From NCBI GenBank assembly GCA_016933255.1, contig JAFGBF010000006.1, forward strand, positions 1 through 64,000: a stretch of 64,000 nt of DNA, written 5' to 3'. The notes beneath the pieces are model-generated. The model was not told the origin of the DNA. It ran no database searches and saw nothing but the letters and a program-made list of their open reading frames with translations. The DNA is from Candidatus Krumholzibacteriota bacterium (GTDB lineage Bacteria; Krumholzibacteriota; Krumholzibacteriia; Krumholzibacteriales; Krumholzibacteriaceae). A program made the translations under genes and the position numbers. Shown piece after piece: positions 1 to 64,000 of this stretch; the stretch's first letter is position 1; each line of letters starts with the position of its first letter.

Positions 1-85
1 ATGCCAGAGCTGGTTGAATGGGACGGTCTCGAAAACCGTTGAGCGGGTAACTGCTCCGAGGGTTCGAATCCCTCTCTCTCCGCCA
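1..85 (+). tRNA. tRNA-Ser(CGA), 5' end outside window
   Basis: The D-loop, anticodon stem (ACGGT paired with ACCGT around loop CTCGAAA, anticodon CGA), a long variable arm typical of class II tRNA, the T-arm (GAGGG TTCGAAT CCCTC) and the acceptor 3' strand TCTCTCC-G-CCA can all be read. The first acceptor bases lie upstream of the window; only the last base of the 5' acceptor strand is present. CCA is encoded in the gene. It reads UCG serine codons. Confidence 0.95.
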
Positions 86-182
86 GAAAAGAAGTTTCTT
101 GCTGCAGGGAGCGTTTTCTGGCGGATTGTCTGTGATGCCGTCCGGATGATGCCGGGCGTCCCTTGCGGGGAAGATTCGGGGT

Positions 183-258
183 GGGGATGTAGCTCAGCTG
201 GGAGAGCACCTCGTTCGCAACGAGGGGGTCGGCGGTTCGAATCCGCTCATCTCCACCA
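183..258 (+). tRNA. tRNA-Ala(CGC)
   Basis: This is a complete cloverleaf. Acceptor GGGGATG pairs with CATCTCC (one G-T wobble), the anticodon stem CCTCG/CGAGG encloses loop TTCGCAA with anticodon CGC, the T-loop is TTCGAAT, and CCA is encoded. It decodes GCG alanine codons. It lies about 20 bases upstream of the SRP RNA and may be co-transcribed with tRNA-Ser and the SRP RNA. Confidence 0.95.
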
Positions 259-275
259 TTTTGTTGTTTTTTAGA

Positions 276-541
276 TCGTGCTAGGCGGGGAGGTAGCGGT
301 GCCCTGAACCCGCAATCCGCTATAGCGGGGCTGAATCCCCGATTGAGGGAGTGTACTTTTCGAGTGATCGGCGGCGGGTAGTGGCGTTGATAGCCGGATC
401 CCGCGCAACAGGAACCTGCCAACCCCGTCAGGACCGGAAGGTAGCAGCGGTAAGCAGTAATTTTTGTGTGCCGCGGAACAGTCTGACTGGAGTTAACCCC
501 GTTGTTAGAGCCGGGAATGCCTCTCGATGTCGGGTGCACGG
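276..541 (+). ncRNA. ffs: Signal recognition particle RNA, long form with Alu domain
   Basis: The RNA component of the signal recognition particle, which works with Ffh and FtsY (FtsY is encoded at 38984). The 5' end (GTGCTAGGCGGGGAGGTAGC) is the classic Alu-domain start of long bacterial SRP RNAs such as Bacillus scRNA, and the 3' end GTGCACGG can pair back with it. The conserved domain IV apical hairpin lies at about 427-455 (CAGGACCGGAAGGTAGCAGC), the Ffh-binding site. The size of about 265 nt fits the long form rather than the roughly 110-nt form of proteobacteria. The ends are inferred from terminal pairing. Confidence 0.9.
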
Positions 542-571
542 TCTCTGGATCTCATGATTGGTGGATCACTT

Positions 572-2380
572 ATGGCTTATCTCGTACTGGCAAGAAAATG
601 GCGTCCTAAAAGATTTTCAGAAGTAATAGGCCAGGATCATGTGACGCTTACTTTGAAGAAAGCCGTCGAAAAAAACAGGCTGGCTCATGCATATCTTTTC
701 TCGGGTCCGAGGGGATGCGGAAAGACGTCTACAGCGAGGCTTCTCGCAAAAGTCATCAACTGTGAGGACAGAAAAGGCAGTGAACCATGTGACAAATGCC
801 AGTCCTGCCTCGCCGTCAATGATGGATCGCATCTTGATATGATAGAGATCGACGGCGCATCCAACAGAGGTATCGATGAAATAAGGGACCTGAGGGAAAA
901 GATCGGATACGCACCCTCGCAGGGCGCATCCAAGATCTATATAATCGACGAGGTCCATATGCTGACTCCCCAGGCCTTCAATGCCCTGCTTAAGACTCTC
1001 GAAGAGCCGCCGCAGCATGTCTACATGATATTCGCGACCACCGAACCCCATAAAGTGCCTGCTACGATCCTTTCAAGATGCCAGAGGTTCAATTTTAAAA
1101 GGCTTGCGACTCCCGAACTGTCAGGACAGCTGGAAAAGATTTGCTCCGAGGAGAAGATAGAGGCTGACAGTGAAGCCCTTCTTATCATATCGCGCAGCGC
1201 CGATGGAAGCATGAGGGACGCAGAGAGCCTGCTTGATCAGTGTATCTCGGCTTTTGATAAGAAGATAGATATTCAAACGGTCCGCCGGGTCCTGGGGCTG
1301 GTCGATTCGGCCATAATAACCTCTCTTTTATCTGCAGTCAGTCAAAGGAACAGAAAGGATGCTTTCGGGATAATCGATGCGGCGGTCTCGTCAGGACTCG
1401 ATCTTGAGAAATTCTTCCTGGCCTATATCGAAGGTGTCCGTAATCTGATAGTCCTCAGTGTGGAGGATGATTCACCCGGCTGGCTCGATCTGACATCTGA
1501 AGAAGTGTCAGAACTCAGGAAAGTGGCCGGGATTTTCAAGACCGAGGACCTGCTTTTTCTCTTCAGATCGGCAAGCCGGGCTTTCAGGGAGATGAAAAAT
1601 TCCAGCCAGCCGAGGTACCTTGTTGAGGCCGCCATCGCGGAAGCCGCCTCGTGGGATTCGGTAGTCGAGATATCTCAACTTATTGAAAAGATCGAAAAAG
1701 GTGGCGGCGGGGCCGTATCCGGAATGGAACCGAGCGGTACGGTCCGCAAGGGGTCCGGTTCGGGTTCGAAACCGTCTGACAGAACAAAGGAAGAAAAACC
1801 TGGCGCTGATCCCGGTCGAAAAGCTGGAAGCGCGTCGCTGGAAAGGAAAGAGTCCGGCCGGCCTGACAGGAAAAGCGGTTCCGGGAGCGAAAAAGGATAT
1901 GCAGAGTTCGATAGTACCGGAAAAGCAGGTTCGGAAGAGGATTCTGCCGCACTTGCGGCTCTCGGCGGCAGAGATCAGTGGGAGAGGTTTCTTGCACAGG
2001 TAAGAGAGGCAAAACTGACATTGGGTATCTGGCTGATGTCGGCAAGGGTCAAGTCTGTGGAGGGTGAAAAGATCGTTCTCTCATTCAGCGCTCAAAATCG
2101 ATTCGCTTCTGAAATGGTCCATGAGAGCAAGAACAAACGGTACATAGAATCCCACCTTGAAAGGTTCTATGGCAGAAAATTGGTCATAGGGAAGTCCAGT
2201 GTCGATAAAAATGCTCCGGATATCGGGGCACCTGAAGAAAAAAAAGAGGAGAAAATAATAGACTCCGGTACCGGAAATAAACAGATGGAAGATCTTTTTG
2301 AGAAATCTCCGATGGTCAGGCGCATCGTCGAAGAGTTTAACGGAGAGATCAGCAAGGATAACAGGGGGGGAAGATCATAA
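572..2380 (+). CDS. dnaX: DNA polymerase III subunit gamma/tau
   Basis: Clamp-loader ATPase that opens the sliding clamp and couples the replicative polymerases. The protein has 602 residues. Walker A is GPRGCGKTST at about residues 45-54. The zinc-binding cysteines are C64, C73, C76 and C79, Walker B is IIDEVHM at about 124-130, and the SRC box is near 164. After the clamp-loader core comes a charged low-complexity linker (about 380-470), then a tau-like C-terminal part. The ATG at 572 is chosen because GGTGG sits 7 bases upstream and homologues begin with this MAYLVLARKWRP-type sequence; earlier in-frame starts would run into the SRP RNA. Its stop overlaps the ybaB start by one base, in the conserved dnaX-ybaB-recR order. 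Confidence 0.95.
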   Translation: MAYLVLARKWRPKRFSEVIGQDHVTLTLKKAVEKNRLAHAYLFSGPRGCGKTSTARLLAKVINCEDRKGSEPCDKCQSCLAVNDGSHLDMIEIDGASNRGIDEIRDLREKIGYAPSQGASKIYIIDEVHMLTPQAFNALLKTLEEPPQHVYMIFATTEPHKVPATILSRCQRFNFKRLATPELSGQLEKICSEEKIEADSEALLIISRSADGSMRDAESLLDQCISAFDKKIDIQTVRRVLGLVDSAIITSLLSAVSQRNRKDAFGIIDAAVSSGLDLEKFFLAYIEGVRNLIVLSVEDDSPGWLDLTSEEVSELRKVAGIFKTEDLLFLFRSASRAFREMKNSSQPRYLVEAAIAEAASWDSVVEISQLIEKIEKGGGGAVSGMEPSGTVRKGSGSGSKPSDRTKEEKPGADPGRKAGSASLERKESGRPDRKSGSGSEKGYAEFDSTGKAGSEEDSAALAALGGRDQWERFLAQVREAKLTLGIWLMSARVKSVEGEKIVLSFSAQNRFASEMVHESKNKRYIESHLERFYGRKLVIGKSSVDKNAPDIGAPEEKKEEKIIDSGTGNKQMEDLFEKSPMVRRIVEEFNGEISKDNRGGRS

Positions 2381-2691
2381 TGAAGGATATCGGAAAACTT
2401 CTGAAGCAGGCGCAGCAGGTTCAGGCAAAAATGGCGGAAATGCAGGCAAAACTTGCCGAAAAGACTGTTGAATCCTCTGCTGGCGGTGGTATGGTCAAGG
2501 TGACCATGAATGGACAGCATGAGATCGTCACTGTCAGGATAGATCCCGAAGTAGTCGATTCTTCCGATATCGAGATGCTTGAGGATCTGATCATAGCGGC
2601 CGTCAATGAGGCAAAGTCGCAGGTCGACGATATGATTGCCAAGGATATGAGTTCTCTGACCGGCGGGATGCCTCTGCCCGGCTTATTCTGA
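2380..2691 (+). CDS. ybaB: YbaB/EbfC family nucleoid-associated protein
   Basis: A small DNA-binding protein of 103 residues, typical of the family. Family members form dimers that bind DNA and help organise the nucleoid; the gene sits between dnaX and recR in most bacteria. The N-terminal half is a glutamine- and lysine-rich helix (LLKQAQQVQAKMAEMQ), followed by the conserved beta segment with a GGGMVKVTMNG motif and the typical C-terminal helices. Start and stop are coupled (TAATG) to dnaX. It has a glycine-rich methionine/leucine tail, as in many homologues. Confidence 0.93.
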   Translation: MKDIGKLLKQAQQVQAKMAEMQAKLAEKTVESSAGGGMVKVTMNGQHEIVTVRIDPEVVDSSDIEMLEDLIIAAVNEAKSQVDDMIAKDMSSLTGGMPLPGLF

Positions 2692-2758
2692 TCTTTTCGC
2701 GTTTTCCTGTTATAGAATATTTTAAGGCAAGATTCTTGCTTCAATGGGGGAGAGAGTG

Positions 2759-3358
2759 ATGAATTATGAGCTTCCGCTGCTTCAGAAGCTGATCGGGCAC
2801 TTCAAAAAGCTTCCTGGAGTAGGCGAAAAGACCGCTCAGAGGCTGACATTTGCAGTCCTTGATATGCAGGGCGGAGAGGTGACTGATTTTGCCGAAACAC
2901 TTCAGCAAGTCAAAGAGAAGGTTCGATTTTGCAACAGATGCGGAAACCTCTCTGAAGAAGAAACCTGCAGGATCTGCAACGACAGGTCGAGAGTCAAAGG
3001 CGTGTTATGCATCGTTGAACGGCCGTCCGACATTTACATTCTTGAGAGATCCGGAAAGTATCGGGGCGGCTACCATGTTTTACACGGAGTTCTTTCACCG
3101 CTTGACGGGATCGGACCGGGAGAGCTGAATCTGTCCGGTCTGAAGAAAAGGGTCGAGGAAGAAGAAATTACAGAACTGATAATTGCGACGAACCCCAGTA
3201 TCGAGGGTGATACGACTTCGTTGTTCATATTGAAGATGTTTGAGGGAAAAGGCGTAAAGGTGACAAGACTGGCGAGAGGTATCCCTCTTGGAAGTACGCT
3301 CGAGTTTGTAGATAAAGGTACTATTTCGAAAGCATTAGAAGGAAGAGAACCGCTTTAG
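2759..3358 (+). CDS. recR: Recombination mediator protein RecR
   Basis: Works with RecO (and RecF) to load RecA onto single-stranded DNA during gap repair. The product has 199 residues, the usual length. An N-terminal helix-hairpin-helix (LPGVGEKTAQRL, about 18-29) is followed by a four-cysteine zinc finger (C58, C61, C70, C73) and a Toprim domain (about 80-170). The ATG at 2759 is preferred over the in-frame ATG at 2744 because GGGGGAGAGAG lies just before it and homologues start there. It follows ybaB after a 67-base spacer. Confidence 0.94.
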   Translation: MNYELPLLQKLIGHFKKLPGVGEKTAQRLTFAVLDMQGGEVTDFAETLQQVKEKVRFCNRCGNLSEEETCRICNDRSRVKGVLCIVERPSDIYILERSGKYRGGYHVLHGVLSPLDGIGPGELNLSGLKKRVEEEEITELIIATNPSIEGDTTSLFILKMFEGKGVKVTRLARGIPLGSTLEFVDKGTISKALEGREPL

Positions 3359-3399
3359 GGCCCGGAGGACCTGTCAAAGGCAAGGGAAAGAGAGAGAAG

Positions 3400-3900
3400 A
3401 TGATCAGAACAAACTGGAAAGTATTCGAGGAGGATTATTACGCGATCAACACTACCCTCCAGGAGCTGTTGAATAATTCGAATGCTACCAGCGTAATACT
3501 GCTCGACAAGACCGGACAGATGATCTCGAACATAGGCGAAGAGCCGCGGTTCGATATGTACAGTTTTGCATCTCTCTGCGCTGCTGATTTCGAGGCCAAC
3601 GCACAGCTTGCCAAACTGATCGGGGAAAAAGATTTTTCTACCCTGTATCACCAGGGAAGCAACGAATCGATGTACCTTGCCCGGGTGGAGCAGGATATCA
3701 TACTGGTCATCCTGTTCGATAAAAAAACGACTCTTGGCCTCGTAAGGCTCAGGACTAAAAAAGCGGTCGACAATCTGTCAACGGTTATCCTCAGGCTATA
3801 CGGTAAACTGGAATATGAGAATGAAGAATATTCAACGGATTTCGATGAAGAATTCACTGCTGGAGCTGAACTCGAGATAGACAGTCTTTTTTCGGATTAA
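3400..3900 (+). CDS. Roadblock/LC7 domain protein (MglB-like)
   Basis: A 166-residue protein with a Roadblock/LC7 fold over about residues 15-115 (…[19 protein letters not shown]… is the typical strand-turn-strand start) and an acidic C-terminal tail rich in Glu and Asp. Proteins of this family act as GTPase-activating or docking partners of MglA-like small GTPases in polarity and motility control. The next gene, 13 bases downstream, encodes exactly such a GTPase, so the two probably form a complex. A purine-rich ribosome-binding stretch (AGAGAGAAG) precedes ATG 3400. It lies 41 bases after recR. The cellular output cannot be deduced from the window. Confidence 0.85.
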
Positions 3901-3913
3901 AGGGGATTCAAAG

Positions 3914-4492
3914 TTGTCTCTAATAAACTATTCGTCGCGCGAAATTAATGTAAAGATAGTCTACTACGGTCCGGGACTGTGTGGAAAGACTACAAATATT
4001 CAGTATATCTACGAAAAGGTATCGCCTGACACAAAAGGCAAGCTCATAACGCTGGCTACCGAGATGGACAGGACCCTCTTTTTTGATTTTCTTCCCCTCG
4101 AACTTGGAACGGTGAAGGGTTTCAAGACCCGTTTCCATCTCTATACCGTCCCTGGACAGGTATATTATGACGCCAGCAGGAAACTGATCCTCAGAGGAGT
4201 CGATGGAGTGGTCTTTGTCGCCGATTCGCAGAACAGCCGTTACGATGCCAATATCGAGAGTCTCTACAACCTTCATGAGAACCTCTCTGAATACAGCATC
4301 AAACTCGACGAAGTGCCCTATGCGATCCAGTATAACAAACGCGACCTTCCCGACGCCCTGGATGTCTCCGATCTAGAGGAAGAGCTGAACCCGAAGCATT
4401 TCCCTTCTTTCGAAGCGGTCGCCGTCAACGGAACAGGTGTTTTTGACACTTTGAAAGCTGTTGCAAAAGGTGTCCTTCGAAACCTCTCATGA
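3914..4492 (+). CDS. MglA-like small Ras-type GTPase
   Basis: A 192-residue cytoplasmic GTPase of the MglA family. The P-loop GPGLCGKTT is at residues 19-27. The switch II region has the MglA-specific TVPGQ in place of the usual DxxG, and the base-specificity motif NKRD follows later. In Myxococcus and Thermus, MglA with the Roadblock protein MglB sets cell polarity for gliding or pili. The start is TTG, supported by AGGGGAT seven bases upstream. It is paired with the Roadblock gene at 3400. No motility structural gene is seen in the window, so the regulated process is unknown. Confidence 0.9.
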
Positions 4493-4650
4493 TCCAATTT
4501 ACACCGTCAGAGGATTAATTCACTTGTCAGGCCGGTCTAATCCGGCTAGTCTTCGCTGGGCGGCTGGAGATCCCGATACCAGATCGGTCTTCTTCCTGGC
4601 GGAATCGTCTGCCGAGCGGGATGACCGCCTGTTCGGCAGTTATCGGAACT

Positions 4651-4686
4651 CTTTTACGGTTCATTCAGGTCTGACGGCCGTAAAAG
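4651..4686 (+). repeat. Inverted repeat upstream of pgpA
   Basis: A perfect 9-base inverted repeat, CTTTTACGG and CCGTAAAAG, separated by 18 bases. It ends 16 bases before the pgpA start, in the 210-base spacer after the MglA-like gene. It could form an RNA hairpin near the pgpA ribosome-binding site or serve as a protein-binding site. No T-run follows, so it is not a typical terminator. Another possible hairpin (GCCGAGCGG/CCGC..TCGGC) lies about 20-40 bases further upstream. Confidence 0.45.
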
Positions 4687-4702
4687 TCAAGAGGCAGGAG
4701 AT

Positions 4703-5161
4703 ATGGTGAAAAGATTTATTGTGACACTTTTCGGTTCTTTTTTTTATACGGGATTTTTCCCGTTTGCGTCTGCGACTTTCGCCTGTGCTGTCTGGCTGCT
4801 CGTATGGCTTTTTGTCCCGGGGGCCGGCCTTATTACGCATCCGGTATTTGTAATCCTCACAATACCTGCGGCGATATACCTTGCCTCCGTGATGGAAGGG
4901 TATTACGGGCACGATGCCTCGCGGATAGTGATAGATGAGTTTGTCGGTATGCAGATAACCCTTTTTGCTATCGAACCGGCCTGGAAGGTAGGGGTCGCCG
5001 CGTTCATCCTGTTCAGAATATTCGATATCACAAAACCCTTTCCTGTAGGAAGAGCTGAAAAGCTTAAGGGGGGGGTCGGCGTGGTCGCCGATGACGCGCT
5101 GGCCGGAGTGTATTCGTTTATTGCGCTATTTATCCTCATGCGGTTCTTCGACCTTGCATAA
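4703..5161 (+). CDS. pgpA: Phosphatidylglycerophosphatase A
   Basis: Removes phosphate from phosphatidylglycerophosphate to give phosphatidylglycerol at the inner membrane. It has 152 residues and several hydrophobic segments. The family motifs are clear: GFFPFASATFA near residues 17-27, and the D..RIVIDEFVGMQ block near 71-84, which carries the acidic active-site residues. AGGAG lies only two to three bases before ATG 4703, so the GTG at 4706 (two residues later if counted from the ATG) is a possible true start. It is followed by cinA after 39 bases. Confidence 0.92.
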   Translation: MVKRFIVTLFGSFFYTGFFPFASATFACAVWLLVWLFVPGAGLITHPVFVILTIPAAIYLASVMEGYYGHDASRIVIDEFVGMQITLFAIEPAWKVGVAAFILFRIFDITKPFPVGRAEKLKGGVGVVADDALAGVYSFIALFILMRFFDLA

Positions 5162-5200
5162 GGCGTAAGATCTGTATCGGTAATCAATAAAGTACGGCAA

Positions 5201-6457
5201 ATGAAAGGCAACGGTTTGAAGGTCGAGATAATCACAATCGGCAACGAAGTGCTTCGAAGCGAGACACGTGAGAATAACGGGGAATATCTCTCCAGAATCC
5301 TCACCGGGTCGGGGATCGAACCGGTCAGGATAACGGTTCTGCCTGATGATCAGGACCTCATCACCGAAGAGATGGGAAAGGCCGCCGGACGTTGTGATGC
5401 CGTGATAGTGACTGGCGGACTCGGGCCGACCGTCGATGATCTGACCCGCCAGGCCGCGATCGCTCTTTTCGGCGGTCAGACTGAATTGAAAGATGAGATA
5501 ACAGAATCGATAGAAAAGCGGTTCAGGGAGCTCGGTCTCCAAACTCCCGAGAGTTACAGGGATCTCGCAAGGATACCGGCGGGGGCCAGGGTCCTGCCCA
5601 ATAGCGTGGGCGCCGCACCGGGGCTTGCGCTTAAATACGGCCGGTCCGAGATATATCTTCTTCCCGGAGTACCCGCAGAGATGCATTCTATTTTCCAGTC
5701 CTTTGTTTTACCGGAGCTCTCCGGGGGGGATGGGGAAAAAAAGACTGTAATACAAATATTCGGGCTGATGGAGACATCGGTGGAGGAAAGGCTTTCCCGC
5801 CTTTTTGATGAAAGACTTAAGGCGCAGATTTCGATAACGGCGGATCCCGCGGGGATAAAGCTGTATCTTCCGGCCCGTCTGGTAAAGGATGATACGATTG
5901 ACAGCTTGCGGAAACTTTTTGGAAGCCATATCTTTTCCATCGCCTCTGAAAAGATGGAGGATGTCGTTATCGATCTTTTGAAGAACTCCGGCTCGACGCT
6001 ATCAGTCGCCGAATCGTTTACCGGGGGGCTTCTGGCGTCCACTTTGATCTCTGTCCCCGGGGCCAGTGAATCGTTTCTCGAAGGATTCGTGACTTATAGT
6101 AACGAATCAAAAGAGGAGAGGCTGGGTGTCGATCACCGATTGATCGGCCGATGCGGAGCGGTAAGCGAGGAGGTCTGCGTCTCGATGGCGCAAGGGGCGC
6201 TGAAAGCTGCGGGATCTGATATCGCCCTGTCGACTACCGGGATCGCCGGACCGGGGGGAGCCACTGCAGGAAAATCAGTCGGTCTCTGCTACATAGGAAT
6301 GGCAGCGCAGGATTCTGTGTACTGCAGGAGAATGCAGTTTCCCGGAGACAGATATACAGTCAGGCTGAGAGGAGTCTATGTCGGCCTCGATATGCTCAGG
6401 CTTAGACTGTCGGGAGAAAAGGAAAGATTGAGTAAATACATTGTCACAGATAGATAG
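5201..6457 (+). CDS. cinA: CinA: competence/damage-inducible protein, nicotinamide-nucleotide amidase
   Basis: A 418-residue two-domain protein. The N-terminal MoCF-like domain has EIITIGNEVL near the start and VTGGLGPTVDDLTRQA near residues 70-85; it is linked to ADP-ribose pyrophosphatase activity in some homologues. The C-terminal PncC-type amidase domain has AESFTGGLLAS and STTGIAGPGGATAGKSVG, and deamidates nicotinamide mononucleotide in pyridine nucleotide salvage. A TTG at 5216, with AAAGG upstream, is an alternative start that removes five residues. It lies in a run with pgpA, and recA lies about 3 kb downstream; cinA and recA are neighbours in many genomes. Confidence 0.93.
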   Translation: MKGNGLKVEIITIGNEVLRSETRENNGEYLSRILTGSGIEPVRITVLPDDQDLITEEMGKAAGRCDAVIVTGGLGPTVDDLTRQAAIALFGGQTELKDEITESIEKRFRELGLQTPESYRDLARIPAGARVLPNSVGAAPGLALKYGRSEIYLLPGVPAEMHSIFQSFVLPELSGGDGEKKTVIQIFGLMETSVEERLSRLFDERLKAQISITADPAGIKLYLPARLVKDDTIDSLRKLFGSHIFSIASEKMEDVVIDLLKNSGSTLSVAESFTGGLLASTLISVPGASESFLEGFVTYSNESKEERLGVDHRLIGRCGAVSEEVCVSMAQGALKAAGSDIALSTTGIAGPGGATAGKSVGLCYIGMAAQDSVYCRRMQFPGDRYTVRLRGVYVGLDMLRLRLSGEKERLSKYIVTDR

Positions 6458-6500
6458 GTTCGGGCCCTGATCTTTCAGAAGGGGTAAGAAGGAAGAAGGA

Positions 6501-7559
6501 ATGATAGCAGCAATAACCGGGATTATGCAATCTGGCAAGAGCACGCTTTTTTCTGCGGTAAGCGGAAAAACGCCCGCTCCCCCTGGACACGCGGAAATAA
6601 ACGAGGCGATCGTTTATGTCCCCGACCTGAGATTTGAATGGCTGGTAGAACACTATAAGCCTAAAAAAGTCACATATGCGAGCATAGACTGCCTCGATAT
6701 TCCCGGATTTGATTTTGGAGACGACGGGGGCCGTTCGATGGCAAGGAAGATATTCGCCAGGATAAGACTGGCAGATATGATCGTGCTGGTGATTCAGGCA
6801 TACGGACAGGACCCTGACATCGAAGAGAATGTACTGGAGGATCTCGGCACGATGCGGACCGAGTATCTTCTGTCCGATCTTGAGACGGTCTATAACCGGG
6901 TCGAGAAACTCGAAAAGGAAGTCAAAAAAGCGACGAAATTCCAGGACCAGAAAAAGGAAGAACTCGGCATCCAGCGCAAGATCCTGGAAACGCTTGAAGC
7001 GGAAAAACCGGTGTCTCAGGCCCGGCTCAGTACTCGTGAACTGGAAGTCATCAGATCGCTCGGGCTGCTCACGCTGAAGCCGATGATGGTAGTACTCAAT
7101 ACTGACGAGGATGACCCGTCGCGCAGTTTTGATCTTTCGGGCATAATCGGCGACGATGTCCCGGTCATATCAGTCTGTTCAAAGCTTGAACAGGAACTTT
7201 CGCTTCTTGACGAGATAAACAGGGCAGAGTTCATCGCCGAACTCGGAACAGGTGAAAGTGCGGTTTCGAGTTTTGTCGCATCTGCCTATAAGGCAATGGG
7301 ACTGATCAGTTTCCTTACTGTGGGGGATGATGAGGTGAGGGCATGGCCGATAAAACGGGGAGAGATAGCCCACGACGCAGCTGGAAAGGTCCACAGCGAC
7401 ATAAGAAGAGGTTTTATTCGGGCAGAGACGATGGCTTATGATGAACTCCGAAAGCTCGGATCGGAAAAAGCTATGAAGGCGGCGGGAAAGATGAGGCTCG
7501 AAGGGAAGGATTATGTAGTGCAGGACGGCGATATTATATCGTATCGTTTTAATGTATGA
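6501..7559 (+). CDS. Divergent YchF/Obg-like GTPase or ATPase
   Basis: A 352-residue protein whose C-terminal 80 residues match the YchF TGS domain closely (EVRAWPIKRG, GFIRAE, RLEGKDYVVQDGD, RFNV ending). The P-loop domain is unusual: Walker A is GIMQSGKST (about residues 7-15) instead of the near-invariant LPNVGKST, the G3 motif is DIPG (66-69), GEGLGN is replaced by GDDGGR, and the NxxE specificity motif appears as NTDED near 200. A coiled-coil insertion occupies about 125-170, as in YchF. It is best read as a paralogue or fast-evolving member of the YchF family; nucleotide preference cannot be stated. AGAAGGAAGAAGG precedes ATG 6501. Confidence 0.85.
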   Translation: MIAAITGIMQSGKSTLFSAVSGKTPAPPGHAEINEAIVYVPDLRFEWLVEHYKPKKVTYASIDCLDIPGFDFGDDGGRSMARKIFARIRLADMIVLVIQAYGQDPDIEENVLEDLGTMRTEYLLSDLETVYNRVEKLEKEVKKATKFQDQKKEELGIQRKILETLEAEKPVSQARLSTRELEVIRSLGLLTLKPMMVVLNTDEDDPSRSFDLSGIIGDDVPVISVCSKLEQELSLLDEINRAEFIAELGTGESAVSSFVASAYKAMGLISFLTVGDDEVRAWPIKRGEIAHDAAGKVHSDIRRGFIRAETMAYDELRKLGSEKAMKAAGKMRLEGKDYVVQDGDIISYRFNV

Positions 7560-7633
7560 TTTTATTCATGGGAGATCATCAGACCGGAGAATCTTTTATC
7601 GGCTGGTATCGATAACTGCCGTAGGAGGAAAGG

Positions 7634-8197
7634 GTGAGGATCTTTTTTGCGGTCCCGGTCTCGAATAATATCAAAGAGGCTGTCGACGGTGCCCTGCGCC
7701 GATCGCCTTTATCCTATGCTCCATGGAAATGGATAGATCCTGGCAACTATCATCTCACACTCAGGTTCCTGGGTGATACTGATAAGAGGCTTCTTCCGCC
7801 CCTCAGAAAAGCCGGCGGGGCCGCGGCTCAAAAGAGATCACCGTTTGTCATAAGGCTGGGCCCTTTTGGGGGATTTCCGGATCTCCGAAAGCCGCGCGTC
7901 ATATTCTGCGCTCTTGAGGAGGGTATGGATGACCTTGCGCAGCTTGCTTCGCTGCTTGATCAGGAGATCGAATACCTTGGATTTGAAAAAGAAAGAAGGC
8001 CTTATAACGCTCACCTTACTCTTGCGAGAGTAAAAAGACCTATAGATCGCATCGTCGCAGAACAACTTGAATCTCTTGAGCCGCTTCCTGAAGAGACGAT
8101 TCAGAAAGTAGACCGTTTTGTGCTGATGCAGAGCCGTCTTTTGAGGAGCGGTGCTTCGTACGAAGTGATAGATGAGTTTATTTTATCAGGAAATTAG
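7634..8197 (+). CDS. thpR: RNA 2',3'-cyclic phosphodiesterase (2'-5' RNA ligase family)
   Basis: A 187-residue member of the two-histidine (2H) phosphoesterase superfamily. Both catalytic HxT motifs are present: HLTL at residues 40-43 and HLTL at 127-130. Family enzymes open 2',3'-cyclic phosphates on RNA ends and can join some tRNA halves in vitro; the bacterial role is not well known. GTG 7634 is preceded by a good AGGAGGAAAG site. Many bacteria place thpR between cinA and recA, as here. Confidence 0.92.
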   Translation: MRIFFAVPVSNNIKEAVDGALRRSPLSYAPWKWIDPGNYHLTLRFLGDTDKRLLPPLRKAGGAAAQKRSPFVIRLGPFGGFPDLRKPRVIFCALEEGMDDLAQLASLLDQEIEYLGFEKERRPYNAHLTLARVKRPIDRIVAEQLESLEPLPEETIQKVDRFVLMQSRLLRSGASYEVIDEFILSGN

Positions 8198-8232
8198 ACA
8201 GGAACAGTTTTGACATTACGGCGGTGTGGCCT

Positions 8233-9477
8233 ATGAGATCGATCGACAAAGGCACGCAAGGCAAAGGAGAACATGTTCAACGGGGTATTCCGAGGAATAT
8301 TGTGATCCTCGGTCTCGTCAGCCTTTTCACCGATTTCGGCAGTCAGATGGTCTTTCCGCTGATCCCTCTTTTTCTTACAGGCGTTATTGGTGCCGGAGCT
8401 TCGATCGTCGGGATCGTAGAAGGTGTCGCCGAGACTACCGCTTCTCTGCTCAAAGTCTTATCCGGGTATTACTCCGACAGGATTAAAAGGAGAAAGCCAT
8501 TTATCCTTTTTGGATATTCGGTCTCTTCAATAGCGAAGCCGTTTTTGGCTGTCGCCGGTTCGTGGCTCCATGTTCTTTCCATCAGGGTCGTGGAAAGGAT
8601 CGGGAAAGGATTGAGGAACGCTCCCAGAGACGCTCTTGTAGCCGAATCGAGCAGCGATAGCATACGGGGGCGGGCGTATGGTTTCCACAGGGCGATGGAC
8701 GGAATAGGATCGATAGCCGGAGCTTTATCAGCTTATCTTCTCCTTCCTGTTCTAGGATACAGGAAGCTTTTTCTTCTTGCAGCGGTTCCGGGGATTCTGG
8801 CTGTTCTGATAATATTCCTGCTGAAGGAAAAGGGACCATCTGCGGGCGGCGGGCCCCGATGCAGACAGCCGCGGCCCGGGCTCAAATCGCTTCCGGGAAA
8901 CCTCAGGTTGTTTATTCTCGTCGCGTCGATCTTCGCCCTGGGCCATTTCGGGTATGCGTTTCTTTTGCTAAAGACCAAGAATATCGGGCTTACTGACAAT
9001 ACGGCGATACTCTTCTATGCCGTATTCTATATAGTATATACGCTTTGTGTGATGCCGTTCGGCGTTATTTCAGACAGAATCGGAAGAAAACCGGTCCTGC
9101 TGGCGGGATATTCGGTGTTTGCAATGACTTCAGCGGGCCTGGTATTTGTTTCCGAGAGTTCAAGCCTCCTGATATTTTTTGTCATCTACGGTCTTTTTTA
9201 TGCGATGACCGATGGTGTGCAGAGAGCGTATGTCGTAGATCTCGCCCCCCCGGGACTTAAAGCCACAGCGCTCGGAGCCTTTCATACAGCAATAGGCCTC
9301 GTTGCACTTCCCGGCGGGTTTATAGCGGGGCTTATCTGGGACAGGGTGAGTCCGGAAGGAACCTTTCTCTACGGCCTGATCTGCAGTCTGGCATCGATCA
9401 TACTCTTTATCATGGTCAAAGAGAAAAATCCTCCGAAAATCTCGAATAGAAGATCTCCAGGCAATGAAATTAATTGA
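8233..9477 (+). CDS. Major facilitator superfamily transporter
   Basis: An inner-membrane secondary transporter of about 414 residues with roughly 12 hydrophobic segments. The MFS motif A between helices 2 and 3 reads GYYSDRIKRRKPFILFG, and a second copy in the C-terminal half reads GVISDRIGRKPVLLAG. The sequence RIGKGLRNAPRDALVAES after helix 4 is typical of a widespread uncharacterised MFS_1 group; the substrate cannot be inferred. The start is uncertain: GTG 8224 or ATG 8233 are in frame and neither has a strong ribosome-binding site. It lies between thpR and recA and may be an insertion in the cinA-thpR-recA order. Confidence 0.88.
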   Translation: MRSIDKGTQGKGEHVQRGIPRNIVILGLVSLFTDFGSQMVFPLIPLFLTGVIGAGASIVGIVEGVAETTASLLKVLSGYYSDRIKRRKPFILFGYSVSSIAKPFLAVAGSWLHVLSIRVVERIGKGLRNAPRDALVAESSSDSIRGRAYGFHRAMDGIGSIAGALSAYLLLPVLGYRKLFLLAAVPGILAVLIIFLLKEKGPSAGGGPRCRQPRPGLKSLPGNLRLFILVASIFALGHFGYAFLLLKTKNIGLTDNTAILFYAVFYIVYTLCVMPFGVISDRIGRKPVLLAGYSVFAMTSAGLVFVSESSSLLIFFVIYGLFYAMTDGVQRAYVVDLAPPGLKATALGAFHTAIGLVALPGGFIAGLIWDRVSPEGTFLYGLICSLASIILFIMVKEKNPPKISNRRSPGNEIN

Positions 9478-9582
9478 ATAATTGATTGTCGGATGATATA
9501 AAGACGTATTGATCGGTTGTCGTGCGGGGGTGAATAAATCAGCTGTCACTATTTATCCGGGGGATGAAGTGGGAGGCCGGAA

Positions 9583-10668
9583 TTGACTAAATCAAAGCCC
9601 AGGACAAAAACGGTACAGAAAAAGAATGCAGCAGGTTCTGACGACAAACAGAAGGCGATAGAACTGGCTGTCGATCAGATTGAAAAACAGTTCGGACAAG
9701 GGTCGATTATGCGTCTGGGGGAAGAAGGGGCGCACTCGGAGATCGAGGCTATATCCACGGGAAGCCTGACTCTTGATATCGCGCTTGGGATCGGTGGTGT
9801 CCCGAGGGGAAGGGTCATAGAGATTTACGGGCCGGAAGGTTCGGGAAAGACGACCCTTACATGTTCGATCATAGCGAACGCGCAGCGCAAGGGCGGCGTA
9901 GCGGCATTTATTGACGCAGAGCACGCCCTGGATATCGGATATACGAGAAAGATCGGTGTCGATGTCGACAATCTTCTGATCTCGCAGCCTGATACCGGAG
10001 AGCAGGCGCTTGAAATTGCCGAGGTCCTGATCCGAAGCAATGCCATAGATGTGGTGGTCATCGATTCTGTCGCCGCTCTTGTCCCCGCCCTGGAGATAGA
10101 GGGACAGATGGGCGACAGGCATGTGGGACTGCAGGCAAGACTGATGTCTCAGGCTCTCAGAAAGATCTCGGGTGCGATCTCAAAATCGAATACGACGATG
10201 ATATTCACAAATCAGATAAGGATGAAGATAGGCGTACTCTTTGGGAATCCTGAGACCACTTCCGGCGGCAATGCGCTGAAGTTCTATTCTACGATCAGGA
10301 TGGATATCAGAAGGATCGGCCAGATCAAGGACAGGGATACTGTGATCGGCAACAATACCAGGGTTAAAGTAGTAAAAAACAAGGTCGCTGCTCCTTTCAG
10401 ACAGGCAGAATTCGAGATACTCTTCGGTGAAGGTATCAGTTATGAGAGCGATCTGATAGAACTCGGAGTCGCATCGGGAATACTTACCAAGATGGGCAGC
10501 TGGTTTTCGTTCGGAGAGACGAGGCTTGGACAGGGAAAAGATAATACGAGGATATTTATCAAGGAAAACCTCGATATCCGTAAGGAGATTGAGGAAAGTG
10601 TCCTGGCTCACTACGGAATGGGAAAAGCTGTGCCGGCGACGCGACCAGAGGGTGATTCGATCGGATAG
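9583..10668 (+). CDS. recA: Recombinase RecA
   Basis: DNA-dependent ATPase that catalyses strand exchange and triggers the SOS response. It has 361 residues and no intein. Walker A is GPEGSGKTT at residues 83-91, the RecA signature region [14 protein letters not shown] is present, and loops L1 and L2 include [19 protein letters not shown] and [21 protein letters not shown]. The start is TTG 9583, with GGGAGG eight bases upstream. The upstream 105-base spacer was checked by eye and no clear LexA box was found. The recX start lies within or just after its end, so the two are coupled. Confidence 0.97.
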
Positions 10669-11314
10669 GAAACCGGAAGAGGTGTTGGAAGTCCGAAGGA
10701 AGGCCGGAAGGTTGAGGGTGCTGGCCACCTCTGCCGGGCGCGGATATCTGATCCTTGACCAGCCGGGGAATGAAAGGTATCTCAGACCAGGAACAGTACT
10801 GGAACCGGATGAACTTTGCGAACTTGAGACCGTTGCCGCGCGGGAAGCCGGCCTTGTGCTGGCTTACAATCTTATCTCAAGAAGGGACCGGAGTGTTTTC
10901 GAGATACGTAAAGCCCTGACAGATGAAAATATAGAAAACCAGGAAGTAATTGACTATATTGTTGGGGCTCTGCAGCGTCAGGGATACCTCGACGACCGTC
11001 GCCTGGCTTCGGATTTTGTCGATTACAGAAAAAGACACGATCCGGCAGGACCGGGCCTAATAAGAAAAAAATTAAGAGACGCCGGAATCGATGAGGAGAT
11101 AATCGAGGCGGAGATTGCGGGAAGCTTTTCAAGAAGCGAAGAAAGGGAAGCCGCGGAGGCTCTGGCGGGAAAACGCCTGGAAACCATGAGATCTCTCGGC
11201 AGAGAAACGGTTGTGAGGAGGATCAACGGGTATCTCGCAAGGAGGGGATTCTCGAGATCGGTGATAGACGATATCTGCGCTTCCATATTGAGAAAAGATT
11301 TTTTCGGAGAATGA
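10652..11314 (+). CDS. recX: Regulatory protein RecX
   Basis: Binds RecA filaments and limits their activity. It is about 220 residues long and made of helical RecX repeats: the first begins near [17 protein letters not shown], followed by the signature [18 protein letters not shown] and a third repeat ending in [11 protein letters not shown]. An N-terminal beta-rich part ([17 protein letters not shown]) resembles that of Gram-positive RecX. The start is uncertain: GTG 10652 overlaps the recA end by 17 bases, while GTG 10682 or TTG 10712 sit behind GGAAGAG and GGAAGG. The stop overlaps the first possible alaS start. Confidence 0.85.
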
Positions 11315-11316
11315 AA

Positions 11317-13998
11317 ATGAACAGGGATATTAGAACAGCAGATCAGATCAGAAAGGCATATATAGATTTTTTCCTTGAAAAGGGTCATACCAGAGTTCCG
11401 AGCGCTCCGCTTGTCCCGAAAGATGACCCTACGCTTCTCTTTACATCTGCGGGAATGGTCCAGTTCAAGGAATTTTATCTTCAGCCTGACAACCTTCCCT
11501 ACACAAGAGCAGTCTCGGTCCAGAAATGTCTTCGCGCAGGTGATCTTGAGAGTGTAGGTAAGACGCTTCGCCATCATACCTTTTTTGAGATGCTCGGAAA
11601 TTTCAGTTTTGGAGATTATTTTAAAAAAGAGGCTATCGTCTGGGCATGGGAGTTTGTGATCGATATTCTTCAACTTCCGAAGGAAAAGCTCTATATAAGT
11701 ATTTATGAGGATGATGATGAGGCGTTTGACATATGGAACAAAGAGGCTGGCCTGCCGCCGGAGAGGATCGTCAGGCTTGGCAGGAAAGATAATTTCTGGG
11801 GCCCGGTCGGGAATACGGGTGTCTGCGGGCCGTGTTCGGAGATCTATTATGATGCCGGTGAGGAAAAAGGATGCGGCAGCGGGGATTGTTCCCCCGGTTG
11901 CGATTGTGACAGGTATCTTGAGTTCTGGAATCTTGTCTTTCCGCAATTCTTTCTCGAGGAGGACGGGACCTACAGGCCGCTTAAAAGCCCAGGGATAGAT
12001 ACGGGAGCCGGTCTTGAACGGATAGCAATGATAATGCAGGGAGTCGAGGATAATTTTCACACCGACATATTTGCTCCGGTCACCGAAGCCATAATGGAAA
12101 GGCTTCCGGAAGAGGCGGTGATCGGTCCGACAGAACGGCTGGATATAAATATGATAGCCGATCATATTCGGGCCCTTACATTCACTATCGCCGAAGGGAT
12201 CTATCCTTCCAACGAGGGGAGAGGTTATCTCCTGAGAAGGATTCTGAGGAGGGCCCTTACCAGGCTCCATCTCTTCGGCGTCGAAAGCGCCTTCATGTAC
12301 GGGATCGTCGGAGTGATCGTGGAAGTTATGAAAGACGGTTATCCGGAGCTGAAAGAACGCGAGGCCGATATTGAGAGGATGATAAGGTCTGAAGAGAATA
12401 ATTTTTTCAGGACTCTTGAAGACGGCCGGGGACGTTTCAGTTCGATAATAGACGAGGTGAAAGAAGAGGGGTCGGACAAGATAGACGGGGAGAGGGCGTT
12501 TGTACTTTACGACACTTACGGATTCCCCCTAGAACTTACGGTAGCCCTTGCCGGGAAGGAGGGGATGAGCGTCGATGAGGCCGGATTTTCAGCCGCCATG
12601 AAGAGACAGAGGGAAAGAGCTCAGCAAAGCAGCAGTTTTTCGGCCGAAGACCCGGCATCGATCACCATGACGGTGGTCTCGGAAGGAGCTTCTTCGATCT
12701 TTTCCGGATACGAAAAGAATGAAGATGAATCCGAGATACGTTCTTACAGGAAGATTGGGAAGATGGAGAGGGAAGATGTCAAATGGTCAGCTTCTTCGGG
12801 GGATGCATGGGAAGTGATATTTGAGACGACGCCTTTCTACGCTTCATCGGGCGGACAGATGGCGGATAGAGGATCGATCGAGATCGCCGGTAATCTCTTT
12901 TCTGTCAGGGATGTGTTTAAAAGAGGGGGAGAAACGGTCCACCTTCTCGAATCTGACGGCACCGGTTCCGATCTGGTGAAGATCCTTGAAAAAGAAAATA
13001 AGGCAAAGCTGAAGATAGACAGGGCATGGAGATTGAGAACGGCCTCGAATCATACCGCGACTCACCTGCTCCACGCAGCGTTGAGGAAAATAGTGGGAAA
13101 ACATATCACTCAGGCCGGTTCGAGCGTCGATGGTGACAGGTTGAGATTCGATTTCAACCATTTTCAGGCACTCACGTCAGGGGAAATACGCCAGATCGAA
13201 AAAAATGTGAATGGGTGGATCACCGAGGCCCTCCCCGTCAAGACTGAACTGATGGATTATGAGGAAGCGGTAAAAAAAGGTGCAATGGCTCTTTTCGGAG
13301 AAAAGTACGGAGCGAAAGTAAGAGTGATCAGGACCGGAGATGTATCGACTGAGCTGTGCGGAGGAACGCACCTGGATAACACCGGCCGCGCGGGGTTGTT
13401 TGTCATAATCTCGGAAAGCAGCGTCGCGGCAGGGATAAGAAGGATAGAGGCCCTTACCGCAGCGCCGGCACTTGGATATATGTATGAAGTCTTTGACAGG
13501 GAAGAGACAGTCGCCGGTTTGCTGAAAGTATCTCCTCCTGATATGGCTGCAAGGGTTGAATCTATTCTCGCCGAGATCGATGAGATGAAAAAAGAGATAA
13601 AAAAACTTGAGCGTGGAGAAGCCGGCGGTGAACTTGAAAAGATAATCGGATCGGCAAAATCCTTTAAGGGGATCATCGTCGCATCCGGGAGAATAACCGC
13701 AAAAGACGGCGGAGGCCTGAGAAGCCAGGCAGATATTTTCAGAAACAGGGTCCCGTCAGGTGTCGCAGTGCTTTCAAGCCCTCAAAAAGGCAAGATGCAG
13801 TTCGTGGTCGCTGTTACAGATGACCTGGTGGAAAAGGGAGTGGAAGCTGACAGGCTTGTCGTCGAGCTTGGGGACGTGGCGGGCGGCGGCGGCGGCGGCA
13901 GGAAACATCTCGCTCAGCTGGGTACTAAAGATCTTGAAAGTGAAAAAAGAGTCTTCAAGGCTCTTCCCGATATAGTCAAAAAGCTTCTTTCGGAATGA
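11317..13998 (+). CDS. alaS: Alanyl-tRNA synthetase
   Basis: Charges tRNA-Ala (a tRNA-Ala gene is at 183) and edits mischarged serine or glycine. It has 893 residues, the full family length. It comprises a class II catalytic core with GAGLERIAMI, a tRNA-binding domain, an editing domain with the zinc motif HTATHLLHAALR (about residues 585-596) and downstream CGGTH, and a C-terminal DHHA1 domain with a Gly-run near GGGGGGRKHLAQ. ATG 11317 is preferred over ATG 11311 because GGAGA lies six bases before it. An extra cysteine-rich stretch (CGSGDCSPGCDCDRY) is present in the catalytic domain, as in many bacterial AlaRS. It overlaps or abuts recX. Confidence 0.97.
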   Translation: MNRDIRTADQIRKAYIDFFLEKGHTRVPSAPLVPKDDPTLLFTSAGMVQFKEFYLQPDNLPYTRAVSVQKCLRAGDLESVGKTLRHHTFFEMLGNFSFGDYFKKEAIVWAWEFVIDILQLPKEKLYISIYEDDDEAFDIWNKEAGLPPERIVRLGRKDNFWGPVGNTGVCGPCSEIYYDAGEEKGCGSGDCSPGCDCDRYLEFWNLVFPQFFLEEDGTYRPLKSPGIDTGAGLERIAMIMQGVEDNFHTDIFAPVTEAIMERLPEEAVIGPTERLDINMIADHIRALTFTIAEGIYPSNEGRGYLLRRILRRALTRLHLFGVESAFMYGIVGVIVEVMKDGYPELKEREADIERMIRSEENNFFRTLEDGRGRFSSIIDEVKEEGSDKIDGERAFVLYDTYGFPLELTVALAGKEGMSVDEAGFSAAMKRQRERAQQSSSFSAEDPASITMTVVSEGASSIFSGYEKNEDESEIRSYRKIGKMEREDVKWSASSGDAWEVIFETTPFYASSGGQMADRGSIEIAGNLFSVRDVFKRGGETVHLLESDGTGSDLVKILEKENKAKLKIDRAWRLRTASNHTATHLLHAALRKIVGKHITQAGSSVDGDRLRFDFNHFQALTSGEIRQIEKNVNGWITEALPVKTELMDYEEAVKKGAMALFGEKYGAKVRVIRTGDVSTELCGGTHLDNTGRAGLFVIISESSVAAGIRRIEALTAAPALGYMYEVFDREETVAGLLKVSPPDMAARVESILAEIDEMKKEIKKLERGEAGGELEKIIGSAKSFKGIIVASGRITAKDGGGLRSQADIFRNRVPSGVAVLSSPQKGKMQFVVAVTDDLVEKGVEADRLVVELGDVAGGGGGGRKHLAQLGTKDLESEKRVFKALPDIVKKLLSE

Positions 13999-14010
13999 GG
14001 AAAGAATAAC

Positions 14011-15477
14011 ATGCGTGATTTAAAAAGAACTCTTCTCCTGCTCCTGGTCGCGGCTCTCATCCTCCCGGCTGGTCCGGTCGGGGCCCAGATCAGCGAGAGA
14101 AGACTGGTCGACGATGTCGACTCGGGCGCCGATGAAGTGAAGAAAGAAAAGGAGCCGAAGGATCTCTTGACTGGAGATCTGATGCGGCTGGAGCAGGCGA
14201 TCGATCCCGATGAATATATCCTGGGTCCCAACGACGGGATCATTATCAATCTTGTAGGCCCCCAGCAGAGGTCGTTCACGTTGTCTGTCCTTCCGGAAGG
14301 TGTCGTATTTATTCCCGGGATGGGCGCCCTGACAGCAGACGGCTTGACGCTTACGCAGTTTCGCGAGCTGCTGGCTGTCGAAGTCGAAAAGTATTTTCAC
14401 GATATCGAGGTCTACTGCTATCTGCTGCAGCCAAGGGTTTTCAGGGTATTTGTCACCGGTGAAGTCGGCATTCCCGGACCGGTGGATGTATCGGCTGTCG
14501 AGAGAGTGTCGGATGCGGTGGAAAAGGCTGGAAGTATCATTTCAAGCGGATCCAACAGACAGGTGCTGCTCGAGAGGGATGGAAAGAATATAAACGTCGA
14601 TATCCTCAGATTTGTCGTAAAGGGTGATTTTCGAAGTAATCCGTTCCTTTCAAATGGAGACAGGATCCACGTCCCGGTCGCAGGAGGCCATGTGCTGATA
14701 AGAGGGAGTGTGAAAAAATCAGCGGTCTACGAGATAATAGAGGGGGAGACTTTCTCCGATATTATAGATCTTGCAGGCGGGTTCACAAGTGAGGCGCTTT
14801 GCGATACGCTCCTGTTGAGCAGGGTCCTGGAAAACGGGACTGTATCCACGATCGCCGTTCCGGAATCCGATTTCACCAATATGATACTTCAGGACCGTGA
14901 TGAGATAAATGTCATGGACGCGATGACAGGTACGAGCCGGGTCTATGTCTTTGGAGCGACCGAGAAAACAGGGCACTATTATATTACCGATGGAGAGAGG
15001 CTGACCGAACTGGTGGGAAGGATAGGCAGATTTAATCCGGACGCCGATCTCGCGGCAGCGTCGATCGAACGGAGTGATGGGGAGATCATCAGGATCGATC
15101 TTAAAGACTATATCCCTCCCTCCTTGATCGGAGGCTTGACTCTCAAAGATGGCGATATGCTTCATATTCCCAGTATCAGCAGGATGGTCGCTGTCGGAGG
15201 AGAGGTGGTTCTCCCGGGAAGATTCGCATATGAAGGAGACTGGACGGTTGCTCAGTACGTCGGCCTGGCCGGCGGGCCGAAAAAAGAAGGAAGTATGGAC
15301 AGGATAGTCATCTATTCTCCTGACGGCCGTTCGAGGAAAGGGGACAGGAATATGCGTCCCAACAGAGGGGACGTGATAATAGTCAAAAGATCGAAGGGTA
15401 ATATCTTCGGAGGATTTTTCACGCTTTTTGTGAATGTGGGAACTGTAGTCATTACAATGATAGTCTTGACCAGGTGA
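14011..15477 (+). CDS. Polysaccharide export (OPX) protein with SLBB domains
   Basis: A secreted 488-residue protein with an N-terminal signal peptide (hydrophobic residues about 6-24, cleavage near VGAQ). A Poly_export domain follows (EYILGPNDGIIINLVG, about 68-150), then about four SLBB-type repeats (each starting like FVTGEVGIPGPVDV, LIRGSVKKSAVYEI, YVFGATEKTGHYYI, AVGGEVVLPGRFAY). The C-terminus is a hydrophobic segment (about 468-486) that could cross the outer membrane, as the Wza helix does. The likely role is export of capsule or exopolysaccharide across the outer membrane. No Wzc- or Wzx/Wzy-type gene is adjacent; the neighbours are gmhA and a UbiA prenyltransferase, and the large glycan cluster lies 30 kb away. 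Confidence 0.88.
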   Translation: MRDLKRTLLLLLVAALILPAGPVGAQISERRLVDDVDSGADEVKKEKEPKDLLTGDLMRLEQAIDPDEYILGPNDGIIINLVGPQQRSFTLSVLPEGVVFIPGMGALTADGLTLTQFRELLAVEVEKYFHDIEVYCYLLQPRVFRVFVTGEVGIPGPVDVSAVERVSDAVEKAGSIISSGSNRQVLLERDGKNINVDILRFVVKGDFRSNPFLSNGDRIHVPVAGGHVLIRGSVKKSAVYEIIEGETFSDIIDLAGGFTSEALCDTLLLSRVLENGTVSTIAVPESDFTNMILQDRDEINVMDAMTGTSRVYVFGATEKTGHYYITDGERLTELVGRIGRFNPDADLAAASIERSDGEIIRIDLKDYIPPSLIGGLTLKDGDMLHIPSISRMVAVGGEVVLPGRFAYEGDWTVAQYVGLAGGPKKEGSMDRIVIYSPDGRSRKGDRNMRPNRGDVIIVKRSKGNIFGGFFTLFVNVGTVVITMIVLTR

Positions 15478-15510
15478 TGACTCGGCAGGAGCGGAAACGG
15501 TGGATGCAGG

Positions 15511-16104
15511 ATGAATGTTGATTATACAGACCAGGTTGTTTCAGAGATCGATAGCCTCATAAGCCTTCTCAGGGATTTTCCCGATGGAGAAAAGAAGAAG
15601 ATAGTGGAGATGGCCAGGATCATGGCTGACGCCATAGGCGGAGGAAAAGTCGTTTTTACCGCTGGTAACGGCGGAAGCGCGGCCGATGCGATGCATATCG
15701 CGGGAGAACTTGTCGGAAGGTTCCGGAGAAAAAAGATCAGGGGATACAAGGCGTTCGCGCTGACTGTCAATTCGTCAGTAGTCACCGCTCTTGCGAATGA
15801 CTATTCGTATGAGGATGTCTTCTCGAAACAGCTTGAGAGTATGGGGACCGAGGGAGACGTCCTTCTCGTACTTTCTACCAGCGGCAACTCCGCCAATGCG
15901 GTCAAGGCGGTCGAGATGGCAGACAGTCTCGGAATGGTCTCCCTTGCTTTTACCGGCGGAGACGGAGGACGCCTGGCCTCAATAGCGGAAAAGAGCCTGA
16001 CGGTACCCCATCAGGATTTTGCCAGGATACAGGAAGTGCATATGGTGGCGGGGCACATACTGTGCGGGCTTGTTGAAGATATGCTGGTTAACGGCAGGTC
16101 ATAA
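15511..16104 (+). CDS. gmhA: Sedoheptulose-7-phosphate isomerase (GmhA-type SIS protein)
   Basis: Converts sedoheptulose 7-phosphate to D-glycero-manno-heptose 7-phosphate, the first step of ADP- or GDP-heptose synthesis for surface glycans. The 197-residue SIS-domain protein carries the GmhA hallmarks GNGGSAADAMHIAGELVGRF, LSTSGNSANAV and the C-terminal QEVHMVAGHILCGLVE with its zinc/active-site histidines. A GGTGG ribosome-binding site lies about eight bases upstream. The later heptose genes (hldE or hddA/C) are not in the window. It is 13 bases from the UbiA-family gene. Confidence 0.9.
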   Translation: MNVDYTDQVVSEIDSLISLLRDFPDGEKKKIVEMARIMADAIGGGKVVFTAGNGGSAADAMHIAGELVGRFRRKKIRGYKAFALTVNSSVVTALANDYSYEDVFSKQLESMGTEGDVLLVLSTSGNSANAVKAVEMADSLGMVSLAFTGGDGGRLASIAEKSLTVPHQDFARIQEVHMVAGHILCGLVEDMLVNGRS

Positions 16105-16116
16105 AGTGGGAGTCGT

Positions 16117-17007
16117 ATGAATACGGTTTGGCATGTTTTGGTCTCGTTAAGACCGAAGCAATGGACAAAGAACCTGCTTCTTTTCGCCGGAGTGGTCTTC
16201 TCGAAATCATTTCTGGATTTTTCGCTGGTACGAAAGAGTTTTTTGGGTTTTCTTCTCTTCTGTGCCTTTTCCGGAGCGATCTATATTATCAATGACCTTT
16301 TCGATCGCGACAAAGACCGGGAACACCCGTCCAAGAGGACAAGGCCTATAGCGTCGGGAACGCTGGGCACCTCTGCTGCTGTTATTGTCGCGGCGGTGAT
16401 ACTGGTCATTTCTCTGCCTCTCTCATGGTTATTAGGGAGCGAATTTTTCTTTTATTCTCTGGCGTTTATTCTGGTCAACGGGGCATATTCGGTGATCCTC
16501 AGGAATGTCGTGATACTCGATGTGATTTCCATCAGTTTCAGTTTTCTGATAAGGGCGGGCGCGGGAGTGGTCGTTCTTCACACTGCGATCCCCGATCTGG
16601 AGTTTTCACCGTGGCTGTGGATATGTACTCTTTTTCTTTCGTTGTTCCTTGCGATCTGCAAGAGGCGAAATGAGTTTTCAAATCTTTCAAGCGCGGGTGA
16701 ACACAGAAGATCGCTGAAGGAATATTCCGAACATCTGCTTGATCAGCTTGTAGGCATGTCAGCTACATCGGCTATAATCTCATATTCCATATATACTGTC
16801 TGGCCGGAGACGGTTATGAAGTTCGGTACGAGAAGCCTTGTCTATACGATCCCGTTTGTAGTATTCGGAATCATGAGATACCTCTACCTGGTCTACAACA
16901 GGCAGGAGGGAGGAGACCCGTCCGGCGTGCTCCTTACCGAGAAAGCGATCATTATAGACGTGTTTTTATGGTTTGTGACGACTCTCATAATAATAGTAAC
17001 GGCGTAG
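16117..17007 (+). CDS. UbiA-family prenyltransferase, decaprenyl-phosphate phosphoribosyltransferase-like
   Basis: An integral membrane protein of 296 residues with about nine hydrophobic segments. The first Asp-rich motif NDLFDRDKDREHPSKRTRPI is characteristic of the subgroup that joins 5-phosphoribose from PRPP to polyprenyl phosphate (DPPR synthase, as Rv3806c in arabinan synthesis). The start LVSLRPKQWTKNLLLFAGVVF is also typical of that group. A PRPP synthetase gene lies 2.5 kb downstream. DprE1/E2-type epimerases, needed for arabinose formation, are not visible in this window, so the lipid-linked ribose may be used as such. GGGAG precedes ATG 16117. Confidence 0.85.
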   Translation: MNTVWHVLVSLRPKQWTKNLLLFAGVVFSKSFLDFSLVRKSFLGFLLFCAFSGAIYIINDLFDRDKDREHPSKRTRPIASGTLGTSAAVIVAAVILVISLPLSWLLGSEFFFYSLAFILVNGAYSVILRNVVILDVISISFSFLIRAGAGVVVLHTAIPDLEFSPWLWICTLFLSLFLAICKRRNEFSNLSSAGEHRRSLKEYSEHLLDQLVGMSATSAIISYSIYTVWPETVMKFGTRSLVYTIPFVVFGIMRYLYLVYNRQEGGDPSGVLLTEKAIIIDVFLWFVTTLIIIVTA

Positions 17008-17057
17008 TCGATTCAGGCGGCGGTCCCTGAAGGGCCGGTATCCGGGAGGCGGACGAA

Positions 17058-18140
17058 ATGGCTTCAAAAGTTGGAATCCTTAGAACCAGGCCGGAGACGG
17101 TCGTTGATGATTATCACCGCGTCATGGTGATGGCCGACGCTGAAAGATATCTGACCGCAGAGAATGACCTGCTTCTCAAGCTGAATCTCTCATGGACAAA
17201 ATACTATCCCGCCTGTTCGAGTCAGCCGTGGCAGCTCGAAGGAGTGCTGAAAGATCTTTTTCAAAGAGGATACCGGAAAGACCAGCTTCTTCCGATCGAG
17301 AACAGGACGGTTGTGACGAATCCTCGAAAAGGCGCAGTCAACAATCTCTGGATGCCGATCCTGGAAAAATACGGACTTCCGTTCATAGCGCTTCCGGAGG
17401 TCGAGTGGATCGAATATAGATTCAAGTCTGATCTGATCAAATTGAACAGTATTTTTCCCGAAGGTATAATCATTCCGGCGATCTTCAAGGGAAAAGATAT
17501 TCTTCATCTCCCCACGGTAAAGACCCACGGACACTCGACGACGACCGGCGCGATAAAAAACTCGTTCGGCGGGCTTCTCAAAGAAGTGAGGCACTACGCT
17601 CACAAGTATATACATGAGGTGCTTGTCGACCTGCTTATGATGCAGAAGGAACTTCATCCGAATGTATTTGCCGTGATGGATGGAACGATCTGCGGGGATG
17701 GCGCCGGCCCGAGAACGATGGATCTCTATGAGGGGAACCTTATCCTGGCAAGCGGTGATTCTGTAGCTATTGACGCTGTTGCGGCAAAAATTATGGGGTT
17801 TGATCCGATGTCGATAGATTATATCCGTTGGGCGACTGAGCGGGGGCTGGGCGAAGGCCGGATTGAGAAGATAGAGATTGCCGGTGAAGATATCGACCGC
17901 CTGAACTTCCATTTCAAGACAAAGAAAAGCCTCGTGATATGGGGAGACCAGATGCTTAGAAAGGGAAAACTGAGATTTCTGGAAAAACTGGCTCTCCATT
18001 CGCCTCTTGTCGTATGGGCACCGGCGGCGAGCAATATCTATCATGATTTTATCTGGTATCCGACTATAGGGCGAAGCAAGATCAGACAGTTTAACCGTAC
18101 CCGGTGGGGCGATCTCTGGAAATCCTACAAAAAGAGCTGA
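17058..18140 (+). CDS. DUF362 domain protein
   Basis: A 360-residue protein of the DUF362 family, which is often ferredoxin-linked, but no CxxCxxC iron-sulfur motif is seen here. Conserved-looking blocks include LLLKLNLSW, LPTVKTHGHSTTTGAIKNSFGG (residues about 150-175) and ASGDSVAIDAVAAKIMG (about 230-250), all typical of DUF362. The function is unknown; a few family members are linked to glycan or cofactor metabolism only by context. GGGAGG is placed eight bases before ATG 17058. It follows the UbiA-family gene by 50 bases and may share its transcript. Confidence 0.82.
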   Translation: MASKVGILRTRPETVVDDYHRVMVMADAERYLTAENDLLLKLNLSWTKYYPACSSQPWQLEGVLKDLFQRGYRKDQLLPIENRTVVTNPRKGAVNNLWMPILEKYGLPFIALPEVEWIEYRFKSDLIKLNSIFPEGIIIPAIFKGKDILHLPTVKTHGHSTTTGAIKNSFGGLLKEVRHYAHKYIHEVLVDLLMMQKELHPNVFAVMDGTICGDGAGPRTMDLYEGNLILASGDSVAIDAVAAKIMGFDPMSIDYIRWATERGLGEGRIEKIEIAGEDIDRLNFHFKTKKSLVIWGDQMLRKGKLRFLEKLALHSPLVVWAPAASNIYHDFIWYPTIGRSKIRQFNRTRWGDLWKSYKKS

Positions 18141-18189
18141 AGCACTGTAGAAATCCGTCCTTAGGCTGTTATTGCGGCGAGGTCGTGCT

Positions 18190-19080
18190 GTGAGCGATTA
18201 TGACAGATTGACCATACTCTGCGCCGCCAAGGTGAATCTTTATCTTGAGGTGCTGGGAAAACGCCCCGACGGCTATCATGATATCCTGACTTTTTTTCAT
18301 CCGGTATCTCTATATGACAGGCTGGAACTGGAAAAATCGGACGGGGGAATCTCCCTTTCCGGCAGCGATCCGGATATTCCCTGGGATGACAGGAATCTTT
18401 GCTGGAAAGCAGCCGGAAAGATATTCACTAAAACGGGATTTGACGGCGGGGTAAGAATAAAGGTCGCAAAGGCGATCCCTTCCGGAGCCGGACTCGGGGG
18501 AGGAAGCAGCGATGCTGCTGCAGTCCTGTATGGCCTGAACAGATTATACAGTCTCGGTTTAGAAGAAAAAGAATTGACTGATATCGCACTTGAGCTTGGT
18601 TCGGATATCCCCTTTTTCCTCGGCGGCCGGCCCGCGGTCGGGAGGGGCCGGGGAGAGATACTTGACGAGGTCCCGCCGCTCCGGGAGGGCTGGATCATCA
18701 TTGCGAAACCTGAAATATCGATCTCAACAGGAGCGGCATATGAAAATCTTAAATTAATGTTGACAAGGGAAGAGGGTATAGATAGACTGAATCATCTGTT
18801 GAAAGGGTTGAAGGAATTTCCGGGCAAAGTGCTGAGTACGTTTAACAGTTTTGAGGGGCCTCAGTCTTTGAAGTATCCGGAGATCGCCGGCCTGCTGAAG
18901 ATGTTCAAGGATAGGGGGGCTGAGCTTAGTTCACTAAGTGGTAGCGGGGCCGCCTGCTTTGCGTTGTTCAGCGATAGGGACAGAGTCATGGAAGTGAAGG
19001 ATCTTTTATTGAGGAGAGGGTTCTTCGCGGAGATTACGCAACCTGTGGATCAGACGTTTATACTCCTTGATGAGGAGTAG
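18190..19080 (+). CDS. ispE: 4-diphosphocytidyl-2-C-methyl-D-erythritol kinase
   Basis: ATP-dependent kinase of the MEP isoprenoid pathway. It is a GHMP-fold protein of about 296 residues: AAKVNLYLEV at 12-21, RPDGYHDI, the ATP loop PSGAGLGGGSSDAA near residues 98-111, and a C-terminal LSGSGAACFALF glycine motif. GTG 18190 is preferred because CGAGG lies about seven bases before it and it starts near the conserved AKVNL block; TTG 18172 would add six residues. Its product feeds the polyprenyl phosphates used by several glycosyltransferases in this window. It precedes spoVG and prs, an order like that in Bacillus and other phyla. Confidence 0.95.
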   Translation: MSDYDRLTILCAAKVNLYLEVLGKRPDGYHDILTFFHPVSLYDRLELEKSDGGISLSGSDPDIPWDDRNLCWKAAGKIFTKTGFDGGVRIKVAKAIPSGAGLGGGSSDAAAVLYGLNRLYSLGLEEKELTDIALELGSDIPFFLGGRPAVGRGRGEILDEVPPLREGWIIIAKPEISISTGAAYENLKLMLTREEGIDRLNHLLKGLKEFPGKVLSTFNSFEGPQSLKYPEIAGLLKMFKDRGAELSSLSGSGAACFALFSDRDRVMEVKDLLLRRGFFAEITQPVDQTFILLDEE

Positions 19081-19103
19081 AAAAGGAAGTTCAGGGGGGC
19101 CAC

Positions 19104-19403
19104 ATGGATATCACCGAAATCAGGGTATCGTTGCGTGACGACAATAAGTTGAAAGCTTTTGCCAGCATTACGCTGGACAATTGTTTTGTCATCAGAGGCC
19201 TCAAAATCATAGAGGGTGCCAAAGGTGTGTTTGTCGCCATGCCGAGCAGAAAGCGTCCAGATGGGACCTACCAGGACGTAGCCCATCCTATCAATAACCA
19301 GACGAGGGACTGGATGGAAGAAAAGATAGTTAAAGCGTATGAACAGGAAGTAGAAAAAGTTCAGGCCGAAACAGGTCTGGAGGTTACAGAATCGGAAATA
19401 TGA
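19104..19403 (+). CDS. spoVG: SpoVG family RNA/DNA-binding regulator
   Basis: A 99-residue SpoVG protein with the strongly conserved core ITEIRVSL, LKAFASITLDNCFVIRGLKI and VFVAMPSRKRPDGTYQDVAHP. In Firmicutes and spirochaetes, SpoVG binds nucleic acids and affects division and virulence gene expression. It is not limited to spore formers, and nothing in this window suggests sporulation. The C-terminal part is an acidic helix, as usual. GGGGGG lies shortly before ATG 19104. It lies between ispE and tRNA-Gln/prs. Confidence 0.95.
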   Translation: MDITEIRVSLRDDNKLKAFASITLDNCFVIRGLKIIEGAKGVFVAMPSRKRPDGTYQDVAHPINNQTRDWMEEKIVKAYEQEVEKVQAETGLEVTESEI

Positions 19404-19423
19404 TATAGATCGAGTTAGTATTT

Positions 19424-19497
19424 TGGGGCGTCGTCAAGCGGCAAGACACAGGATTTTGGTTCCTGCACCGGAGGTTCGAATCCTCCCGCCCCAGCCA
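19424..19497 (+). tRNA. tRNA-Gln(TTG)
   Basis: Acceptor TGGGGCG pairs with CGCCCCA, the anticodon stem CAGGA/TCCTG encloses loop TTTTGGT with anticodon TTG, the T-arm is GGAGG TTCGAAT CCTCC, and CCA is encoded. It starts 20 bases after the spoVG stop and is probably processed from the ispE-spoVG-prs transcript. Confidence 0.95.
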
Positions 19498-19549
19498 GAT
19501 AGGTAATCGTGACCAGACAGGTCATTTTTTTTTCGGAGGATTTCATGAT

Positions 19550-20485
19550 ATGGCTGAAATGATCAAACTGATATCAGGCACTGCGAATACTGATCTTACA
19601 TCCAGGATAGCTTCCTATCTTAAGATGGAGCTTTGCGATGTCTCGGTGGGAAGGTTCTCGGATGGAGAGATCAGAGTAAGTATCAATGAGAATATACGTG
19701 GTAACGATATCTTTATCGTACAGCCTACCTTCCCTCCGGCAGAAAATCTTCTGGAGCTCCTGGTTCTTGTCGACGCCTGTTACAGGGCCTCTGCAAACAG
19801 GATCACGGCTGTTATCCCATACTACGGATATGCCCGTCAGGACAGGAAAGACCAGCCCAGAGTGCCTATAACTGCGAAACTGGTGGCAAACCTTATTGAG
19901 ACCGCAGGAACGAGCAGGGTCCTCGCTCTCGAACTGCATGCTGCCCAGATCCAGGGATTTTTTGACGTTCAGGTCGATAATCTTTTTGCGACTTCGGTCC
20001 TTCTTGAATATATTAGGGGGAGAAATTTGAAGGACCTCACAATCGTTTCTCCCGATGTCGGGGGGATAAAGATGGGAAGGGCCTTTGCGAAGCGTCTGAA
20101 CGCAGATCTTGCTATAGCCGACAAACGCAGGACAGGCGCCGACGCCTCGGAGGTCATGAACATAATAGGTGAGGTCAAGGGCAGTGATATTATCATCCTC
20201 GATGATATAATAAGTACTGCAGGGACGATTACGACGGCCGCGGAGGCTCTAAAAGCAGCCGGCGCGGGAAAGATCATAGCCGCGGCGACCCATCCGATCC
20301 TTTCCGGCAATGCGATCGAGCGGCTTGAAAAGTCATGTATCGAAGAAGTCGTAGTAACGAATTCGATTCCGTTGAACGGCAAGGAAAAATGTAAAAAGAT
20401 CAAAGTCGTGGATGTATCTGCCCTTCTCGGCGAAGCGATCCTCAGGATCCATAATGACGAATCGATCAGTATGTTGTTTATCTAG
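19550..20485 (+). CDS. prs: Ribose-phosphate pyrophosphokinase (PRPP synthetase)
   Basis: Makes PRPP from ribose 5-phosphate and ATP for nucleotide, histidine and NAD synthesis. PRPP is also the donor for the UbiA-type phosphoribosyltransferase upstream. The 311-residue class I enzyme shows GRFSDGEIRV, the ATP/ribose site PYYGYARQDRKDQPR, the metal site LELHAAQIQGFFD and the PRPP loop LDDIISTAGTI (about residues 217-227). The ATG at 19550 has GGAGGA nine bases upstream. It is followed directly by rplY. Confidence 0.97.
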   Translation: MAEMIKLISGTANTDLTSRIASYLKMELCDVSVGRFSDGEIRVSINENIRGNDIFIVQPTFPPAENLLELLVLVDACYRASANRITAVIPYYGYARQDRKDQPRVPITAKLVANLIETAGTSRVLALELHAAQIQGFFDVQVDNLFATSVLLEYIRGRNLKDLTIVSPDVGGIKMGRAFAKRLNADLAIADKRRTGADASEVMNIIGEVKGSDIIILDDIISTAGTITTAAEALKAAGAGKIIAAATHPILSGNAIERLEKSCIEEVVVTNSIPLNGKEKCKKIKVVDVSALLGEAILRIHNDESISMLFI

Positions 20486-20498
20486 TTCGGAGGAAAAT

Positions 20499-21173
20499 TT
20501 GAAACAAGAAAAATTAAATGCCCGGATCAGGACCGAATCAGGGAAAAAAGTATCCCACCACTTGAGGTTGAAAGGTGAGATACCGGGTATTCTTTACGGG
20601 CACAGTGAAGAACCCGTATCTCTGGTCATTCCTGAGCACGAATTCTGGAAGATCCTTCATCACGCGACTTCCGAGCACCTCATCCTTGATGTCGCCATAG
20701 ATGGCATGGAACCCTCGAGTGTGCTTACGCTTGTAAAAGAGATACAGCACCATCCTGTTACCGGTGATATCCTTCATGTCGACCTTCAAAGGATCTCGAA
20801 AGACGAAAAGATCAAGGTCGGTGTACCTGTGACTCTTGTGGGTATACCGAAGGGAGTGAAGGATTTCGGAGGAATTCTGGATCATGGAGCCAGAGAGATC
20901 AGGATAATAACGACTGCGTCTAAAGTGCCGGAATCTCTTGATATCGATGTTACGCATATGCAGATCGGTGATTCGATCCATATTTCTGATCTGGCCGAAA
21001 AATTCAAAGATATCGATATTTTTGATGATGAGTCGACTCTGATCGCTTACATAGCGGTTCCGAAGAAGATGGAAGAGATCGAAATTGCCGAAGGCGCTGA
21101 GGAAGGGGCCGAAGAAGCAGCCGGGGATCAGGCCGCTGAAGCTGAAGGTGATAAAGAGGAAAAGGGCGACTAG
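20499..21173 (+). CDS. rplY: Ribosomal protein bL25, Ctc/TL5 form
   Basis: Binds 5S rRNA in the large subunit. The 224-residue long form has the 5S-binding L25 domain (residues 1-95: GKKVSHHLRLKGEIPGILYG) and a C-terminal beta domain (about 100-190: VGVPVTLVGIPKGVKDFGG), then an acidic Ala/Glu tail that is common in this form. TTG 20499 is chosen because CGGAGGA precedes it and the homologous N-terminus begins there; longer in-frame readings would overlap prs by about 75 bases. The prs-rplY-pth order is widely conserved. Confidence 0.95.
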   Translation: MKQEKLNARIRTESGKKVSHHLRLKGEIPGILYGHSEEPVSLVIPEHEFWKILHHATSEHLILDVAIDGMEPSSVLTLVKEIQHHPVTGDILHVDLQRISKDEKIKVGVPVTLVGIPKGVKDFGGILDHGAREIRIITTASKVPESLDIDVTHMQIGDSIHISDLAEKFKDIDIFDDESTLIAYIAVPKKMEEIEIAEGAEEGAEEAAGDQAAEAEGDKEEKGD

Positions 21174-21179
21174 GCCGGT

Positions 21180-21755
21180 ATGTCCGAGATATCTTTTCTT
21201 TGCGGGCTGGGAAATCCAGGAGAAGAGTACGCTTCTACAAGACATAATCTGGGGTTTGATACTCTTGACCTTCTTGCGCGCAGAAAAAGGCTTGGGTGGA
21301 GAAAGAAGGCCAGCACAGCCCTTGTCTCCCGGTGGGACAGCGGCAGCGGGACAGTGGTCCTCATCAAGCCGTTGACATATATGAACCTTTCAGCCAGAGC
21401 GTTCAGGTTCTACCCATCTGTCTCCGAACAGTCTCTCCTGGTTATTTGTGATGATATCAATCTTCCGCTCGGCCGTTTAAGGATAAGAAGCAGCGGAGGA
21501 AGCGGAGGGCACAAGGGGCTTGAGTCGATAAGCGGGTATTTCGAGAGTGATGGTTACCCGCGCCTGAGGATGGGTGTAGGGCCTTCTCCGCCGGGAGAGC
21601 AGTGGAGTGACTTCGTTCTCGCCCCCTTTGCCGATGGAGAGAGGAAGATCGCCGAGAGCATGATCGAAGATGCGGCGGATGCCGTCGAAATGATCGTGAG
21701 AGAGGGGATCGAAGCATCGCAGAGAGAATTCAATAAGCGGCCGGACAGAAGATAA
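21180..21755 (+). CDS. pth: Peptidyl-tRNA hydrolase
   Basis: Releases peptides from drop-off peptidyl-tRNA. It has 191 residues. The catalytic His lies in the block GLGNPGEEYASTRHNLGFD (N12 and H22), followed by KPLTYMNLSARA, the DDINLPLGRLRIR motif with the catalytic Asp, and GGSGGHKGLESI with the substrate-binding Asn position replaced within a typical GGHKGL loop. It begins six bases after rplY and is probably translated from the same transcript. No clear terminator separates it from the rpsF promoter 17 bases downstream. Confidence 0.96.
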   Translation: MSEISFLCGLGNPGEEYASTRHNLGFDTLDLLARRKRLGWRKKASTALVSRWDSGSGTVVLIKPLTYMNLSARAFRFYPSVSEQSLLVICDDINLPLGRLRIRSSGGSGGHKGLESISGYFESDGYPRLRMGVGPSPPGEQWSDFVLAPFADGERKIAESMIEDAADAVEMIVREGIEASQREFNKRPDRR

Positions 21756-21771
21756 ACGGGTATGATCCGGC

Positions 21772-21800
21772 TTGACTCGATAAGGTTTGTCTGTTATATT
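21772..21800 (+). promoter_or_regulatory. Sigma70-type promoter for the rpsF operon
   Basis: TTGACT at 21772-21777 and TATATT at 21795-21800 are separated by exactly 17 bases. Each box is one base away from consensus. It lies 17 bases after pth and about 130 bases before rpsF, giving a long 5' leader. Confidence 0.75.
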
Positions 21801-21809
21801 GCCGGGGTC

Positions 21810-21920
21810 GTAAGGCGGCCTGAGGTCGACGTTTTTTGCGGGCCGCACTAAAAATCAATTGCTGAATCCCTACTTTCCCCTTGAATAAAGAGGGAAAGTC
21901 GAGAATGTCCGAAGGGAGGA
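21810..21920 (+). promoter_or_regulatory. Structured leader of the rpsF-rpsR-rplI mRNA
   Basis: Two inverted repeats can be read. GCGGCC (21815-21820) pairs with GGCCGC (21841-21846), and ACTTTCCC (21872-21879) pairs with GGGAAAGT (21892-21899) around a 12-base loop. A CCGAAGGGAGGA stretch including the ribosome-binding site follows. Many bacteria have an S6:S18-binding leader here that contains a CCG element. Whether this one fits that consensus was not computed, so autoregulation is an inference. Confidence 0.5.
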
Positions 21921-21928
21921 ACCTGCCT

Positions 21929-22261
21929 ATGCGTACCTATGAGTGCGTTTATATTCTCGATCCATCTCTTGAAGAAACGGCCGTAAAGGAAAAGACCGGA
22001 CGTTTCACGGAGATCGTAACTACCAGAAATGGCTCGGTAGAAGCGGTAGATATCTGGGGTAAACGCAGACTTGCTTATCCCATCGAGAAAAAGTATGAAG
22101 GAACCTATATCCTGATGAGGTTTCACGCCGACAGTGAGATCCTCGGCGAACTCAACAGGATATACAGATTCGATGATGCCGTACTGCGTCATCTGATAGT
22201 CCTGGATGAAAATCCACCGGCTGTAAAGGCTGAAATCGCAAACGACGAGATAATGGAGTAG
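21929..22261 (+). CDS. rpsF: Ribosomal protein bS6
   Basis: Small-subunit protein that binds 16S rRNA as a heterodimer with S18. It has 110 residues and the normal fold: [16 protein letters not shown] at the start, then [20 protein letters not shown], and [14 protein letters not shown]. The ATG at 21929 is selected because GGGAGGA lies eight bases upstream and homologues start with M-R-x-Y-E. An earlier in-frame ATG lies in the leader. rpsR follows after five bases; the ssb gene that often sits between them is missing. Confidence 0.96.
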
Positions 22262-22266
22262 CAATT

Positions 22267-22524
22267 ATGGGTGGAAAATCAATAGCTAAAAAGAAGAAAA
22301 AAGACAGGAAGACTACGAGCAAGCCCTGCCGGTTCTGTGTGGATAAGCTGACTATAGACTACAAGGATGATGTTCTTTTGCGGCGTTTTGTCACGGACAG
22401 GGGGAAGATCTCCCCAAGAAGGATCACCGGTACATGCGCGCGCCATCAGAGGCAGCTGGCACAGGCTATCAAGCGTGCGAGGGCGATAGCACTTCTGCCA
22501 TTTGTAAAGATATATTTCCGATAG
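22267..22524 (+). CDS. rpsR: Ribosomal protein bS18, zinc-binding type
   Basis: Small-subunit protein of 85 residues. The KPCRFC pair together with a later CARH supplies a complete set of metal ligands (CxxC and CxxH), so this is the C+ zinc form of S18 rather than the zinc-free form. The core [22 protein letters not shown] and the ending [10 protein letters not shown] are typical. The ribosome-binding site is weak, which suggests translational coupling with rpsF. Confidence 0.96.
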
Positions 22525-22536
22525 GGAGAGGTTGTA

Positions 22537-22980
22537 ATGGAACTACTATTGAAATGCGGCGTCCCCGGTCTTGGTGATCGAGGGGATATAGTAAAAGTCA
22601 AGCCCGGCTACGCCAGGAACTATCTAATACCAAAAAAGATGGCTGTAAAGGCCACAGACTCGATGAAGAGAGTGATTGTGGAAGAGAATCGTCTTTTTGA
22701 GATAAAGGAAGACAAGCTCAAACGCTCTCTGCATGAAGTGGCAAAAAAGATGAAGGACCTGTCCTGCACCATAGTCGTTCAGGCGGGTGAAGAAGACAAG
22801 TTGTACGGTTCTGTCAACGCGCATGATATAGCCGAAGCGATATCACAACAGGGATTCGAAGTAGATCAGAAAATGGTCCTCCTTGAAGAGCCGATCAAGA
22901 TGCTTGGTGTATATACAGTGGATATACGTATTCATCGCGAAATAGAACTGCCTGTCAAGATCTGGGTTGTGAAAGAATAG
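22537..22980 (+). CDS. rplI: Ribosomal protein bL9
   Basis: Large-subunit protein of 147 residues that binds 23S rRNA near the L1 stalk. The N-terminal domain is diagnostic (GLGDRGDIVKVKPGYARNYLIPK, residues about 11-33), followed by a long connecting helix and the C-terminal RNA-binding domain (KLYGSVNAHDIAEAI and later HREIELPVKIWV). GGGAGAGG lies five to eight bases before ATG 22537. Confidence 0.96.
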   Translation: MELLLKCGVPGLGDRGDIVKVKPGYARNYLIPKKMAVKATDSMKRVIVEENRLFEIKEDKLKRSLHEVAKKMKDLSCTIVVQAGEEDKLYGSVNAHDIAEAISQQGFEVDQKMVLLEEPIKMLGVYTVDIRIHREIELPVKIWVVKE

Positions 22981-23008
22981 GATATGAGCCTGAGATCGGA
23001 GGACTGTC

Positions 23009-24385
23009 ATCGGTATTCCGAAAAAAATATTCAGAGAATATGATATAAGAGGGCTTGTCGATATAGATCTTACCCTGGATGACGTCAGGTCTCTCGGATC
23101 TGCGATAGCGACCACGCTGAGGCGGGAAAATATCGGGACTGCTGTAGTCGGAAGGGATGTCCGCCTGAGCAGCAAGAGTTATTTTGAAGCGCTTTCCAAG
23201 GGGCTTATGAAAGGCGGGATCGATGTCGTCAATATCGGTGTCGTACCTACGCCTGTCCTGTACTTTGCCGCTGAGATATGGGGAATAAAGGGCGGCGTCA
23301 TGATCACTGCCAGCCACAATCCCGCTGAATTCAATGGTTTTAAGATTCTCAGAGGCGGCGGGTCTATCTACGGAAAAGATATTCTCGAGCTTCACGCGAT
23401 TATTACGGCAGGCGGGATGTATGTCGATGGAAAAGGCGCGATGACGGAGAAAGACGCCACCAGGGAGTATATTGACTACATATCTTCCAATATCAGACTT
23501 GAAAGGCCTGTGCGCTTTGCGGTCGATGGCGGTAACGGTACCGCCGGGATAGCAGCACCGGAGATATTTAAAAAACTCGGATGTGCCCCTGTAGAACTGT
23601 ATATGGAGCCTGACGGGACTTTCCCCAACCACCATCCCGACCCGACTGTCGAAAAGAATCTTGCCGGCATGAAGGCCGCCGTTTTAGAAGGCGGGCTGGA
23701 ACTCGGAATAGGATTCGATGGGGATACAGACCGGCTGGGAGTCCTTGACGACAAGGGCACGATCATATGGGGAGACAGTCTCCTTGCCATATTCAGCAGG
23801 GATATCCTGAGAGAAAACCCCGGCTCATCGATAATCTTCGAGGTGAAATGCTCACAGGGGCTTGAGGAGGAAATTCTCAAACACGGCGGACGGCCTATCA
23901 TGTGGAAGACGGGGCATTCCCTTATAAAAAAGAAGATGAAGGAAGAGGGAGCTCTTCTGGCTGGTGAGATGAGCGGACACCAGTTCTTTGCCGACAGATA
24001 TTTTGGATTTGACGATGCGATATATGCTGCCTGCAGGCTTCTAGAGATAGTATCAAGGAGCGATATTCCGCTTAGCGAGATCTATCGGAGCCTTCCGCAG
24101 TATGTCAATACTCCGGAGATACGCGTCCCATGCGATGATGAACGCAAATTCGAGATTGTCGGTGAGATAAAGGATTATTTCAGCAAAACAAGGGATGTAG
24201 TCGATATAGACGGTGCGAGAGTAAGATTTGATAAGGGATGGGGTCTGATCAGAGCTTCGAATACCCAGCCTGTCCTGGTTCTCAGATTCGAAGCTGCTGA
24301 TGCCGAAACCCTTGCCGGGATCTATCAGGAATTCATCGAAGTGCTTGGTAAATATGTTGATGTTTCGGGAATTATTGACGGATGA
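23009..24385 (+). CDS. Phosphomannomutase / phosphoglucomutase with non-standard start codon
   Basis: Interconverts hexose 6- and 1-phosphates, most likely mannose because manC follows. The protein has about 458 residues. The active-site serine loop is TASHNPAEFNGFK, the metal loop is DGDTDRLG, the sugar loop is GEMSGHQFF and the phosphate loop is RASNTQPVLVLRFEA. The conserved N-terminus IPKKIFREYDIRG is in frame upstream of the first ATG (23207), so the gene must begin near 23009. Between the in-frame stop at 22991 and this block there is no ATG, GTG, TTG or CTG. ATC 23009 sits five bases after GGAGGA; ATT 23015 is the other candidate. It follows rplI by 28 bases. Confidence 0.85.
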   Translation: MGIPKKIFREYDIRGLVDIDLTLDDVRSLGSAIATTLRRENIGTAVVGRDVRLSSKSYFEALSKGLMKGGIDVVNIGVVPTPVLYFAAEIWGIKGGVMITASHNPAEFNGFKILRGGGSIYGKDILELHAIITAGGMYVDGKGAMTEKDATREYIDYISSNIRLERPVRFAVDGGNGTAGIAAPEIFKKLGCAPVELYMEPDGTFPNHHPDPTVEKNLAGMKAAVLEGGLELGIGFDGDTDRLGVLDDKGTIIWGDSLLAIFSRDILRENPGSSIIFEVKCSQGLEEEILKHGGRPIMWKTGHSLIKKKMKEEGALLAGEMSGHQFFADRYFGFDDAIYAACRLLEIVSRSDIPLSEIYRSLPQYVNTPEIRVPCDDERKFEIVGEIKDYFSKTRDVVDIDGARVRFDKGWGLIRASNTQPVLVLRFEAADAETLAGIYQEFIEVLGKYVDVSGIIDG

Positions 24386-24387
24386 TG

Positions 24388-24396
24388 TGGTATAAT
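24388..24396 (+). promoter_or_regulatory. Possible extended -10 promoter for manC
   Basis: TGG followed by TATAAT forms the extended -10 motif TGnTATAAT, located three bases after the upstream gene and about 54 bases before manC. No good -35 box lies at the usual distance, which extended -10 promoters can tolerate. Confidence 0.45.
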
Positions 24397-24449
24397 ATCA
24401 GGCCGGTTGAGTCCTGTTTGTCAGTAAAGAAACTGTTGAGGGGTTTTTC

Positions 24450-25517
24450 GTGTATGCTGCTATCCTTGCAGGAGGAAGAGGTAAGCGTTTCTGGCCTTTA
24501 AGCAGGGAAGAAAGGCCGAAGCAGTTTATCGATATCACAGGAGAGGGAACGATGCTGTCGGTGACATACGGCAGGATCTCTTCCCTGGTAGATCCCGGCC
24601 ATATATTTATTCTGACGGTTGCCGATCAGGTCGATCTTGTCAGAAAAGAACTGCCGGATCTTCCCGAAAAGAATATCCTGTCAGAGCCTGTCGGAAGAAA
24701 TACCGCTCCGTCACTTGCCCTTGCTGCTATGGCGGCCGCTTCAGCCGGGGATGACGAACCTTTGCTTTGCTGTCCCTCGGATCATATCATAAGCGATACT
24801 GCCGAGTTTCATTCGGTCGTGAAAAGAGCATCAAAAATTGTTTCGGAGAAAGATCTCCTTTTGACTTTCGGTGTCAGGCCGGATAATCCTTCGACCGGGT
24901 ATGGATATATCGAATCGGGGGACCGCTGCGACGAGGGAATAAAGGATCTTTTTTCAGTAGACAGATTCCATGAAAAACCTGACCGCAGAGATGCTGTCCG
25001 ATATCTTGAGCATGGCGGATATTACTGGAACAGCGGCATATTCATGTGGAGGCCGTCCGTATTTCTCGCTGCATGGAAGCGTTTTATGCCTGACGGTGTG
25101 GAACCGCTATCCAGGATCGCCGACGCGTTCGGAAGTGGCCGATTCGATGATGTTCTCGGTTCCGAGTATATTTCGCTGCCTGCGGTATCGGTCGATTACG
25201 GAATACTCGAAAAGGCCGATAACGTAGCAGTTATACCAGTAGAATTCGGGTGGAATGATGTAGGATCATGGGATGCCCTTTACGGGATATTATCAGAGGA
25301 CAGTGATGGGAACAGGGGCGCAGGTTTAATTGAATCTATCGATTCGAAGGGAAATATCTTCTTCAACCCGGGAGGAACGACGGCTGCGATAGGGATAGAG
25401 GATCTTATCGTCGTCGTCGATCGCGGCACGGTGATGGTATGCAGAAAGGGCGACAGCCAGAGGGTAAAGGACCTGCTGGAGAAGATGGAACAGAAAAGAG
25501 TGAGTGAAACTTCGTAA
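24450..25517 (+). CDS. manC: Mannose-1-phosphate guanylyltransferase
   Basis: Joins GTP and mannose 1-phosphate to give GDP-mannose. The 355-residue short form has only the nucleotidyltransferase domain and its beta-helix-like end. It shows the signature LAGGRGKRFWPLSREERPKQF near residues 6-26, then EPVGRNTAPSLALAA, CCPSDHII and the sugar-binding FHEKPDRRDAV, and YYWNSGIFMWRPSVF. GTG 24450 is preceded by GAGGGG at six bases. With the mutase upstream it forms a complete GDP-mannose module, which could supply the Dpm1-type enzyme at 59057. Confidence 0.94.
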   Translation: MYAAILAGGRGKRFWPLSREERPKQFIDITGEGTMLSVTYGRISSLVDPGHIFILTVADQVDLVRKELPDLPEKNILSEPVGRNTAPSLALAAMAAASAGDDEPLLCCPSDHIISDTAEFHSVVKRASKIVSEKDLLLTFGVRPDNPSTGYGYIESGDRCDEGIKDLFSVDRFHEKPDRRDAVRYLEHGGYYWNSGIFMWRPSVFLAAWKRFMPDGVEPLSRIADAFGSGRFDDVLGSEYISLPAVSVDYGILEKADNVAVIPVEFGWNDVGSWDALYGILSEDSDGNRGAGLIESIDSKGNIFFNPGGTTAAIGIEDLIVVVDRGTVMVCRKGDSQRVKDLLEKMEQKRVSETS

Positions 25518-25541
25518 AAACTCAAGCGACAGGAGGTCGAG

Positions 25542-26744
25542 ATGAGAAGAAAAATGATATTGGTCGCGGTCTTTATACTGATTCAGGGGCTGATCCTCGT
25601 GTCTTGCGGTGAAAAACGGGAAAAACTTCTGACGAACGATGGAGTCGCAGCCAGGATAGGAGACAAAAAGATCACCGATGATGATGTAGATGAAATATTC
25701 GGTTCTCTTTCCGAAAGTCAGAAGAATGATTTCAAAGGACCGAGGGGCAGGGCAAAATTTGTCGATATGGTGATAAATGACGAGCTCCTCTACATCGCTG
25801 CGAAAAACAGTAACCTCGCAAACGATCCGGAGATAAAAAAACAGATAGAAATCACTACAAGAAAGATCCTGATATCTGCTTATTACCAGGATACGGCGTT
25901 AAAGAAAATTGAGATCACCGACAGTGATATCGAGAAGTACTACGACGATCATAAAGAAAGGTACACGAACAGGGATGTCTTTAAGGCCCAGCATATTTTT
26001 TCGGTCGACAGCATGAAGTGCGTCAAATGGAAAAAAAGGATCGAAAAAGGAGAAAAGTTCAGCGCTATAGCAAAAAGTGAATCCGAGGACAGTTTATCGG
26101 CTAAGGATTTCGGGTCCCTGGGATATTTTAATCCGGACGGATTTATACGATTCATAGGAAAGTCGGCAAAATTTGCCGATCAGGTCAGGGCGCTTGAAAT
26201 AGGTGAAGTCAGTGATGTCATCAAACATGAAAAAGGGTATTCGCTTGTGCGCCTGAGCGAAAAAAACCCCCAGTCTTTGCAGCCGCTTTCAGAAGTCAGG
26301 GAAGGTATTATTGAGATACTTCGCAAAAACAGGTCGGAAACAGCGATGAATCTCGAGATAGAAAAACTGAGAAAAAAATATAATCCGGTCAATTACGCGC
26401 AGGAGGAGGTCCTTCAGATAACAAGGACGCCGGAGCAGTTATGGGAGATCGCGCAGGCTGAAGACGCCGCGTATACGCGTATCCTTTATTACAGGGAACT
26501 TGTGCACAGGTATCCGGATCATAAATATGCGGCCCAGGCTCTCTTCATGATAGGTTTTGTATATGGCGAAGAGCTGCTGGATCTGGCACAGGCGAAACGG
26601 ACCTATGAAGAGCTGGTAAAAAAATATCCGGATTCTGAAGTAGCCGAATCGGCAAAATGGATGCTGGACAACATTTACGAAAAGCACCCTAAATTCGAGT
26701 CTATCGAGAGCATACAGGAACAGATGAAGAAAGAAAGCGAGTAG
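25542..26744 (+). CDS. Parvulin-type peptidyl-prolyl isomerase lipoprotein with TPR-like C-terminus
   Basis: A periplasmic 400-residue lipoprotein. The signal peptide ends in a lipobox LVSC near residue 22. A SurA/PrsA N-terminal chaperone-like helical domain follows (about 30-130), then a rotamase domain (about 145-240: AQHIFSVDS, FSAIAKSESEDSLSAKDFG, GEVSDVIKHEKGYSLVRL) and a C-terminal tetratricopeptide-like part (about 300-390: YYRELVHRYPDHKYAAQALF, YEELVKKYPDSEVAESAKW). The likely role is folding of secreted or outer-membrane proteins. A RBS GACAGGAGG precedes ATG 25542. The next two genes are close and probably co-transcribed. Confidence 0.87.
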   Translation: MRRKMILVAVFILIQGLILVSCGEKREKLLTNDGVAARIGDKKITDDDVDEIFGSLSESQKNDFKGPRGRAKFVDMVINDELLYIAAKNSNLANDPEIKKQIEITTRKILISAYYQDTALKKIEITDSDIEKYYDDHKERYTNRDVFKAQHIFSVDSMKCVKWKKRIEKGEKFSAIAKSESEDSLSAKDFGSLGYFNPDGFIRFIGKSAKFADQVRALEIGEVSDVIKHEKGYSLVRLSEKNPQSLQPLSEVREGIIEILRKNRSETAMNLEIEKLRKKYNPVNYAQEEVLQITRTPEQLWEIAQAEDAAYTRILYYRELVHRYPDHKYAAQALFMIGFVYGEELLDLAQAKRTYEELVKKYPDSEVAESAKWMLDNIYEKHPKFESIESIQEQMKKESE

Positions 26745-26750
26745 TCAGGG

Positions 26751-27236
26751 ATGGAACTTCTTCAGGCCTATGTGAGCGGAATCGCCCTGGACAGGGAAAG
26801 GGAACATCCGGTCGTGCTTCTCAGGTCAGATGGAGAAGAAGAAGTCATGCCGATCTGGATAGGCCCCGCTGAAGCAGCGGCGATCTATACAGTCCTGGCA
26901 GGTGATTCTTTTGCCAGGCCGATGACGCATGACTTGCTGAAACTGATCATCGAGGAACTCGGTGCCGTCGTCAGCTCGATAGAGATAACAGGGATACAGA
27001 AAGACACATACTTCGCGAGGATTATCCTTAAAAGAGGAGAGGAGACCTTTTATATAGACGCAAGACCGAGTGATTCGATATCGCTGGCTCTCCGTTGCGG
27101 TTCACCGGTCTTTGTAGACAGGGAACTCTTCCAGAAGTACAAGCGGGATCTGAGGGTAGGAAAAAGCGGGGAAGAAGATATAAGGAAACATTTTCAGGAA
27201 CTCGATCCAGAGGATTTCGGGGATATCGATCTGTAG
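26751..27236 (+). CDS. Bifunctional nuclease domain (BFN/DUF151) protein
   Basis: A 161-residue cytoplasmic protein with a BFN domain over residues about 1-125: HPVVLLRSDGEEEVMPIWIG, EAAAIYTVLAG, RPMTHDLL and DARPSDSISLALRCGSPVFV. The family shows RNase and DNase activity in plants. In bacteria such as Thermotoga its structure is known, but the role is unclear. The C-terminal part is a short charged region, shorter than in forms fused to a UVR domain. It starts six bases after the isomerase stop. Confidence 0.88.
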   Translation: MELLQAYVSGIALDREREHPVVLLRSDGEEEVMPIWIGPAEAAAIYTVLAGDSFARPMTHDLLKLIIEELGAVVSSIEITGIQKDTYFARIILKRGEETFYIDARPSDSISLALRCGSPVFVDRELFQKYKRDLRVGKSGEEDIRKHFQELDPEDFGDIDL

Positions 27237-27296
27237 GAGAGGGTACCCGGCCTTCGCCGAAGGGCATAGACGGGTTCCCGCGTCAGGGATGTGAAA

Positions 27297-29027
27297 ATGA
27301 GGATCAAATCAATATTTGCAATTACCCTTGTCACTCTTTCATGTGCCGTTTCTCCTCCTGCTCTTCAGACCGATCAGTCGGCAGAGGCAGGGGATGAGGC
27401 CCTCCTGACCGGGATCAGGAGCGCTGTTTCCGAAGGAGACCATAAAGAGACGCGGAAACGAGGGATGCTTTATCTCGAAAGATACCCCGATGCTAAAGAA
27501 GTACCTGAAGTAAGACTGTATGTGGGAGAGGCTGAATTGAATCTCGGCTATCTGACCGATGCGAGGGCAGTCCTGGTGCCTCTTTCCGAACCCGGTGTCC
27601 CTTCTTCGAGCAGGAGGCCTGCTCTTAAGCTTCTGTTCCTGATCGACAGGGAGAAAGGAAGGTACGCGGATGCAGCGGCGCATCTTCTCGATGCTATCGG
27701 TGCAGAGATGGACGATTCGGAGTATCGTGAATCGAGGAATCTTCTTTCCGGGATATCGGGATTTCTCTCCAGTGAACAGATGGATAAGCTGAGGCTCGAT
27801 TACTCTTCCACTCCCGGCATTGATATTATTCTGGAAGGATCTCTTACTTACGCGCTTGCGGGAAGCGACACGGCCCGCGTAGCGGAACTCAGGCGGCATC
27901 TGGAGGCTGCTGATTCGCTAAGAGCCGTTCCGGACCGGGTTATAGCCAGGAGGACAGTGCCTTCCTTTGACAGAGCTCCCGGCGCGGCAAAGGGAGGGGA
28001 GATCCGTTCAATAGGTTTCATCTGTCCGCTGAGCGGAAGGTTTGCGCCTCTCGGAGAAGCGTTTCTTGCCGGTGCTTCGACTGCCCTTGCTGAGGCAAGG
28101 CTTCACGGAATCAGCAACGTCGAGCTTATAGTCGGAGACACCAAGGGAAGCGCTCTTGAAGCGCGTGAATTGACTGAAAGGATGATAAAAGAGGAAGGCG
28201 TATCGTCATTTGTAGGAGGAGTGCTGAGTGCTCCGACGATCGCGGCGGCGCAGGCTGCACAGTTCAATAAAGTCGTGCTGTATTCTCCTGTTGCTTCTGA
28301 ATCAGGAATAGACAAGATAGGGGATCATATCTTTCAGGCGCAGACGAGTTCTGATGCCGAGTTAATAGCTCTTGCGAGGGTCGCCTGCGTTATGATGGGA
28401 AAGAAAAGGATCGCATTTCTTTCAGCTGACAACCACAGCGCAAGGATATCTGAGGTTCTTTTTCGTGAATCTGTAGAACTCCTCGGAGGATCCATCGTTA
28501 TCTCCGATTTTTATGATCAGGGGAATACCGATTTTAAGATAAATATTGAAAGGATAAGAAACGCCGATCCGGAAGCGCTCTTTATCGCTTCCAACGCGGA
28601 AGATCTCGTACTGATCCTGCCGCAGCTTTCGTTTTATGAATTCGGAGTCCAGCTGCTTGGGACAAGCGCGTGGAATTCACCAAACCTGCTTCGCATGGCA
28701 GGGCGCGATATGGAAGGCGCAGTTTTTCCCGCAGTCGTCGATCTCAGAGATGATGAGGCGTTGTACAGATCCGCTGCCGCTTTGACTGACCAGCAGGTGA
28801 ATGAAGTCAATCGTTTCGTGATCGGCGGATATATCGGTGTCAGAAGAATGCTTGATATTATTGCAGGGAGCCGCGAGAGCGGCAATACGATCCGCGAGGA
28901 GATGACTCGGTCGCTTGAGAACACCAGGCATAAATATATTGAGCTGGTATCGGGAAAGGGTATCCCGTTCTATTCGGTCAAGAATGAAAAGTTCGTCGAC
29001 TACACTACTTTGACTCTGGGGCACTGA
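27297..29027 (+). CDS. LpoA-like periplasmic ligand-binding protein with helical N-terminal domain
   Basis: About 576 residues. A signal peptide (hydrophobic to about residue 18) ends near SC-A, possibly a weak lipobox. The N-terminal part (about 30-210) is helical and TPR-like, with repeats such as GMLYLERYPDAKEVPEVRLYVG. The C-terminal part (about 235-575) is a type I periplasmic binding fold (Peripla_BP_6): IGFICPLSGRFAPLGEAFLAGA, SFVGGVLSAPTIAAAQAAQ, ADPEALFIASNAEDLVLILPQL. This combination matches LpoA, the outer-membrane activator of a penicillin-binding protein, but also orphan amino-acid-binding proteins. ATG 27297 is preferred because CAGGGA lies about seven bases upstream; GTG 27291 is the alternative. 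Confidence 0.82.
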   Translation: MRIKSIFAITLVTLSCAVSPPALQTDQSAEAGDEALLTGIRSAVSEGDHKETRKRGMLYLERYPDAKEVPEVRLYVGEAELNLGYLTDARAVLVPLSEPGVPSSSRRPALKLLFLIDREKGRYADAAAHLLDAIGAEMDDSEYRESRNLLSGISGFLSSEQMDKLRLDYSSTPGIDIILEGSLTYALAGSDTARVAELRRHLEAADSLRAVPDRVIARRTVPSFDRAPGAAKGGEIRSIGFICPLSGRFAPLGEAFLAGASTALAEARLHGISNVELIVGDTKGSALEARELTERMIKEEGVSSFVGGVLSAPTIAAAQAAQFNKVVLYSPVASESGIDKIGDHIFQAQTSSDAELIALARVACVMMGKKRIAFLSADNHSARISEVLFRESVELLGGSIVISDFYDQGNTDFKINIERIRNADPEALFIASNAEDLVLILPQLSFYEFGVQLLGTSAWNSPNLLRMAGRDMEGAVFPAVVDLRDDEALYRSAAALTDQQVNEVNRFVIGGYIGVRRMLDIIAGSRESGNTIREEMTRSLENTRHKYIELVSGKGIPFYSVKNEKFVDYTTLTLGH

Positions 29028-29054
29028 GCAGCAGATTGATTCCGGGGGATCCTC

Positions 29055-29723
29055 TCATCTGATCAGTCTGAACCTTATAAGGAAACTGATCCAGAAGGAG
29101 CTGGGGGCTCCGCCTTCGACTACCGGTTTGAATTCGAATTGGCGCACCGCATCGATCGATGCTTTCTCGAAGCTTTTGATTCCGAATACCTTTCTTACGT
29201 ATGCCTCCTCTACAAGACCGAGTTCATTTACGTAGACTTCGACAAGGACATATCCCTCGGAGTGTCTGGCTATGGCGTCTTCCGGATACTCCGGCTGGAT
29301 CATCTTGAGAATGACGTAATCGTCTCTGTAAGGTACTTCAGTATGTGACGGGTAAGTGCGTTTGTAATTCTTGTCGATTATATCGTCGAAGGTGATCTTT
29401 TCTAAATCTTTTTCGGGGGCCGTTGAGATCTCCGGGTCTTCTTCGTCGATATCTTCTTCCTCATCGCTGACAAGTTCGATCTCGTGGACAACAAGATCAT
29501 GGCGCTCCTCCGAAAATACTTCGGCTTCGATCCCCCTGTCGTCGACTATGGTAATTTCAGGTATAAACTTTTTCGGTCCTTCATATCCTACTGAAAAGAC
29601 TTTATCTACCACCTTAGATCTTTCAGCCGATATGAAGAGTATCAGCAGGATCACCAGGGCGATCGGTATCATCAGAAGGAGTCTCTTTGTAAGCTTTTTG
29701 TCGTACTCGATGATCTTTCCCAT
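29055..29723 (-). CDS. TonB family energy-transducing protein
   Basis: An inner-membrane anchored protein of about 222 residues that probably passes proton-motive-force energy to outer-membrane receptors. A short cytoplasmic start is followed by one membrane helix (about 17-35, LLLMIPIALVILLILFI), an acidic periplasmic linker (about 80-110: EDIDEEDPE) and a C-terminal TonB domain (about 130-222: QPEYPEDAIARHSEGYVLVE and KASIDAVRQFEFKPV). It lacks the Pro-Glu/Pro-Lys spacer of E. coli TonB. The start is taken at 29723 (GGCGGGG seven bases before); an ATG 15 bases upstream at 29738 is weaker. No ExbB/ExbD gene is adjacent. Confidence 0.9.
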   Translation of the reverse strand: MGKIIEYDKKLTKRLLLMIPIALVILLILFISAERSKVVDKVFSVGYEGPKKFIPEITIVDDRGIEAEVFSEERHDLVVHEIELVSDEEEDIDEEDPEISTAPEKDLEKITFDDIIDKNYKRTYPSHTEVPYRDDYVILKMIQPEYPEDAIARHSEGYVLVEVYVNELGLVEEAYVRKVFGIKSFEKASIDAVRQFEFKPVVEGGAPSSFWISFLIRFRLIR

Positions 29724-29811
29724 ATTTTTCCCCGCCATGCCTTAATATGAGAGATAGCACAGGATAAGGCAAATAAAGGCTCTTATCACCCTGTCCACTG
29801 CTGTTCCTGGT

Positions 29812-32124
29812 TCACCCGGTGATATCGATGACAGACTCCTCATCAGAGGGACCCGAAATCTCGAAATACCGGTATACCGCCCTTTCATTTCCGGGTGGAG
29901 TGATCGACATCATATGTCTGCCTTCATCGAGAAAACGAAATATTGCCTTACCGTCACTGTCAGTGACCGAGCTGAATATCCCGTCTATTGATATGGAGGC
30001 GTTTCTGACAGGGGAGCCTCCTCTTACCAGGGTGATCCTGCGATCGAGGCAGATAATCGATTCCGGAAGAAAATATCGGACAAGTCCGGCTACGATTCCC
30101 TGGACCTGCATCTGCATCCAGACATCAGATGAAAAGAGTGATTCGCTTTTTTCTGTCATCGCCGCATGCAGCTCGCATGAAGGCGCTTTCGTCTGCTGTA
30201 GAAACAGGTTCGCCGATTCAGCTATCGCCGGATTTCTGAAGGGAGGGATCCTGCCTGTAAAGTCCATCATGCTTAGAGCGGCACGCCGGCCTTTACTGCT
30301 CCCCGGGTAGTGAAGGAATATCGGTTCGTCATCTTTCAGGGTACTTTCAGATCCGAAATGCAGCCTTAACGCAAGTTCTGCCCCGCTGATGTTTGTCCTG
30401 TAGATCCTTTCATCCAGTGAAAGGGTTTCTTCACCCTCGCGGGTAAGAGTCACATCGGCTCCGGCGGTGGTAAGAATGTCTCTTAACCTTTTTGCTATCT
30501 CAAGATTGACGGTAGCGCCTCTGAGACGCATCGGCCCTCTTCCTGAATCGTCGATGCCTCCGCCGGCAGGGTCGATAGATATTATTTTCCCCTGGAATGC
30601 GCCTCCAAGAATGGGATCAAGGACCAGCCGCCAGCCGTCCGAAGATCCGGCAGATGATGCGTTTTCCATGATAATCGGGCGGTAACCAGGCGCCGATACT
30701 ATAATACTGCCATCAGAGAGATCAGCCGGTACAGATAGAAAACCGTTCCTGCCCTGAGAATAAACAGTTCCGTCAGGACAGATGGCAAAGGGATCGTCGA
30801 CCTTTTTGCCGCTCAGACGGCAGGTGACCATAATGGAGAGGATATCATCGCTTTTTTCTTTTCTGAAATAAAGAGTATCGCCCAGGTCGGATGTTTCGAG
30901 AATAAACTCCGAATCGATCGCGTCTTCTGCTGCGGTGAAGGTGAAAGTCCCTTCTCTGGAGCTTCCCTCTATTATTTTTCCCGATGCTGGATGGATCACT
31001 CTTACCGGTTTGCCGTCAGCTACCTGTTCGCCCAGGGCATCGAGCAGTTTTACAGTCAGGGAAAGGCTGCGATCCGGTGAATTCTCGCAGGAGAGCGGAA
31101 GGATGTGTCTTACAGGCCTGTTTAAAAGCAGATCAAAGGGTTTGCTCAGAGCGCTGCCCCCTTTTACGCTTCTCGCTGAAGCTCGGAAACTGTAGCGCAT
31201 GTTTGGCGCATCATGCGGCATTGCGTGTGAAAGCCTTCCAGACAGAGGGTCCCAAACGGAAGGGATCTCATCGTCTCCTGCGATGATCCTCAGCGAAGAG
31301 GGATCGATCGGAATCCCGTGGTCCGGAAGGACTGTGAACGATACCGTTCCCGGTCCAGTGATCGTATCGGACGCAAGAGGGACTCTCTCAATGATCGGGA
31401 TACCTCTGGAAAAATATGAGACAAGTCCCAGAAAATACGATTCCGCTTCAAGCTTCTGTTTCGAGGATATCTTCAGTCTTTTTTCCATCTCAGGGTGGGA
31501 GATATAACTGGCCTCTGCCAGGACCGAGGCCCCCGCCATGGAATTTCTAAGGACATAATAGTTGCCTGGCCTTATCTTCGATTCTTCTATCCCGAGATTT
31601 CTCGCCAGATGTTTCTGTATATCAGTAGCGAGTTCAAGCGAAGCATCCGGGTCGGAGCCGCGGTAATATACCTCGATCATGTTTTTTCTGCGGTCGAGAG
31701 AGATATTGGAATTATGGTGCAGCGAGAGAAATACTTCTGGATCGAAGCTGTTGGATATCCTCATTCTTTCGGCAAGGTCGTCCTCCAGGGTGATCGAACT
31801 GTCGGGAAGGAAATCCCGGTCAGTACTGCGCGTCATCAAGACTTCAGCGCCCGCTTCATCGAGAAGCCCCCAGAGATACAGCGCGACCCCGAGGTTGACC
31901 TCGGCTTCAGTCAGGCTGTCTATCCCCGTTGCGCCTTCAAAATATCCTCCATGACCCGGGTCCAGAACGATCCTTCTTCCCTTGAGGATCTCGGTCCCGA
32001 CCCTCTCGGGATCCTCACTCAATTCGGAATAGAGCCTGTCCCAGGCTGTGTGCTTCGGAGCACATCCGGCGAGCAGGGACGCCAGGATGAGAGCAAGTAT
32101 TCCGTGGGCTACCGACCGGTTCAT
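29812..32124 (-). CDS. N-acetylmuramoyl-L-alanine amidase lipoprotein with a second, degenerate amidase domain
   Basis: A 770-residue periplasmic lipoprotein. The lipobox LLAGC is near residue 21. Amidase_3 domain 1 (about 50-260) has LDPGHGG (H58), TEAEVNL (E73), SLHHN and the catalytic-Glu region AEASYISHPEME, so it should cleave peptidoglycan amide bonds. The middle (about 270-500) has Ig-like and carboxypeptidase-regulatory-like modules. A second amidase-like domain (about 510-690) reads DPAGGG, VNLEIA and RLHFGSES: two of three zinc ligands are missing. The end (about 700-770) is another beta module. AGGAGG lies five bases before ATG 32124, which is preferred over an earlier in-frame ATG at 32181. 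Confidence 0.87.
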   Translation of the reverse strand: MNRSVAHGILALILASLLAGCAPKHTAWDRLYSELSEDPERVGTEILKGRRIVLDPGHGGYFEGATGIDSLTEAEVNLGVALYLWGLLDEAGAEVLMTRSTDRDFLPDSSITLEDDLAERMRISNSFDPEVFLSLHHNSNISLDRRKNMIEVYYRGSDPDASLELATDIQKHLARNLGIEESKIRPGNYYVLRNSMAGASVLAEASYISHPEMEKRLKISSKQKLEAESYFLGLVSYFSRGIPIIERVPLASDTITGPGTVSFTVLPDHGIPIDPSSLRIIAGDDEIPSVWDPLSGRLSHAMPHDAPNMRYSFRASARSVKGGSALSKPFDLLLNRPVRHILPLSCENSPDRSLSLTVKLLDALGEQVADGKPVRVIHPASGKIIEGSSREGTFTFTAAEDAIDSEFILETSDLGDTLYFRKEKSDDILSIMVTCRLSGKKVDDPFAICPDGTVYSQGRNGFLSVPADLSDGSIIVSAPGYRPIIMENASSAGSSDGWRLVLDPILGGAFQGKIISIDPAGGGIDDSGRGPMRLRGATVNLEIAKRLRDILTTAGADVTLTREGEETLSLDERIYRTNISGAELALRLHFGSESTLKDDEPIFLHYPGSSKGRRAALSMMDFTGRIPPFRNPAIAESANLFLQQTKAPSCELHAAMTEKSESLFSSDVWMQMQVQGIVAGLVRYFLPESIICLDRRITLVRGGSPVRNASISIDGIFSSVTDSDGKAIFRFLDEGRHMMSITPPGNERAVYRYFEISGPSDEESVIDITG

Positions 32125-32404
32125 CTGATCCTCCTTCCGGCGTCGTCTGTAAGGGGCTGATGTCTTTCTGCCGGTTTTCATAATGCCAAGATCTTTCGTT
32201 CATTACCCGGGGGAAATCGCAATTATTTATTGTTTAACAGATAGTTGCGATATCTTCAAGGGTGATTTATTCTCTTTTCCAATATCGGTCGTCCTGTATA
32301 TCGGCCGATCAGACCTCCAGTTTAACAATATATTGAGATATTAGTTGACGACTGCCACAATATATGGTAGAAAATGGCGAGTTTTATATTTGTACTACAC
32401 GAAG
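32125..32404. other. Divergent intergenic region with repeats and possible operator
   Basis: A 280-base region between the minus-strand amidase and plus-strand selA. Visible features are a perfect inverted repeat ATCGCAA (32216-32222) / TTGCGAT (32245-32251), a 10-base near-identical direct repeat ATATCGGYCG at 32282-32291 and 32298-32307, and a palindrome CAATATATTG at 32326-32335. No open reading frame stands out. Confidence 0.5.
32345..32373 (+). promoter_or_regulatory. Possible sigma70 promoter for selA
   Basis: TTGACG (32345-32350) and TAGAAA (32368-32373) are separated by 17 bases. The -35 box is strong and the -10 box is weak (four of six bases match). The spacer lies just before the selA start at 32405. 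Confidence 0.45.
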
Positions 32405-33829
32405 ATGGAGGAGTTTATCCAGACAGACTTGAAAAGGCTCCCTTCTGTTGAGAAGGTCCTCGGGGAGCGGTGCGTTTCGGATCTTGTCTCGAGGTATTCC
32501 AGAGGTGGGATCACTCGGATCATCAGGGATGAGATAGAGTCGTATCGCGAATATTTACTGCAGGATACAACCGGCAGTCAAAGCAGCGAGGATATCCTTC
32601 AAAAGATCGTCTCCGCGGTCACCGGGGAGATAGAGTCAGTTTCCTCTTTGCATCAGAGAAGGGTTGTCAATGCGTCAGGAGTCGTGCTGCACACGAACCT
32701 GGGAAGGGCTGTCCTGGGCGAAGAGGCCCGTTCGGCGCTCGATTACGTCTCGGCCGGATATATAGACCTCGAAATGAATATGGAGAACGGCCGAAGAACG
32801 GAGCGCGACTACAGGGCGGCCAGGCTGCTCAGCCTCCTTACCGGTTCGGAGAGCGCTCTCGTCGTGAATAATACCGCAGCGGCTGTTTTTCTCGCGGTCA
32901 GTACCTTCGCAGGTGAAGGAGCAGTAGCTGTTTCCCGCGGAGAACTGGTGGAGATCGGAGGCAGTTTCAGGCTTCCCGAGATCCTTTCCGCCGCCGCGGG
33001 GCGCGTTATAGAAGTAGGTACGACCAACAGGACAAACCTTCGGGATTATGAAAGGGCGATCGATGACGGAGCGACGCTCCTGTTGAAAGTGCATACAAGC
33101 AATTATCGGATCGTAGGATATACCGATGAAGTCGAACTTGGCAGACTCGTCGGTCTGGGGAGGGAAAAAAAGATCCCTGTGATGTATGATCAGGGAAACG
33201 GGATCCTTTTTCCTTTCGGTGAGGGCGGTCCGGGTGGTGAAGAAGATGTAGTCTCTTTGCTGCAAAGCGGGATCGATATCCTCTCTTTCAGCGGAGACAA
33301 GGCGTTGGGCGGGCCGCAGGCAGGAATACTAGTCGGGTCAGCTGATCTTATGGAAAAGCTCAGAAAGAACCACCTGAGCCGGGCTTTGCGGATTGACAAG
33401 CTCACGCTGGCCGCGCTCGAGAGAGTTCTGCTGCAGTACTGGGCCGGCAGGACCGATGGTATCCCGGCCGTAAACATGATAATGGAGAGTAAGGAATCGA
33501 TAGGCAAAAGAGCGCAAAAATTCTCTTCCGCCCTTTCGAAGAAGTTTCCTTCCTCAGCAGGGAAGATAACCGTTGTGGATGGTGAATCATCGATAGGAGG
33601 AGGAAGTTTTCCGATCGATCCGCTTCCGACCGTGCTTGTAAGGATTGAGCTGGTCAGGGGCGGTGCGGTCAAGCTTAACGATCTGCTGCGCAGGTCTGAT
33701 CCTGCCGTGCTTGCAAGGATCAAAGATGAATCGTTGTATTTCGATCTCAGGACTGTGGGCAGAGACGAAGAAAAAATGATCCGGGAGATCCTGGTAAGAG
33801 GAATAGAAGAAATCTCAGCGAGGGAGTAA
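32405..33829 (+). CDS. selA: L-seryl-tRNA(Sec) selenium transferase
   Basis: PLP enzyme that converts seryl-tRNA(Sec) to selenocysteyl-tRNA(Sec). It has 474 residues and aligns over its full length to SelA: N-terminal LPSVEKVL, NASGVVLHTNLGRA, LVVNNTAAAVFLAV, VSRGELVEIGGSFRLP, EVGTTNRTNLRDY, KVHTSNYRIVGYT and the PLP lysine block SFSGDKALGGPQAGILVG. ATG 32405 has only a weak GAAG upstream; the homologous N-terminus supports it over earlier starts. Neither selB, selD nor tRNA-Sec lies in the window, so selenoprotein synthesis must be checked genome-wide. Confidence 0.95.
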   Translation: MEEFIQTDLKRLPSVEKVLGERCVSDLVSRYSRGGITRIIRDEIESYREYLLQDTTGSQSSEDILQKIVSAVTGEIESVSSLHQRRVVNASGVVLHTNLGRAVLGEEARSALDYVSAGYIDLEMNMENGRRTERDYRAARLLSLLTGSESALVVNNTAAAVFLAVSTFAGEGAVAVSRGELVEIGGSFRLPEILSAAAGRVIEVGTTNRTNLRDYERAIDDGATLLLKVHTSNYRIVGYTDEVELGRLVGLGREKKIPVMYDQGNGILFPFGEGGPGGEEDVVSLLQSGIDILSFSGDKALGGPQAGILVGSADLMEKLRKNHLSRALRIDKLTLAALERVLLQYWAGRTDGIPAVNMIMESKESIGKRAQKFSSALSKKFPSSAGKITVVDGESSIGGGSFPIDPLPTVLVRIELVRGGAVKLNDLLRRSDPAVLARIKDESLYFDLRTVGRDEEKMIREILVRGIEEISARE

Positions 33830-33834
33830 TTACT

Positions 33835-35325
33835 ATGGGTGATGAAGAGTATGAAAAGGAGCTTCCTGGCTCCTGTGAAGGAGGAGGATATTCGATCTTC
33901 CTCGATGAAAAAGATATGTATGCCTTCATGGAGGAGGGAGATTTCTCCTCATCGCGCAATCTGGACCATTTTCTAAACGTCGAGACAAGTATCGAGAAAA
34001 GGCTGGTCGAAGGGAAAGGGTTTACGATACTCGCCATGTCGATGCCGGAAAGCAGGATCTCGAGAGATTTCTCCGTTCTTCAGATCGCTCATCTGCTGTC
34101 CAGGAACGGTAAAAAGGTGAATATAGTCGATTGCGATTTTTTTGACCCGGGGATGAACGGGCTGGTTCAGAATATCGAAGACCATGGATTCCTTGATCTG
34201 CTTCTTTATGGAAGCTCGCTCAAATCGGTCATGAAACCGACAGGGATAGATGGTGTCTACATCACCGGCGCTGGTTCTTTCCCCGTTTCAAGAACGATTC
34301 CGTTTGCTCTGAAGGAATTCGGCAAAGTGAATGAGTATCTCTCCAGTAACAGTGATGTGGTGATATACTGCTCCACCCTGTACACAGATGATAACAGCGT
34401 CAATCCCCTGCCGCAGTTTGTCGACAGTATTTTATTCTGCTGCAGTATCGATAAGATGGAAGAGGGTGAACTTCAAAAGATCCTGAAAGATATCGGCCCT
34501 GATCTCCCCCCGTCAGACCTGGTCTGTTTCTGTTCGGCAAAAGAATCGAGAGCGGCGATTTCCGGGGAAGAAACCAGGGATGATGATATCATGGATCTTG
34601 AACCTGAATCGGAGATACTCGATCATGATTCCGAAGATGATGATGTCAGGCCGGAATTCATCGAAAAAACAGAAGAGATAGATTCTGTCGGCAGAAAAGA
34701 AAAAAGATGGATAAGTTTTCCAAGGCTGGTGACGTTCGTAATCTCGGCTATGATAGTCATATTCATCGTATGGTGGGTCTCCATTGATAAATCGGTCCAG
34801 GAAAAGGAAGGTACGGACCGAATGTCGGAACTGATCCTGAAACAGCAGGATGCCAGAGATCTGGCTCAGAAAGATGATCTGCAGCAGGTTCAGGAGCAGA
34901 CAGGCGTAAGTCCGGCCGCCGGAGTAGAAGATCCGGGCTCTTCCGTGGAGGATGCGGCCAGACTGCCGTCAGGGGAGGCCGGCTCGCAGGCCGCCGATGA
35001 CCTCGATCTTCAGAAAGATCCTGGAGAGGGGTCTTCGGCCGTGAGGGATAGCGTGGAGCAGAAGACTCTGGCCCCGGAAGGCACTTGCTACTCGGTCCAT
35101 ATCGCTTCCTTTCTCGATATTCAGCGGGCAGGGACTGAAAGCGATTTCTTTGAGAAGAAAGATTATGACGTCAGGGTCGTGGAAGTCATGGTGAACGGGA
35201 AAAAATGGTACAGGGTGTTTATCGGTGAATATGAGACTCTGGAAGAAGCAGAGGCGATGAAAACAGAGCTTCTTTCCTTCAGAAGGATCAGGGAAGCAAG
35301 AGTATTGAATGTGAAATATGATTGA
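33835..35325 (+). CDS. SPOR-domain membrane protein with P-loop-less ParA/MinD-like domain
   Basis: A 496-residue protein with three parts. Residues about 60-240 resemble a ParA/MinD or tyrosine-kinase NTPase: LQIAHLLSRNGKKVNIVDCD followed by FFDPG matches the Walker A'-type strand. The position of the P-loop reads MSMPESRISRDFS, without GxxGxGKS/T, so nucleotide binding is unlikely. After an acidic linker comes one membrane helix (about 300-320), a Glu/Ala-rich linker, and a SPOR domain (about 420-495: CYSVHIASFLDIQRA, KWYRVFIGEYETLEEAE), which in other proteins binds denuded septal peptidoglycan. The topology is a cytoplasmic N-terminus and a periplasmic C-terminus. It lies between selA and smc; a role in division or chromosome positioning is an inference. 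Confidence 0.75.
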   Translation: MGDEEYEKELPGSCEGGGYSIFLDEKDMYAFMEEGDFSSSRNLDHFLNVETSIEKRLVEGKGFTILAMSMPESRISRDFSVLQIAHLLSRNGKKVNIVDCDFFDPGMNGLVQNIEDHGFLDLLLYGSSLKSVMKPTGIDGVYITGAGSFPVSRTIPFALKEFGKVNEYLSSNSDVVIYCSTLYTDDNSVNPLPQFVDSILFCCSIDKMEEGELQKILKDIGPDLPPSDLVCFCSAKESRAAISGEETRDDDIMDLEPESEILDHDSEDDDVRPEFIEKTEEIDSVGRKEKRWISFPRLVTFVISAMIVIFIVWWVSIDKSVQEKEGTDRMSELILKQQDARDLAQKDDLQQVQEQTGVSPAAGVEDPGSSVEDAARLPSGEAGSQAADDLDLQKDPGEGSSAVRDSVEQKTLAPEGTCYSVHIASFLDIQRAGTESDFFEKKDYDVRVVEVMVNGKKWYRVFIGEYETLEEAEAMKTELLSFRRIREARVLNVKYD

Positions 35326-35356
35326 GGGTCGTATGTAACACCACTCGCGGAGGTTG

Positions 35357-38300
35357 ATGAAGGTGAGTCTGAATAGACTTGAAATGTTTGGGTTTAAATC
35401 TTTTATGTCTCCAGTCTCTCTGGAGTTTAAAGGTGGGATCACAGCTATCCTTGGCCCGAACGGGTGCGGGAAGACCAATGTCGTCGATGCTGTACGATGG
35501 GTTCTCGGCGAGCAGAGCGCCCGTCAGCTTCGAAGCAGTAAGATGGAAAATGTCATCTTTAACGGGACTCAGCTGCAGAAGCCGACCGGGTTTGCAACGG
35601 TCACTATGACGATCAACAATGAAAAGGGGGTATTCCCTCTTGATTATTCAGAGATCACAATAAGCAGAAAGGTATATCGATCGGGAATAAGTGAATATTT
35701 CATCAACAAGACTCCCTGCAGATTAAAAGATGTCAGGGAGCTTTTTGCAGATACGGGAACAGGCAGCCATTCATACGCCGTGATAGAGCAGGAGATGGTC
35801 GAATACGTTCTTAACGACACGCATGGAGAGCGGCGGCTCATGTTTGAAGAAGCCTCGGGCATAGTAAAGTACAGGATGCGCAGGGAAGAGGCAAAAAGAA
35901 AACTTAAGCTTACCGACGCGGATCTGGTGCGTCTCGACGATATCCTCGATGAACTTGGCAAGAATGTGCGTTCACTCCGTTACCAGGTCGGGAAGACAAA
36001 ACGGTACAAAAAGATAAGTGAGAGGATCAGGGATTGGGGAATAATACTGCTGAAAAAGAACCTTTCGGGATATCTCGCCGAAAAGAGGGAAGCCGAATCG
36101 GAACTTGAATCGGCGAACGGGATGTCTGCTGAGGATAGCGATTCGCTGAGCAGATTCGAAAAGAAGGTCGAAGAGGAAAAATTCCTTCTCATTGAATATG
36201 AAAAAAGAAATTCTGAACTCCAGAACAGCCGATATGAAATAAGAAGAAAGATCCAGGGATCCGAAGAAAAGGTCATCCAGTATACCGAGCGAAAAGGAGA
36301 GGCCGAAAGGAAGATAGAAAGAGCTCTAAGAGAGATCGAAGAAGCGAAGTCGAGGATGGAAAGGATCGTTGAGAGGATCTCGGGAGTAAACACTGAACTG
36401 AAAGAGACATCAGAAAATGCCAGGGAGGAAGAAGACGCCATACGAGGCCTTGGAGGGAGGTTTGAGGAAATATCCGTAAGGATCGAAAGGGTCAAGAATG
36501 AACTTATCGACCTGAAACAGACGCAGCTTGATTTTCTGCAGGATCAGGTAAGGGTCCAGAGCAGTCAGGAACATTATGATGCTATCCTCAAAGAGCTTGA
36601 CTTGAGATCGAATGAGATGCGTGAAAGGATTACGGGACTCGAAGCGCAGATATCAGATCTCGCCTCTTCGATGGAGGAAAAGGATCTGCAGTTCCGCGAT
36701 TGCAGAACTACTCTGGCCGGTCTGGAAAAAGAACGCAGCAGTGCGTATGAAACTATGCAGGCCGTCGACAGGAGCCTGCCGGAGAGAGAATCAAAACTCT
36801 CAGAAAAGAAGACAGAACTCGCCAAATTGATCAGCAGACATGAGTTGTATTCGAGGATGAAGGAAGATTTCGAGGGATTCCCCGGCGGGGCAAGGTATCT
36901 TCTGAAAAAAGGGGATACGCGGGTCAAGGGCCCTCTGGCAGAGATGCTCAAAGTCGAAGAAAAATATAAAGGGGCTATCGAAGCGGTCCTTGGAGGGCTG
37001 AGCGACGGAGTGGTAGTCGATGATCTTTCAGGAGCCATGGAGTTGATATCCGAGATCTCGGACAGCAGGCTCGGAAGCGTAAGGTTTTTTGTTGAAAAGA
37101 CCGAGAAAGGCGAAAATCCGTATTCTCCGGAGGATCATCCTGGATCGATCGGGAGACTCAGCTCTTTTGTAGATGTTCCTGGATCGAGAAGAGGCATGAT
37201 CGAAGATCTTCTCGGCAAAACGATCCTTTTCGAGGATCCGTGGAAAGCTCTGGAGTTTGTAAATTCCGACAAGGGGCGTCTCTTCGATGCTGTCACTCTC
37301 TCCGGGGTCTATTTCTGCAGGGGAAAAGGTATCTATTATTCAGGCAATTCTACGGAAGAGATCTCGCTTCTTGGCCGCTCCGGAGAAATAGAAAAACTGC
37401 AGAGCAGCATGGAAGATCTTAAAGAAGTTATCACTGGTGAGGAATCTGAATGTGATAGAGAGAGGAAAGAAAAAGAAAGACTGAGAACTCTGCTTATCGA
37501 GATAGACGCGAAGATCGGCAGCACGAGGATCGATCTTGCCGGAAACCAGGAAGTGTTTCAGAAGGTGGAGCGCGATTTTATCATGAGCAAGGAGAAGTGC
37601 TCTCTCCTGATGAAGTCGCTCGATGAGATCGAGAGCTCAAGAGTCGAGACTATTGCAAAACTTGAGGAGTTGAAGTTGTCCATAGCGATGCGTCAGGATT
37701 CAGGCGAGGTCTCCGATACGGTGAAGCTCGAATCTGAGCTTGCGATGCTGACAGGGCGGAGAAACGAACTGGAAGCAGTTCTTACAGAAAGAAAGGTAAG
37801 GCTGGCATCGCTGCAGGGAAATATGGACAAGCACAAGGAAGAGATCCGAGGACTCAGCGAGATGGAAAAACAGTTCAGCAGTATCATGCAGCAGAGAAGC
37901 GAGGAGATCAGTTCCTCGAAAAAGGAAATAGCCATACTGGAAAAAGAGGTGGAAGAGGAACGCAGGATCGTGACCGGTTTCCTTGAAGGGGAAAGCGCAT
38001 TCCAGAAAGATATAGATGAGCTTCGCGGGATAGTCGATGAAAAACGCGAGGGAATAACCCGGATGGAACTCGATTTGAAATCCCGTCAGGAGGAAAGAGA
38101 GAAGATATTTTCGAGGATCAACGAAGTAAGGATCAAATTGTCTTCAATAGATACGCGGATGAAAGATCTTGTAGAAAGGGGCATCGAGATATACAAGGAA
38201 GACCTTGGATCGTATCTCGAGGGGAAGGAGACTGTCCTTACTGAAGAAGAAAAGAAGATCACGCAGGAAATGCTCGAGAAGCAGAAAAGAAACCTGGAAA

Positions 38301-38968
38301 GTATAGGGCCCGTAAACCTCGCGGCGATCGAAGAATATGAAGAAAAGAAAAACAGGATGGACTTTCTTCTTTCGCAGAAGGAAGACCTCGACAAGGCGAA
38401 AGAAGAGCTGCAGGAGGCTATAAGCCGGATCAACAAAAGGGCCAGAAAACTCTTTGTCGAGACTTTCGATGTCGTTAAAAAATATTTCAGCGAGATCTTC
38501 ACCGTTCTCTTTGAAGGCGGCGAAGCTTCCCTTACGCTCGAAGAAGGTTCTGATCCCCTGGAAGGAGATATCGTGATCTCTGCCAGGCCCAAGGGTAAGA
38601 GGTTTCAGGATATTTCACTCCTGTCCGGGGGCGAGCGAGCGCTGACAGCGATGGCGCTGCTCTTTGCCTTGTACAAGGCAAAGCCTTCACCTTTCTGCAT
38701 ATTCGATGAGGTAGATGCTCCTCTCGACGATGCGAATATTCAGAGATTCGTCAGGATGCTTACGAAATTCTCGGAAGACACGCAATTCATTATTATCACT
38801 CATAATAAACGTACGATGGAAGCCGCTGACAGACTGTTCGGAGTGACGATGGAACAAAAAGGGATTTCAAAGATCGTCTCTGTCGATCTGACCGAAGTCG
38901 AATCTGTGCTTCAGAACAGGGCAGCTCCCGAGGGAGCGATGGCCGAAGCACATGTCTCTTCCAACTAG
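35357..38968 (+). CDS. smc: Chromosome segregation protein SMC
   Basis: A condensin ATPase that compacts and separates chromosomes. It has 1203 residues: Walker A GPNGCGKTN (about 33-41), a long coiled coil, a hinge domain (about 515-640, with GPLAEMLKVEEKYKGAIEAV), a second coiled coil, the ABC signature LSGGERALTAMALL and Walker B FCIFDEVDAPLDDANIQ near the C-terminus. Start choice: ATG 35357 is only three bases after CGGAGG; GTG 35363, nine bases after, would remove two residues. ftsY follows 15 bases downstream, a common pairing. No scpA or scpB gene lies in the window. Confidence 0.97.
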   Translation: MKVSLNRLEMFGFKSFMSPVSLEFKGGITAILGPNGCGKTNVVDAVRWVLGEQSARQLRSSKMENVIFNGTQLQKPTGFATVTMTINNEKGVFPLDYSEITISRKVYRSGISEYFINKTPCRLKDVRELFADTGTGSHSYAVIEQEMVEYVLNDTHGERRLMFEEASGIVKYRMRREEAKRKLKLTDADLVRLDDILDELGKNVRSLRYQVGKTKRYKKISERIRDWGIILLKKNLSGYLAEKREAESELESANGMSAEDSDSLSRFEKKVEEEKFLLIEYEKRNSELQNSRYEIRRKIQGSEEKVIQYTERKGEAERKIERALREIEEAKSRMERIVERISGVNTELKETSENAREEEDAIRGLGGRFEEISVRIERVKNELIDLKQTQLDFLQDQVRVQSSQEHYDAILKELDLRSNEMRERITGLEAQISDLASSMEEKDLQFRDCRTTLAGLEKERSSAYETMQAVDRSLPERESKLSEKKTELAKLISRHELYSRMKEDFEGFPGGARYLLKKGDTRVKGPLAEMLKVEEKYKGAIEAVLGGLSDGVVVDDLSGAMELISEISDSRLGSVRFFVEKTEKGENPYSPEDHPGSIGRLSSFVDVPGSRRGMIEDLLGKTILFEDPWKALEFVNSDKGRLFDAVTLSGVYFCRGKGIYYSGNSTEEISLLGRSGEIEKLQSSMEDLKEVITGEESECDRERKEKERLRTLLIEIDAKIGSTRIDLAGNQEVFQKVERDFIMSKEKCSLLMKSLDEIESSRVETIAKLEELKLSIAMRQDSGEVSDTVKLESELAMLTGRRNELEAVLTERKVRLASLQGNMDKHKEEIRGLSEMEKQFSSIMQQRSEEISSSKKEIAILEKEVEEERRIVTGFLEGESAFQKDIDELRGIVDEKREGITRMELDLKSRQEEREKIFSRINEVRIKLSSIDTRMKDLVERGIEIYKEDLGSYLEGKETVLTEEEKKITQEMLEKQKRNLESIGPVNLAAIEEYEEKKNRMDFLLSQKEDLDKAKEELQEAISRINKRARKLFVETFDVVKKYFSEIFTVLFEGGEASLTLEEGSDPLEGDIVISARPKGKRFQDISLLSGGERALTAMALLFALYKAKPSPFCIFDEVDAPLDDANIQRFVRMLTKFSEDTQFIIITHNKRTMEAADRLFGVTMEQKGISKIVSVDLTEVESVLQNRAAPEGAMAEAHVSSN

Positions 38969-38983
38969 GAAAGAAATCAGCCG

Positions 38984-39880
38984 ATGAACAGGATCGTCCG
39001 AGGACTTGGCAAGACGAAGGCACGCCTTATTGCGCCCCTGCGCAATATTTTTTCATCCGGAAAACTGAGTCAGGATACAATAGAAGAACTTGAGGATCTG
39101 CTTTTTTCGGCTGATCTGGGAGTAGAAGCGACCGATAGGATAATCGAAAAAGTAAGAGAAAAACAGGGGGCGCCGCATGAGGCATCCGTGGATTTTCTCG
39201 CGATCGTAAAAGAGGAATTGATCTCTGTGATCGAGGAGGTCCCCCAATATCTGGTGCCGGACGGATCCCCAAGGGTGATAGTCGTGATCGGAGTCAATGG
39301 AGTAGGAAAGACCTCTACTATAGGCAAGCTGACGAGCCGTTTTAAAGCTGAAGGGAAGAAGGTCCTGCTTGCTGCCTGTGATACGTTCAGAGCCGCGGCT
39401 ATAGAGCAGCTCGAGCTATGGGCGCAGAAGACGAAGACCCCTGTCGTCAGGCAGAAGATGGGATCTGATCCGGCGGCGGTCGCCTTTGATGCCGTGTACT
39501 CCGCGACCGCAAGGGGGATAGATACTGTCATCATCGATACGGCCGGAAGGCTCCACACAAAGTCAAATCTGATGGAAGAACTCGGAAAGATATTTCGGGT
39601 ACTCAAGGTAAAGATGCCTGATGCGTCGGTCGAAGGATGGCTTGTCCTTGATGCCAACGCCGGTCAGAACAGCATTCGACAGGCGGAAGTGTTTGTCGAT
39701 GCGCTTCCGGTCACAGGACTGGTGCTCACTAAACTCGACAGTACGGCCAAGGGGGGAGCGATTATCCCGATACAGAAAAACCTTCGGATCCCTGTGTTGT
39801 ATGTTGGCGTCGGCGAAGGTGAGGATGATCTCGAGCCTTTCGACAGCCACGCGTTCGTCAGCGCTTTACTGAGCGATTAG
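38984..39880 (+). CDS. ftsY: Signal recognition particle receptor FtsY
   Basis: SRP receptor GTPase that docks the SRP-ribosome complex at the membrane; its RNA partner is encoded at 276-541. The 298-residue NG-domain form lacks the long acidic N-terminal A domain of E. coli FtsY. G1 is GVNGVGKTST, then DTFRAAAIEQL, DTAGRLHTKSNLMEEL and TKLDSTAKGGA. The ending GEGEDDLEPFDSHAFVSALL is typical. It is 15 bases from smc. Confidence 0.97.
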   Translation: MNRIVRGLGKTKARLIAPLRNIFSSGKLSQDTIEELEDLLFSADLGVEATDRIIEKVREKQGAPHEASVDFLAIVKEELISVIEEVPQYLVPDGSPRVIVVIGVNGVGKTSTIGKLTSRFKAEGKKVLLAACDTFRAAAIEQLELWAQKTKTPVVRQKMGSDPAAVAFDAVYSATARGIDTVIIDTAGRLHTKSNLMEELGKIFRVLKVKMPDASVEGWLVLDANAGQNSIRQAEVFVDALPVTGLVLTKLDSTAKGGAIIPIQKNLRIPVLYVGVGEGEDDLEPFDSHAFVSALLSD

Positions 39881-39914
39881 TCTGCAGAGCCGGCTGGTCA
39901 TGGTTTTTACTTGC

Positions 39915-39942
39915 TTGACAGGCAGAGATTATTTCCTATAAT
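39915..39942 (+). promoter_or_regulatory. Consensus sigma70 promoter of the riboflavin operon
   Basis: TTGACA (39915-39920) and TATAAT (39937-39942) both match consensus exactly, with a 16-base spacer. They lie about 30 bases before the FMN riboswitch. Confidence 0.85.
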
Positions 39943-39971
39943 TGTGGTACGGGTATTCTGATACCTCAAAG

Positions 39972-40087
39972 ACCTTCGGGGCGGGGTGAGATTCCCCACC
40001 GGCGGTGAAAGTCCGCGAATGGGCCGAAAGGCCCACTGATTCGGTGAAATTCCGAAACCGACAGTCATAGTCTGGATGGGAGAAGGT
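39972..40087 (+). promoter_or_regulatory. FMN riboswitch (RFN element)
   Basis: The conserved RFN sequence is easily read: CTTCGGGGCGGGGTGAGATT, CCCCACCGGCGGTGAAAGTC, then a GGGCCGAAAGGCCC stem-loop, then TTCGGTGAAATTCCGAAACC and GACAGTCATAGTCTGGATGG. P1 forms between ACCTTC (39972-39977) and GAAGGT (40082-40087). It binds flavin mononucleotide and switches off the downstream ribD operon when riboflavin is plentiful. Confidence 0.95.
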
Positions 40088-40098
40088 TAAAGGGATCT

Positions 40099-40146
40099 GT
40101 GCCTCTGTATCGGTCGAGGTACGGGCCTGTCCTCTTCTCTTTGTTT
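40099..40146 (+). terminator. Possible riboswitch expression platform with competing hairpins
   Basis: GTGCCTC (40099-40105) can pair with GAGGTAC (40116-40122). GAGGTAC can instead pair, with one bulge, with GTCCTC (40129-40134), after which comes a pyrimidine-rich run with several Ts (40135-40146). The two hairpins exclude each other. The second one has terminator-like features but a poor T-tract, so this is a visual inference without energy calculation. Confidence 0.4.
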
Positions 40147-40179
40147 CCCCGCGCAATATTTATAGGGAGCCTGATTGAT

Positions 40180-41301
40180 TTGCTCGAAGAAGATGCCTAT
40201 ATATCGAGGGCGCTTGATCTTGCCAGGAAGGGTACAGGCAGGACATTTCCGAATCCTCTTGTCGGTGCGGTGATCGTCTCTGACGGCCGGATCGCCGGAG
40301 AGGGGTATCACGCCAGGGCTGGCGGTCCCCATGCCGAAGTCGAAGCGATAATCAGCGCCGGGGAAAAGACGGCAGGAAGCACTCTGTATCTGAACCTCGA
40401 ACCCTGCTGCCACTACGGGAAAACTCCCCCCTGTACGGATGCGATCCTTGATGCCGGAATAGCAAAAATAGTGTGCAGCATATATGACCCCGATCAAAGA
40501 GTCAGAGGAAAAGGGATCGAGACCCTTCGAAAAAATGGAATAACAGTAGAGATGGGTGCCAGGGCTGAAGAAGCGCTGGAGCTTAATCTTCCATATATAC
40601 ATAAGGCGATTACTGGAAATCCCTTTATAGTCCTGAAACTCGCCTTGTCTCTAGATGGCAGGCTGACGGTGCCGGGGAGCAGATATCTATCTTCCGAACG
40701 ATCGAGAAGTGAAGTTCATCGATTGAGATCCGTTATGGAGGCTGTCGCTACGGGAACGGGGACTTTTGATGAGGATGATCCGATCTTCGACAGGAGGATG
40801 TTCGACGAATCTCTGCCGGCTCCCGATCGGATCCTTTTCGATTCACGGCTGTCATTTCCGACCGGACATCGCTGGACCGATACACCGGACCGCCTTACAG
40901 TCTTCTGTCTTGCAGGGGCTGATAAGAATAAGCGCTCAGAGCTTTCCCGCATGGGAGTCGAAGTCGTGGAACTTCCAGGGAAAAACGGGAGAATAGACCT
41001 GGGGGCCTGGATCGATCATATCTCTTCAAAACCTGTCACTTCTGTCCTCGTCGAGGGTGGCGGAAAGATTGCGACATCGATGATGAGAGAGGGGATTGTC
41101 GACAGGTTGATCCTTTTTCATGCTCCGCTGCTGTCGGGTGACGGTGGAGTCAAGTGGTATCAGGAGAGCGGTCCGCCGGGATGGTTCAGGAGGGGAGACC
41201 TGAAACTGACAAGAGTAGAAAAGATAGACGATGATATTATGGCTGTCTATGACAGAAAAGAACTCGGTCGGTATCTGGAATTTGTAAAGGGAACGGAGTG
41301 A
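40180..41301 (+). CDS. ribD: Bifunctional pyrimidine deaminase/reductase
   Basis: Catalyses the deamination and reduction steps of riboflavin synthesis. The protein of about 373 residues has an N-terminal zinc deaminase domain (GGPHAEVEAI and PCCHYGKTPPC, about 50-85) and a C-terminal NADPH reductase domain (from about 145: FIVLKLALSLDGRL, ending with GGGKIATSMMREGIVDRL). TTG 40180 is chosen because GGGAG lies ten bases upstream and the homologous N-terminus DAYISRALDLARKG begins just after; upstream in-frame ATG 40099 lies inside the leader. It is regulated by the FMN riboswitch. Confidence 0.94.
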   Translation: MLEEDAYISRALDLARKGTGRTFPNPLVGAVIVSDGRIAGEGYHARAGGPHAEVEAIISAGEKTAGSTLYLNLEPCCHYGKTPPCTDAILDAGIAKIVCSIYDPDQRVRGKGIETLRKNGITVEMGARAEEALELNLPYIHKAITGNPFIVLKLALSLDGRLTVPGSRYLSSERSRSEVHRLRSVMEAVATGTGTFDEDDPIFDRRMFDESLPAPDRILFDSRLSFPTGHRWTDTPDRLTVFCLAGADKNKRSELSRMGVEVVELPGKNGRIDLGAWIDHISSKPVTSVLVEGGGKIATSMMREGIVDRLILFHAPLLSGDGGVKWYQESGPPGWFRRGDLKLTRVEKIDDDIMAVYDRKELGRYLEFVKGTE

Positions 41302-41304
41302 CAG

Positions 41305-41883
41305 ATGTTTACCGGTCTTGTCGAAACCAGAGGAAAAGTCGTTTCACAGCGGCGAAGCTCAAGCGGTTCGCGTATAAGTATCTCATCGGAACTTGAAGGT
41401 CTCGAAATCGGAGAGAGCATAGCTGTCAATGGAGTCTGCCAGACAGTCGTTACGACGAGCGGCAGCAGGTTCTCCTGCGATATACTTTCCGAGACGCTGC
41501 GCGTAACCAATCTTGGGGATCTTAAAACGGGCTGTGCTGTAAATCTTGAGAGAGCGCTCCTTCCCGACAGCAGGATCGGCGGTCATATAGTCAATGGACA
41601 TATTGATGGGACGGGGAAGGTGAAAAAGATCATCAGGAGCCCGTTGAGTATAGAAATATCCGTCGATCCGGAGATCGCCCGGTACCTGGTATCTAAAGGC
41701 TCTGTCGCGGTAGACGGAGTCAGCCTTACGATAGGGCCTGATCCAGGGAAATCAGGATTCAAGGTTTTTGTTATCCCTCATACCTGGGAAAATACCACTT
41801 TAAGCGCGATCTCACCAGGCAGCAGAGTCAATATCGAAGTCGATATCCTGGCCAAATATTTATATAAATTCTCCGGAAGATGA
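41305..41883 (+). CDS. ribE: Riboflavin synthase, alpha chain
   Basis: Dismutates two lumazine molecules into riboflavin and a pyrimidine. It has 192 residues with two lumazine-binding repeats: MFTGLVETRGKV and NGVCQTVVT in repeat 1; GGHIVNGHIDGTGKV and VAVDGVSLTIG in repeat 2. A purine-rich GGAACGGAGTGACAG segment spans the stop of ribD and start of ribE, so translation is coupled (three-base gap). Confidence 0.95.
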   Translation: MFTGLVETRGKVVSQRRSSSGSRISISSELEGLEIGESIAVNGVCQTVVTTSGSRFSCDILSETLRVTNLGDLKTGCAVNLERALLPDSRIGGHIVNGHIDGTGKVKKIIRSPLSIEISVDPEIARYLVSKGSVAVDGVSLTIGPDPGKSGFKVFVIPHTWENTTLSAISPGSRVNIEVDILAKYLYKFSGR

Positions 41884-41925
41884 AATTTTGTCATGAAAAG
41901 AACGTGGAATAAGAGGTGAGACCAG

Positions 41926-43158
41926 GTGAGTGGATTCAGTTCGATCGAAGACGCGCTTGAGGATATCCGCAATGGAAAGATGGTTATTGTAGTCGATGAC
42001 GAAGGCCGCGAGAACGAAGGCGATATCATAATGGCCGCCGAAAAAGTAGACGCGGAAAAAGTAAACTTCATCGCCAAGCATGCCCGGGGACTGATTTGTG
42101 TCGCGCTGCTCGGAAATCGGCTGAACGAACTTCGTCTCGGCATGATGGTCCAGGAGAATACGGCAAGGATGAATACTCCCTTTACTGTATCTGTCGATGC
42201 GGTCCATGGTACCACGACGGGGATATCTGCATTTGACAGAGCGATCACCATCAGGGCTCTGATAGATCCTGAGACCCGCCCGGAGGATCTTGCAAGGCCG
42301 GGGCATATTTTCCCCCTTCGAGCCGTGGACAGCGGAGTCCTGCGCAGGGCGGGCCATACCGAAGCTGCTGTCGATCTGACCAGGCTGGCCGGTCTGAAAG
42401 CAGGCGGTATTCTCTGTGAAATAATGGCCGAAGATGGAAGTATGGCACAGGGGCCTGAACTAAAACTGTTTTCTGAAAAGTACAACCTGCGTATGATCAC
42501 GATCTGTGACCTGATAGAATACAGAAGCAAAAAAGAAAAACTGGTCAAGCGTATCGCAGATGCGAGCCTGCCTACCAGGTATGGAGAATTCAGGCTGATA
42601 GCATACAGAGGGATAATTGACGGATCGGAATCTGTAGCGCTTGTAATGGGAGAACCGTGGAAGCAGGAAAAGGCGCTGGTGCGCGTTCATTCACAATGCC
42701 TCACCGGGGATGTCTTTCATTCACTGAGGTGCGATTGTGGAAATCAGCTTGATGCCGCGATGCAGAAGATCGCAGAGCGGGGCAGCGGGGTTCTTTTGTA
42801 TATACAGCAGGAGGGCCGCGGAATAGGCCTTGTAAACAAAGTAAGGGCGTATGAACTTCAGGACAAGGGCAGAGATACCGTAGAAGCAAACGAGGAACTT
42901 GGTTTTCCAGCCGACCTCAGGGATTATGGAACGGGGGCGCAGATCCTGGCCGATCTTGGTCTGCACAAAATCCGGCTGCTGACAAATAATCCAAAGAAGA
43001 TCATAGGACTGAGGGCTTACGGTCTCGAGGTCGTAGAGAGAGTGCCGATCGAGACGACGCCAAACAAAAAGAATTACAAGTATCTGTCTACCAAGAGAGA
43101 CAAGCTTGGGCACCTTTTCGGCGACCTGACAGATGAAGCCAAAACGGTGGATCGTTAG
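41926..43158 (+). CDS. ribBA: 3,4-dihydroxy-2-butanone 4-phosphate synthase / GTP cyclohydrolase II
   Basis: Fusion enzyme with two riboflavin functions. The N-terminal RibB part (about 1-205) shows [18 protein letters not shown] and [10 protein letters not shown] and makes dihydroxybutanone phosphate. The C-terminal RibA part (about 210-405) shows [18 protein letters not shown] with zinc cysteines, [14 protein letters not shown] and [12 protein letters not shown], and opens GTP. It has 410 residues, the usual length. GTG 41926 follows an AGGTGAGACCAGG purine stretch. ribH follows 25 bases later. Confidence 0.96.
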
Positions 43159-43183
43159 TCTAATATCTCAGAAAGGAGAGATC

Positions 43184-43648
43184 ATGGTTATCGAGAAAAA
43201 TGGACAGTTGATCGGAACCGGCAAAAAGTTCGCGGTCATCGTCGGCAGATTCAACGAAATGGTCACTGGGCATCTTTTGACGGGAGCCCTCGACTGTCTT
43301 GTAAGGCACGGGGTAGGAGAGGATGATGTCGAGGTCTACAGGGTTCCGGGATCTTTCGAGATACCGCAGGCAGCCAGGAAGGCGGCAGCAACCAGGGTAG
43401 ATGCTGTTGTCTGTGTCGGCACCTTGATCAGAGGCGATACTCCCCATTTCGATCTTATCGCCGGACAGGTCGTCAAGGATCTGTCGCACGTAGCCTTCGA
43501 ATCTGGAAAACCGGTGACTTTTGGTATCATTACGGCCGATACGCAGGAACAGGCCCTGGAGAGGGCGGGAAGCAAGGCTGGAAACAAGGGATGGCAGGCT
43601 GCTCTGTCGGCGATAGAGATGGCCAACCTCTGGAAAGAGATCAGCTGA
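43184..43648 (+). CDS. ribH: 6,7-dimethyl-8-ribityllumazine synthase
   Basis: Condenses dihydroxybutanone phosphate with the ribitylamino-uracil to give lumazine. It has 154 residues: FAVIVGRFNEMVTGHLLTGA near the start, YRVPGSFEIPQAARKAA, CVGTLIRGDTPHFDLIAGQV with the catalytic His, and VTFGIITADTQEQALERAGSKAGNKGWQAA. ATG 43184 has AAGGAGAG upstream; an earlier in-frame ATG would overlap ribBA. nusB starts one base after the stop. Confidence 0.97.
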   Translation: MVIEKNGQLIGTGKKFAVIVGRFNEMVTGHLLTGALDCLVRHGVGEDDVEVYRVPGSFEIPQAARKAAATRVDAVVCVGTLIRGDTPHFDLIAGQVVKDLSHVAFESGKPVTFGIITADTQEQALERAGSKAGNKGWQAALSAIEMANLWKEIS

Positions 43649-43649
43649 T

Positions 43650-44060
43650 ATGAGCCGAAGACGTAAATCCCGTGAAATAGTCCTTCAATCGCTCTATGCC
43701 GATAATATTTCCGGGACAGGCTGGAAGGAGACACTTAAGAATACGGTGGAGCGGAGAGGCTCCACAGACGAGACTGTCGAATATGCCGAGAGGGTCATAT
43801 CGAATATAATCGAGTCACGGGAAGAACTTGATAGAATGATAAAAGAATCCCTTGAAAACTGGAAACTGGAAAGAGTAGCGGTCGTTGACAGGATAATACT
43901 TCAGATCGCTCTTGCCGAGCTGATCTACTGCCCGGAAGTGCCTACAGGAGTGATCATTAACGAAGCGATAGAGATAGCTCACAAATTCAGTTCCGGGAAA
44001 GCTGGATCTTTTGTAAACGGGATCCTGGACAAGCTGGCAAAGGAGATCCGAAAAGATTAA
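43650..44060 (+). CDS. nusB: Transcription antitermination factor NusB
   Basis: RNA-binding factor that joins the NusE/S10 antitermination complex on rRNA operons. It has 136 residues and is all-helical: RRKSREIVLQSLYADNISG near the start, the ENWKLERVAVVDRIILQIALAE core and the EVPTGVIINEAIEIAHKFS block ending in FVNGILDKLA. ribH-nusB adjacency is common in bacteria. It is the last gene of the riboflavin operon. Confidence 0.95.
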   Translation: MSRRRKSREIVLQSLYADNISGTGWKETLKNTVERRGSTDETVEYAERVISNIIESREELDRMIKESLENWKLERVAVVDRIILQIALAELIYCPEVPTGVIINEAIEIAHKFSSGKAGSFVNGILDKLAKEIRKD

Positions 44061-44201
44061 GTGCATTTTATAAATCTGCTCGAAAAATGTGTTTTCCCGG
44101 GCACGCAAATATTTCTATAGTGTATACTTTTGGTGACCGGATCAGAGATGTAGTTCCAGGAGTTGCTTTTCGGGCCGGGACCGGCTGCTGAGATTCGCGG
44201 G

Positions 44202-44975
44202 GTGAACAGGTTGAGAATATCGGAAAAGAAACACTGGAGCGATTTCTGGGATGAATCTGGAGATGTCTCTGATGTCTATGACAATGAGGGAAGGGTCAGT
44301 AAACATTTTTCCGCTGTCCGCGGTTTCAAGGGACTTAAGATCCTCGAGGTCGGCGCCGGCACCGGCAGAGACGGGATATATATGTCGCGGCAGGGTGCCA
44401 TGGTGGTGTCTCTTGACTATAGCCTGTCGAGTCTCAGGATGATCAGGGGACAGGTAAGTGAGCAGGATAATGTCGGATTGTGCTGCGGAGACGCTTTCAA
44501 CCTGCCGTTTATGGAAGGGACCTTCGACCTTGTTTTCCATCAGGGGCTGCTGGAGCATTTTCGCAACCCGCAAGATATGATAACCGAACATCACAGGGTC
44601 CTCAAAAAGGGAGGGTATATCCTTGTTGATGTTCCGCAGAGATGGCACTACTATACGCTGATAAAACACCTGTTTATCATGATCGGAAAATGGTTTGCAG
44701 GGTGGGAAACGGAATTTTCTCCCCGCGAGCTGGAAAATATTCTAAGAGAGGGTTCATTCGAGATAGTCAAGACTTACGGGGAATGGCTCAATCCGCCTAT
44801 CTGGTTCAGGATCCTTAGAAAGGCCATCAAGCCTTTTGGGATCATACTGCCTATGTACCCTGCGGTATTTACTGTATCAAGGCGCATCTTTTCGGGTTTT
44901 CGTGACAAAATACTCAGTATGAGGTTTGCCCTCTATTTTACCGTTGTGACCGGTTCGATAGCAAAAAAAGTATGA
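44202..44975 (+). CDS. Class I SAM-dependent methyltransferase
   Basis: A protein of about 257 residues with a Rossmann methyltransferase core: ILEVGAGTGRDGIYMSRQGA (motif I), an acidic residue after strand 2 (VVSLDYS), GDAFNLPFMEGTFDLVFHQGLLEHF and VLKKGGYILVDVPQ. The C-terminal 90 residues are hydrophobic and Arg/Lys-rich, which suggests membrane contact. The acceptor is unknown; it opens the glycan cluster, so a lipid-linked sugar or polyprenol derivative is possible. The start is uncertain: GTG 44202 or TTG 44211, with no clear ribosome-binding site for either. Confidence 0.82.
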   Translation: MNRLRISEKKHWSDFWDESGDVSDVYDNEGRVSKHFSAVRGFKGLKILEVGAGTGRDGIYMSRQGAMVVSLDYSLSSLRMIRGQVSEQDNVGLCCGDAFNLPFMEGTFDLVFHQGLLEHFRNPQDMITEHHRVLKKGGYILVDVPQRWHYYTLIKHLFIMIGKWFAGWETEFSPRELENILREGSFEIVKTYGEWLNPPIWFRILRKAIKPFGIILPMYPAVFTVSRRIFSGFRDKILSMRFALYFTVVTGSIAKKV

Positions 44976-44988
44976 AAAGGAAGATACC

Positions 44989-46101
44989 TTGAGGATACTT
45001 GCCATTAACTGGAGAGATATGAAGCATCCCGAAGCCGGGGGCGCCGAGGTGCATCTGCATGAGATCCTGGTCCATCTTTCCCGCTGGGGACATGAAGTGG
45101 TGGAGATGACTTCAGGTTTCCCGGGCTGCAGCGGCGAAGATGAGATCGACGGCGTCAGAATAATCAGAGCAGGACACTGGTTCGACGCAAATTTTACACT
45201 TCCGCTCGCCGCACGCAGATATCTGAGGGATAACCAGTGCGACGTGATTATCGAAGATATCAATAAACTTCCATTCTTCATGCCGTTATGGACAAAAATT
45301 CCCGTAGTCGGAGTTATTCCGCATCTTTTCGGAACGACTGTCTTCAGGGAGGCAAACTGGCTGATCGGTTCTTATGTCGTCATTATGGAAAAATTGCTTC
45401 CGCTGGTCTTCAGGAAGAACAGATTTATCGTTATAAGCCCCAGCACTGCCGATGATCTTGCAGCTCGAGGAATAGAGAGGAAAAGGATCGATGTAGTCCT
45501 GTGCGGACTTGATCATGAGAGATATCGTAATCTTTCCTTGAAAAGATTCGATCGTCCCACCATCGTTCATCTTGGGAGGCTGCGTAAATATAAAAGTGTA
45601 GAAGTCGTAATGCGGGCTATGGAAACGGTAACGGAAAAGATTCCCGGAGCCAGGCTCGTTATTGTCGGAGACGGCCCCTACAGGGGTGAACTCGAAAAGG
45701 AAGCCGCAAAGCTTGATCTCGGAGATGCTATAGAGTTTAAAGGATATATGGAGCATGATAGGCTGGTGGAATTTCTCAACAGGGTCCATCTGCTTTTTAA
45801 CCCGAGTCCCAAAGAGGGATGGGGGCTGACTGTAGTCGAGGCGAACGCGTGCGGTGTCCCGGGAGTGGCAAGTGACAGGCCTGGATTAAGAGATTCTGTG
45901 ATCGACGGAACGACCGGGTTCCTCGTTCCATACGGAGATTCTTCCGCTTTTGCCGATAAAGCGGTCAGGATACTTGGAGACGAAAAGCTCTGGAAACGGA
46001 TGAGTGATGATTCACTTGAGAGAGTAAGAGGTCTGACCTGGGAGCGCTGCGCGCGGGAGACGGAAGAACTGCTTCTTGAACTGACTGGTCGTAACGAATA
46101 A
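44989..46101 (+). CDS. GT4 family glycosyltransferase
   Basis: A 370-residue GT-B fold enzyme. The N-terminal half shows EAGGAEVHLHEILVHLSRWGHEV, typical of GT4 acceptor domains. The C-terminal half shows IVHLGRLRKYKSVEVVMRAM and the nucleotide-sugar motif FNPSPKEGWGLTVVEANACG (EGWGLxxxEA). It acts in the cytoplasm on a growing glycan, probably lipid-linked; the sugar is unknown. TTG 44989 has AGGAAG five bases before it. It lies between the methyltransferase and the flippase-like membrane protein. Confidence 0.9.
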   Translation: MRILAINWRDMKHPEAGGAEVHLHEILVHLSRWGHEVVEMTSGFPGCSGEDEIDGVRIIRAGHWFDANFTLPLAARRYLRDNQCDVIIEDINKLPFFMPLWTKIPVVGVIPHLFGTTVFREANWLIGSYVVIMEKLLPLVFRKNRFIVISPSTADDLAARGIERKRIDVVLCGLDHERYRNLSLKRFDRPTIVHLGRLRKYKSVEVVMRAMETVTEKIPGARLVIVGDGPYRGELEKEAAKLDLGDAIEFKGYMEHDRLVEFLNRVHLLFNPSPKEGWGLTVVEANACGVPGVASDRPGLRDSVIDGTTGFLVPYGDSSAFADKAVRILGDEKLWKRMSDDSLERVRGLTWERCARETEELLLELTGRNE

Positions 46102-46114
46102 CGGGAAAGTACTT

Positions 46115-47077
46115 TTGAATATAAAGAGAATATCATTTCAGCTTTTAAAGGTGGTAGTGAGCGCCGGACTGATTATATTTCTTCTCAGCAGGAAATCTCC
46201 GGGCGAACTCGCTCCATATCTTAAGGACCTCGACCCTGCCTTGCTCTTAACGGCCGTCGGCATCTTTTTCTCAAGCAGTCTTCTGGGGGCTCTTCAGTGG
46301 TTTATTCTTCTCAGGGCGGCCGATGTGATCCTTCCCTTCGGCAAAACGTTCCGGCTGTATTTCACAGGGCTGTTTTTTAATAATTTCCTCCCGGCCAACG
46401 TAGGAGGAGATGCCCTGAAGATCTTCGACGTCGTCAGGACGGGGAACGACCCACACAAGGTATTTGCCGTCACACTTCTGGACAGGGTGTTTGGCATCAC
46501 AGGGCTCTGTCTGCTTGCTCTGATCGCTTCATTTTTTCTCTATGCTCGTGATTCGGCTGCTTACAACTGGTTATATATATTGATATTCCTGTCGTGTATC
46601 GTCCCGGTTTTCCTACTTGCATTAAACAGGAGGATATCACGGTCGTTCAGGTCTGTTCTTGGTAAAATAGGTCTTTGGGGGATAGGGAGCAGGATCGATC
46701 AGGTACTGCTCCATCTTGGCAATCTGAGAAACCTTCGTTCGATGTCTGTCAGACTGATCCTGCTGACTTTGTTGATACAGTCCCTTCGAATCGCTACGCA
46801 CATCTTTGTAGGGAGATCTCTTGGCATAGATACGGGCTGGTGGGCCAATATTCATTTTTTTGTCTTTGTGCCCCTTCTCGGACTTGTAATGACTCTTCCG
46901 GTATCGATAAACGGTCTGGGTATCAGGGAAGGAGCGGGGGTCGTTCTTTTTATGCAAATAGGAATTGGTGAGGAACTTGCGGTACTGATGGAGTTTATAA
47001 CATATGTTGTACAATTGGCGGTGAGTCTTCTTGGCGGAATCTTTTTCATCATGAGAAAGCATGAGACATCTGGATGA
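46115..47077 (+). CDS. Lysylphosphatidylglycerol synthase TM-like (UPF0104) membrane protein
   Basis: A 320-residue integral membrane protein with about eight hydrophobic segments. Family hallmarks are the block FFNNFLPANVGGDALKIFDVVR near residues 85-110 and the end motif VSINGLGIREGAGVVLF. It lacks the catalytic domain of MprF, so it corresponds to the flippase-like half only. Relatives are found in hopanoid, glycolipid and exopolysaccharide clusters and are suspected lipid or lipid-sugar transporters. TTG 46115 follows GGGAAAG. Its position between a GT4 and the DUF2723 genes supports a role in moving a lipid-linked product. Confidence 0.85.
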   Translation: MNIKRISFQLLKVVVSAGLIIFLLSRKSPGELAPYLKDLDPALLLTAVGIFFSSSLLGALQWFILLRAADVILPFGKTFRLYFTGLFFNNFLPANVGGDALKIFDVVRTGNDPHKVFAVTLLDRVFGITGLCLLALIASFFLYARDSAAYNWLYILIFLSCIVPVFLLALNRRISRSFRSVLGKIGLWGIGSRIDQVLLHLGNLRNLRSMSVRLILLTLLIQSLRIATHIFVGRSLGIDTGWWANIHFFVFVPLLGLVMTLPVSINGLGIREGAGVVLFMQIGIGEELAVLMEFITYVVQLAVSLLGGIFFIMRKHETSG

Positions 47078-47155
47078 CGAACCGAAAGGATTTCCGGGAG
47101 TATTTGAATGTCTGCCGCCGCCGATGGCCGGTGGAATATAAGAAAGGGTTACTGC

Positions 47156-49723
47156 ATGTCGGAGAAAACGTTTAACAGGTCCCTGGCGGCTTTAATATTC
47201 GTTATCAGCCTGATCGTCTATGTTATGACGATGGCTGCCACGACTTCCTTCTGGGATTCAGGCGAATTCATAGCGACCTCATATATTCTGGGGATCCCCC
47301 ATTCGCCGGGTACTCCCCTGTATGTACTGGTGGGCAGAGTATTCTGTCTTCTTCCTTTTGCTGTTTCAGTCGCTCAAAAGGTCAATCTGCTTTCTGCCTT
47401 TTCGGCCGCACTCGGAATACTGATGGTTTATCTCGTTATCGGACAGGTAATAAGGTTCATGTATGGAGCGGGCAAGACTGCTCTTGAAAGATTTATCAGG
47501 TATGCTGGGCCTGTTGCCGGTTCTTTCTTTCTCATGTTTTCAGACACATACTGGACGAACGCTTCGGAATCGGAAGTGTACGCGCTGAGCACTTTTGTGA
47601 TGGGGCTATGCACCCTTCTGGCGCTGCGATGGCTGAAGAACCCTTCCTGCGAAATAAGCGCCTCTGAAAAAGAGGAGATCGTTCAGTCGGCGGGAAAGGC
47701 GGAAGGATCGAGACTTATAGAGGGCCTTATAGAAAAAAAGAAAGATCATTCGAGGAATATAATCCTTTTGATCGTCTACCTTCTTTCTCTCGGAATCGGA
47801 TTTCATCTTGGAACAGTAATGGTCTACGGCGGGATCTTCCTGATGCTGTTTATCGTCAAGGAAAAGGTGTTCAGTAATTTCGAACTCCTGGTCTTTACAT
47901 TCGGATTCGGCGCAATAGTGGCCGATATGACTATTCATAAACATTCCGGCCTTACAGTCGTCCTTCTGATTATCTTCGCGATATTGGTGATGTGGACTAC
48001 GATGTCCAAAAGCAGATTCGTGTTGAGCGCTTCTCTTCTTGTACTGCTTGGAATATCAGTTCACCTCTTTCTGCTTATAAGGTCTCATTGGGACCCGGAG
48101 CTTGATATGGTCGATCCGGAAAACTGGAGGGCACTGTACGCTCATCTCAGAAGGGAGCAATATCCTCCGATCAATGTCATGGTGCGAAAATCTTCTGTGC
48201 TGTTCCAGGTGGGGCAGTTCGCCCGCTATTTCCGCGAACAGTTCCGTCTCGCAGGGGATCTTTTTCTGGGACCTTTAAACCTCGGAAAAGCATCTATCGT
48301 AATTCCCGTTACACTCGGCCTTTACGGGATCGTTACCAATTTTGTCCGCGACCGCAGGACATGGATACTGAATTTTACAAATCTCGCGATAAATACCCTG
48401 GGGCTGATCATTCTGTTGAATTTCAGCGATCAGGAGCCCAGGGAAAGGGATTATTTTTACGGACCTGGATTTTATTTCTTTGCCATTTTCATCGGGATAG
48501 GAGCAACGGCTTTTCTGATGATGATGCTCGATTATGCAAGGGAAAAAGGCCGTGTTCTGAAGCAGGCCATAGTCCCCGCAGGTATTCTGCTCATTATTCT
48601 CTCCGTCATCCCAGCTGGTTACCAGTGGCACAAACATGACAGGTCGAACAACTATCTTCCCAGGGATTATGCCTATAATATGCTGGCAAGTCTTGAACCG
48701 GACGCGATACTGGTCACAAACGGAGATAATGATACGTATCCCCTCTGGTATATCCAGAATGTAGAGAAGTACAGGACCGATGTAAGAGTGATGAACCGGA
48801 TGCTGCTGAATACTCCGTGGTATATCAAACAGATCAGGGATAATTACCCGAAGGTACCGATCACGCTGACTGATCAACAGATCGACGGCCTCAGGCCGGT
48901 CCGCAGCTCGGTTGACGGAAGCATTATCTGGGTCTATACGAGAATGCTCGATCATGTCATCAAGAATGTCAGCTGGAAACAGCCGATCTATTTCGGAGTG
49001 ACTGTACCAAGCGAAGTCTGGCAGAGATATTCCGACTACCTGGAGATGGAGGGGATGGTTCGGCGGCTTGTGCCGGTGAAAGGCAGGTTCATGGTCAGCG
49101 ACTTCATGATGGCTCGAAATATGGGGGAGATCTACAGCTGGAGGGGCGTGCTGACCGACGAAGGCCTGACTGATGACTCGGTGTACAAACCGGAAGATGT
49201 GATAAAGATGTACCAGAACTATTCTGTAGCCGCAATGCAGCTCGCGGTCGATGCCGCGAATGCGAATGATTTTCCCGGCGCGGTCAGATGGGGCGAGATG
49301 GCGTTCAACATAAGCCCCAGTTTCAGCTGGGGTAAAAAAGAGATGGGATTCTACTATATCAGAAACGGCCAGCAGGATAAGGCGATAGAATATTACAACA
49401 AACTGATAAAGATGGAACCGGGCAACGGAGACTACTGGGTCGGTATCGCTGCCGCCTACGAAAGTTCCGGCCGGATAGATCTTTCTCTGAGCACCCTTCT
49501 TGAAGGTGCGGCGGCAGCGCCGGATAACAAAGATGTATTCAAACACGGCTTTCAGGTGGCCGCCCTGCTTGGTAAAAGGGAAGATGCTGTCTTTTTCGTC
49601 AAAAAATGGGTCGAGCGTCATCCAAGCGACAGGGAGTTTATTTCTCTCTATGAGAATATAGACCGTGTCCTGTATGAGGAGTTCGGAGTGGGTGCGGACC
49701 CTGATTCTGCCGGTGAGCGATAG
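47156..49723 (+). CDS. DUF2723 (TMEM260-like) membrane glycosyltransferase candidate, paralogue 1
   Basis: An 855-residue protein with about a dozen membrane segments in the first 530 residues and a soluble C-terminal part with TPR-like repeats (about 700-855: EMGFYYIRNGQQDKAIEYYNKLIKMEPG). The first periplasmic loop has SFWDSGEFIATSYILGIPHS, where the Asp/Glu pair sits at the position of catalytic residues in GT-C enzymes. The family includes human TMEM260, an O-mannosyltransferase; a similar role here is an inference. Another conserved block is TNGDNDTYPLWYIQNVE. ATG 47156 has AAAGGG seven bases upstream. A close paralogue follows. Confidence 0.85.
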   Translation: MSEKTFNRSLAALIFVISLIVYVMTMAATTSFWDSGEFIATSYILGIPHSPGTPLYVLVGRVFCLLPFAVSVAQKVNLLSAFSAALGILMVYLVIGQVIRFMYGAGKTALERFIRYAGPVAGSFFLMFSDTYWTNASESEVYALSTFVMGLCTLLALRWLKNPSCEISASEKEEIVQSAGKAEGSRLIEGLIEKKKDHSRNIILLIVYLLSLGIGFHLGTVMVYGGIFLMLFIVKEKVFSNFELLVFTFGFGAIVADMTIHKHSGLTVVLLIIFAILVMWTTMSKSRFVLSASLLVLLGISVHLFLLIRSHWDPELDMVDPENWRALYAHLRREQYPPINVMVRKSSVLFQVGQFARYFREQFRLAGDLFLGPLNLGKASIVIPVTLGLYGIVTNFVRDRRTWILNFTNLAINTLGLIILLNFSDQEPRERDYFYGPGFYFFAIFIGIGATAFLMMMLDYAREKGRVLKQAIVPAGILLIILSVIPAGYQWHKHDRSNNYLPRDYAYNMLASLEPDAILVTNGDNDTYPLWYIQNVEKYRTDVRVMNRMLLNTPWYIKQIRDNYPKVPITLTDQQIDGLRPVRSSVDGSIIWVYTRMLDHVIKNVSWKQPIYFGVTVPSEVWQRYSDYLEMEGMVRRLVPVKGRFMVSDFMMARNMGEIYSWRGVLTDEGLTDDSVYKPEDVIKMYQNYSVAAMQLAVDAANANDFPGAVRWGEMAFNISPSFSWGKKEMGFYYIRNGQQDKAIEYYNKLIKMEPGNGDYWVGIAAAYESSGRIDLSLSTLLEGAAAAPDNKDVFKHGFQVAALLGKREDAVFFVKKWVERHPSDREFISLYENIDRVLYEEFGVGADPDSAGER

Positions 49724-49738
49724 GAGAATTTTCTTCCA

Positions 49739-49788
49739 ATCCCCCGGTAAATATTGATATCCTCGAAGCCTGTAGGTTGTCGGGGGAT
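49739..49788 (+). repeat. Inverted repeat between the two DUF2723 genes
   Basis: ATCCCCCG (49739-49746) and CGGGGGAT (49781-49788) are exact inverse complements around a 34-base spacer, in the 103-base gap between the two paralogues. They could form an RNA stem that protects or attenuates the transcript; no T-run follows. A shorter CCT/AGG pairing lies inside the loop. Confidence 0.4.
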
Positions 49789-49826
49789 CTGAACCAGAGG
49801 CACAAGATTCCCGGAAAGGTACTGAA

Positions 49827-52376
49827 ATGTCGGAGAGATTGATTCACCGCTCACTCGCGGCCGTTATATTTGTTACAAGCCTTACGGTCTACGTGATGAC
49901 GATGGCCGCAAGCGTCTCATTCTGGGATGCCGGTGAGTTTATTGCGGCATCGTATATTCTCGGTATTCCTCATTCGCCCGGGACTCCCCTTTATATCCTT
50001 GTCGGAAGAGTATTCTGCCTTCTTCCTTTGGCGCTTTCCGTAGCGCAGAAGGTGAATTTTCTCTCCGCCCTTTCCGCCGCTCTCGGTGTCCTGATGATCT
50101 ATCTTTCCAGCGTCTATTCTGTGCGGTTCATATTCGGGAAGGGCAAGACTCTTGCGGGAAAGATAGCGAGATACTCGGGGCCTGTCGCCGGTTCATTTTT
50201 CCTCACATTCAGCGATACATACTGGACAAATGCGTCGGAAGCAGAGGTTTATGCGCTAAGCGCCTTCGTAATGGGTTTTTGTACTGTACTCGCGCTGAAA
50301 TGGCTGAGATCCAGCGATGGACAGACCGGTACAGTCGAACGAGAGAGAATAACGGCTGATGCGGCCGGAGCCGGTGGAGATAAACTCATAGATGAAACCT
50401 CCGAGAAAAAGAGAAGAGATTCCAGGAATATCATACTTTTGATAATCTATCTGCTCTCGCTCGGGATAGGGTTCCATCTGGGAACGATCCTCATATACTC
50501 CGGCATTTTCATAATGCTTATGATGGTAAGGAACAAATCTTTCGATAATATAGAGCTTCTCGTTTTTACTTTCGGTTTTGCGGTCATAGCCGCCGACATG
50601 ACTGTCCACAGGAATTCGATACTCACCGTCATTCTTCTTTCGATATTCATCATTATGCTGATATGGGTCACTATCTCCAGAGGCAGGTTCGCGCTGCTTG
50701 CTACCGGCCTGCTCGTGCTCGGGATATCGGTTCATCTCTACTTGCTGATCAGGTCGGGGATCAATCCGGCAATCGACGAGGTCGACCCGGAGAACTGGAA
50801 GTCGCTTTATGCTGTTCTTCGGAGGGAACAGTATCCGCCGATGGATATATTTACAAGGAAGGCTCCGCTGATCTTCCAGATAGAGCATTTTGCCGATTAT
50901 TTTTCCAGGCAGTTCAGACTGGTCGGCGATTATTTTGCAGGCCCGGTCAATCTTGGGGTACTTACGGCATTCGTTCCCGTAGGGCTGGGTATTTTCGGTA
51001 TTGTTGCGAATTATATGAGAGAGAAAAAAAGCTGGGCCCTCAACTTTACGAATCTTGCGGTCAACTCGGCCGGCCTCATTTTATTTTTAAACTTCACTGA
51101 TCACGAAGTCCGGGAGAGAGACTATTTCTACGGAGCAGCCTTTTATTTCTTCGCCATCTTCATCGCAATAGGGGCGACCGCGCTGCTGATCATGGTTGCA
51201 GAACAGGCTAAGAAGGCCGGCCGGAACCTGATAAGATCTGTCGTTCCCGCTGCTCTTCTTCTTATCATCATTTCGATCCTTCCATCCGCTCATCAGTGGC
51301 ACAGACATGACAGGTCGAATGATTTCATTGCGCGTGACTATGCGTACAATATGCTTGCCGGACTCGAAGCGGATGCGGTGATCTTCACAAACGGCGATAA
51401 CGATACTTTTCCGTTGTGGTACATTCAGAACGTCGAGCATTTCAGGACCGATGTAAGAGTGGCAAACCTAAGCCTTCTGAATACATCGTGGTATATCCGC
51501 CAGATAAGGGACCAGTACCCTTCCGTTCCCCTCGAATTGACAGATTCCGAGATCGACCTGCTGAAACCGATCCGTGTCAAGGACGGCATTCTGTGGAAGA
51601 GGGATCTGGCTGTCAACCACATCATGAGGAGCATAAACTGGACAAGACCTATTTATTTTGCCGTGACAGTTCCGTCGGATGTGTGGAGCAGATATTCTGA
51701 AAACCTTGAGATGCAGGGTATGGTACGGCGTTATGTCCCAAGAAAGGGTAAATATCTGGTCAATGATTTCCAGATGACAAGGAACCTGTCGGATATCTTT
51801 GTCTACAGGGGTATCCTGAATAAGGATCTGGAAAGAGACGATTCGGTCTTCAAATCGCAAGATATCGATAATATGTTTATCAACTTTTCTATTGCTTCAT
51901 TCCAGCTTGCCCAGTTGAGGTCAAGAGATGGAGATGATGAAGAAGCGGTCAAGTGGGCAGAACTGTCTTATAACTTCTCGCCCGGTTTTGAATGGCCGAA
52001 AAAATATTTAGGTATCTATTATATGCGTAACAGGCAGTACGAAAAGGCGGTCGGCCATTACCGCAGGGAAATAGAAAAAGATCCGAAAAACGGAGAATTG
52101 TGGGTCAACCTGGCTTCTGTCTATGAAGCGGCTGGCGATCAGGAGATGGCGCTGGAGGAGCTTAAAAAAGGTATTACCAGCGCGGGAGAGTTCAGGGATC
52201 TGTTCGGGCAGGCTTTCAGGGTCTCAGCGATCCTTGGCCGGCCTGCTGAGGCAAAAGGGTATATCGAAGCCTGGCTGAAAAAAAATCCTGGCGATGAAGA
52301 ATATCAGGCTCTGTACGATGACATAGATGGTGTGCTTCAGAGGGAGTTTGGTATAGGTGACGAGATCATCCCCTGA
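49827..52376 (+). CDS. DUF2723 (TMEM260-like) membrane glycosyltransferase candidate, paralogue 2
   Basis: An 849-residue protein with the same architecture as its upstream neighbour: GT-C-like membrane part with SFWDAGEFIAASYILGIPHS, a second block TNGDNDTFPLWYIQNVE, and C-terminal TPR-like repeats (YYMRNRQYEKAVGHYRREIEKDPKN). The two proteins are highly similar at the N-terminus and less so in the linker (about residues 165-195) and the C-terminus, which points to a tandem duplication followed by specialisation. ATG 49827 has GGAAAGG upstream. The next gene is an NAD-dependent epimerase, 18 bases downstream. Confidence 0.85.
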   Translation: MSERLIHRSLAAVIFVTSLTVYVMTMAASVSFWDAGEFIAASYILGIPHSPGTPLYILVGRVFCLLPLALSVAQKVNFLSALSAALGVLMIYLSSVYSVRFIFGKGKTLAGKIARYSGPVAGSFFLTFSDTYWTNASEAEVYALSAFVMGFCTVLALKWLRSSDGQTGTVERERITADAAGAGGDKLIDETSEKKRRDSRNIILLIIYLLSLGIGFHLGTILIYSGIFIMLMMVRNKSFDNIELLVFTFGFAVIAADMTVHRNSILTVILLSIFIIMLIWVTISRGRFALLATGLLVLGISVHLYLLIRSGINPAIDEVDPENWKSLYAVLRREQYPPMDIFTRKAPLIFQIEHFADYFSRQFRLVGDYFAGPVNLGVLTAFVPVGLGIFGIVANYMREKKSWALNFTNLAVNSAGLILFLNFTDHEVRERDYFYGAAFYFFAIFIAIGATALLIMVAEQAKKAGRNLIRSVVPAALLLIIISILPSAHQWHRHDRSNDFIARDYAYNMLAGLEADAVIFTNGDNDTFPLWYIQNVEHFRTDVRVANLSLLNTSWYIRQIRDQYPSVPLELTDSEIDLLKPIRVKDGILWKRDLAVNHIMRSINWTRPIYFAVTVPSDVWSRYSENLEMQGMVRRYVPRKGKYLVNDFQMTRNLSDIFVYRGILNKDLERDDSVFKSQDIDNMFINFSIASFQLAQLRSRDGDDEEAVKWAELSYNFSPGFEWPKKYLGIYYMRNRQYEKAVGHYRREIEKDPKNGELWVNLASVYEAAGDQEMALEELKKGITSAGEFRDLFGQAFRVSAILGRPAEAKGYIEAWLKKNPGDEEYQALYDDIDGVLQREFGIGDEIIP

Positions 52377-52394
52377 GGCAGTGGAAGGAGCAAA

Positions 52395-53372
52395 TTGAAA
52401 AGAAAAGTAGTTGTAACCGGTGCGGCTGGATTTATAGGATCTCACCTGTGCGAAAGGCTTCTTGATGATGGATATATCGTGACAGGTATCGATTCATTCA
52501 CTGATTATTATGATCCGGAAAGGAAGAGGGGTAATATCAGGGCTTCTCTTTCCAGGGACGGGTTTGATCTTGTCGAAGAAGATATCAACAAATGCGATCT
52601 TGCCGGCGTTTTCAAGGGTGCCGAAACAGTATTTCATCTCGCGGCGCAGGCGGGAGTCCGAAGAAGCTGGGGGAGCGAATTCTCGTTTTATATTGACTCG
52701 AATATCCTTGCTACGCAGAAGATCCTTGAAGCGTTGAGAGAGGTCGGGGGAGTGAGGCTGGTCTATTCGAGCTCCAGTTCTGTGTATGGGGAGACCAGGG
52801 ATCTTCCGATGAACGAGGAGCACCGGCTAAAGCCTGTTTCTCCGTATGGCGCTACGAAGCTTTCCGGGGAAGACCTTTGCGCGCTTTATGATTTTAACTT
52901 TGACCTCTCATACGCCGCGCTTCGTTATTTTACGGTATACGGTCCGCGGCAGAGGCCGGATATGGCGTTCAGCCGCTTCATCACCGCTTCCCTCGAGGGA
53001 GGGGAGATCGAGGTCTATGGCGACGGACGGCAGACGAGGGATTTTACTTTCGTCTCCGATGCTGTAGAAGCGAATATCCTTGCAGCGCGGTACACAGGTG
53101 ATGAAAAGATATTCAATATAGGCGGAGGCAGCCGCGTGTCTGTGCTGGACGTACTCGAGATCATCAGGAAAGAGACCGGTAAAGAGGTAAAAACATCATT
53201 TCTCGAGCGGGCAAAAGGTGATGTTCTCGACACATGGGCGGATACGACGAGGGCTTCTTCAGAACTCGGGTTCGCCCCTGCCGTAAAACTTGAAGAAGGT
53301 CTTGCGAAAGAAGTGGCATGGTACAAGGACCTGATCAGAAACCGTAATGGGAGGCAGGGATTTGGAAAATAA
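52395..53372 (+). CDS. NAD-dependent sugar epimerase (UDP-glucose/UDP-glucuronate 4-epimerase type)
   Basis: A 325-residue extended short-chain dehydrogenase acting on nucleotide sugars in the cytoplasm. The NAD-binding motif GAAGFIGSHLCERL is at 9-22, the catalytic triad lies in SSSSVYGE and SPYGATK, and the substrate region has YFTVYGPRQRPDMAFSRF, typical of UDP-glucuronate or UDP-galactose 4-epimerases. Exact substrate cannot be read. TTG 52395 is preceded by GGAAGGAG. The next gene overlaps its end by 11 bases if TTG 53362 is used. Confidence 0.9.
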   Translation: MKRKVVVTGAAGFIGSHLCERLLDDGYIVTGIDSFTDYYDPERKRGNIRASLSRDGFDLVEEDINKCDLAGVFKGAETVFHLAAQAGVRRSWGSEFSFYIDSNILATQKILEALREVGGVRLVYSSSSSVYGETRDLPMNEEHRLKPVSPYGATKLSGEDLCALYDFNFDLSYAALRYFTVYGPRQRPDMAFSRFITASLEGGEIEVYGDGRQTRDFTFVSDAVEANILAARYTGDEKIFNIGGGSRVSVLDVLEIIRKETGKEVKTSFLERAKGDVLDTWADTTRASSELGFAPAVKLEEGLAKEVAWYKDLIRNRNGRQGFGK

Positions 53373-54303
53373 TAGAAAATATTATATTTCGGTCATTATC
53401 CCTCTTTTTAACGAGGCGGATAGTATTGTGGAACTGTATTCCATGCTGATTCTGGCGCTTGGGAAAATATCGGAAAAATACGAACTGATATTTGTAGATG
53501 ACGGCTCGACTGACGGATCCCTGGGAATCATAAGAAAACTCAGAGACAAGGATACAAGGGTAAAGATAATCAGCTTCAACAGAAACTACGGAAAGTCTCC
53601 GGCTTTGTCAGAAGGGTTCGAGGCTGCGAAGGGAGATATTGTCGTCACGATAGATGCCGATCTGCAGGATAATCCGGATGAGATCCCGGGGATGATAGAG
53701 AAACTCGATCAGGGGTATGACCTGGTCTCCGGATGGAAGAAGTACAGAAAAGACCCGATTACCAAGACGCTTCCTTCAAGAGTCTTCAATTTCTTTACCG
53801 CCATGATAACCGGAATAAAACTTCACGATATAAATTGCGGACTGAAAGTCTACAGGCGCGAAGTGATAAAACGGATACACGTCTACGGTGAGCTGCACAG
53901 GGTGATCCCGGTCCTTGCGGGCTGGGAAGGTTTCCGGATCGGAGAACAGCAGGTCAGCCACTTTGAAAGGAAATACGGTCACAGCAAATATGGGATGAAA
54001 AGGTTCCTTAACGGGATATTCGATCTTACAACTGTCATGTTCATTACCAGGAGATCTACTACTCCTCTGCATTTTTTCGGAAGAATTGCAGTATTCTTTT
54101 TCGGAGTAGGGGGGCTGATCAATCTTTATTTTCTTCTTCAGTGGATATTCGGCAAGGGTCTTCATGTCAGGCCTCTGATGGTAGGCGGACTGGTAATGCT
54201 TGTAATTGCAGTACAGATAGCGTCAATAGGCTTACTCGCCGAACTCTTTTCCTCTAATCTGAAGAGCACCTATTCCTATCGTGAGTACCTGATAGATGAT
54301 TGA
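53362..54303 (+). CDS. GtrB/ArnC-type polyprenyl-phosphate glycosyltransferase
   Basis: A GT2 enzyme of about 313 residues with two C-terminal membrane helices (about 235-255 and 265-295). The catalytic domain shows SVIIPLFNEADSI, FVDDGSTDGS, NRNYGKSPALSEGFE and DADLQDNPDEI, the signature of enzymes that load a sugar onto undecaprenyl phosphate at the cytoplasmic face. NCGLKVYRREV and an FERKYGHSKYGMKRF loop fit the same group. TTG 53362 is preferred over ATG 53347 because GGGAGGCAGGGA lies directly upstream. It overlaps the epimerase gene and the next GT4 gene, so the three form one translational unit. Confidence 0.92.
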   Translation: MENNRKYYISVIIPLFNEADSIVELYSMLILALGKISEKYELIFVDDGSTDGSLGIIRKLRDKDTRVKIISFNRNYGKSPALSEGFEAAKGDIVVTIDADLQDNPDEIPGMIEKLDQGYDLVSGWKKYRKDPITKTLPSRVFNFFTAMITGIKLHDINCGLKVYRREVIKRIHVYGELHRVIPVLAGWEGFRIGEQQVSHFERKYGHSKYGMKRFLNGIFDLTTVMFITRRSTTPLHFFGRIAVFFFGVGGLINLYFLLQWIFGKGLHVRPLMVGGLVMLVIAVQIASIGLLAELFSSNLKSTYSYREYLIDD

Positions 54304-55450
54304 CGAACCAGGAAATAACAGGTCCAGGATCTGTCTTATCGGTCCAGCTCCTCCTTACCGGGGAGGTATCTCCCACTACAATACCTGTCTTGCGGGGGAA
54401 CTCTCGAAGAATCACGATGTTCATATGGTCAATTACAGCAGGCTCTACCCAGAGTTTCTATTTCCGGGAAAGACCCAGTTTGATGAAGGTGAAGGCTCTC
54501 TGGCTGTCGAGTCGAAACGGATCGTTGATTCTGTCAACCCGTTAAGCTGGGTGAAGGCGGGGTTTTATATCGCCGGCCTCAGGCCTGAGGTTACTATCGT
54601 ACAGTGGTGGCATCCGTATTTCGCTCTTGCTCTCGCCAAGATCTGTGCGATCATAAAAATAATGCGCAGGGGGAAGGTCGTCTTTATCTGTCATAATGTC
54701 CTTCCCCACGAAAATTCTCCATTCGGCCGCGTGCTCTCATCGATTGCCTTTCTGAGCGCAGACGGGTTTGTAGTACAGTCGAGGGAAGATCTTGAAAATC
54801 TCTCTGCGATCAAAAAGAACCCGAAGGCGGTCTACCATCCCCATCCGATCTATGATTTTTTTAAAACGGAAGATATCGATAAAGCCCGGGCGAGGAATCT
54901 GACAGGCCAGCCTGAAGGGCCTCTTCTTCTGTTCTTTGGTTATATCCGGCAATACAAGGGACTCGACTATCTGTTGAAAGCGATGCCGGAGATACATCGC
55001 TCTACCGGAGCCCGTCTGCTTGTTGTGGGAGAGTTCTACGAGGACAGCAGACGCTATTTCGATCTTGTCTCAGAGCTCGGAATAGGGGGATTTGTGGAAT
55101 TTGTAGACCGGTACGTTGGAAACAATGAAGTAGGCAGATATTTTATCGCGTCGGACCTTGTGATGCTTCCTTACATTTCAGCGACTCAAAGCGGGATAGC
55201 CCAGATCGCTCTGGCTTTTGACCGTCCGATGGTCGCTACGTCGGTAGGAGGGCTGCCGGAAGTCGTTTCTGAAGAGAAGACAGGGTTTATAGTCCCTCCT
55301 TCAGACCCCGATGCGATCTCGAAAGCTGTGATCCGCTTTTTCAGGGACGGGTGGAATGAGAAGATGGTTCCGAATTTTGATAAAGAGAAAGAACGATTTT
55401 CATGGAAGGCCATGGTCTCCGTGATCGAAGGCCTGGTCGCAAAGCTGTAA
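54296..55450 (+). CDS. GT4 family glycosyltransferase
   Basis: A 384-residue GT-B enzyme. The N-terminal half shows IGPAPPYRGGISHYNTCLAG, which is typical of a GT4 group found in exopolysaccharide clusters. The C-terminal half shows FFGYIRQYKGLDYLLKAM and the donor-site block LPYISATQSGIAQIALAFD followed by GGLPEVV. The usual EGFG motif is replaced by the SATQSG form. Start ATG overlaps the preceding gene by eight bases. The sugar and linkage are unknown. Confidence 0.9.
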   Translation: MIDEPGNNRSRICLIGPAPPYRGGISHYNTCLAGELSKNHDVHMVNYSRLYPEFLFPGKTQFDEGEGSLAVESKRIVDSVNPLSWVKAGFYIAGLRPEVTIVQWWHPYFALALAKICAIIKIMRRGKVVFICHNVLPHENSPFGRVLSSIAFLSADGFVVQSREDLENLSAIKKNPKAVYHPHPIYDFFKTEDIDKARARNLTGQPEGPLLLFFGYIRQYKGLDYLLKAMPEIHRSTGARLLVVGEFYEDSRRYFDLVSELGIGGFVEFVDRYVGNNEVGRYFIASDLVMLPYISATQSGIAQIALAFDRPMVATSVGGLPEVVSEEKTGFIVPPSDPDAISKAVIRFFRDGWNEKMVPNFDKEKERFSWKAMVSVIEGLVAKL

Positions 55451-55468
55451 GCGGAAGGCGGGTTTAGA

Positions 55469-56353
55469 TTGAACGAAACAGTCCTTGATGTGATTATTCT
55501 GAACTGGAATGGAGAGGGGGTCATCGTTCCCTGCCTTAGATCCCTTGCCGCGGTAAGATCCCCCGCCTTGAGAATTACAGTCGTGGACAATGCTTCTACA
55601 GATTCTTCAGTAGAGATGATAAGGGAGAAGTTCCCTGAAGTGGAGATCATCGTCAACAGCAGCAACCTTCTATTTGCTGAGGGAAACAATGTGGGGATCA
55701 GGCATGTTATAAATAACGGAGGCAGATATATTCTCCTGCTGAACAATGACACGGAAGTCGATCCGGAGTTTGCGGAAAGGATGATGGAAGCTTTCTCGCA
55801 TCCCGAAGTAGGGATAGTCGGGCCCAAGATATATTTTTTCGATGATCCTTACCGCATCTGGTACGGGGGAGGAGTCTTTATCCCCGGCATCTGGATACCA
55901 AGGCACAGAAGGATAAGGAAGAAGGATGGCGGAAGGGGCGGCAGGAGCGGTGAAACCGGGTGGGTGACGGGATGCGCCATGCTTGTAAAAAAAGAAGTGA
56001 TCGACGATATTGGACTTCTCGACAGGTCATATACGATCTACTGTGAAGATATTGATTTCTGTCTCAGGGCTAAAGATGCCGGATGGAAATCTTTCTATGA
56101 AGATTCTGCAAAGGTCTGGCACAAGGTCAGTTCAAGCAGCGGCGGGGGTATGACTCCGTTCAAGCTGGAGAACCGCCTGGCGAGCACGTACAGGCTTTTT
56201 GTCAGATACCGGTCTTTCCTGTGGCGTATTATCGTTTTTCCGGTTCATTTGACCCTTTATCTGCTGCTTCTGTCCGGTTTGATCCTTTCAGGCAGGTGGT
56301 CCCTTGCGAAAGGGGCTCTTAGGGGCATCCGGAGGATAGTATCTCCGGAGTGA
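55469..56353 (+). CDS. GT2 family glycosyltransferase (rhamnosyltransferase-like)
   Basis: A 294-residue GT-A fold enzyme: VIILNWNGEGVIVPCLRSL at the start, VDNASTDSSVEMI, LLLNNDTEVDPEF (DxD-like region NND) and WVTGCAMLVKKEVIDDIGLLD then YCEDIDFCLRAKDAGW (ED motif of the catalytic base). The C-terminus carries a hydrophobic stretch (about 250-275) that may attach it to the membrane. This subgroup often transfers rhamnose or a related sugar. TTG 55469 follows GGAAGGCGGG. It ends the epimerase-GtrB-GT4-GT2 block; a 230-base gap follows. Confidence 0.88.
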   Translation: MNETVLDVIILNWNGEGVIVPCLRSLAAVRSPALRITVVDNASTDSSVEMIREKFPEVEIIVNSSNLLFAEGNNVGIRHVINNGGRYILLLNNDTEVDPEFAERMMEAFSHPEVGIVGPKIYFFDDPYRIWYGGGVFIPGIWIPRHRRIRKKDGGRGGRSGETGWVTGCAMLVKKEVIDDIGLLDRSYTIYCEDIDFCLRAKDAGWKSFYEDSAKVWHKVSSSSGGGMTPFKLENRLASTYRLFVRYRSFLWRIIVFPVHLTLYLLLLSGLILSGRWSLAKGALRGIRRIVSPE

Positions 56354-56518
56354 CCCTGTCTTCCGGCGTCTTTCGCAGGCTGTCGTTCCTGCGGGTATCC
56401 TTACGGAAATATCGTAAATCCGATCTCCGGCCTTTCAACAAGGCTCCCGCCTTTTCCCATTCAGGAAACTCCTTCAGCCAAGAGGGTATACGCCGGCGGG
56501 CCATATTGATTTTGAAGG

Positions 56519-56547
56519 TTTACTAGAGTCGGGGAAAATGCTATCAT
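56519..56547 (+). promoter_or_regulatory. Possible sigma70 promoter for yfhO-dpm1 block
   Basis: TTTACT (56519-56524) and TATCAT (56542-56547) are separated by exactly 17 bases, about 37 bases before the yfhO start and within the only sizeable gap of the glycan cluster. The 56354-56583 gap holds nothing else convincing. Confidence 0.55.
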
Positions 56548-56583
56548 TGTTGAAATTGAGTATATGATCCGAGGAGGCTGTAT

Positions 56584-59055
56584 TTGTCAAAAATAGTCAG
56601 GTCGGGTGGTCAGAACCAGCCCGGGATCGACCCTGTGGCTTTCTTTGATTCGAGTTCCGGATGGCGGAAGGCTCTGGTCGTGGCGCTCGTTCTCGTTGCC
56701 GTCCTGTCGATTCTTATGCCGGAGCTGATCTTTCAGGGAAATATTTTTCTTGTCCCCGATACAAAAGCTCCGATCAGTTTCAGTGAAGTGGGCAGGAGGT
56801 CTCTCGAATCAGGCAGCTATCCTCTCTGGAACCCGTATATATTCTGCGGGATGCCCAGTTATCCAAGCCTCTCCTATACTCCATACGTCTATCCGGTCTC
56901 GTTCGTGACTTATATGCTTCAGAGGTATCTGGGATTCCCGGAAATGACCTGGCTGCTGATTCACTATATAATGGCGGGGGCAGGGGTATACCTCCTGCTG
57001 CGTTCTTTTGGGGTCAGAAGCTCGATATCGCTTCTCTCGGGCATACTTTTTATGATAATGCCCAATCTTATGGCCAACGGAGCAAACGGACACGGTTCGC
57101 AGGCCTGTGCCGTGGCGTACATGCCGTTTGCCTTTCTATTCTGCAGAAAGATCCTTTCGGGCAGAAGAAGACAGGTCAACGCAGGCCTTCTCGCTGTTGT
57201 ACTGGGTCTTCAGATGCTCCGGGGGCATGTTCAGATATCGTATTACACATATCTTTTGACCGGGCTGTTTTTTCTCATGGAATCTATTCACCTCGCCAGG
57301 ATGAGAAAAGGAAAAGAGATCGCCGTCAACTTCGGCTTCATAGCCGGCGCGGTGCTTGTCTCGATCGGGATAGCCTCAGTGCTGGTTTTTCCCGTCAGGG
57401 AGTACGCCGATTATTCGATACGGGGAGGAACCGAAGGCGGCCTCGATTACGACTACGCGACAGGATGGAGCCTTCCTCCAAAGGAACTGCTCACCCTTGT
57501 TTTTCCCTGGGCATCGGGATTCGGCAAGACGACCTACTGGGGAAAAATGCCTTTTACCGACTACCCCAACTATCTCGGAGCGGTCGCAGCTGTTTTCTCG
57601 GTCATAGGCCTTATAATCGTCCGCAACAGATGGAAGTGGTATCTGGCGGTCATCATAATAGTATCTACGTTGATCAGTTTTGGAAGGTTTTTCCCTGTTT
57701 TTTACGATCCGTTGTTCAGATTCCTTCCTTTTTTCAATAAATTCAGGGTTCCCGTGATGATCCTTATAGTACAGCAGCTCGCTTTCGTCGTATTGATGGG
57801 TATCGGGATCGAGGAATATCTACAATCCGTTTCAAGAGAAGAACTTCCGGCGATCCTCAGGAAAGAAAAGATCAGATGGGTCCTAGCTATTTCCGCGATA
57901 CTGCTGCTATTGGTCATTGCTGCTTCAAAAGGTATCCAGCAGAACCTCTCAGGGAGCGAGGCGGTCAGAGGGAGAGTAAGTCCGGGATGGATAAGAATGG
58001 CAGTCTCGGCTTATTCAGCAGACCTGATCAGAACGGTTTTCTTCTTCTTTGCAGTAATCTCATCTCTCTTTTTTATTTCCTGGAAAAAGCCAAAAAACGG
58101 ATTGATAGTCATTGTCCTGGCCGTTCTGCTCGTGCTGGATCTCTATTCAGTAGATCAATCGATACTGCACCCCGAAAAGACATGGAAGACGGAGAACTTC
58201 AGGATCATAAGATCCGCATCGGCAAAAGATGCGTACAAGAAACCAAACAGGATGGCAGAATATCTTTCCGGAGACTCTTCGTATTTTCGTATATTTCCGA
58301 TCCCCGATGCGAGACCCGGAAGCTGGAGCCATAATTCTTACCCGTTCAGTGATAACAGCTACATGATGTCGGGGATATTCTCATTGGGCGGATATCACGC
58401 TGCCAAGCTGAAAAATTATCAGGATGTCATGGACGTGATCTTTGCCAGCTTCAACAGAGGTGTCATTCCGAGACAGATACTTAATATGCTTGGTGTGAAA
58501 TATTTTATAGCGACGCATCCCGTTTTTCCCGAGAGATCCGCCTATTCGCTTGTCCATCAGGAAGAAAACGTTTACATCTACAGCAATCCCGAACTCCTTC
58601 CCAGGCTCTTCTTCGTCGACAGGATCAAAATTATGAAAAAGAGTGAGGCACTCCTGTCTCTGCTCTCCAAATCCTTTGATCCATCGCGCGAAGTCATTCT
58701 GCAGTCAATGCCTGCGGTAGAGATAGAATCGGCGGAGGGGAGCAGCGCAGAGATAACCAGCTATGGCCTTAACTCGATCAAGATCGATGCTCATATTGAA
58801 AAGCCGTGCATAATGGTACTCAGCGAGATCGATTACCCGGACTGGAAAGTGTTTGTCGATGGAGCGCGCGGGGAGATACTGACTGCCGACTATTGCATCA
58901 GGGCTGTCGCTCTTGATCCGGGCGACAAAAAGATAGAATTCAGGTTTGAATCTCCTGTCCTGAAAAGATCTCTTCTGCTTTCGGTGATTTCTTTTGCTTT
59001 TGCATTCCTGACCGTTACTGTCTCGATCGTCTTGACCGGAAGAAAGGGGGGCTGA
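56584..59055 (+). CDS. YfhO-family membrane protein (GT-C-like)
   Basis: An 823-residue membrane protein with about 12-13 hydrophobic segments followed by a soluble C-terminal domain (about 590-790) and a last membrane helix. The early loop VPDTKAPISFSEVGRRSLESG and PLWNPYIFCGMPSYPS is typical of YfhO proteins; the acidic residues there may act as in GT-C enzymes. In Firmicutes, YfhO proteins take part in glycosylation of lipoteichoic acids or lipid-linked sugars. TTG 56584 is preceded by GAGGAGG. The following Dpm1-type gene starts one base after its stop, which suggests donor synthase and user are made together. Confidence 0.85.
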   Translation: MSKIVRSGGQNQPGIDPVAFFDSSSGWRKALVVALVLVAVLSILMPELIFQGNIFLVPDTKAPISFSEVGRRSLESGSYPLWNPYIFCGMPSYPSLSYTPYVYPVSFVTYMLQRYLGFPEMTWLLIHYIMAGAGVYLLLRSFGVRSSISLLSGILFMIMPNLMANGANGHGSQACAVAYMPFAFLFCRKILSGRRRQVNAGLLAVVLGLQMLRGHVQISYYTYLLTGLFFLMESIHLARMRKGKEIAVNFGFIAGAVLVSIGIASVLVFPVREYADYSIRGGTEGGLDYDYATGWSLPPKELLTLVFPWASGFGKTTYWGKMPFTDYPNYLGAVAAVFSVIGLIIVRNRWKWYLAVIIIVSTLISFGRFFPVFYDPLFRFLPFFNKFRVPVMILIVQQLAFVVLMGIGIEEYLQSVSREELPAILRKEKIRWVLAISAILLLLVIAASKGIQQNLSGSEAVRGRVSPGWIRMAVSAYSADLIRTVFFFFAVISSLFFISWKKPKNGLIVIVLAVLLVLDLYSVDQSILHPEKTWKTENFRIIRSASAKDAYKKPNRMAEYLSGDSSYFRIFPIPDARPGSWSHNSYPFSDNSYMMSGIFSLGGYHAAKLKNYQDVMDVIFASFNRGVIPRQILNMLGVKYFIATHPVFPERSAYSLVHQEENVYIYSNPELLPRLFFVDRIKIMKKSEALLSLLSKSFDPSREVILQSMPAVEIESAEGSSAEITSYGLNSIKIDAHIEKPCIMVLSEIDYPDWKVFVDGARGEILTADYCIRAVALDPGDKKIEFRFESPVLKRSLLLSVISFAFAFLTVTVSIVLTGRKGG

Positions 59056-59056
59056 G

Positions 59057-59773
59057 GTGGAAGCACTGGTCGTTATTCCCACTTATAATGAAAAGGAAAA
59101 TGTCAAAAAAATTATCAAAGCCGTTCTGAAGCAGGATGATGGTGTTGAGATACTGATCATTGATGATAATTCTCCCGATGGAACAGGAAAGATCGTCGAT
59201 GAGATGGCGGAGTCGGAATCGCGGATCCATATCATTCACAGGAAAGGAAAACTTGGGCTTGGGTCAGCGTATATAGCTGGGTTTAAGTGGGCACTTGCGG
59301 AGACCGATGCAAAGTATGTGTTCGAGATGGATGCTGATTTTTCACATGACCCGAAAGATATCAGGCATTTTCTCGAAGCGATAAAGGATAACGACCTTGT
59401 GATAGGTTCACGGTATCTTGACGGGATACGGGTCGTGAACTGGCCGTTAAGCAGGCTGATACTCAGTACCGGGGCGAATATATATACCGAGATCGTGACC
59501 GGACTTCCCCTGAAGGATTCCACCGGAGGCTTTAAATGTTTTCGGAGGGAGACCCTGGCCGGGCTTCCTCTGGATACGATCAAAAGCGACGGGTACTCAT
59601 TTCAGATCGAAATGAATTTTTTATGCTGGAAAAAAGGTTTCAGAATCAAGGAAATACCGATAATATTCTCTGACAGGATAGTTGGGGTATCCAAGATGTC
59701 AAAGAAGATCATATGGGAAGCGGCGTTTATGGTCTGGCGCCTGCGGTTTATGTCTCCCCGTCGATGGAAATAA
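59057..59773 (+). CDS. Dpm1-type polyprenyl-phosphate mannosyl/glycosyl synthase
   Basis: A 238-residue soluble GT2 enzyme without C-terminal membrane helices. VVIPTYNEKENVKKII at the start, IDDNSPDGTGKIVDEMA, GKLGLGSAYIAGFKWAL, MDADFSHDPKDI (DADxSHxP) and STGGFKCFRRETL are hallmarks of polyprenol monophosphomannose synthases (Dpm1 and the catalytic half of mycobacterial Ppm1). It likely transfers mannose from GDP-mannose to undecaprenyl phosphate. GTG 59057 follows GAGG overlapping the yfhO stop. The GDP-mannose genes at 23009-25517 could supply it. The substrate is inferred from family only; glucose is an alternative. Confidence 0.9.
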   Translation: MEALVVIPTYNEKENVKKIIKAVLKQDDGVEILIIDDNSPDGTGKIVDEMAESESRIHIIHRKGKLGLGSAYIAGFKWALAETDAKYVFEMDADFSHDPKDIRHFLEAIKDNDLVIGSRYLDGIRVVNWPLSRLILSTGANIYTEIVTGLPLKDSTGGFKCFRRETLAGLPLDTIKSDGYSFQIEMNFLCWKKGFRIKEIPIIFSDRIVGVSKMSKKIIWEAAFMVWRLRFMSPRRWK

Positions 59774-61849
59774 ATGGATCTTTCAATAATAATCATTACG
59801 CACAACAGCCTTGTACCTGTAAAGGAGTGTCTCAGGTCACTCGAGGAGCATCCTCCCTCCTGCAGCTTCGAGATCGTCGTCATAGACAATGCCAGCAGTG
59901 ATGGTACTGCCGATATGATAGCCGGAGATTTTCCCCGCTGCAGGCTGATAAAAAACACGGTAAACAAAGGATATTCGCGCGGTGTGAACCAGGGTATCGA
60001 CCTTTCTGATTCAGGTCTTCTGCTTGTGCTTAATCCTGATATAGAGGTCCGGGAAGGGTCGATCGACAGGTTGACACGGTTCATGGAGGATAATCCATCG
60101 GCAGGTATGGCGGGGTCGAAGCTTTTTTATCCCGACGGGCGGCTGCAGTATTCATGCAGATCTTTTTATACGATCAAGGCCCTGTTTTTAAGGCGCACCT
60201 TTGTAGGCAGGCTTTTTCCGAACGCAAAGGCGCTGAGAGATCATCTTTTGATCGACTACGACCATAAAGAGACGAGAAAGGTCGACTGGCTTATCGGTGC
60301 GTGCCTTATGGTCCGGCGTGAAGCTATCCGGAAGGTCGGGAAGATGGATGAGAGGTTCTTCCTGTATTTTGAGGATACTGACTGGTGTTTCAGGATGAAT
60401 CAGCATGGCTGGGGTGTCTTCTATCTTCCATCATCAGTGATGACGCACAGATATGAAAGATCAAGTGCAAGATCCGTCTTCAAGAAACCATTTTTGATGC
60501 ACCTGGTAAGTCTTCTGCGTTATTACGAGAAATGGAACAGGCTTTTCTTTTTCTTCAGAAGGCACAGGGGAGCACTGAAATCTATCGTCTTCACTTTCTC
60601 CGATCTCGTATCGGTAAATGCAGGGTTCTTCATAGCCTATTATCTGAGAGGTATTTCCCAGCAGTTTTTTACCAACAGCCTTTATCCTCTTGACTGGTAC
60701 GCGTATTTTATTTACTTCTGCAATTTCATCTTTTTCTTCACTTTCCTCTTCGGCGGCCTTTACCAGATAAGAAGGGAGACAGGATCAGCGCTGGAGTTCT
60801 CGCAGGTTGCCAGGTCGGTCTTCGCAGCTTTCGCCATCCTTCTCGGTGCGACATATCTTGCGCAGATAAGGATATATTCAAGAGCCGTTCTCGGCGTGCA
60901 GGCGATACTGACGCTTATATTCGTATTTGGGCTACGGCGGACGATAAGGACTCTTCACAGACAGCTTGTCAAGGCATCGTTTGATCTTAAACGTGTCGTC
61001 CTTGCGGGCAGTGAGGCCGAGGTAGAAGAATTCAGGGAACTGGCTCATTCAGATCCTGGACTGGGAATCGATATTATAGGAGATATTTCCTCTCGTCCGG
61101 GTTCCCTTGGAGATATAGATGATTTTCCGGGGATCGTCGAAAGGTTCAAGATCCAGGAAGTAGTGGTCCTCCCGTCATATGTGGAAAATGAGCTTATGTT
61201 TCCCTTTTTCTGTGCGCATGGCGGGCGTGTGCTGGAAGTGGGGATAGTATCTCCGGCAGCAAGATTTCTCGGCAAAGGGGTCCGTGTCCGGAAGATCGGA
61301 GATTATTACATGTTTTCGATAGAACGCGGAGCACAGTTCCTTTTTCTCGGCCTTTTCCGGCGTGTATGCGATATCATGGCTGCCTCCGTATTCCTCCCGG
61401 TTTCGATCGTCTGTTCTCTGATCTTCAAAGCTGCAGGGGGGAAAAACGGTAAACGGAGATTTTTTTCCGAGAAACGCGCCGGCTACAGGGGGAAGCCGTT
61501 TGACTGGCCGAGGGTTATTACCGCTTCTGGCGCGGAGGGATCGGATATTGTCAAACCGTCCCTTTGGATCCATCTTTTTGCGGGGAGGCTGACTCTTGTA
61601 GGGCCGCCGTCGCGCATCTTTTCGCCGGAGGTGAAAAAGTACGGATCATCGGGAGGGACAAGACCGGGGATCAGCGGAAGATGGAGGCTCTCTCCTGATA
61701 TCGACTGGAGAAGATCTTTTGAGAACGAGATCATAGAATCGAGGACCTGTTCCGTAACTGATTATTTGGAAATAGGTTTCAGGTCTATTGGTCTCTGCAT
61801 CTCGGGCAGGTACCCGCAGTGGTATTTTAACAGGGGGGAGAATCCGTGA
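59774..61849 (+). CDS. Fusion of GT2 glycosyltransferase with a polyprenyl glycosylphosphotransferase-like domain
   Basis: A 691-residue protein. Residues 1-270 form a GT2 domain (IIIITHNSLVPVKECLRSL, VIDNASSDGTADMIA, LLVLNPDIEVREGS, FEDTDWCFRMNQHGWG). Residues about 275-400 hold four to five membrane helices, and 410-500 a Rossmann-like domain (VVLAGSEAEVEEFRELA), as in WbaP/WcaJ-type initiating transferases. The last part (about 530-690) matches the sugar-transferase domain (RRVCDIMAASVFLPVSIVC, EKRAGYRGKPF, LTLVGPPSRIF, RPGISGRW), but the catalytic LDELPQL block is replaced by sequence around SLWIHLFAG. The initiating activity may be lost or changed. It begins directly after the Dpm1-type stop. 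Confidence 0.85.
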   Translation: MDLSIIIITHNSLVPVKECLRSLEEHPPSCSFEIVVIDNASSDGTADMIAGDFPRCRLIKNTVNKGYSRGVNQGIDLSDSGLLLVLNPDIEVREGSIDRLTRFMEDNPSAGMAGSKLFYPDGRLQYSCRSFYTIKALFLRRTFVGRLFPNAKALRDHLLIDYDHKETRKVDWLIGACLMVRREAIRKVGKMDERFFLYFEDTDWCFRMNQHGWGVFYLPSSVMTHRYERSSARSVFKKPFLMHLVSLLRYYEKWNRLFFFFRRHRGALKSIVFTFSDLVSVNAGFFIAYYLRGISQQFFTNSLYPLDWYAYFIYFCNFIFFFTFLFGGLYQIRRETGSALEFSQVARSVFAAFAILLGATYLAQIRIYSRAVLGVQAILTLIFVFGLRRTIRTLHRQLVKASFDLKRVVLAGSEAEVEEFRELAHSDPGLGIDIIGDISSRPGSLGDIDDFPGIVERFKIQEVVVLPSYVENELMFPFFCAHGGRVLEVGIVSPAARFLGKGVRVRKIGDYYMFSIERGAQFLFLGLFRRVCDIMAASVFLPVSIVCSLIFKAAGGKNGKRRFFSEKRAGYRGKPFDWPRVITASGAEGSDIVKPSLWIHLFAGRLTLVGPPSRIFSPEVKKYGSSGGTRPGISGRWRLSPDIDWRRSFENEIIESRTCSVTDYLEIGFRSIGLCISGRYPQWYFNRGENP

Positions 61850-64000
61850 AGAGGCGCGGTATTTTAATTATTCTGATATCGGTGCTGACTGCAGGCCGGG
61901 CGGTCTCCGCCCCCGGGGACTGGAGCCTTTTTCTTGATGCGAGCGCTGTCAACAGGATAACCTGCATCGGGGACAGCCTCTGGTGCGGAACTTACGGAGG
62001 GATACTTCTTTTTGATCTTACCGATTCGACTTTGACTCAATTTTACAGCGGACTCGAACTGAGGTCGAATGATATATCAGCGGTCACTGTCGATCGCGAA
62101 CTCAGCGTGTGGATCGCGTACCGCGGAGAAGGGATAGCAAGGATAGATGACCTGGGCATTGACCCTGAGGTGACTCACTATAACGAGAATACGGTCCTTA
62201 TTCTAAGCGACAGTGTCAATTGCCTGCTTTCCGTTGATGAAGACGTATACTACGGGTGCGATAACGGTATCGCCAAGTTTTTTGACAAAACGCATTCTCT
62301 CGAGCCGAATCTTTCCGAAAACCTGAGAGGAAAGAGGGTCAACGACCTTCTTGTAGATGACAACAATATCCTCTGGATCGCATATGAAGACGGTGTCGCG
62401 GAATTCGACAGGGATACGTATGTGCTTGATCTCCATCCGATCGGATATTCGTTCTCGATGACTCTCTACGAGGGAATGATCTATTGCGCCGTATCGACGG
62501 GAATTATGAGGTTTGACGGCGATTCGTGGGAGGAGTTCGGAACGACTTTCCACAATGAACTTGTACCGCTCTGTATAGCTTCCGGGGGAGGCGGGATATA
62601 TGCGGTGACCGCGGAAAGAGCATACAGGTATAACGGACTCTACTGGGAGAGCCTGGAGGCAGCCCAGATGAAATCGGTCTTTAATGAAGATTACAGGATA
62701 AATCAATTTCATCTCAATGCTCTGGCCGTCGATGATCGCGGAACTCCATGGATCGGGGGGAGGTTGCCGTCCGGAACTTCCAGGGGAAGCTATATTTCGG
62801 GTTTTGTCGGTTCCCGGTGGATCAACAGGGCGGTATCGAATCTGAGCCAGAACAACGTTATCGAGCTTGATATTGCTCCTGCCGGGGGAGTATGGGCCAG
62901 CACGATGTTCGGCGTCAATTACAGGTCTCTGGCAGGAGAATGGATCAATTACAAAGAAATCCGATCAGATGTCGGCAGTGATGACGCACTTTCGTATTTC
63001 GCCTACAATCTGGCGATGATCTGCGATTCTCAGAACCATCTGTGGTGCAATTCGCAGACTTATGACCTCGATATGATCGATCTTGGCAATATCATGGATA
63101 AGGGTGATGATATATGGGAGCATTTCGCGGTTGAAGACGAAAATACGATAACGACAGACAGGTTTGTGAAAGCCAAAGAGGATCCGGGCGGAAACAGATG
63201 GTTTATGTCTGATGATGATTATTATCAGTCTGATGGAATGTGGGGCATCAACATAATCAATGCGGCAGGATCGGAATGGTTAGAGGTAAATCCCTTCACC
63301 ATTCCGGAGATGAAAGGCGGAAACATATTCGACTGCGCGTTCGGTCAGTACGGAGTGTATATTGCTATCCAGGGATATGGAGTCCAGTACTGGCGTACAG
63401 GCGGTTTTGGCTGGAGCACCCTCACATCCGGCGACGGTGATTTCTGGACAACGCTGATGGATGACTCTGATCTTCTAAGCACGGAGATCGAGGCTATAGA
63501 GCTGGGAGACGACGGCTCTGTCTGGGTAGGGACTGCCGCGGGACTTGTAAGATATGAATCCGGGACACTGGAACTTTATAAGGAGAAGGACGAGAATAAT
63601 CATCACGGCATCATCGGGTTGTCTGTAAGAGACCTTGAGTTCGACAACTACGGAAATCTCTGGGTGGCGACAAACAAGGGATTAAACAGGATCGACCCTG
63701 ACGGGGTCATCGATCGAGCCTATACGACTGCTACTTTCTGGGAGGATTACGTCCAGCCGTACTATCCCGAATCGGTGATCTCTCCTCTCCCTTCTCATCT
63801 ATGTGAGGTCCTGGCGTTTGATCCGGACGAAAGCTTTCTTTGGATAGGTACCGACAGAGGGTTGGCGCGTTTCGATGTCAGGCCTCCCGTGGAGCCTGAT
63901 ATTTCCCTCTCCAAAATGATCCTTTATCCCAATCCTGTCCATCTGGACAGAGGCGATGCGTCATTGAAGATTTCCCGGATCTCCGGAAAGGTCGATATCA
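61846..64000 (+). CDS. Secreted two-component-regulator-type beta-propeller protein, 3' end outside window
   Basis: At least 718 residues starting at GTG 61846, overlapping the previous stop by four bases. An N-terminal signal peptide (hydrophobic about 5-20, cut near VSAP) is followed by many propeller-type repeats of the form D…LWIAYEDGVAEFDRD, SVWVGTAAGLVRYES, LWVATNKGLNRIDPD and LWIGTDRGLARFDVR, as in the sensor domains of hybrid two-component systems. The last visible part (SLSKMILYPNPVHLDRGDA) is the start of a C-terminal FlgD-like or secretion-type Ig module with the YPNP motif. No kinase domain is visible before the window ends. Its link to the glycan cluster is by position only. Confidence 0.88.
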   Translation, partial: MKRRGILIILISVLTAGRAVSAPGDWSLFLDASAVNRITCIGDSLWCGTYGGILLFDLTDSTLTQFYSGLELRSNDISAVTVDRELSVWIAYRGEGIARIDDLGIDPEVTHYNENTVLILSDSVNCLLSVDEDVYYGCDNGIAKFFDKTHSLEPNLSENLRGKRVNDLLVDDNNILWIAYEDGVAEFDRDTYVLDLHPIGYSFSMTLYEGMIYCAVSTGIMRFDGDSWEEFGTTFHNELVPLCIASGGGGIYAVTAERAYRYNGLYWESLEAAQMKSVFNEDYRINQFHLNALAVDDRGTPWIGGRLPSGTSRGSYISGFVGSRWINRAVSNLSQNNVIELDIAPAGGVWASTMFGVNYRSLAGEWINYKEIRSDVGSDDALSYFAYNLAMICDSQNHLWCNSQTYDLDMIDLGNIMDKGDDIWEHFAVEDENTITTDRFVKAKEDPGGNRWFMSDDDYYQSDGMWGINIINAAGSEWLEVNPFTIPEMKGGNIFDCAFGQYGVYIAIQGYGVQYWRTGGFGWSTLTSGDGDFWTTLMDDSDLLSTEIEAIELGDDGSVWVGTAAGLVRYESGTLELYKEKDENNHHGIIGLSVRDLEFDNYGNLWVATNKGLNRIDPDGVIDRAYTTATFWEDYVQPYYPESVISPLPSHLCEVLAFDPDESFLWIGTDRGLARFDVRPPVEPDISLSKMILYPNPVHLDRGDASLKISRISGKVDI

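Follow-up and report, generated by a model that had tools for sequence, protein, structure and literature searches.

The open reading frame at 33835-35325, on the forward strand of the 64-kb window (the whole stretch of DNA that was analysed, which is contig C11 of a 2.58 Mb Candidatus Krumholzibacteriota genome that is 90.6% complete), encodes a protein of 496 amino acids in which a BY-kinase-like cytosolic domain devoid of catalytic residues is followed by a single membrane helix and then a SPOR domain. The fold, the phylum-wide loss of the catalytic residues, the single helix, the SPOR fold and the gene order are all established by computation, and the product is a real, vertically conserved protein. 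We assign a probability of roughly 55% to the reading that it is a bitopic inner-membrane scaffold, with a catalysis-less BY-kinase fold in the cytosol and a periplasmic SPOR domain on denuded (septal) peptidoglycan. The combination appears to be undescribed, each half being known separately, the first from EcpK and HfsB and the second from proteins of the DamX/FtsN type. In the library searched, no paper treats a BY-kinase together with a SPOR domain, and one genome survey mentions a SPOR domain and Wzc, once each.

Fold and active-site region of the cytosolic domain

The sequence-only reading had taken the N-terminal part for a ParA/MinD-like domain. An AlphaFold2 model of this domain (approximately residues 16-235; 33880-34539, + strand), built from 23 homologues (pLDDT 78.7, pTM 0.79), was compared with known structures, MinD, ParA and BY-kinases among them. 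BY-kinases matched it with Z scores of 20-21.7 over 209-224 residues (Wzc, Z 21.7 over 219 residues with an rmsd of 3.1; Etk, 20.9; CapB, 20-20.7; BceF, 20.4), whereas ParA (13.7), MinD (13.6) and Soj (13.2) each matched over about 170 residues. The BY-kinase match covers residues 12-60, ahead of the first conserved strand, while the ParA/MinD matches omit them. Sequence comparisons gave BceF (E 2.3e-4) and Wzc (E 1.8e-3) as the best phmmer matches in the PDB, and the NCBIfam BY-kinase models (TIGR01007, TIGR03018 and Wzc) match 18-20 of 24 homologues, with a best E of about 1e-10. Within its own genome, the family profile is closest to a BY-kinase-like gene (L110). A profile built from the alignment performed less well against the PDB (CapAB, E 0.41) than the single sequence had, and Pfam returned weak CbiA/AAA_31 matches to this domain and nothing more.

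From the structure and sequence matches to BY-kinases, it therefore follows that the kinship with MinD and ParA is correct but is a more distant superfamily relation. MinD, ParA and Soj belong to the same wider P-loop NTPase group, and so that part of the original claim stands; they are structurally less similar to the domain than BY-kinases are, and their deviant Walker A motif, KGGxxGKT, was found neither in this protein nor in 40 orthologues. We thus dropped the pseudo-MinD reading (Z at most 13.7 vs 20-21.7), and both the model and the sequence matches point to a BY-pseudokinase with Wzc and CapB as its nearest relatives in fold. The most strongly conserved motifs of the whole protein, VDCDF, GFLDLLLYG and G.GSFPV, lie in this domain. 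In the region of the oligomerisation motif EX2RX2R, the Arg of Wzc RTSL aligns with Glu, as judged by sequence alignment only.

The absence of a P-loop, which had also been proposed from the letters, is borne out. The Walker-A loop has no GKS or GKT and reads SMPESRISRDFS, then KVNIVDCDFFDPG; alignment with BceF and Wzc and the tally of 40 orthologues define the degenerate motif as SMPESRISRDF (residues 69-79; 34039-34071, +), with RISRDF standing where BceF has GIGKSF and Arg77 at the lysine position. That position holds Arg in 37 of the 40 orthologues, Ser in 2, Ala in 1 and Lys in none, and in the model helix alpha1 begins at residue 74, so that a helix replaces the phosphate-binding loop. 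The Walker B motif is likewise degenerate (VVIYCST; 34357-34377, +), with Cys179 instead of Asp, and this position is Cys in 27 orthologues and Asp in none of the 40. The Walker A'-like strand NIVDCD (residues 95-101; 34117-34137, +) is retained, Asp99 being present in 40/40 and Asp101 in 38/40 orthologues, and the Arg of DxDxR is Phe in this protein. A Tyr cluster ahead of the membrane helix was not found either: there is no Tyr between the domain and the helix here and at most one in 37 of the 40 orthologues.

A search for homologues with a normal P-loop at the same locus found none, the P-loop being absent also from further orthologues in families f4 and f5. Recent or local loss in a degenerating gene was rejected on the same tally, as no orthologue among the 40 has Lys at the position. 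As a control, GKT or GKS is intact in the eight further genes that PF13614 (ParA-type) picks out in this genome. One of them encodes a CpsD-like BY-kinase (L112; G000:C7:20094-20432) with a GKS P-loop and a YYYDYGYYGY tail, which, judging by these motifs, is probably an active kinase.

In the features predicted by the model and the alignments (a BY-kinase fold, no catalytic Walker motifs and no Tyr tail), the domain corresponds to the BY-pseudokinases EcpK of Myxococcus xanthus and HfsB of Caulobacter, for which action by protein binding or scaffolding has been proposed (PMC12004946). EcpK and HfsB, however, are stand-alone proteins with a PCP-2 partner in polysaccharide synthesis, whereas here the domain is N-terminal to a membrane helix and a SPOR domain and is encoded in an smc-ftsY block.

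Membrane helix, linker and SPOR domain

Hydropathy identifies only one hydrophobic segment in the protein, at approximately residues 297-318 (34723-34788, +; KD 2.56), and a basic segment ahead of it predicts an N-in orientation. It is followed by a low-complexity periplasmic linker, delimited by alignment (34789-35082, +), in which a juxtamembrane segment with the pattern M-S/T-EL..KQ..D.R (residues 329-345, ~34820-34870) recurs in many f1 family members, unlike the remaining linker sequence. This topology, as read from hydropathy and flanking charge, agrees with that of a bitopic FtsN-type SPOR protein, and the expectation that one helix would join the N-terminal part to a SPOR domain proved correct.

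By both model and profile, the SPOR domain (35083-35313, +) is genuine. Its Pfam score is 32.6 against a cut-off of 21 bits, and its model (pLDDT 87.6) matches the SPOR domains of RlpA (Z 10.6, 1.9 A), CwlC (10.1) and DedD (9.1). Ser425, Trp458 and Arg460 are invariant in 34/34 orthologues and are, by motif matching, the counterparts of FtsN S254, W283 and R285, which are required for septal localisation (PMC6895207). By the same matching, all 34 orthologues, drawn from across the phylum, have His (residue 422; 35098-35100) in place of the glycan-contact Gln (FtsN Q251, RlpA Q270). FtsN and DamX carry Gln there, as do both remaining SPOR proteins encoded in this genome. This Gln is highly conserved in SPOR domains, although not absolutely so; its replacement by His in every member suggests that glycan binding could be altered.

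Of those two, one is a lipoprotein and the other a periplasmic TPR protein, so that no inner-membrane (bitopic) SPOR protein besides the one described here was found in the genome; at 90.6% completeness another may be missing. Five further genomes of the family likewise have three SPOR proteins, of like sizes and with N-terminal or internal hydrophobic segments, as assessed by size and hydropathy. The division cluster (dcw) is of the standard kind, with ftsI, ftsW, ftsQ, ftsA and ftsZ. In f5 genomes, we also observed proteins in which a P-loop AAA domain (ExeA-like, GTGKT) precedes a membrane helix and a SPOR domain (L093:1640-3229 and L096:1272-3092); these occur alongside the pseudokinase type.

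Distribution and gene order in the phylum

The gene has an ATG start 5 bases past selA (32345-33829, +; Pfam and synteny) and ends about 28 bases short of smc (35354-38968, +; PF02463, PF06470 and synteny), which is followed by ftsY (38984-39880, +; PF00448 and PF02881), as the proposed proximity of smc and ftsY had implied. Divergent to selA lies a gene assigned by Pfam to an N-acetylmuramoyl-L-alanine amidase (29812-32181, -), whose product carries two Amidase_3 stretches on one chain and whose position is largely kept. A Peripla_BP_6 periplasmic-binding-protein-like protein at 27291-29027 belongs to the block in most families and might be an LpoA-like PBP activator. Elsewhere in the window, a Poly_export/SLBB gene and sugar-nucleotide genes are found at 14011-15477 and 23207-25517.

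A chance or broken reading frame can be dismissed, as full-length homologues (69% to ~20% identity) occur at the same locus phylum-wide. Of 39 relatives, 35 yielded a homologue, and our profile A1 was matched in 76 of 80 genomes of Candidatus Krumholzibacteriota, many of the weaker matches being to the SPOR part only. In families f3-f8, f4 included, orthologues of divergent sequence were also located through their place between the two flanking genes, selA and smc. Homologues with organism names come mainly from Candidatus Krumholzibacteriota/-iia. A scan of contigs gave 24 loci, and those that were checked fall in this phylum despite their labels (Latescibacterota, Chitinivibrionia); the scan relied on conserved peptides, which distant relatives outside the phylum could escape.

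The order selA, pseudokinase/SPOR gene, smc is kept in 34/35 testable genomes of the phylum. A script counted selA directly upstream in 32 of the 33 loci with room for it, the exception (L090) being an artefact of stop-to-stop ORF ends. Directly downstream, smc is present in 28 of 29 loci, to which six further f4 and f5 genomes add six, giving 34/35. The sole exception for smc is L053 of genome G076, in which the homologue's frame (L053:7824-10142) carries on after the SPOR domain to include a PhoH domain (PF02562, E 3.8e-84) and has no smc beside it, through either gene fusion or an assembly join. A divergent Amidase_3 gene accompanies the locus in 25 of 30 testable cases. Thus, the smc neighbourhood is conserved in related genomes; nevertheless, gene order by itself is no proof of a functional link to smc because selA and ribD share the conserved block, and the linkage may be frozen gene order.

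Possible roles at the septum

N-acetylmuramoyl-L-alanine amidases produce denuded glycan, which is the ligand of SPOR domains. We infer that the SPOR domain would bring the protein to amidase-denuded septal glycan and that the protein would collect at the division septum. The cytosolic domain may then be a phosphorylation-independent docking scaffold, which is the best view of a pseudokinase because phosphorylation is not expected of one, and this step is less certain than septal placement. Less certain too is that the scaffold would recruit a divisome or chromosome-segregation partner, for which the FtsA/FtsZ side, ParB and SMC are candidates, and that the protein may take the bitopic SPOR role that FtsN, DedD and DamX have in E. 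coli. Those three proteins share its design (bitopic, N-in, periplasmic linker, C-terminal SPOR domain) and, by published descriptions, are set apart in that no BY-kinase-like domain has been described in them. A BY-kinase is known at the division site: CpsD of Streptococcus pneumoniae binds ParB there and affects chromosome segregation (PMC4574921). The likeness lies in the fold and in the location, which for our protein is putative; CpsD has autokinase activity and is not fused to CpsC, its partner in the membrane, and no SPOR domain has been described in it. A more specific proposal is that in this phylum a tyrosine-autokinase domain was disarmed and now forms the cytosolic part of the principal bitopic SPOR protein of the septum, which would physically couple chromosome organisation (SMC/ParB) to septal peptidoglycan and replace FtsN; we consider this possible but doubtful. 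The original idea of a pseudo-ATPase adaptor that tethers a partner to septal peptidoglycan is plausible as regards the adaptor, with a BY-pseudokinase in place of the pseudo-ATPase, and its chromosome- or division-linked partner is an unproven candidate.

The conservation that outlasted catalysis permits another reading, in which the N-terminal domain binds a nucleotide or other phosphorylated ligand through Arg77 (37/40), Asp99 (40/40) and Asp101 (38/40) and works as a ligand-gated switch without hydrolysis; 21 of 24 members are matched by NF047398, a curated family that has Arg (KGGVGR) in place of the Walker-A lysine. This seems unlikely, given that the P-loop glycines are lost as well, that a helix starting at residue 74 leaves no phosphate loop in the model, that the Walker-B Asp is absent and that part of family f5 lacks Arg77.

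The precedent of EcpK and HfsB suggests instead that the protein could serve a polysaccharide co-polymerase system as its peptidoglycan-anchored pseudokinase subunit, with a role in surface polysaccharide assembly and not in division. The characterised BY-pseudokinases that we found serve polysaccharide pathways (PMC12004946), and the window does contain Poly_export/SLBB and sugar-nucleotide genes, but the protein is without a Wzz/PCP domain, the genes conserved beside its own (selA, smc, ftsY and the amidase) include no PCP-2 or polysaccharide genes, and separate P-loop BY-kinase-like genes lie on another contig, all of which makes such a role distinctly improbable. Finally, the protein could simply activate the synthesis of septal peptidoglycan in the manner of FtsN, DedD and DamX, with a cytosolic domain that does no more than aid localisation, the smc linkage being meaningless. 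Its standing as the sole bitopic SPOR protein found in the genome agrees with this, as does DamX, a bitopic SPOR protein whose cytosolic domain is likewise large and which stimulates PBP1B (PMC7642682). We nevertheless regard it as very unlikely, since the strongest conserved motifs are in the cytosolic domain, which suggests a binding role of that domain's own.

The characterisation of BY-pseudokinases to date concerns polysaccharide export. If the preferred reading of a septal scaffold is true, a BY-kinase fold would have been recruited, phylum-wide and by vertical inheritance, to serve cell division as a structural adaptor, and the protein would offer a specific handle on how divisomes without an obvious FtsN couple the cytosol, the chromosome and the septal wall.
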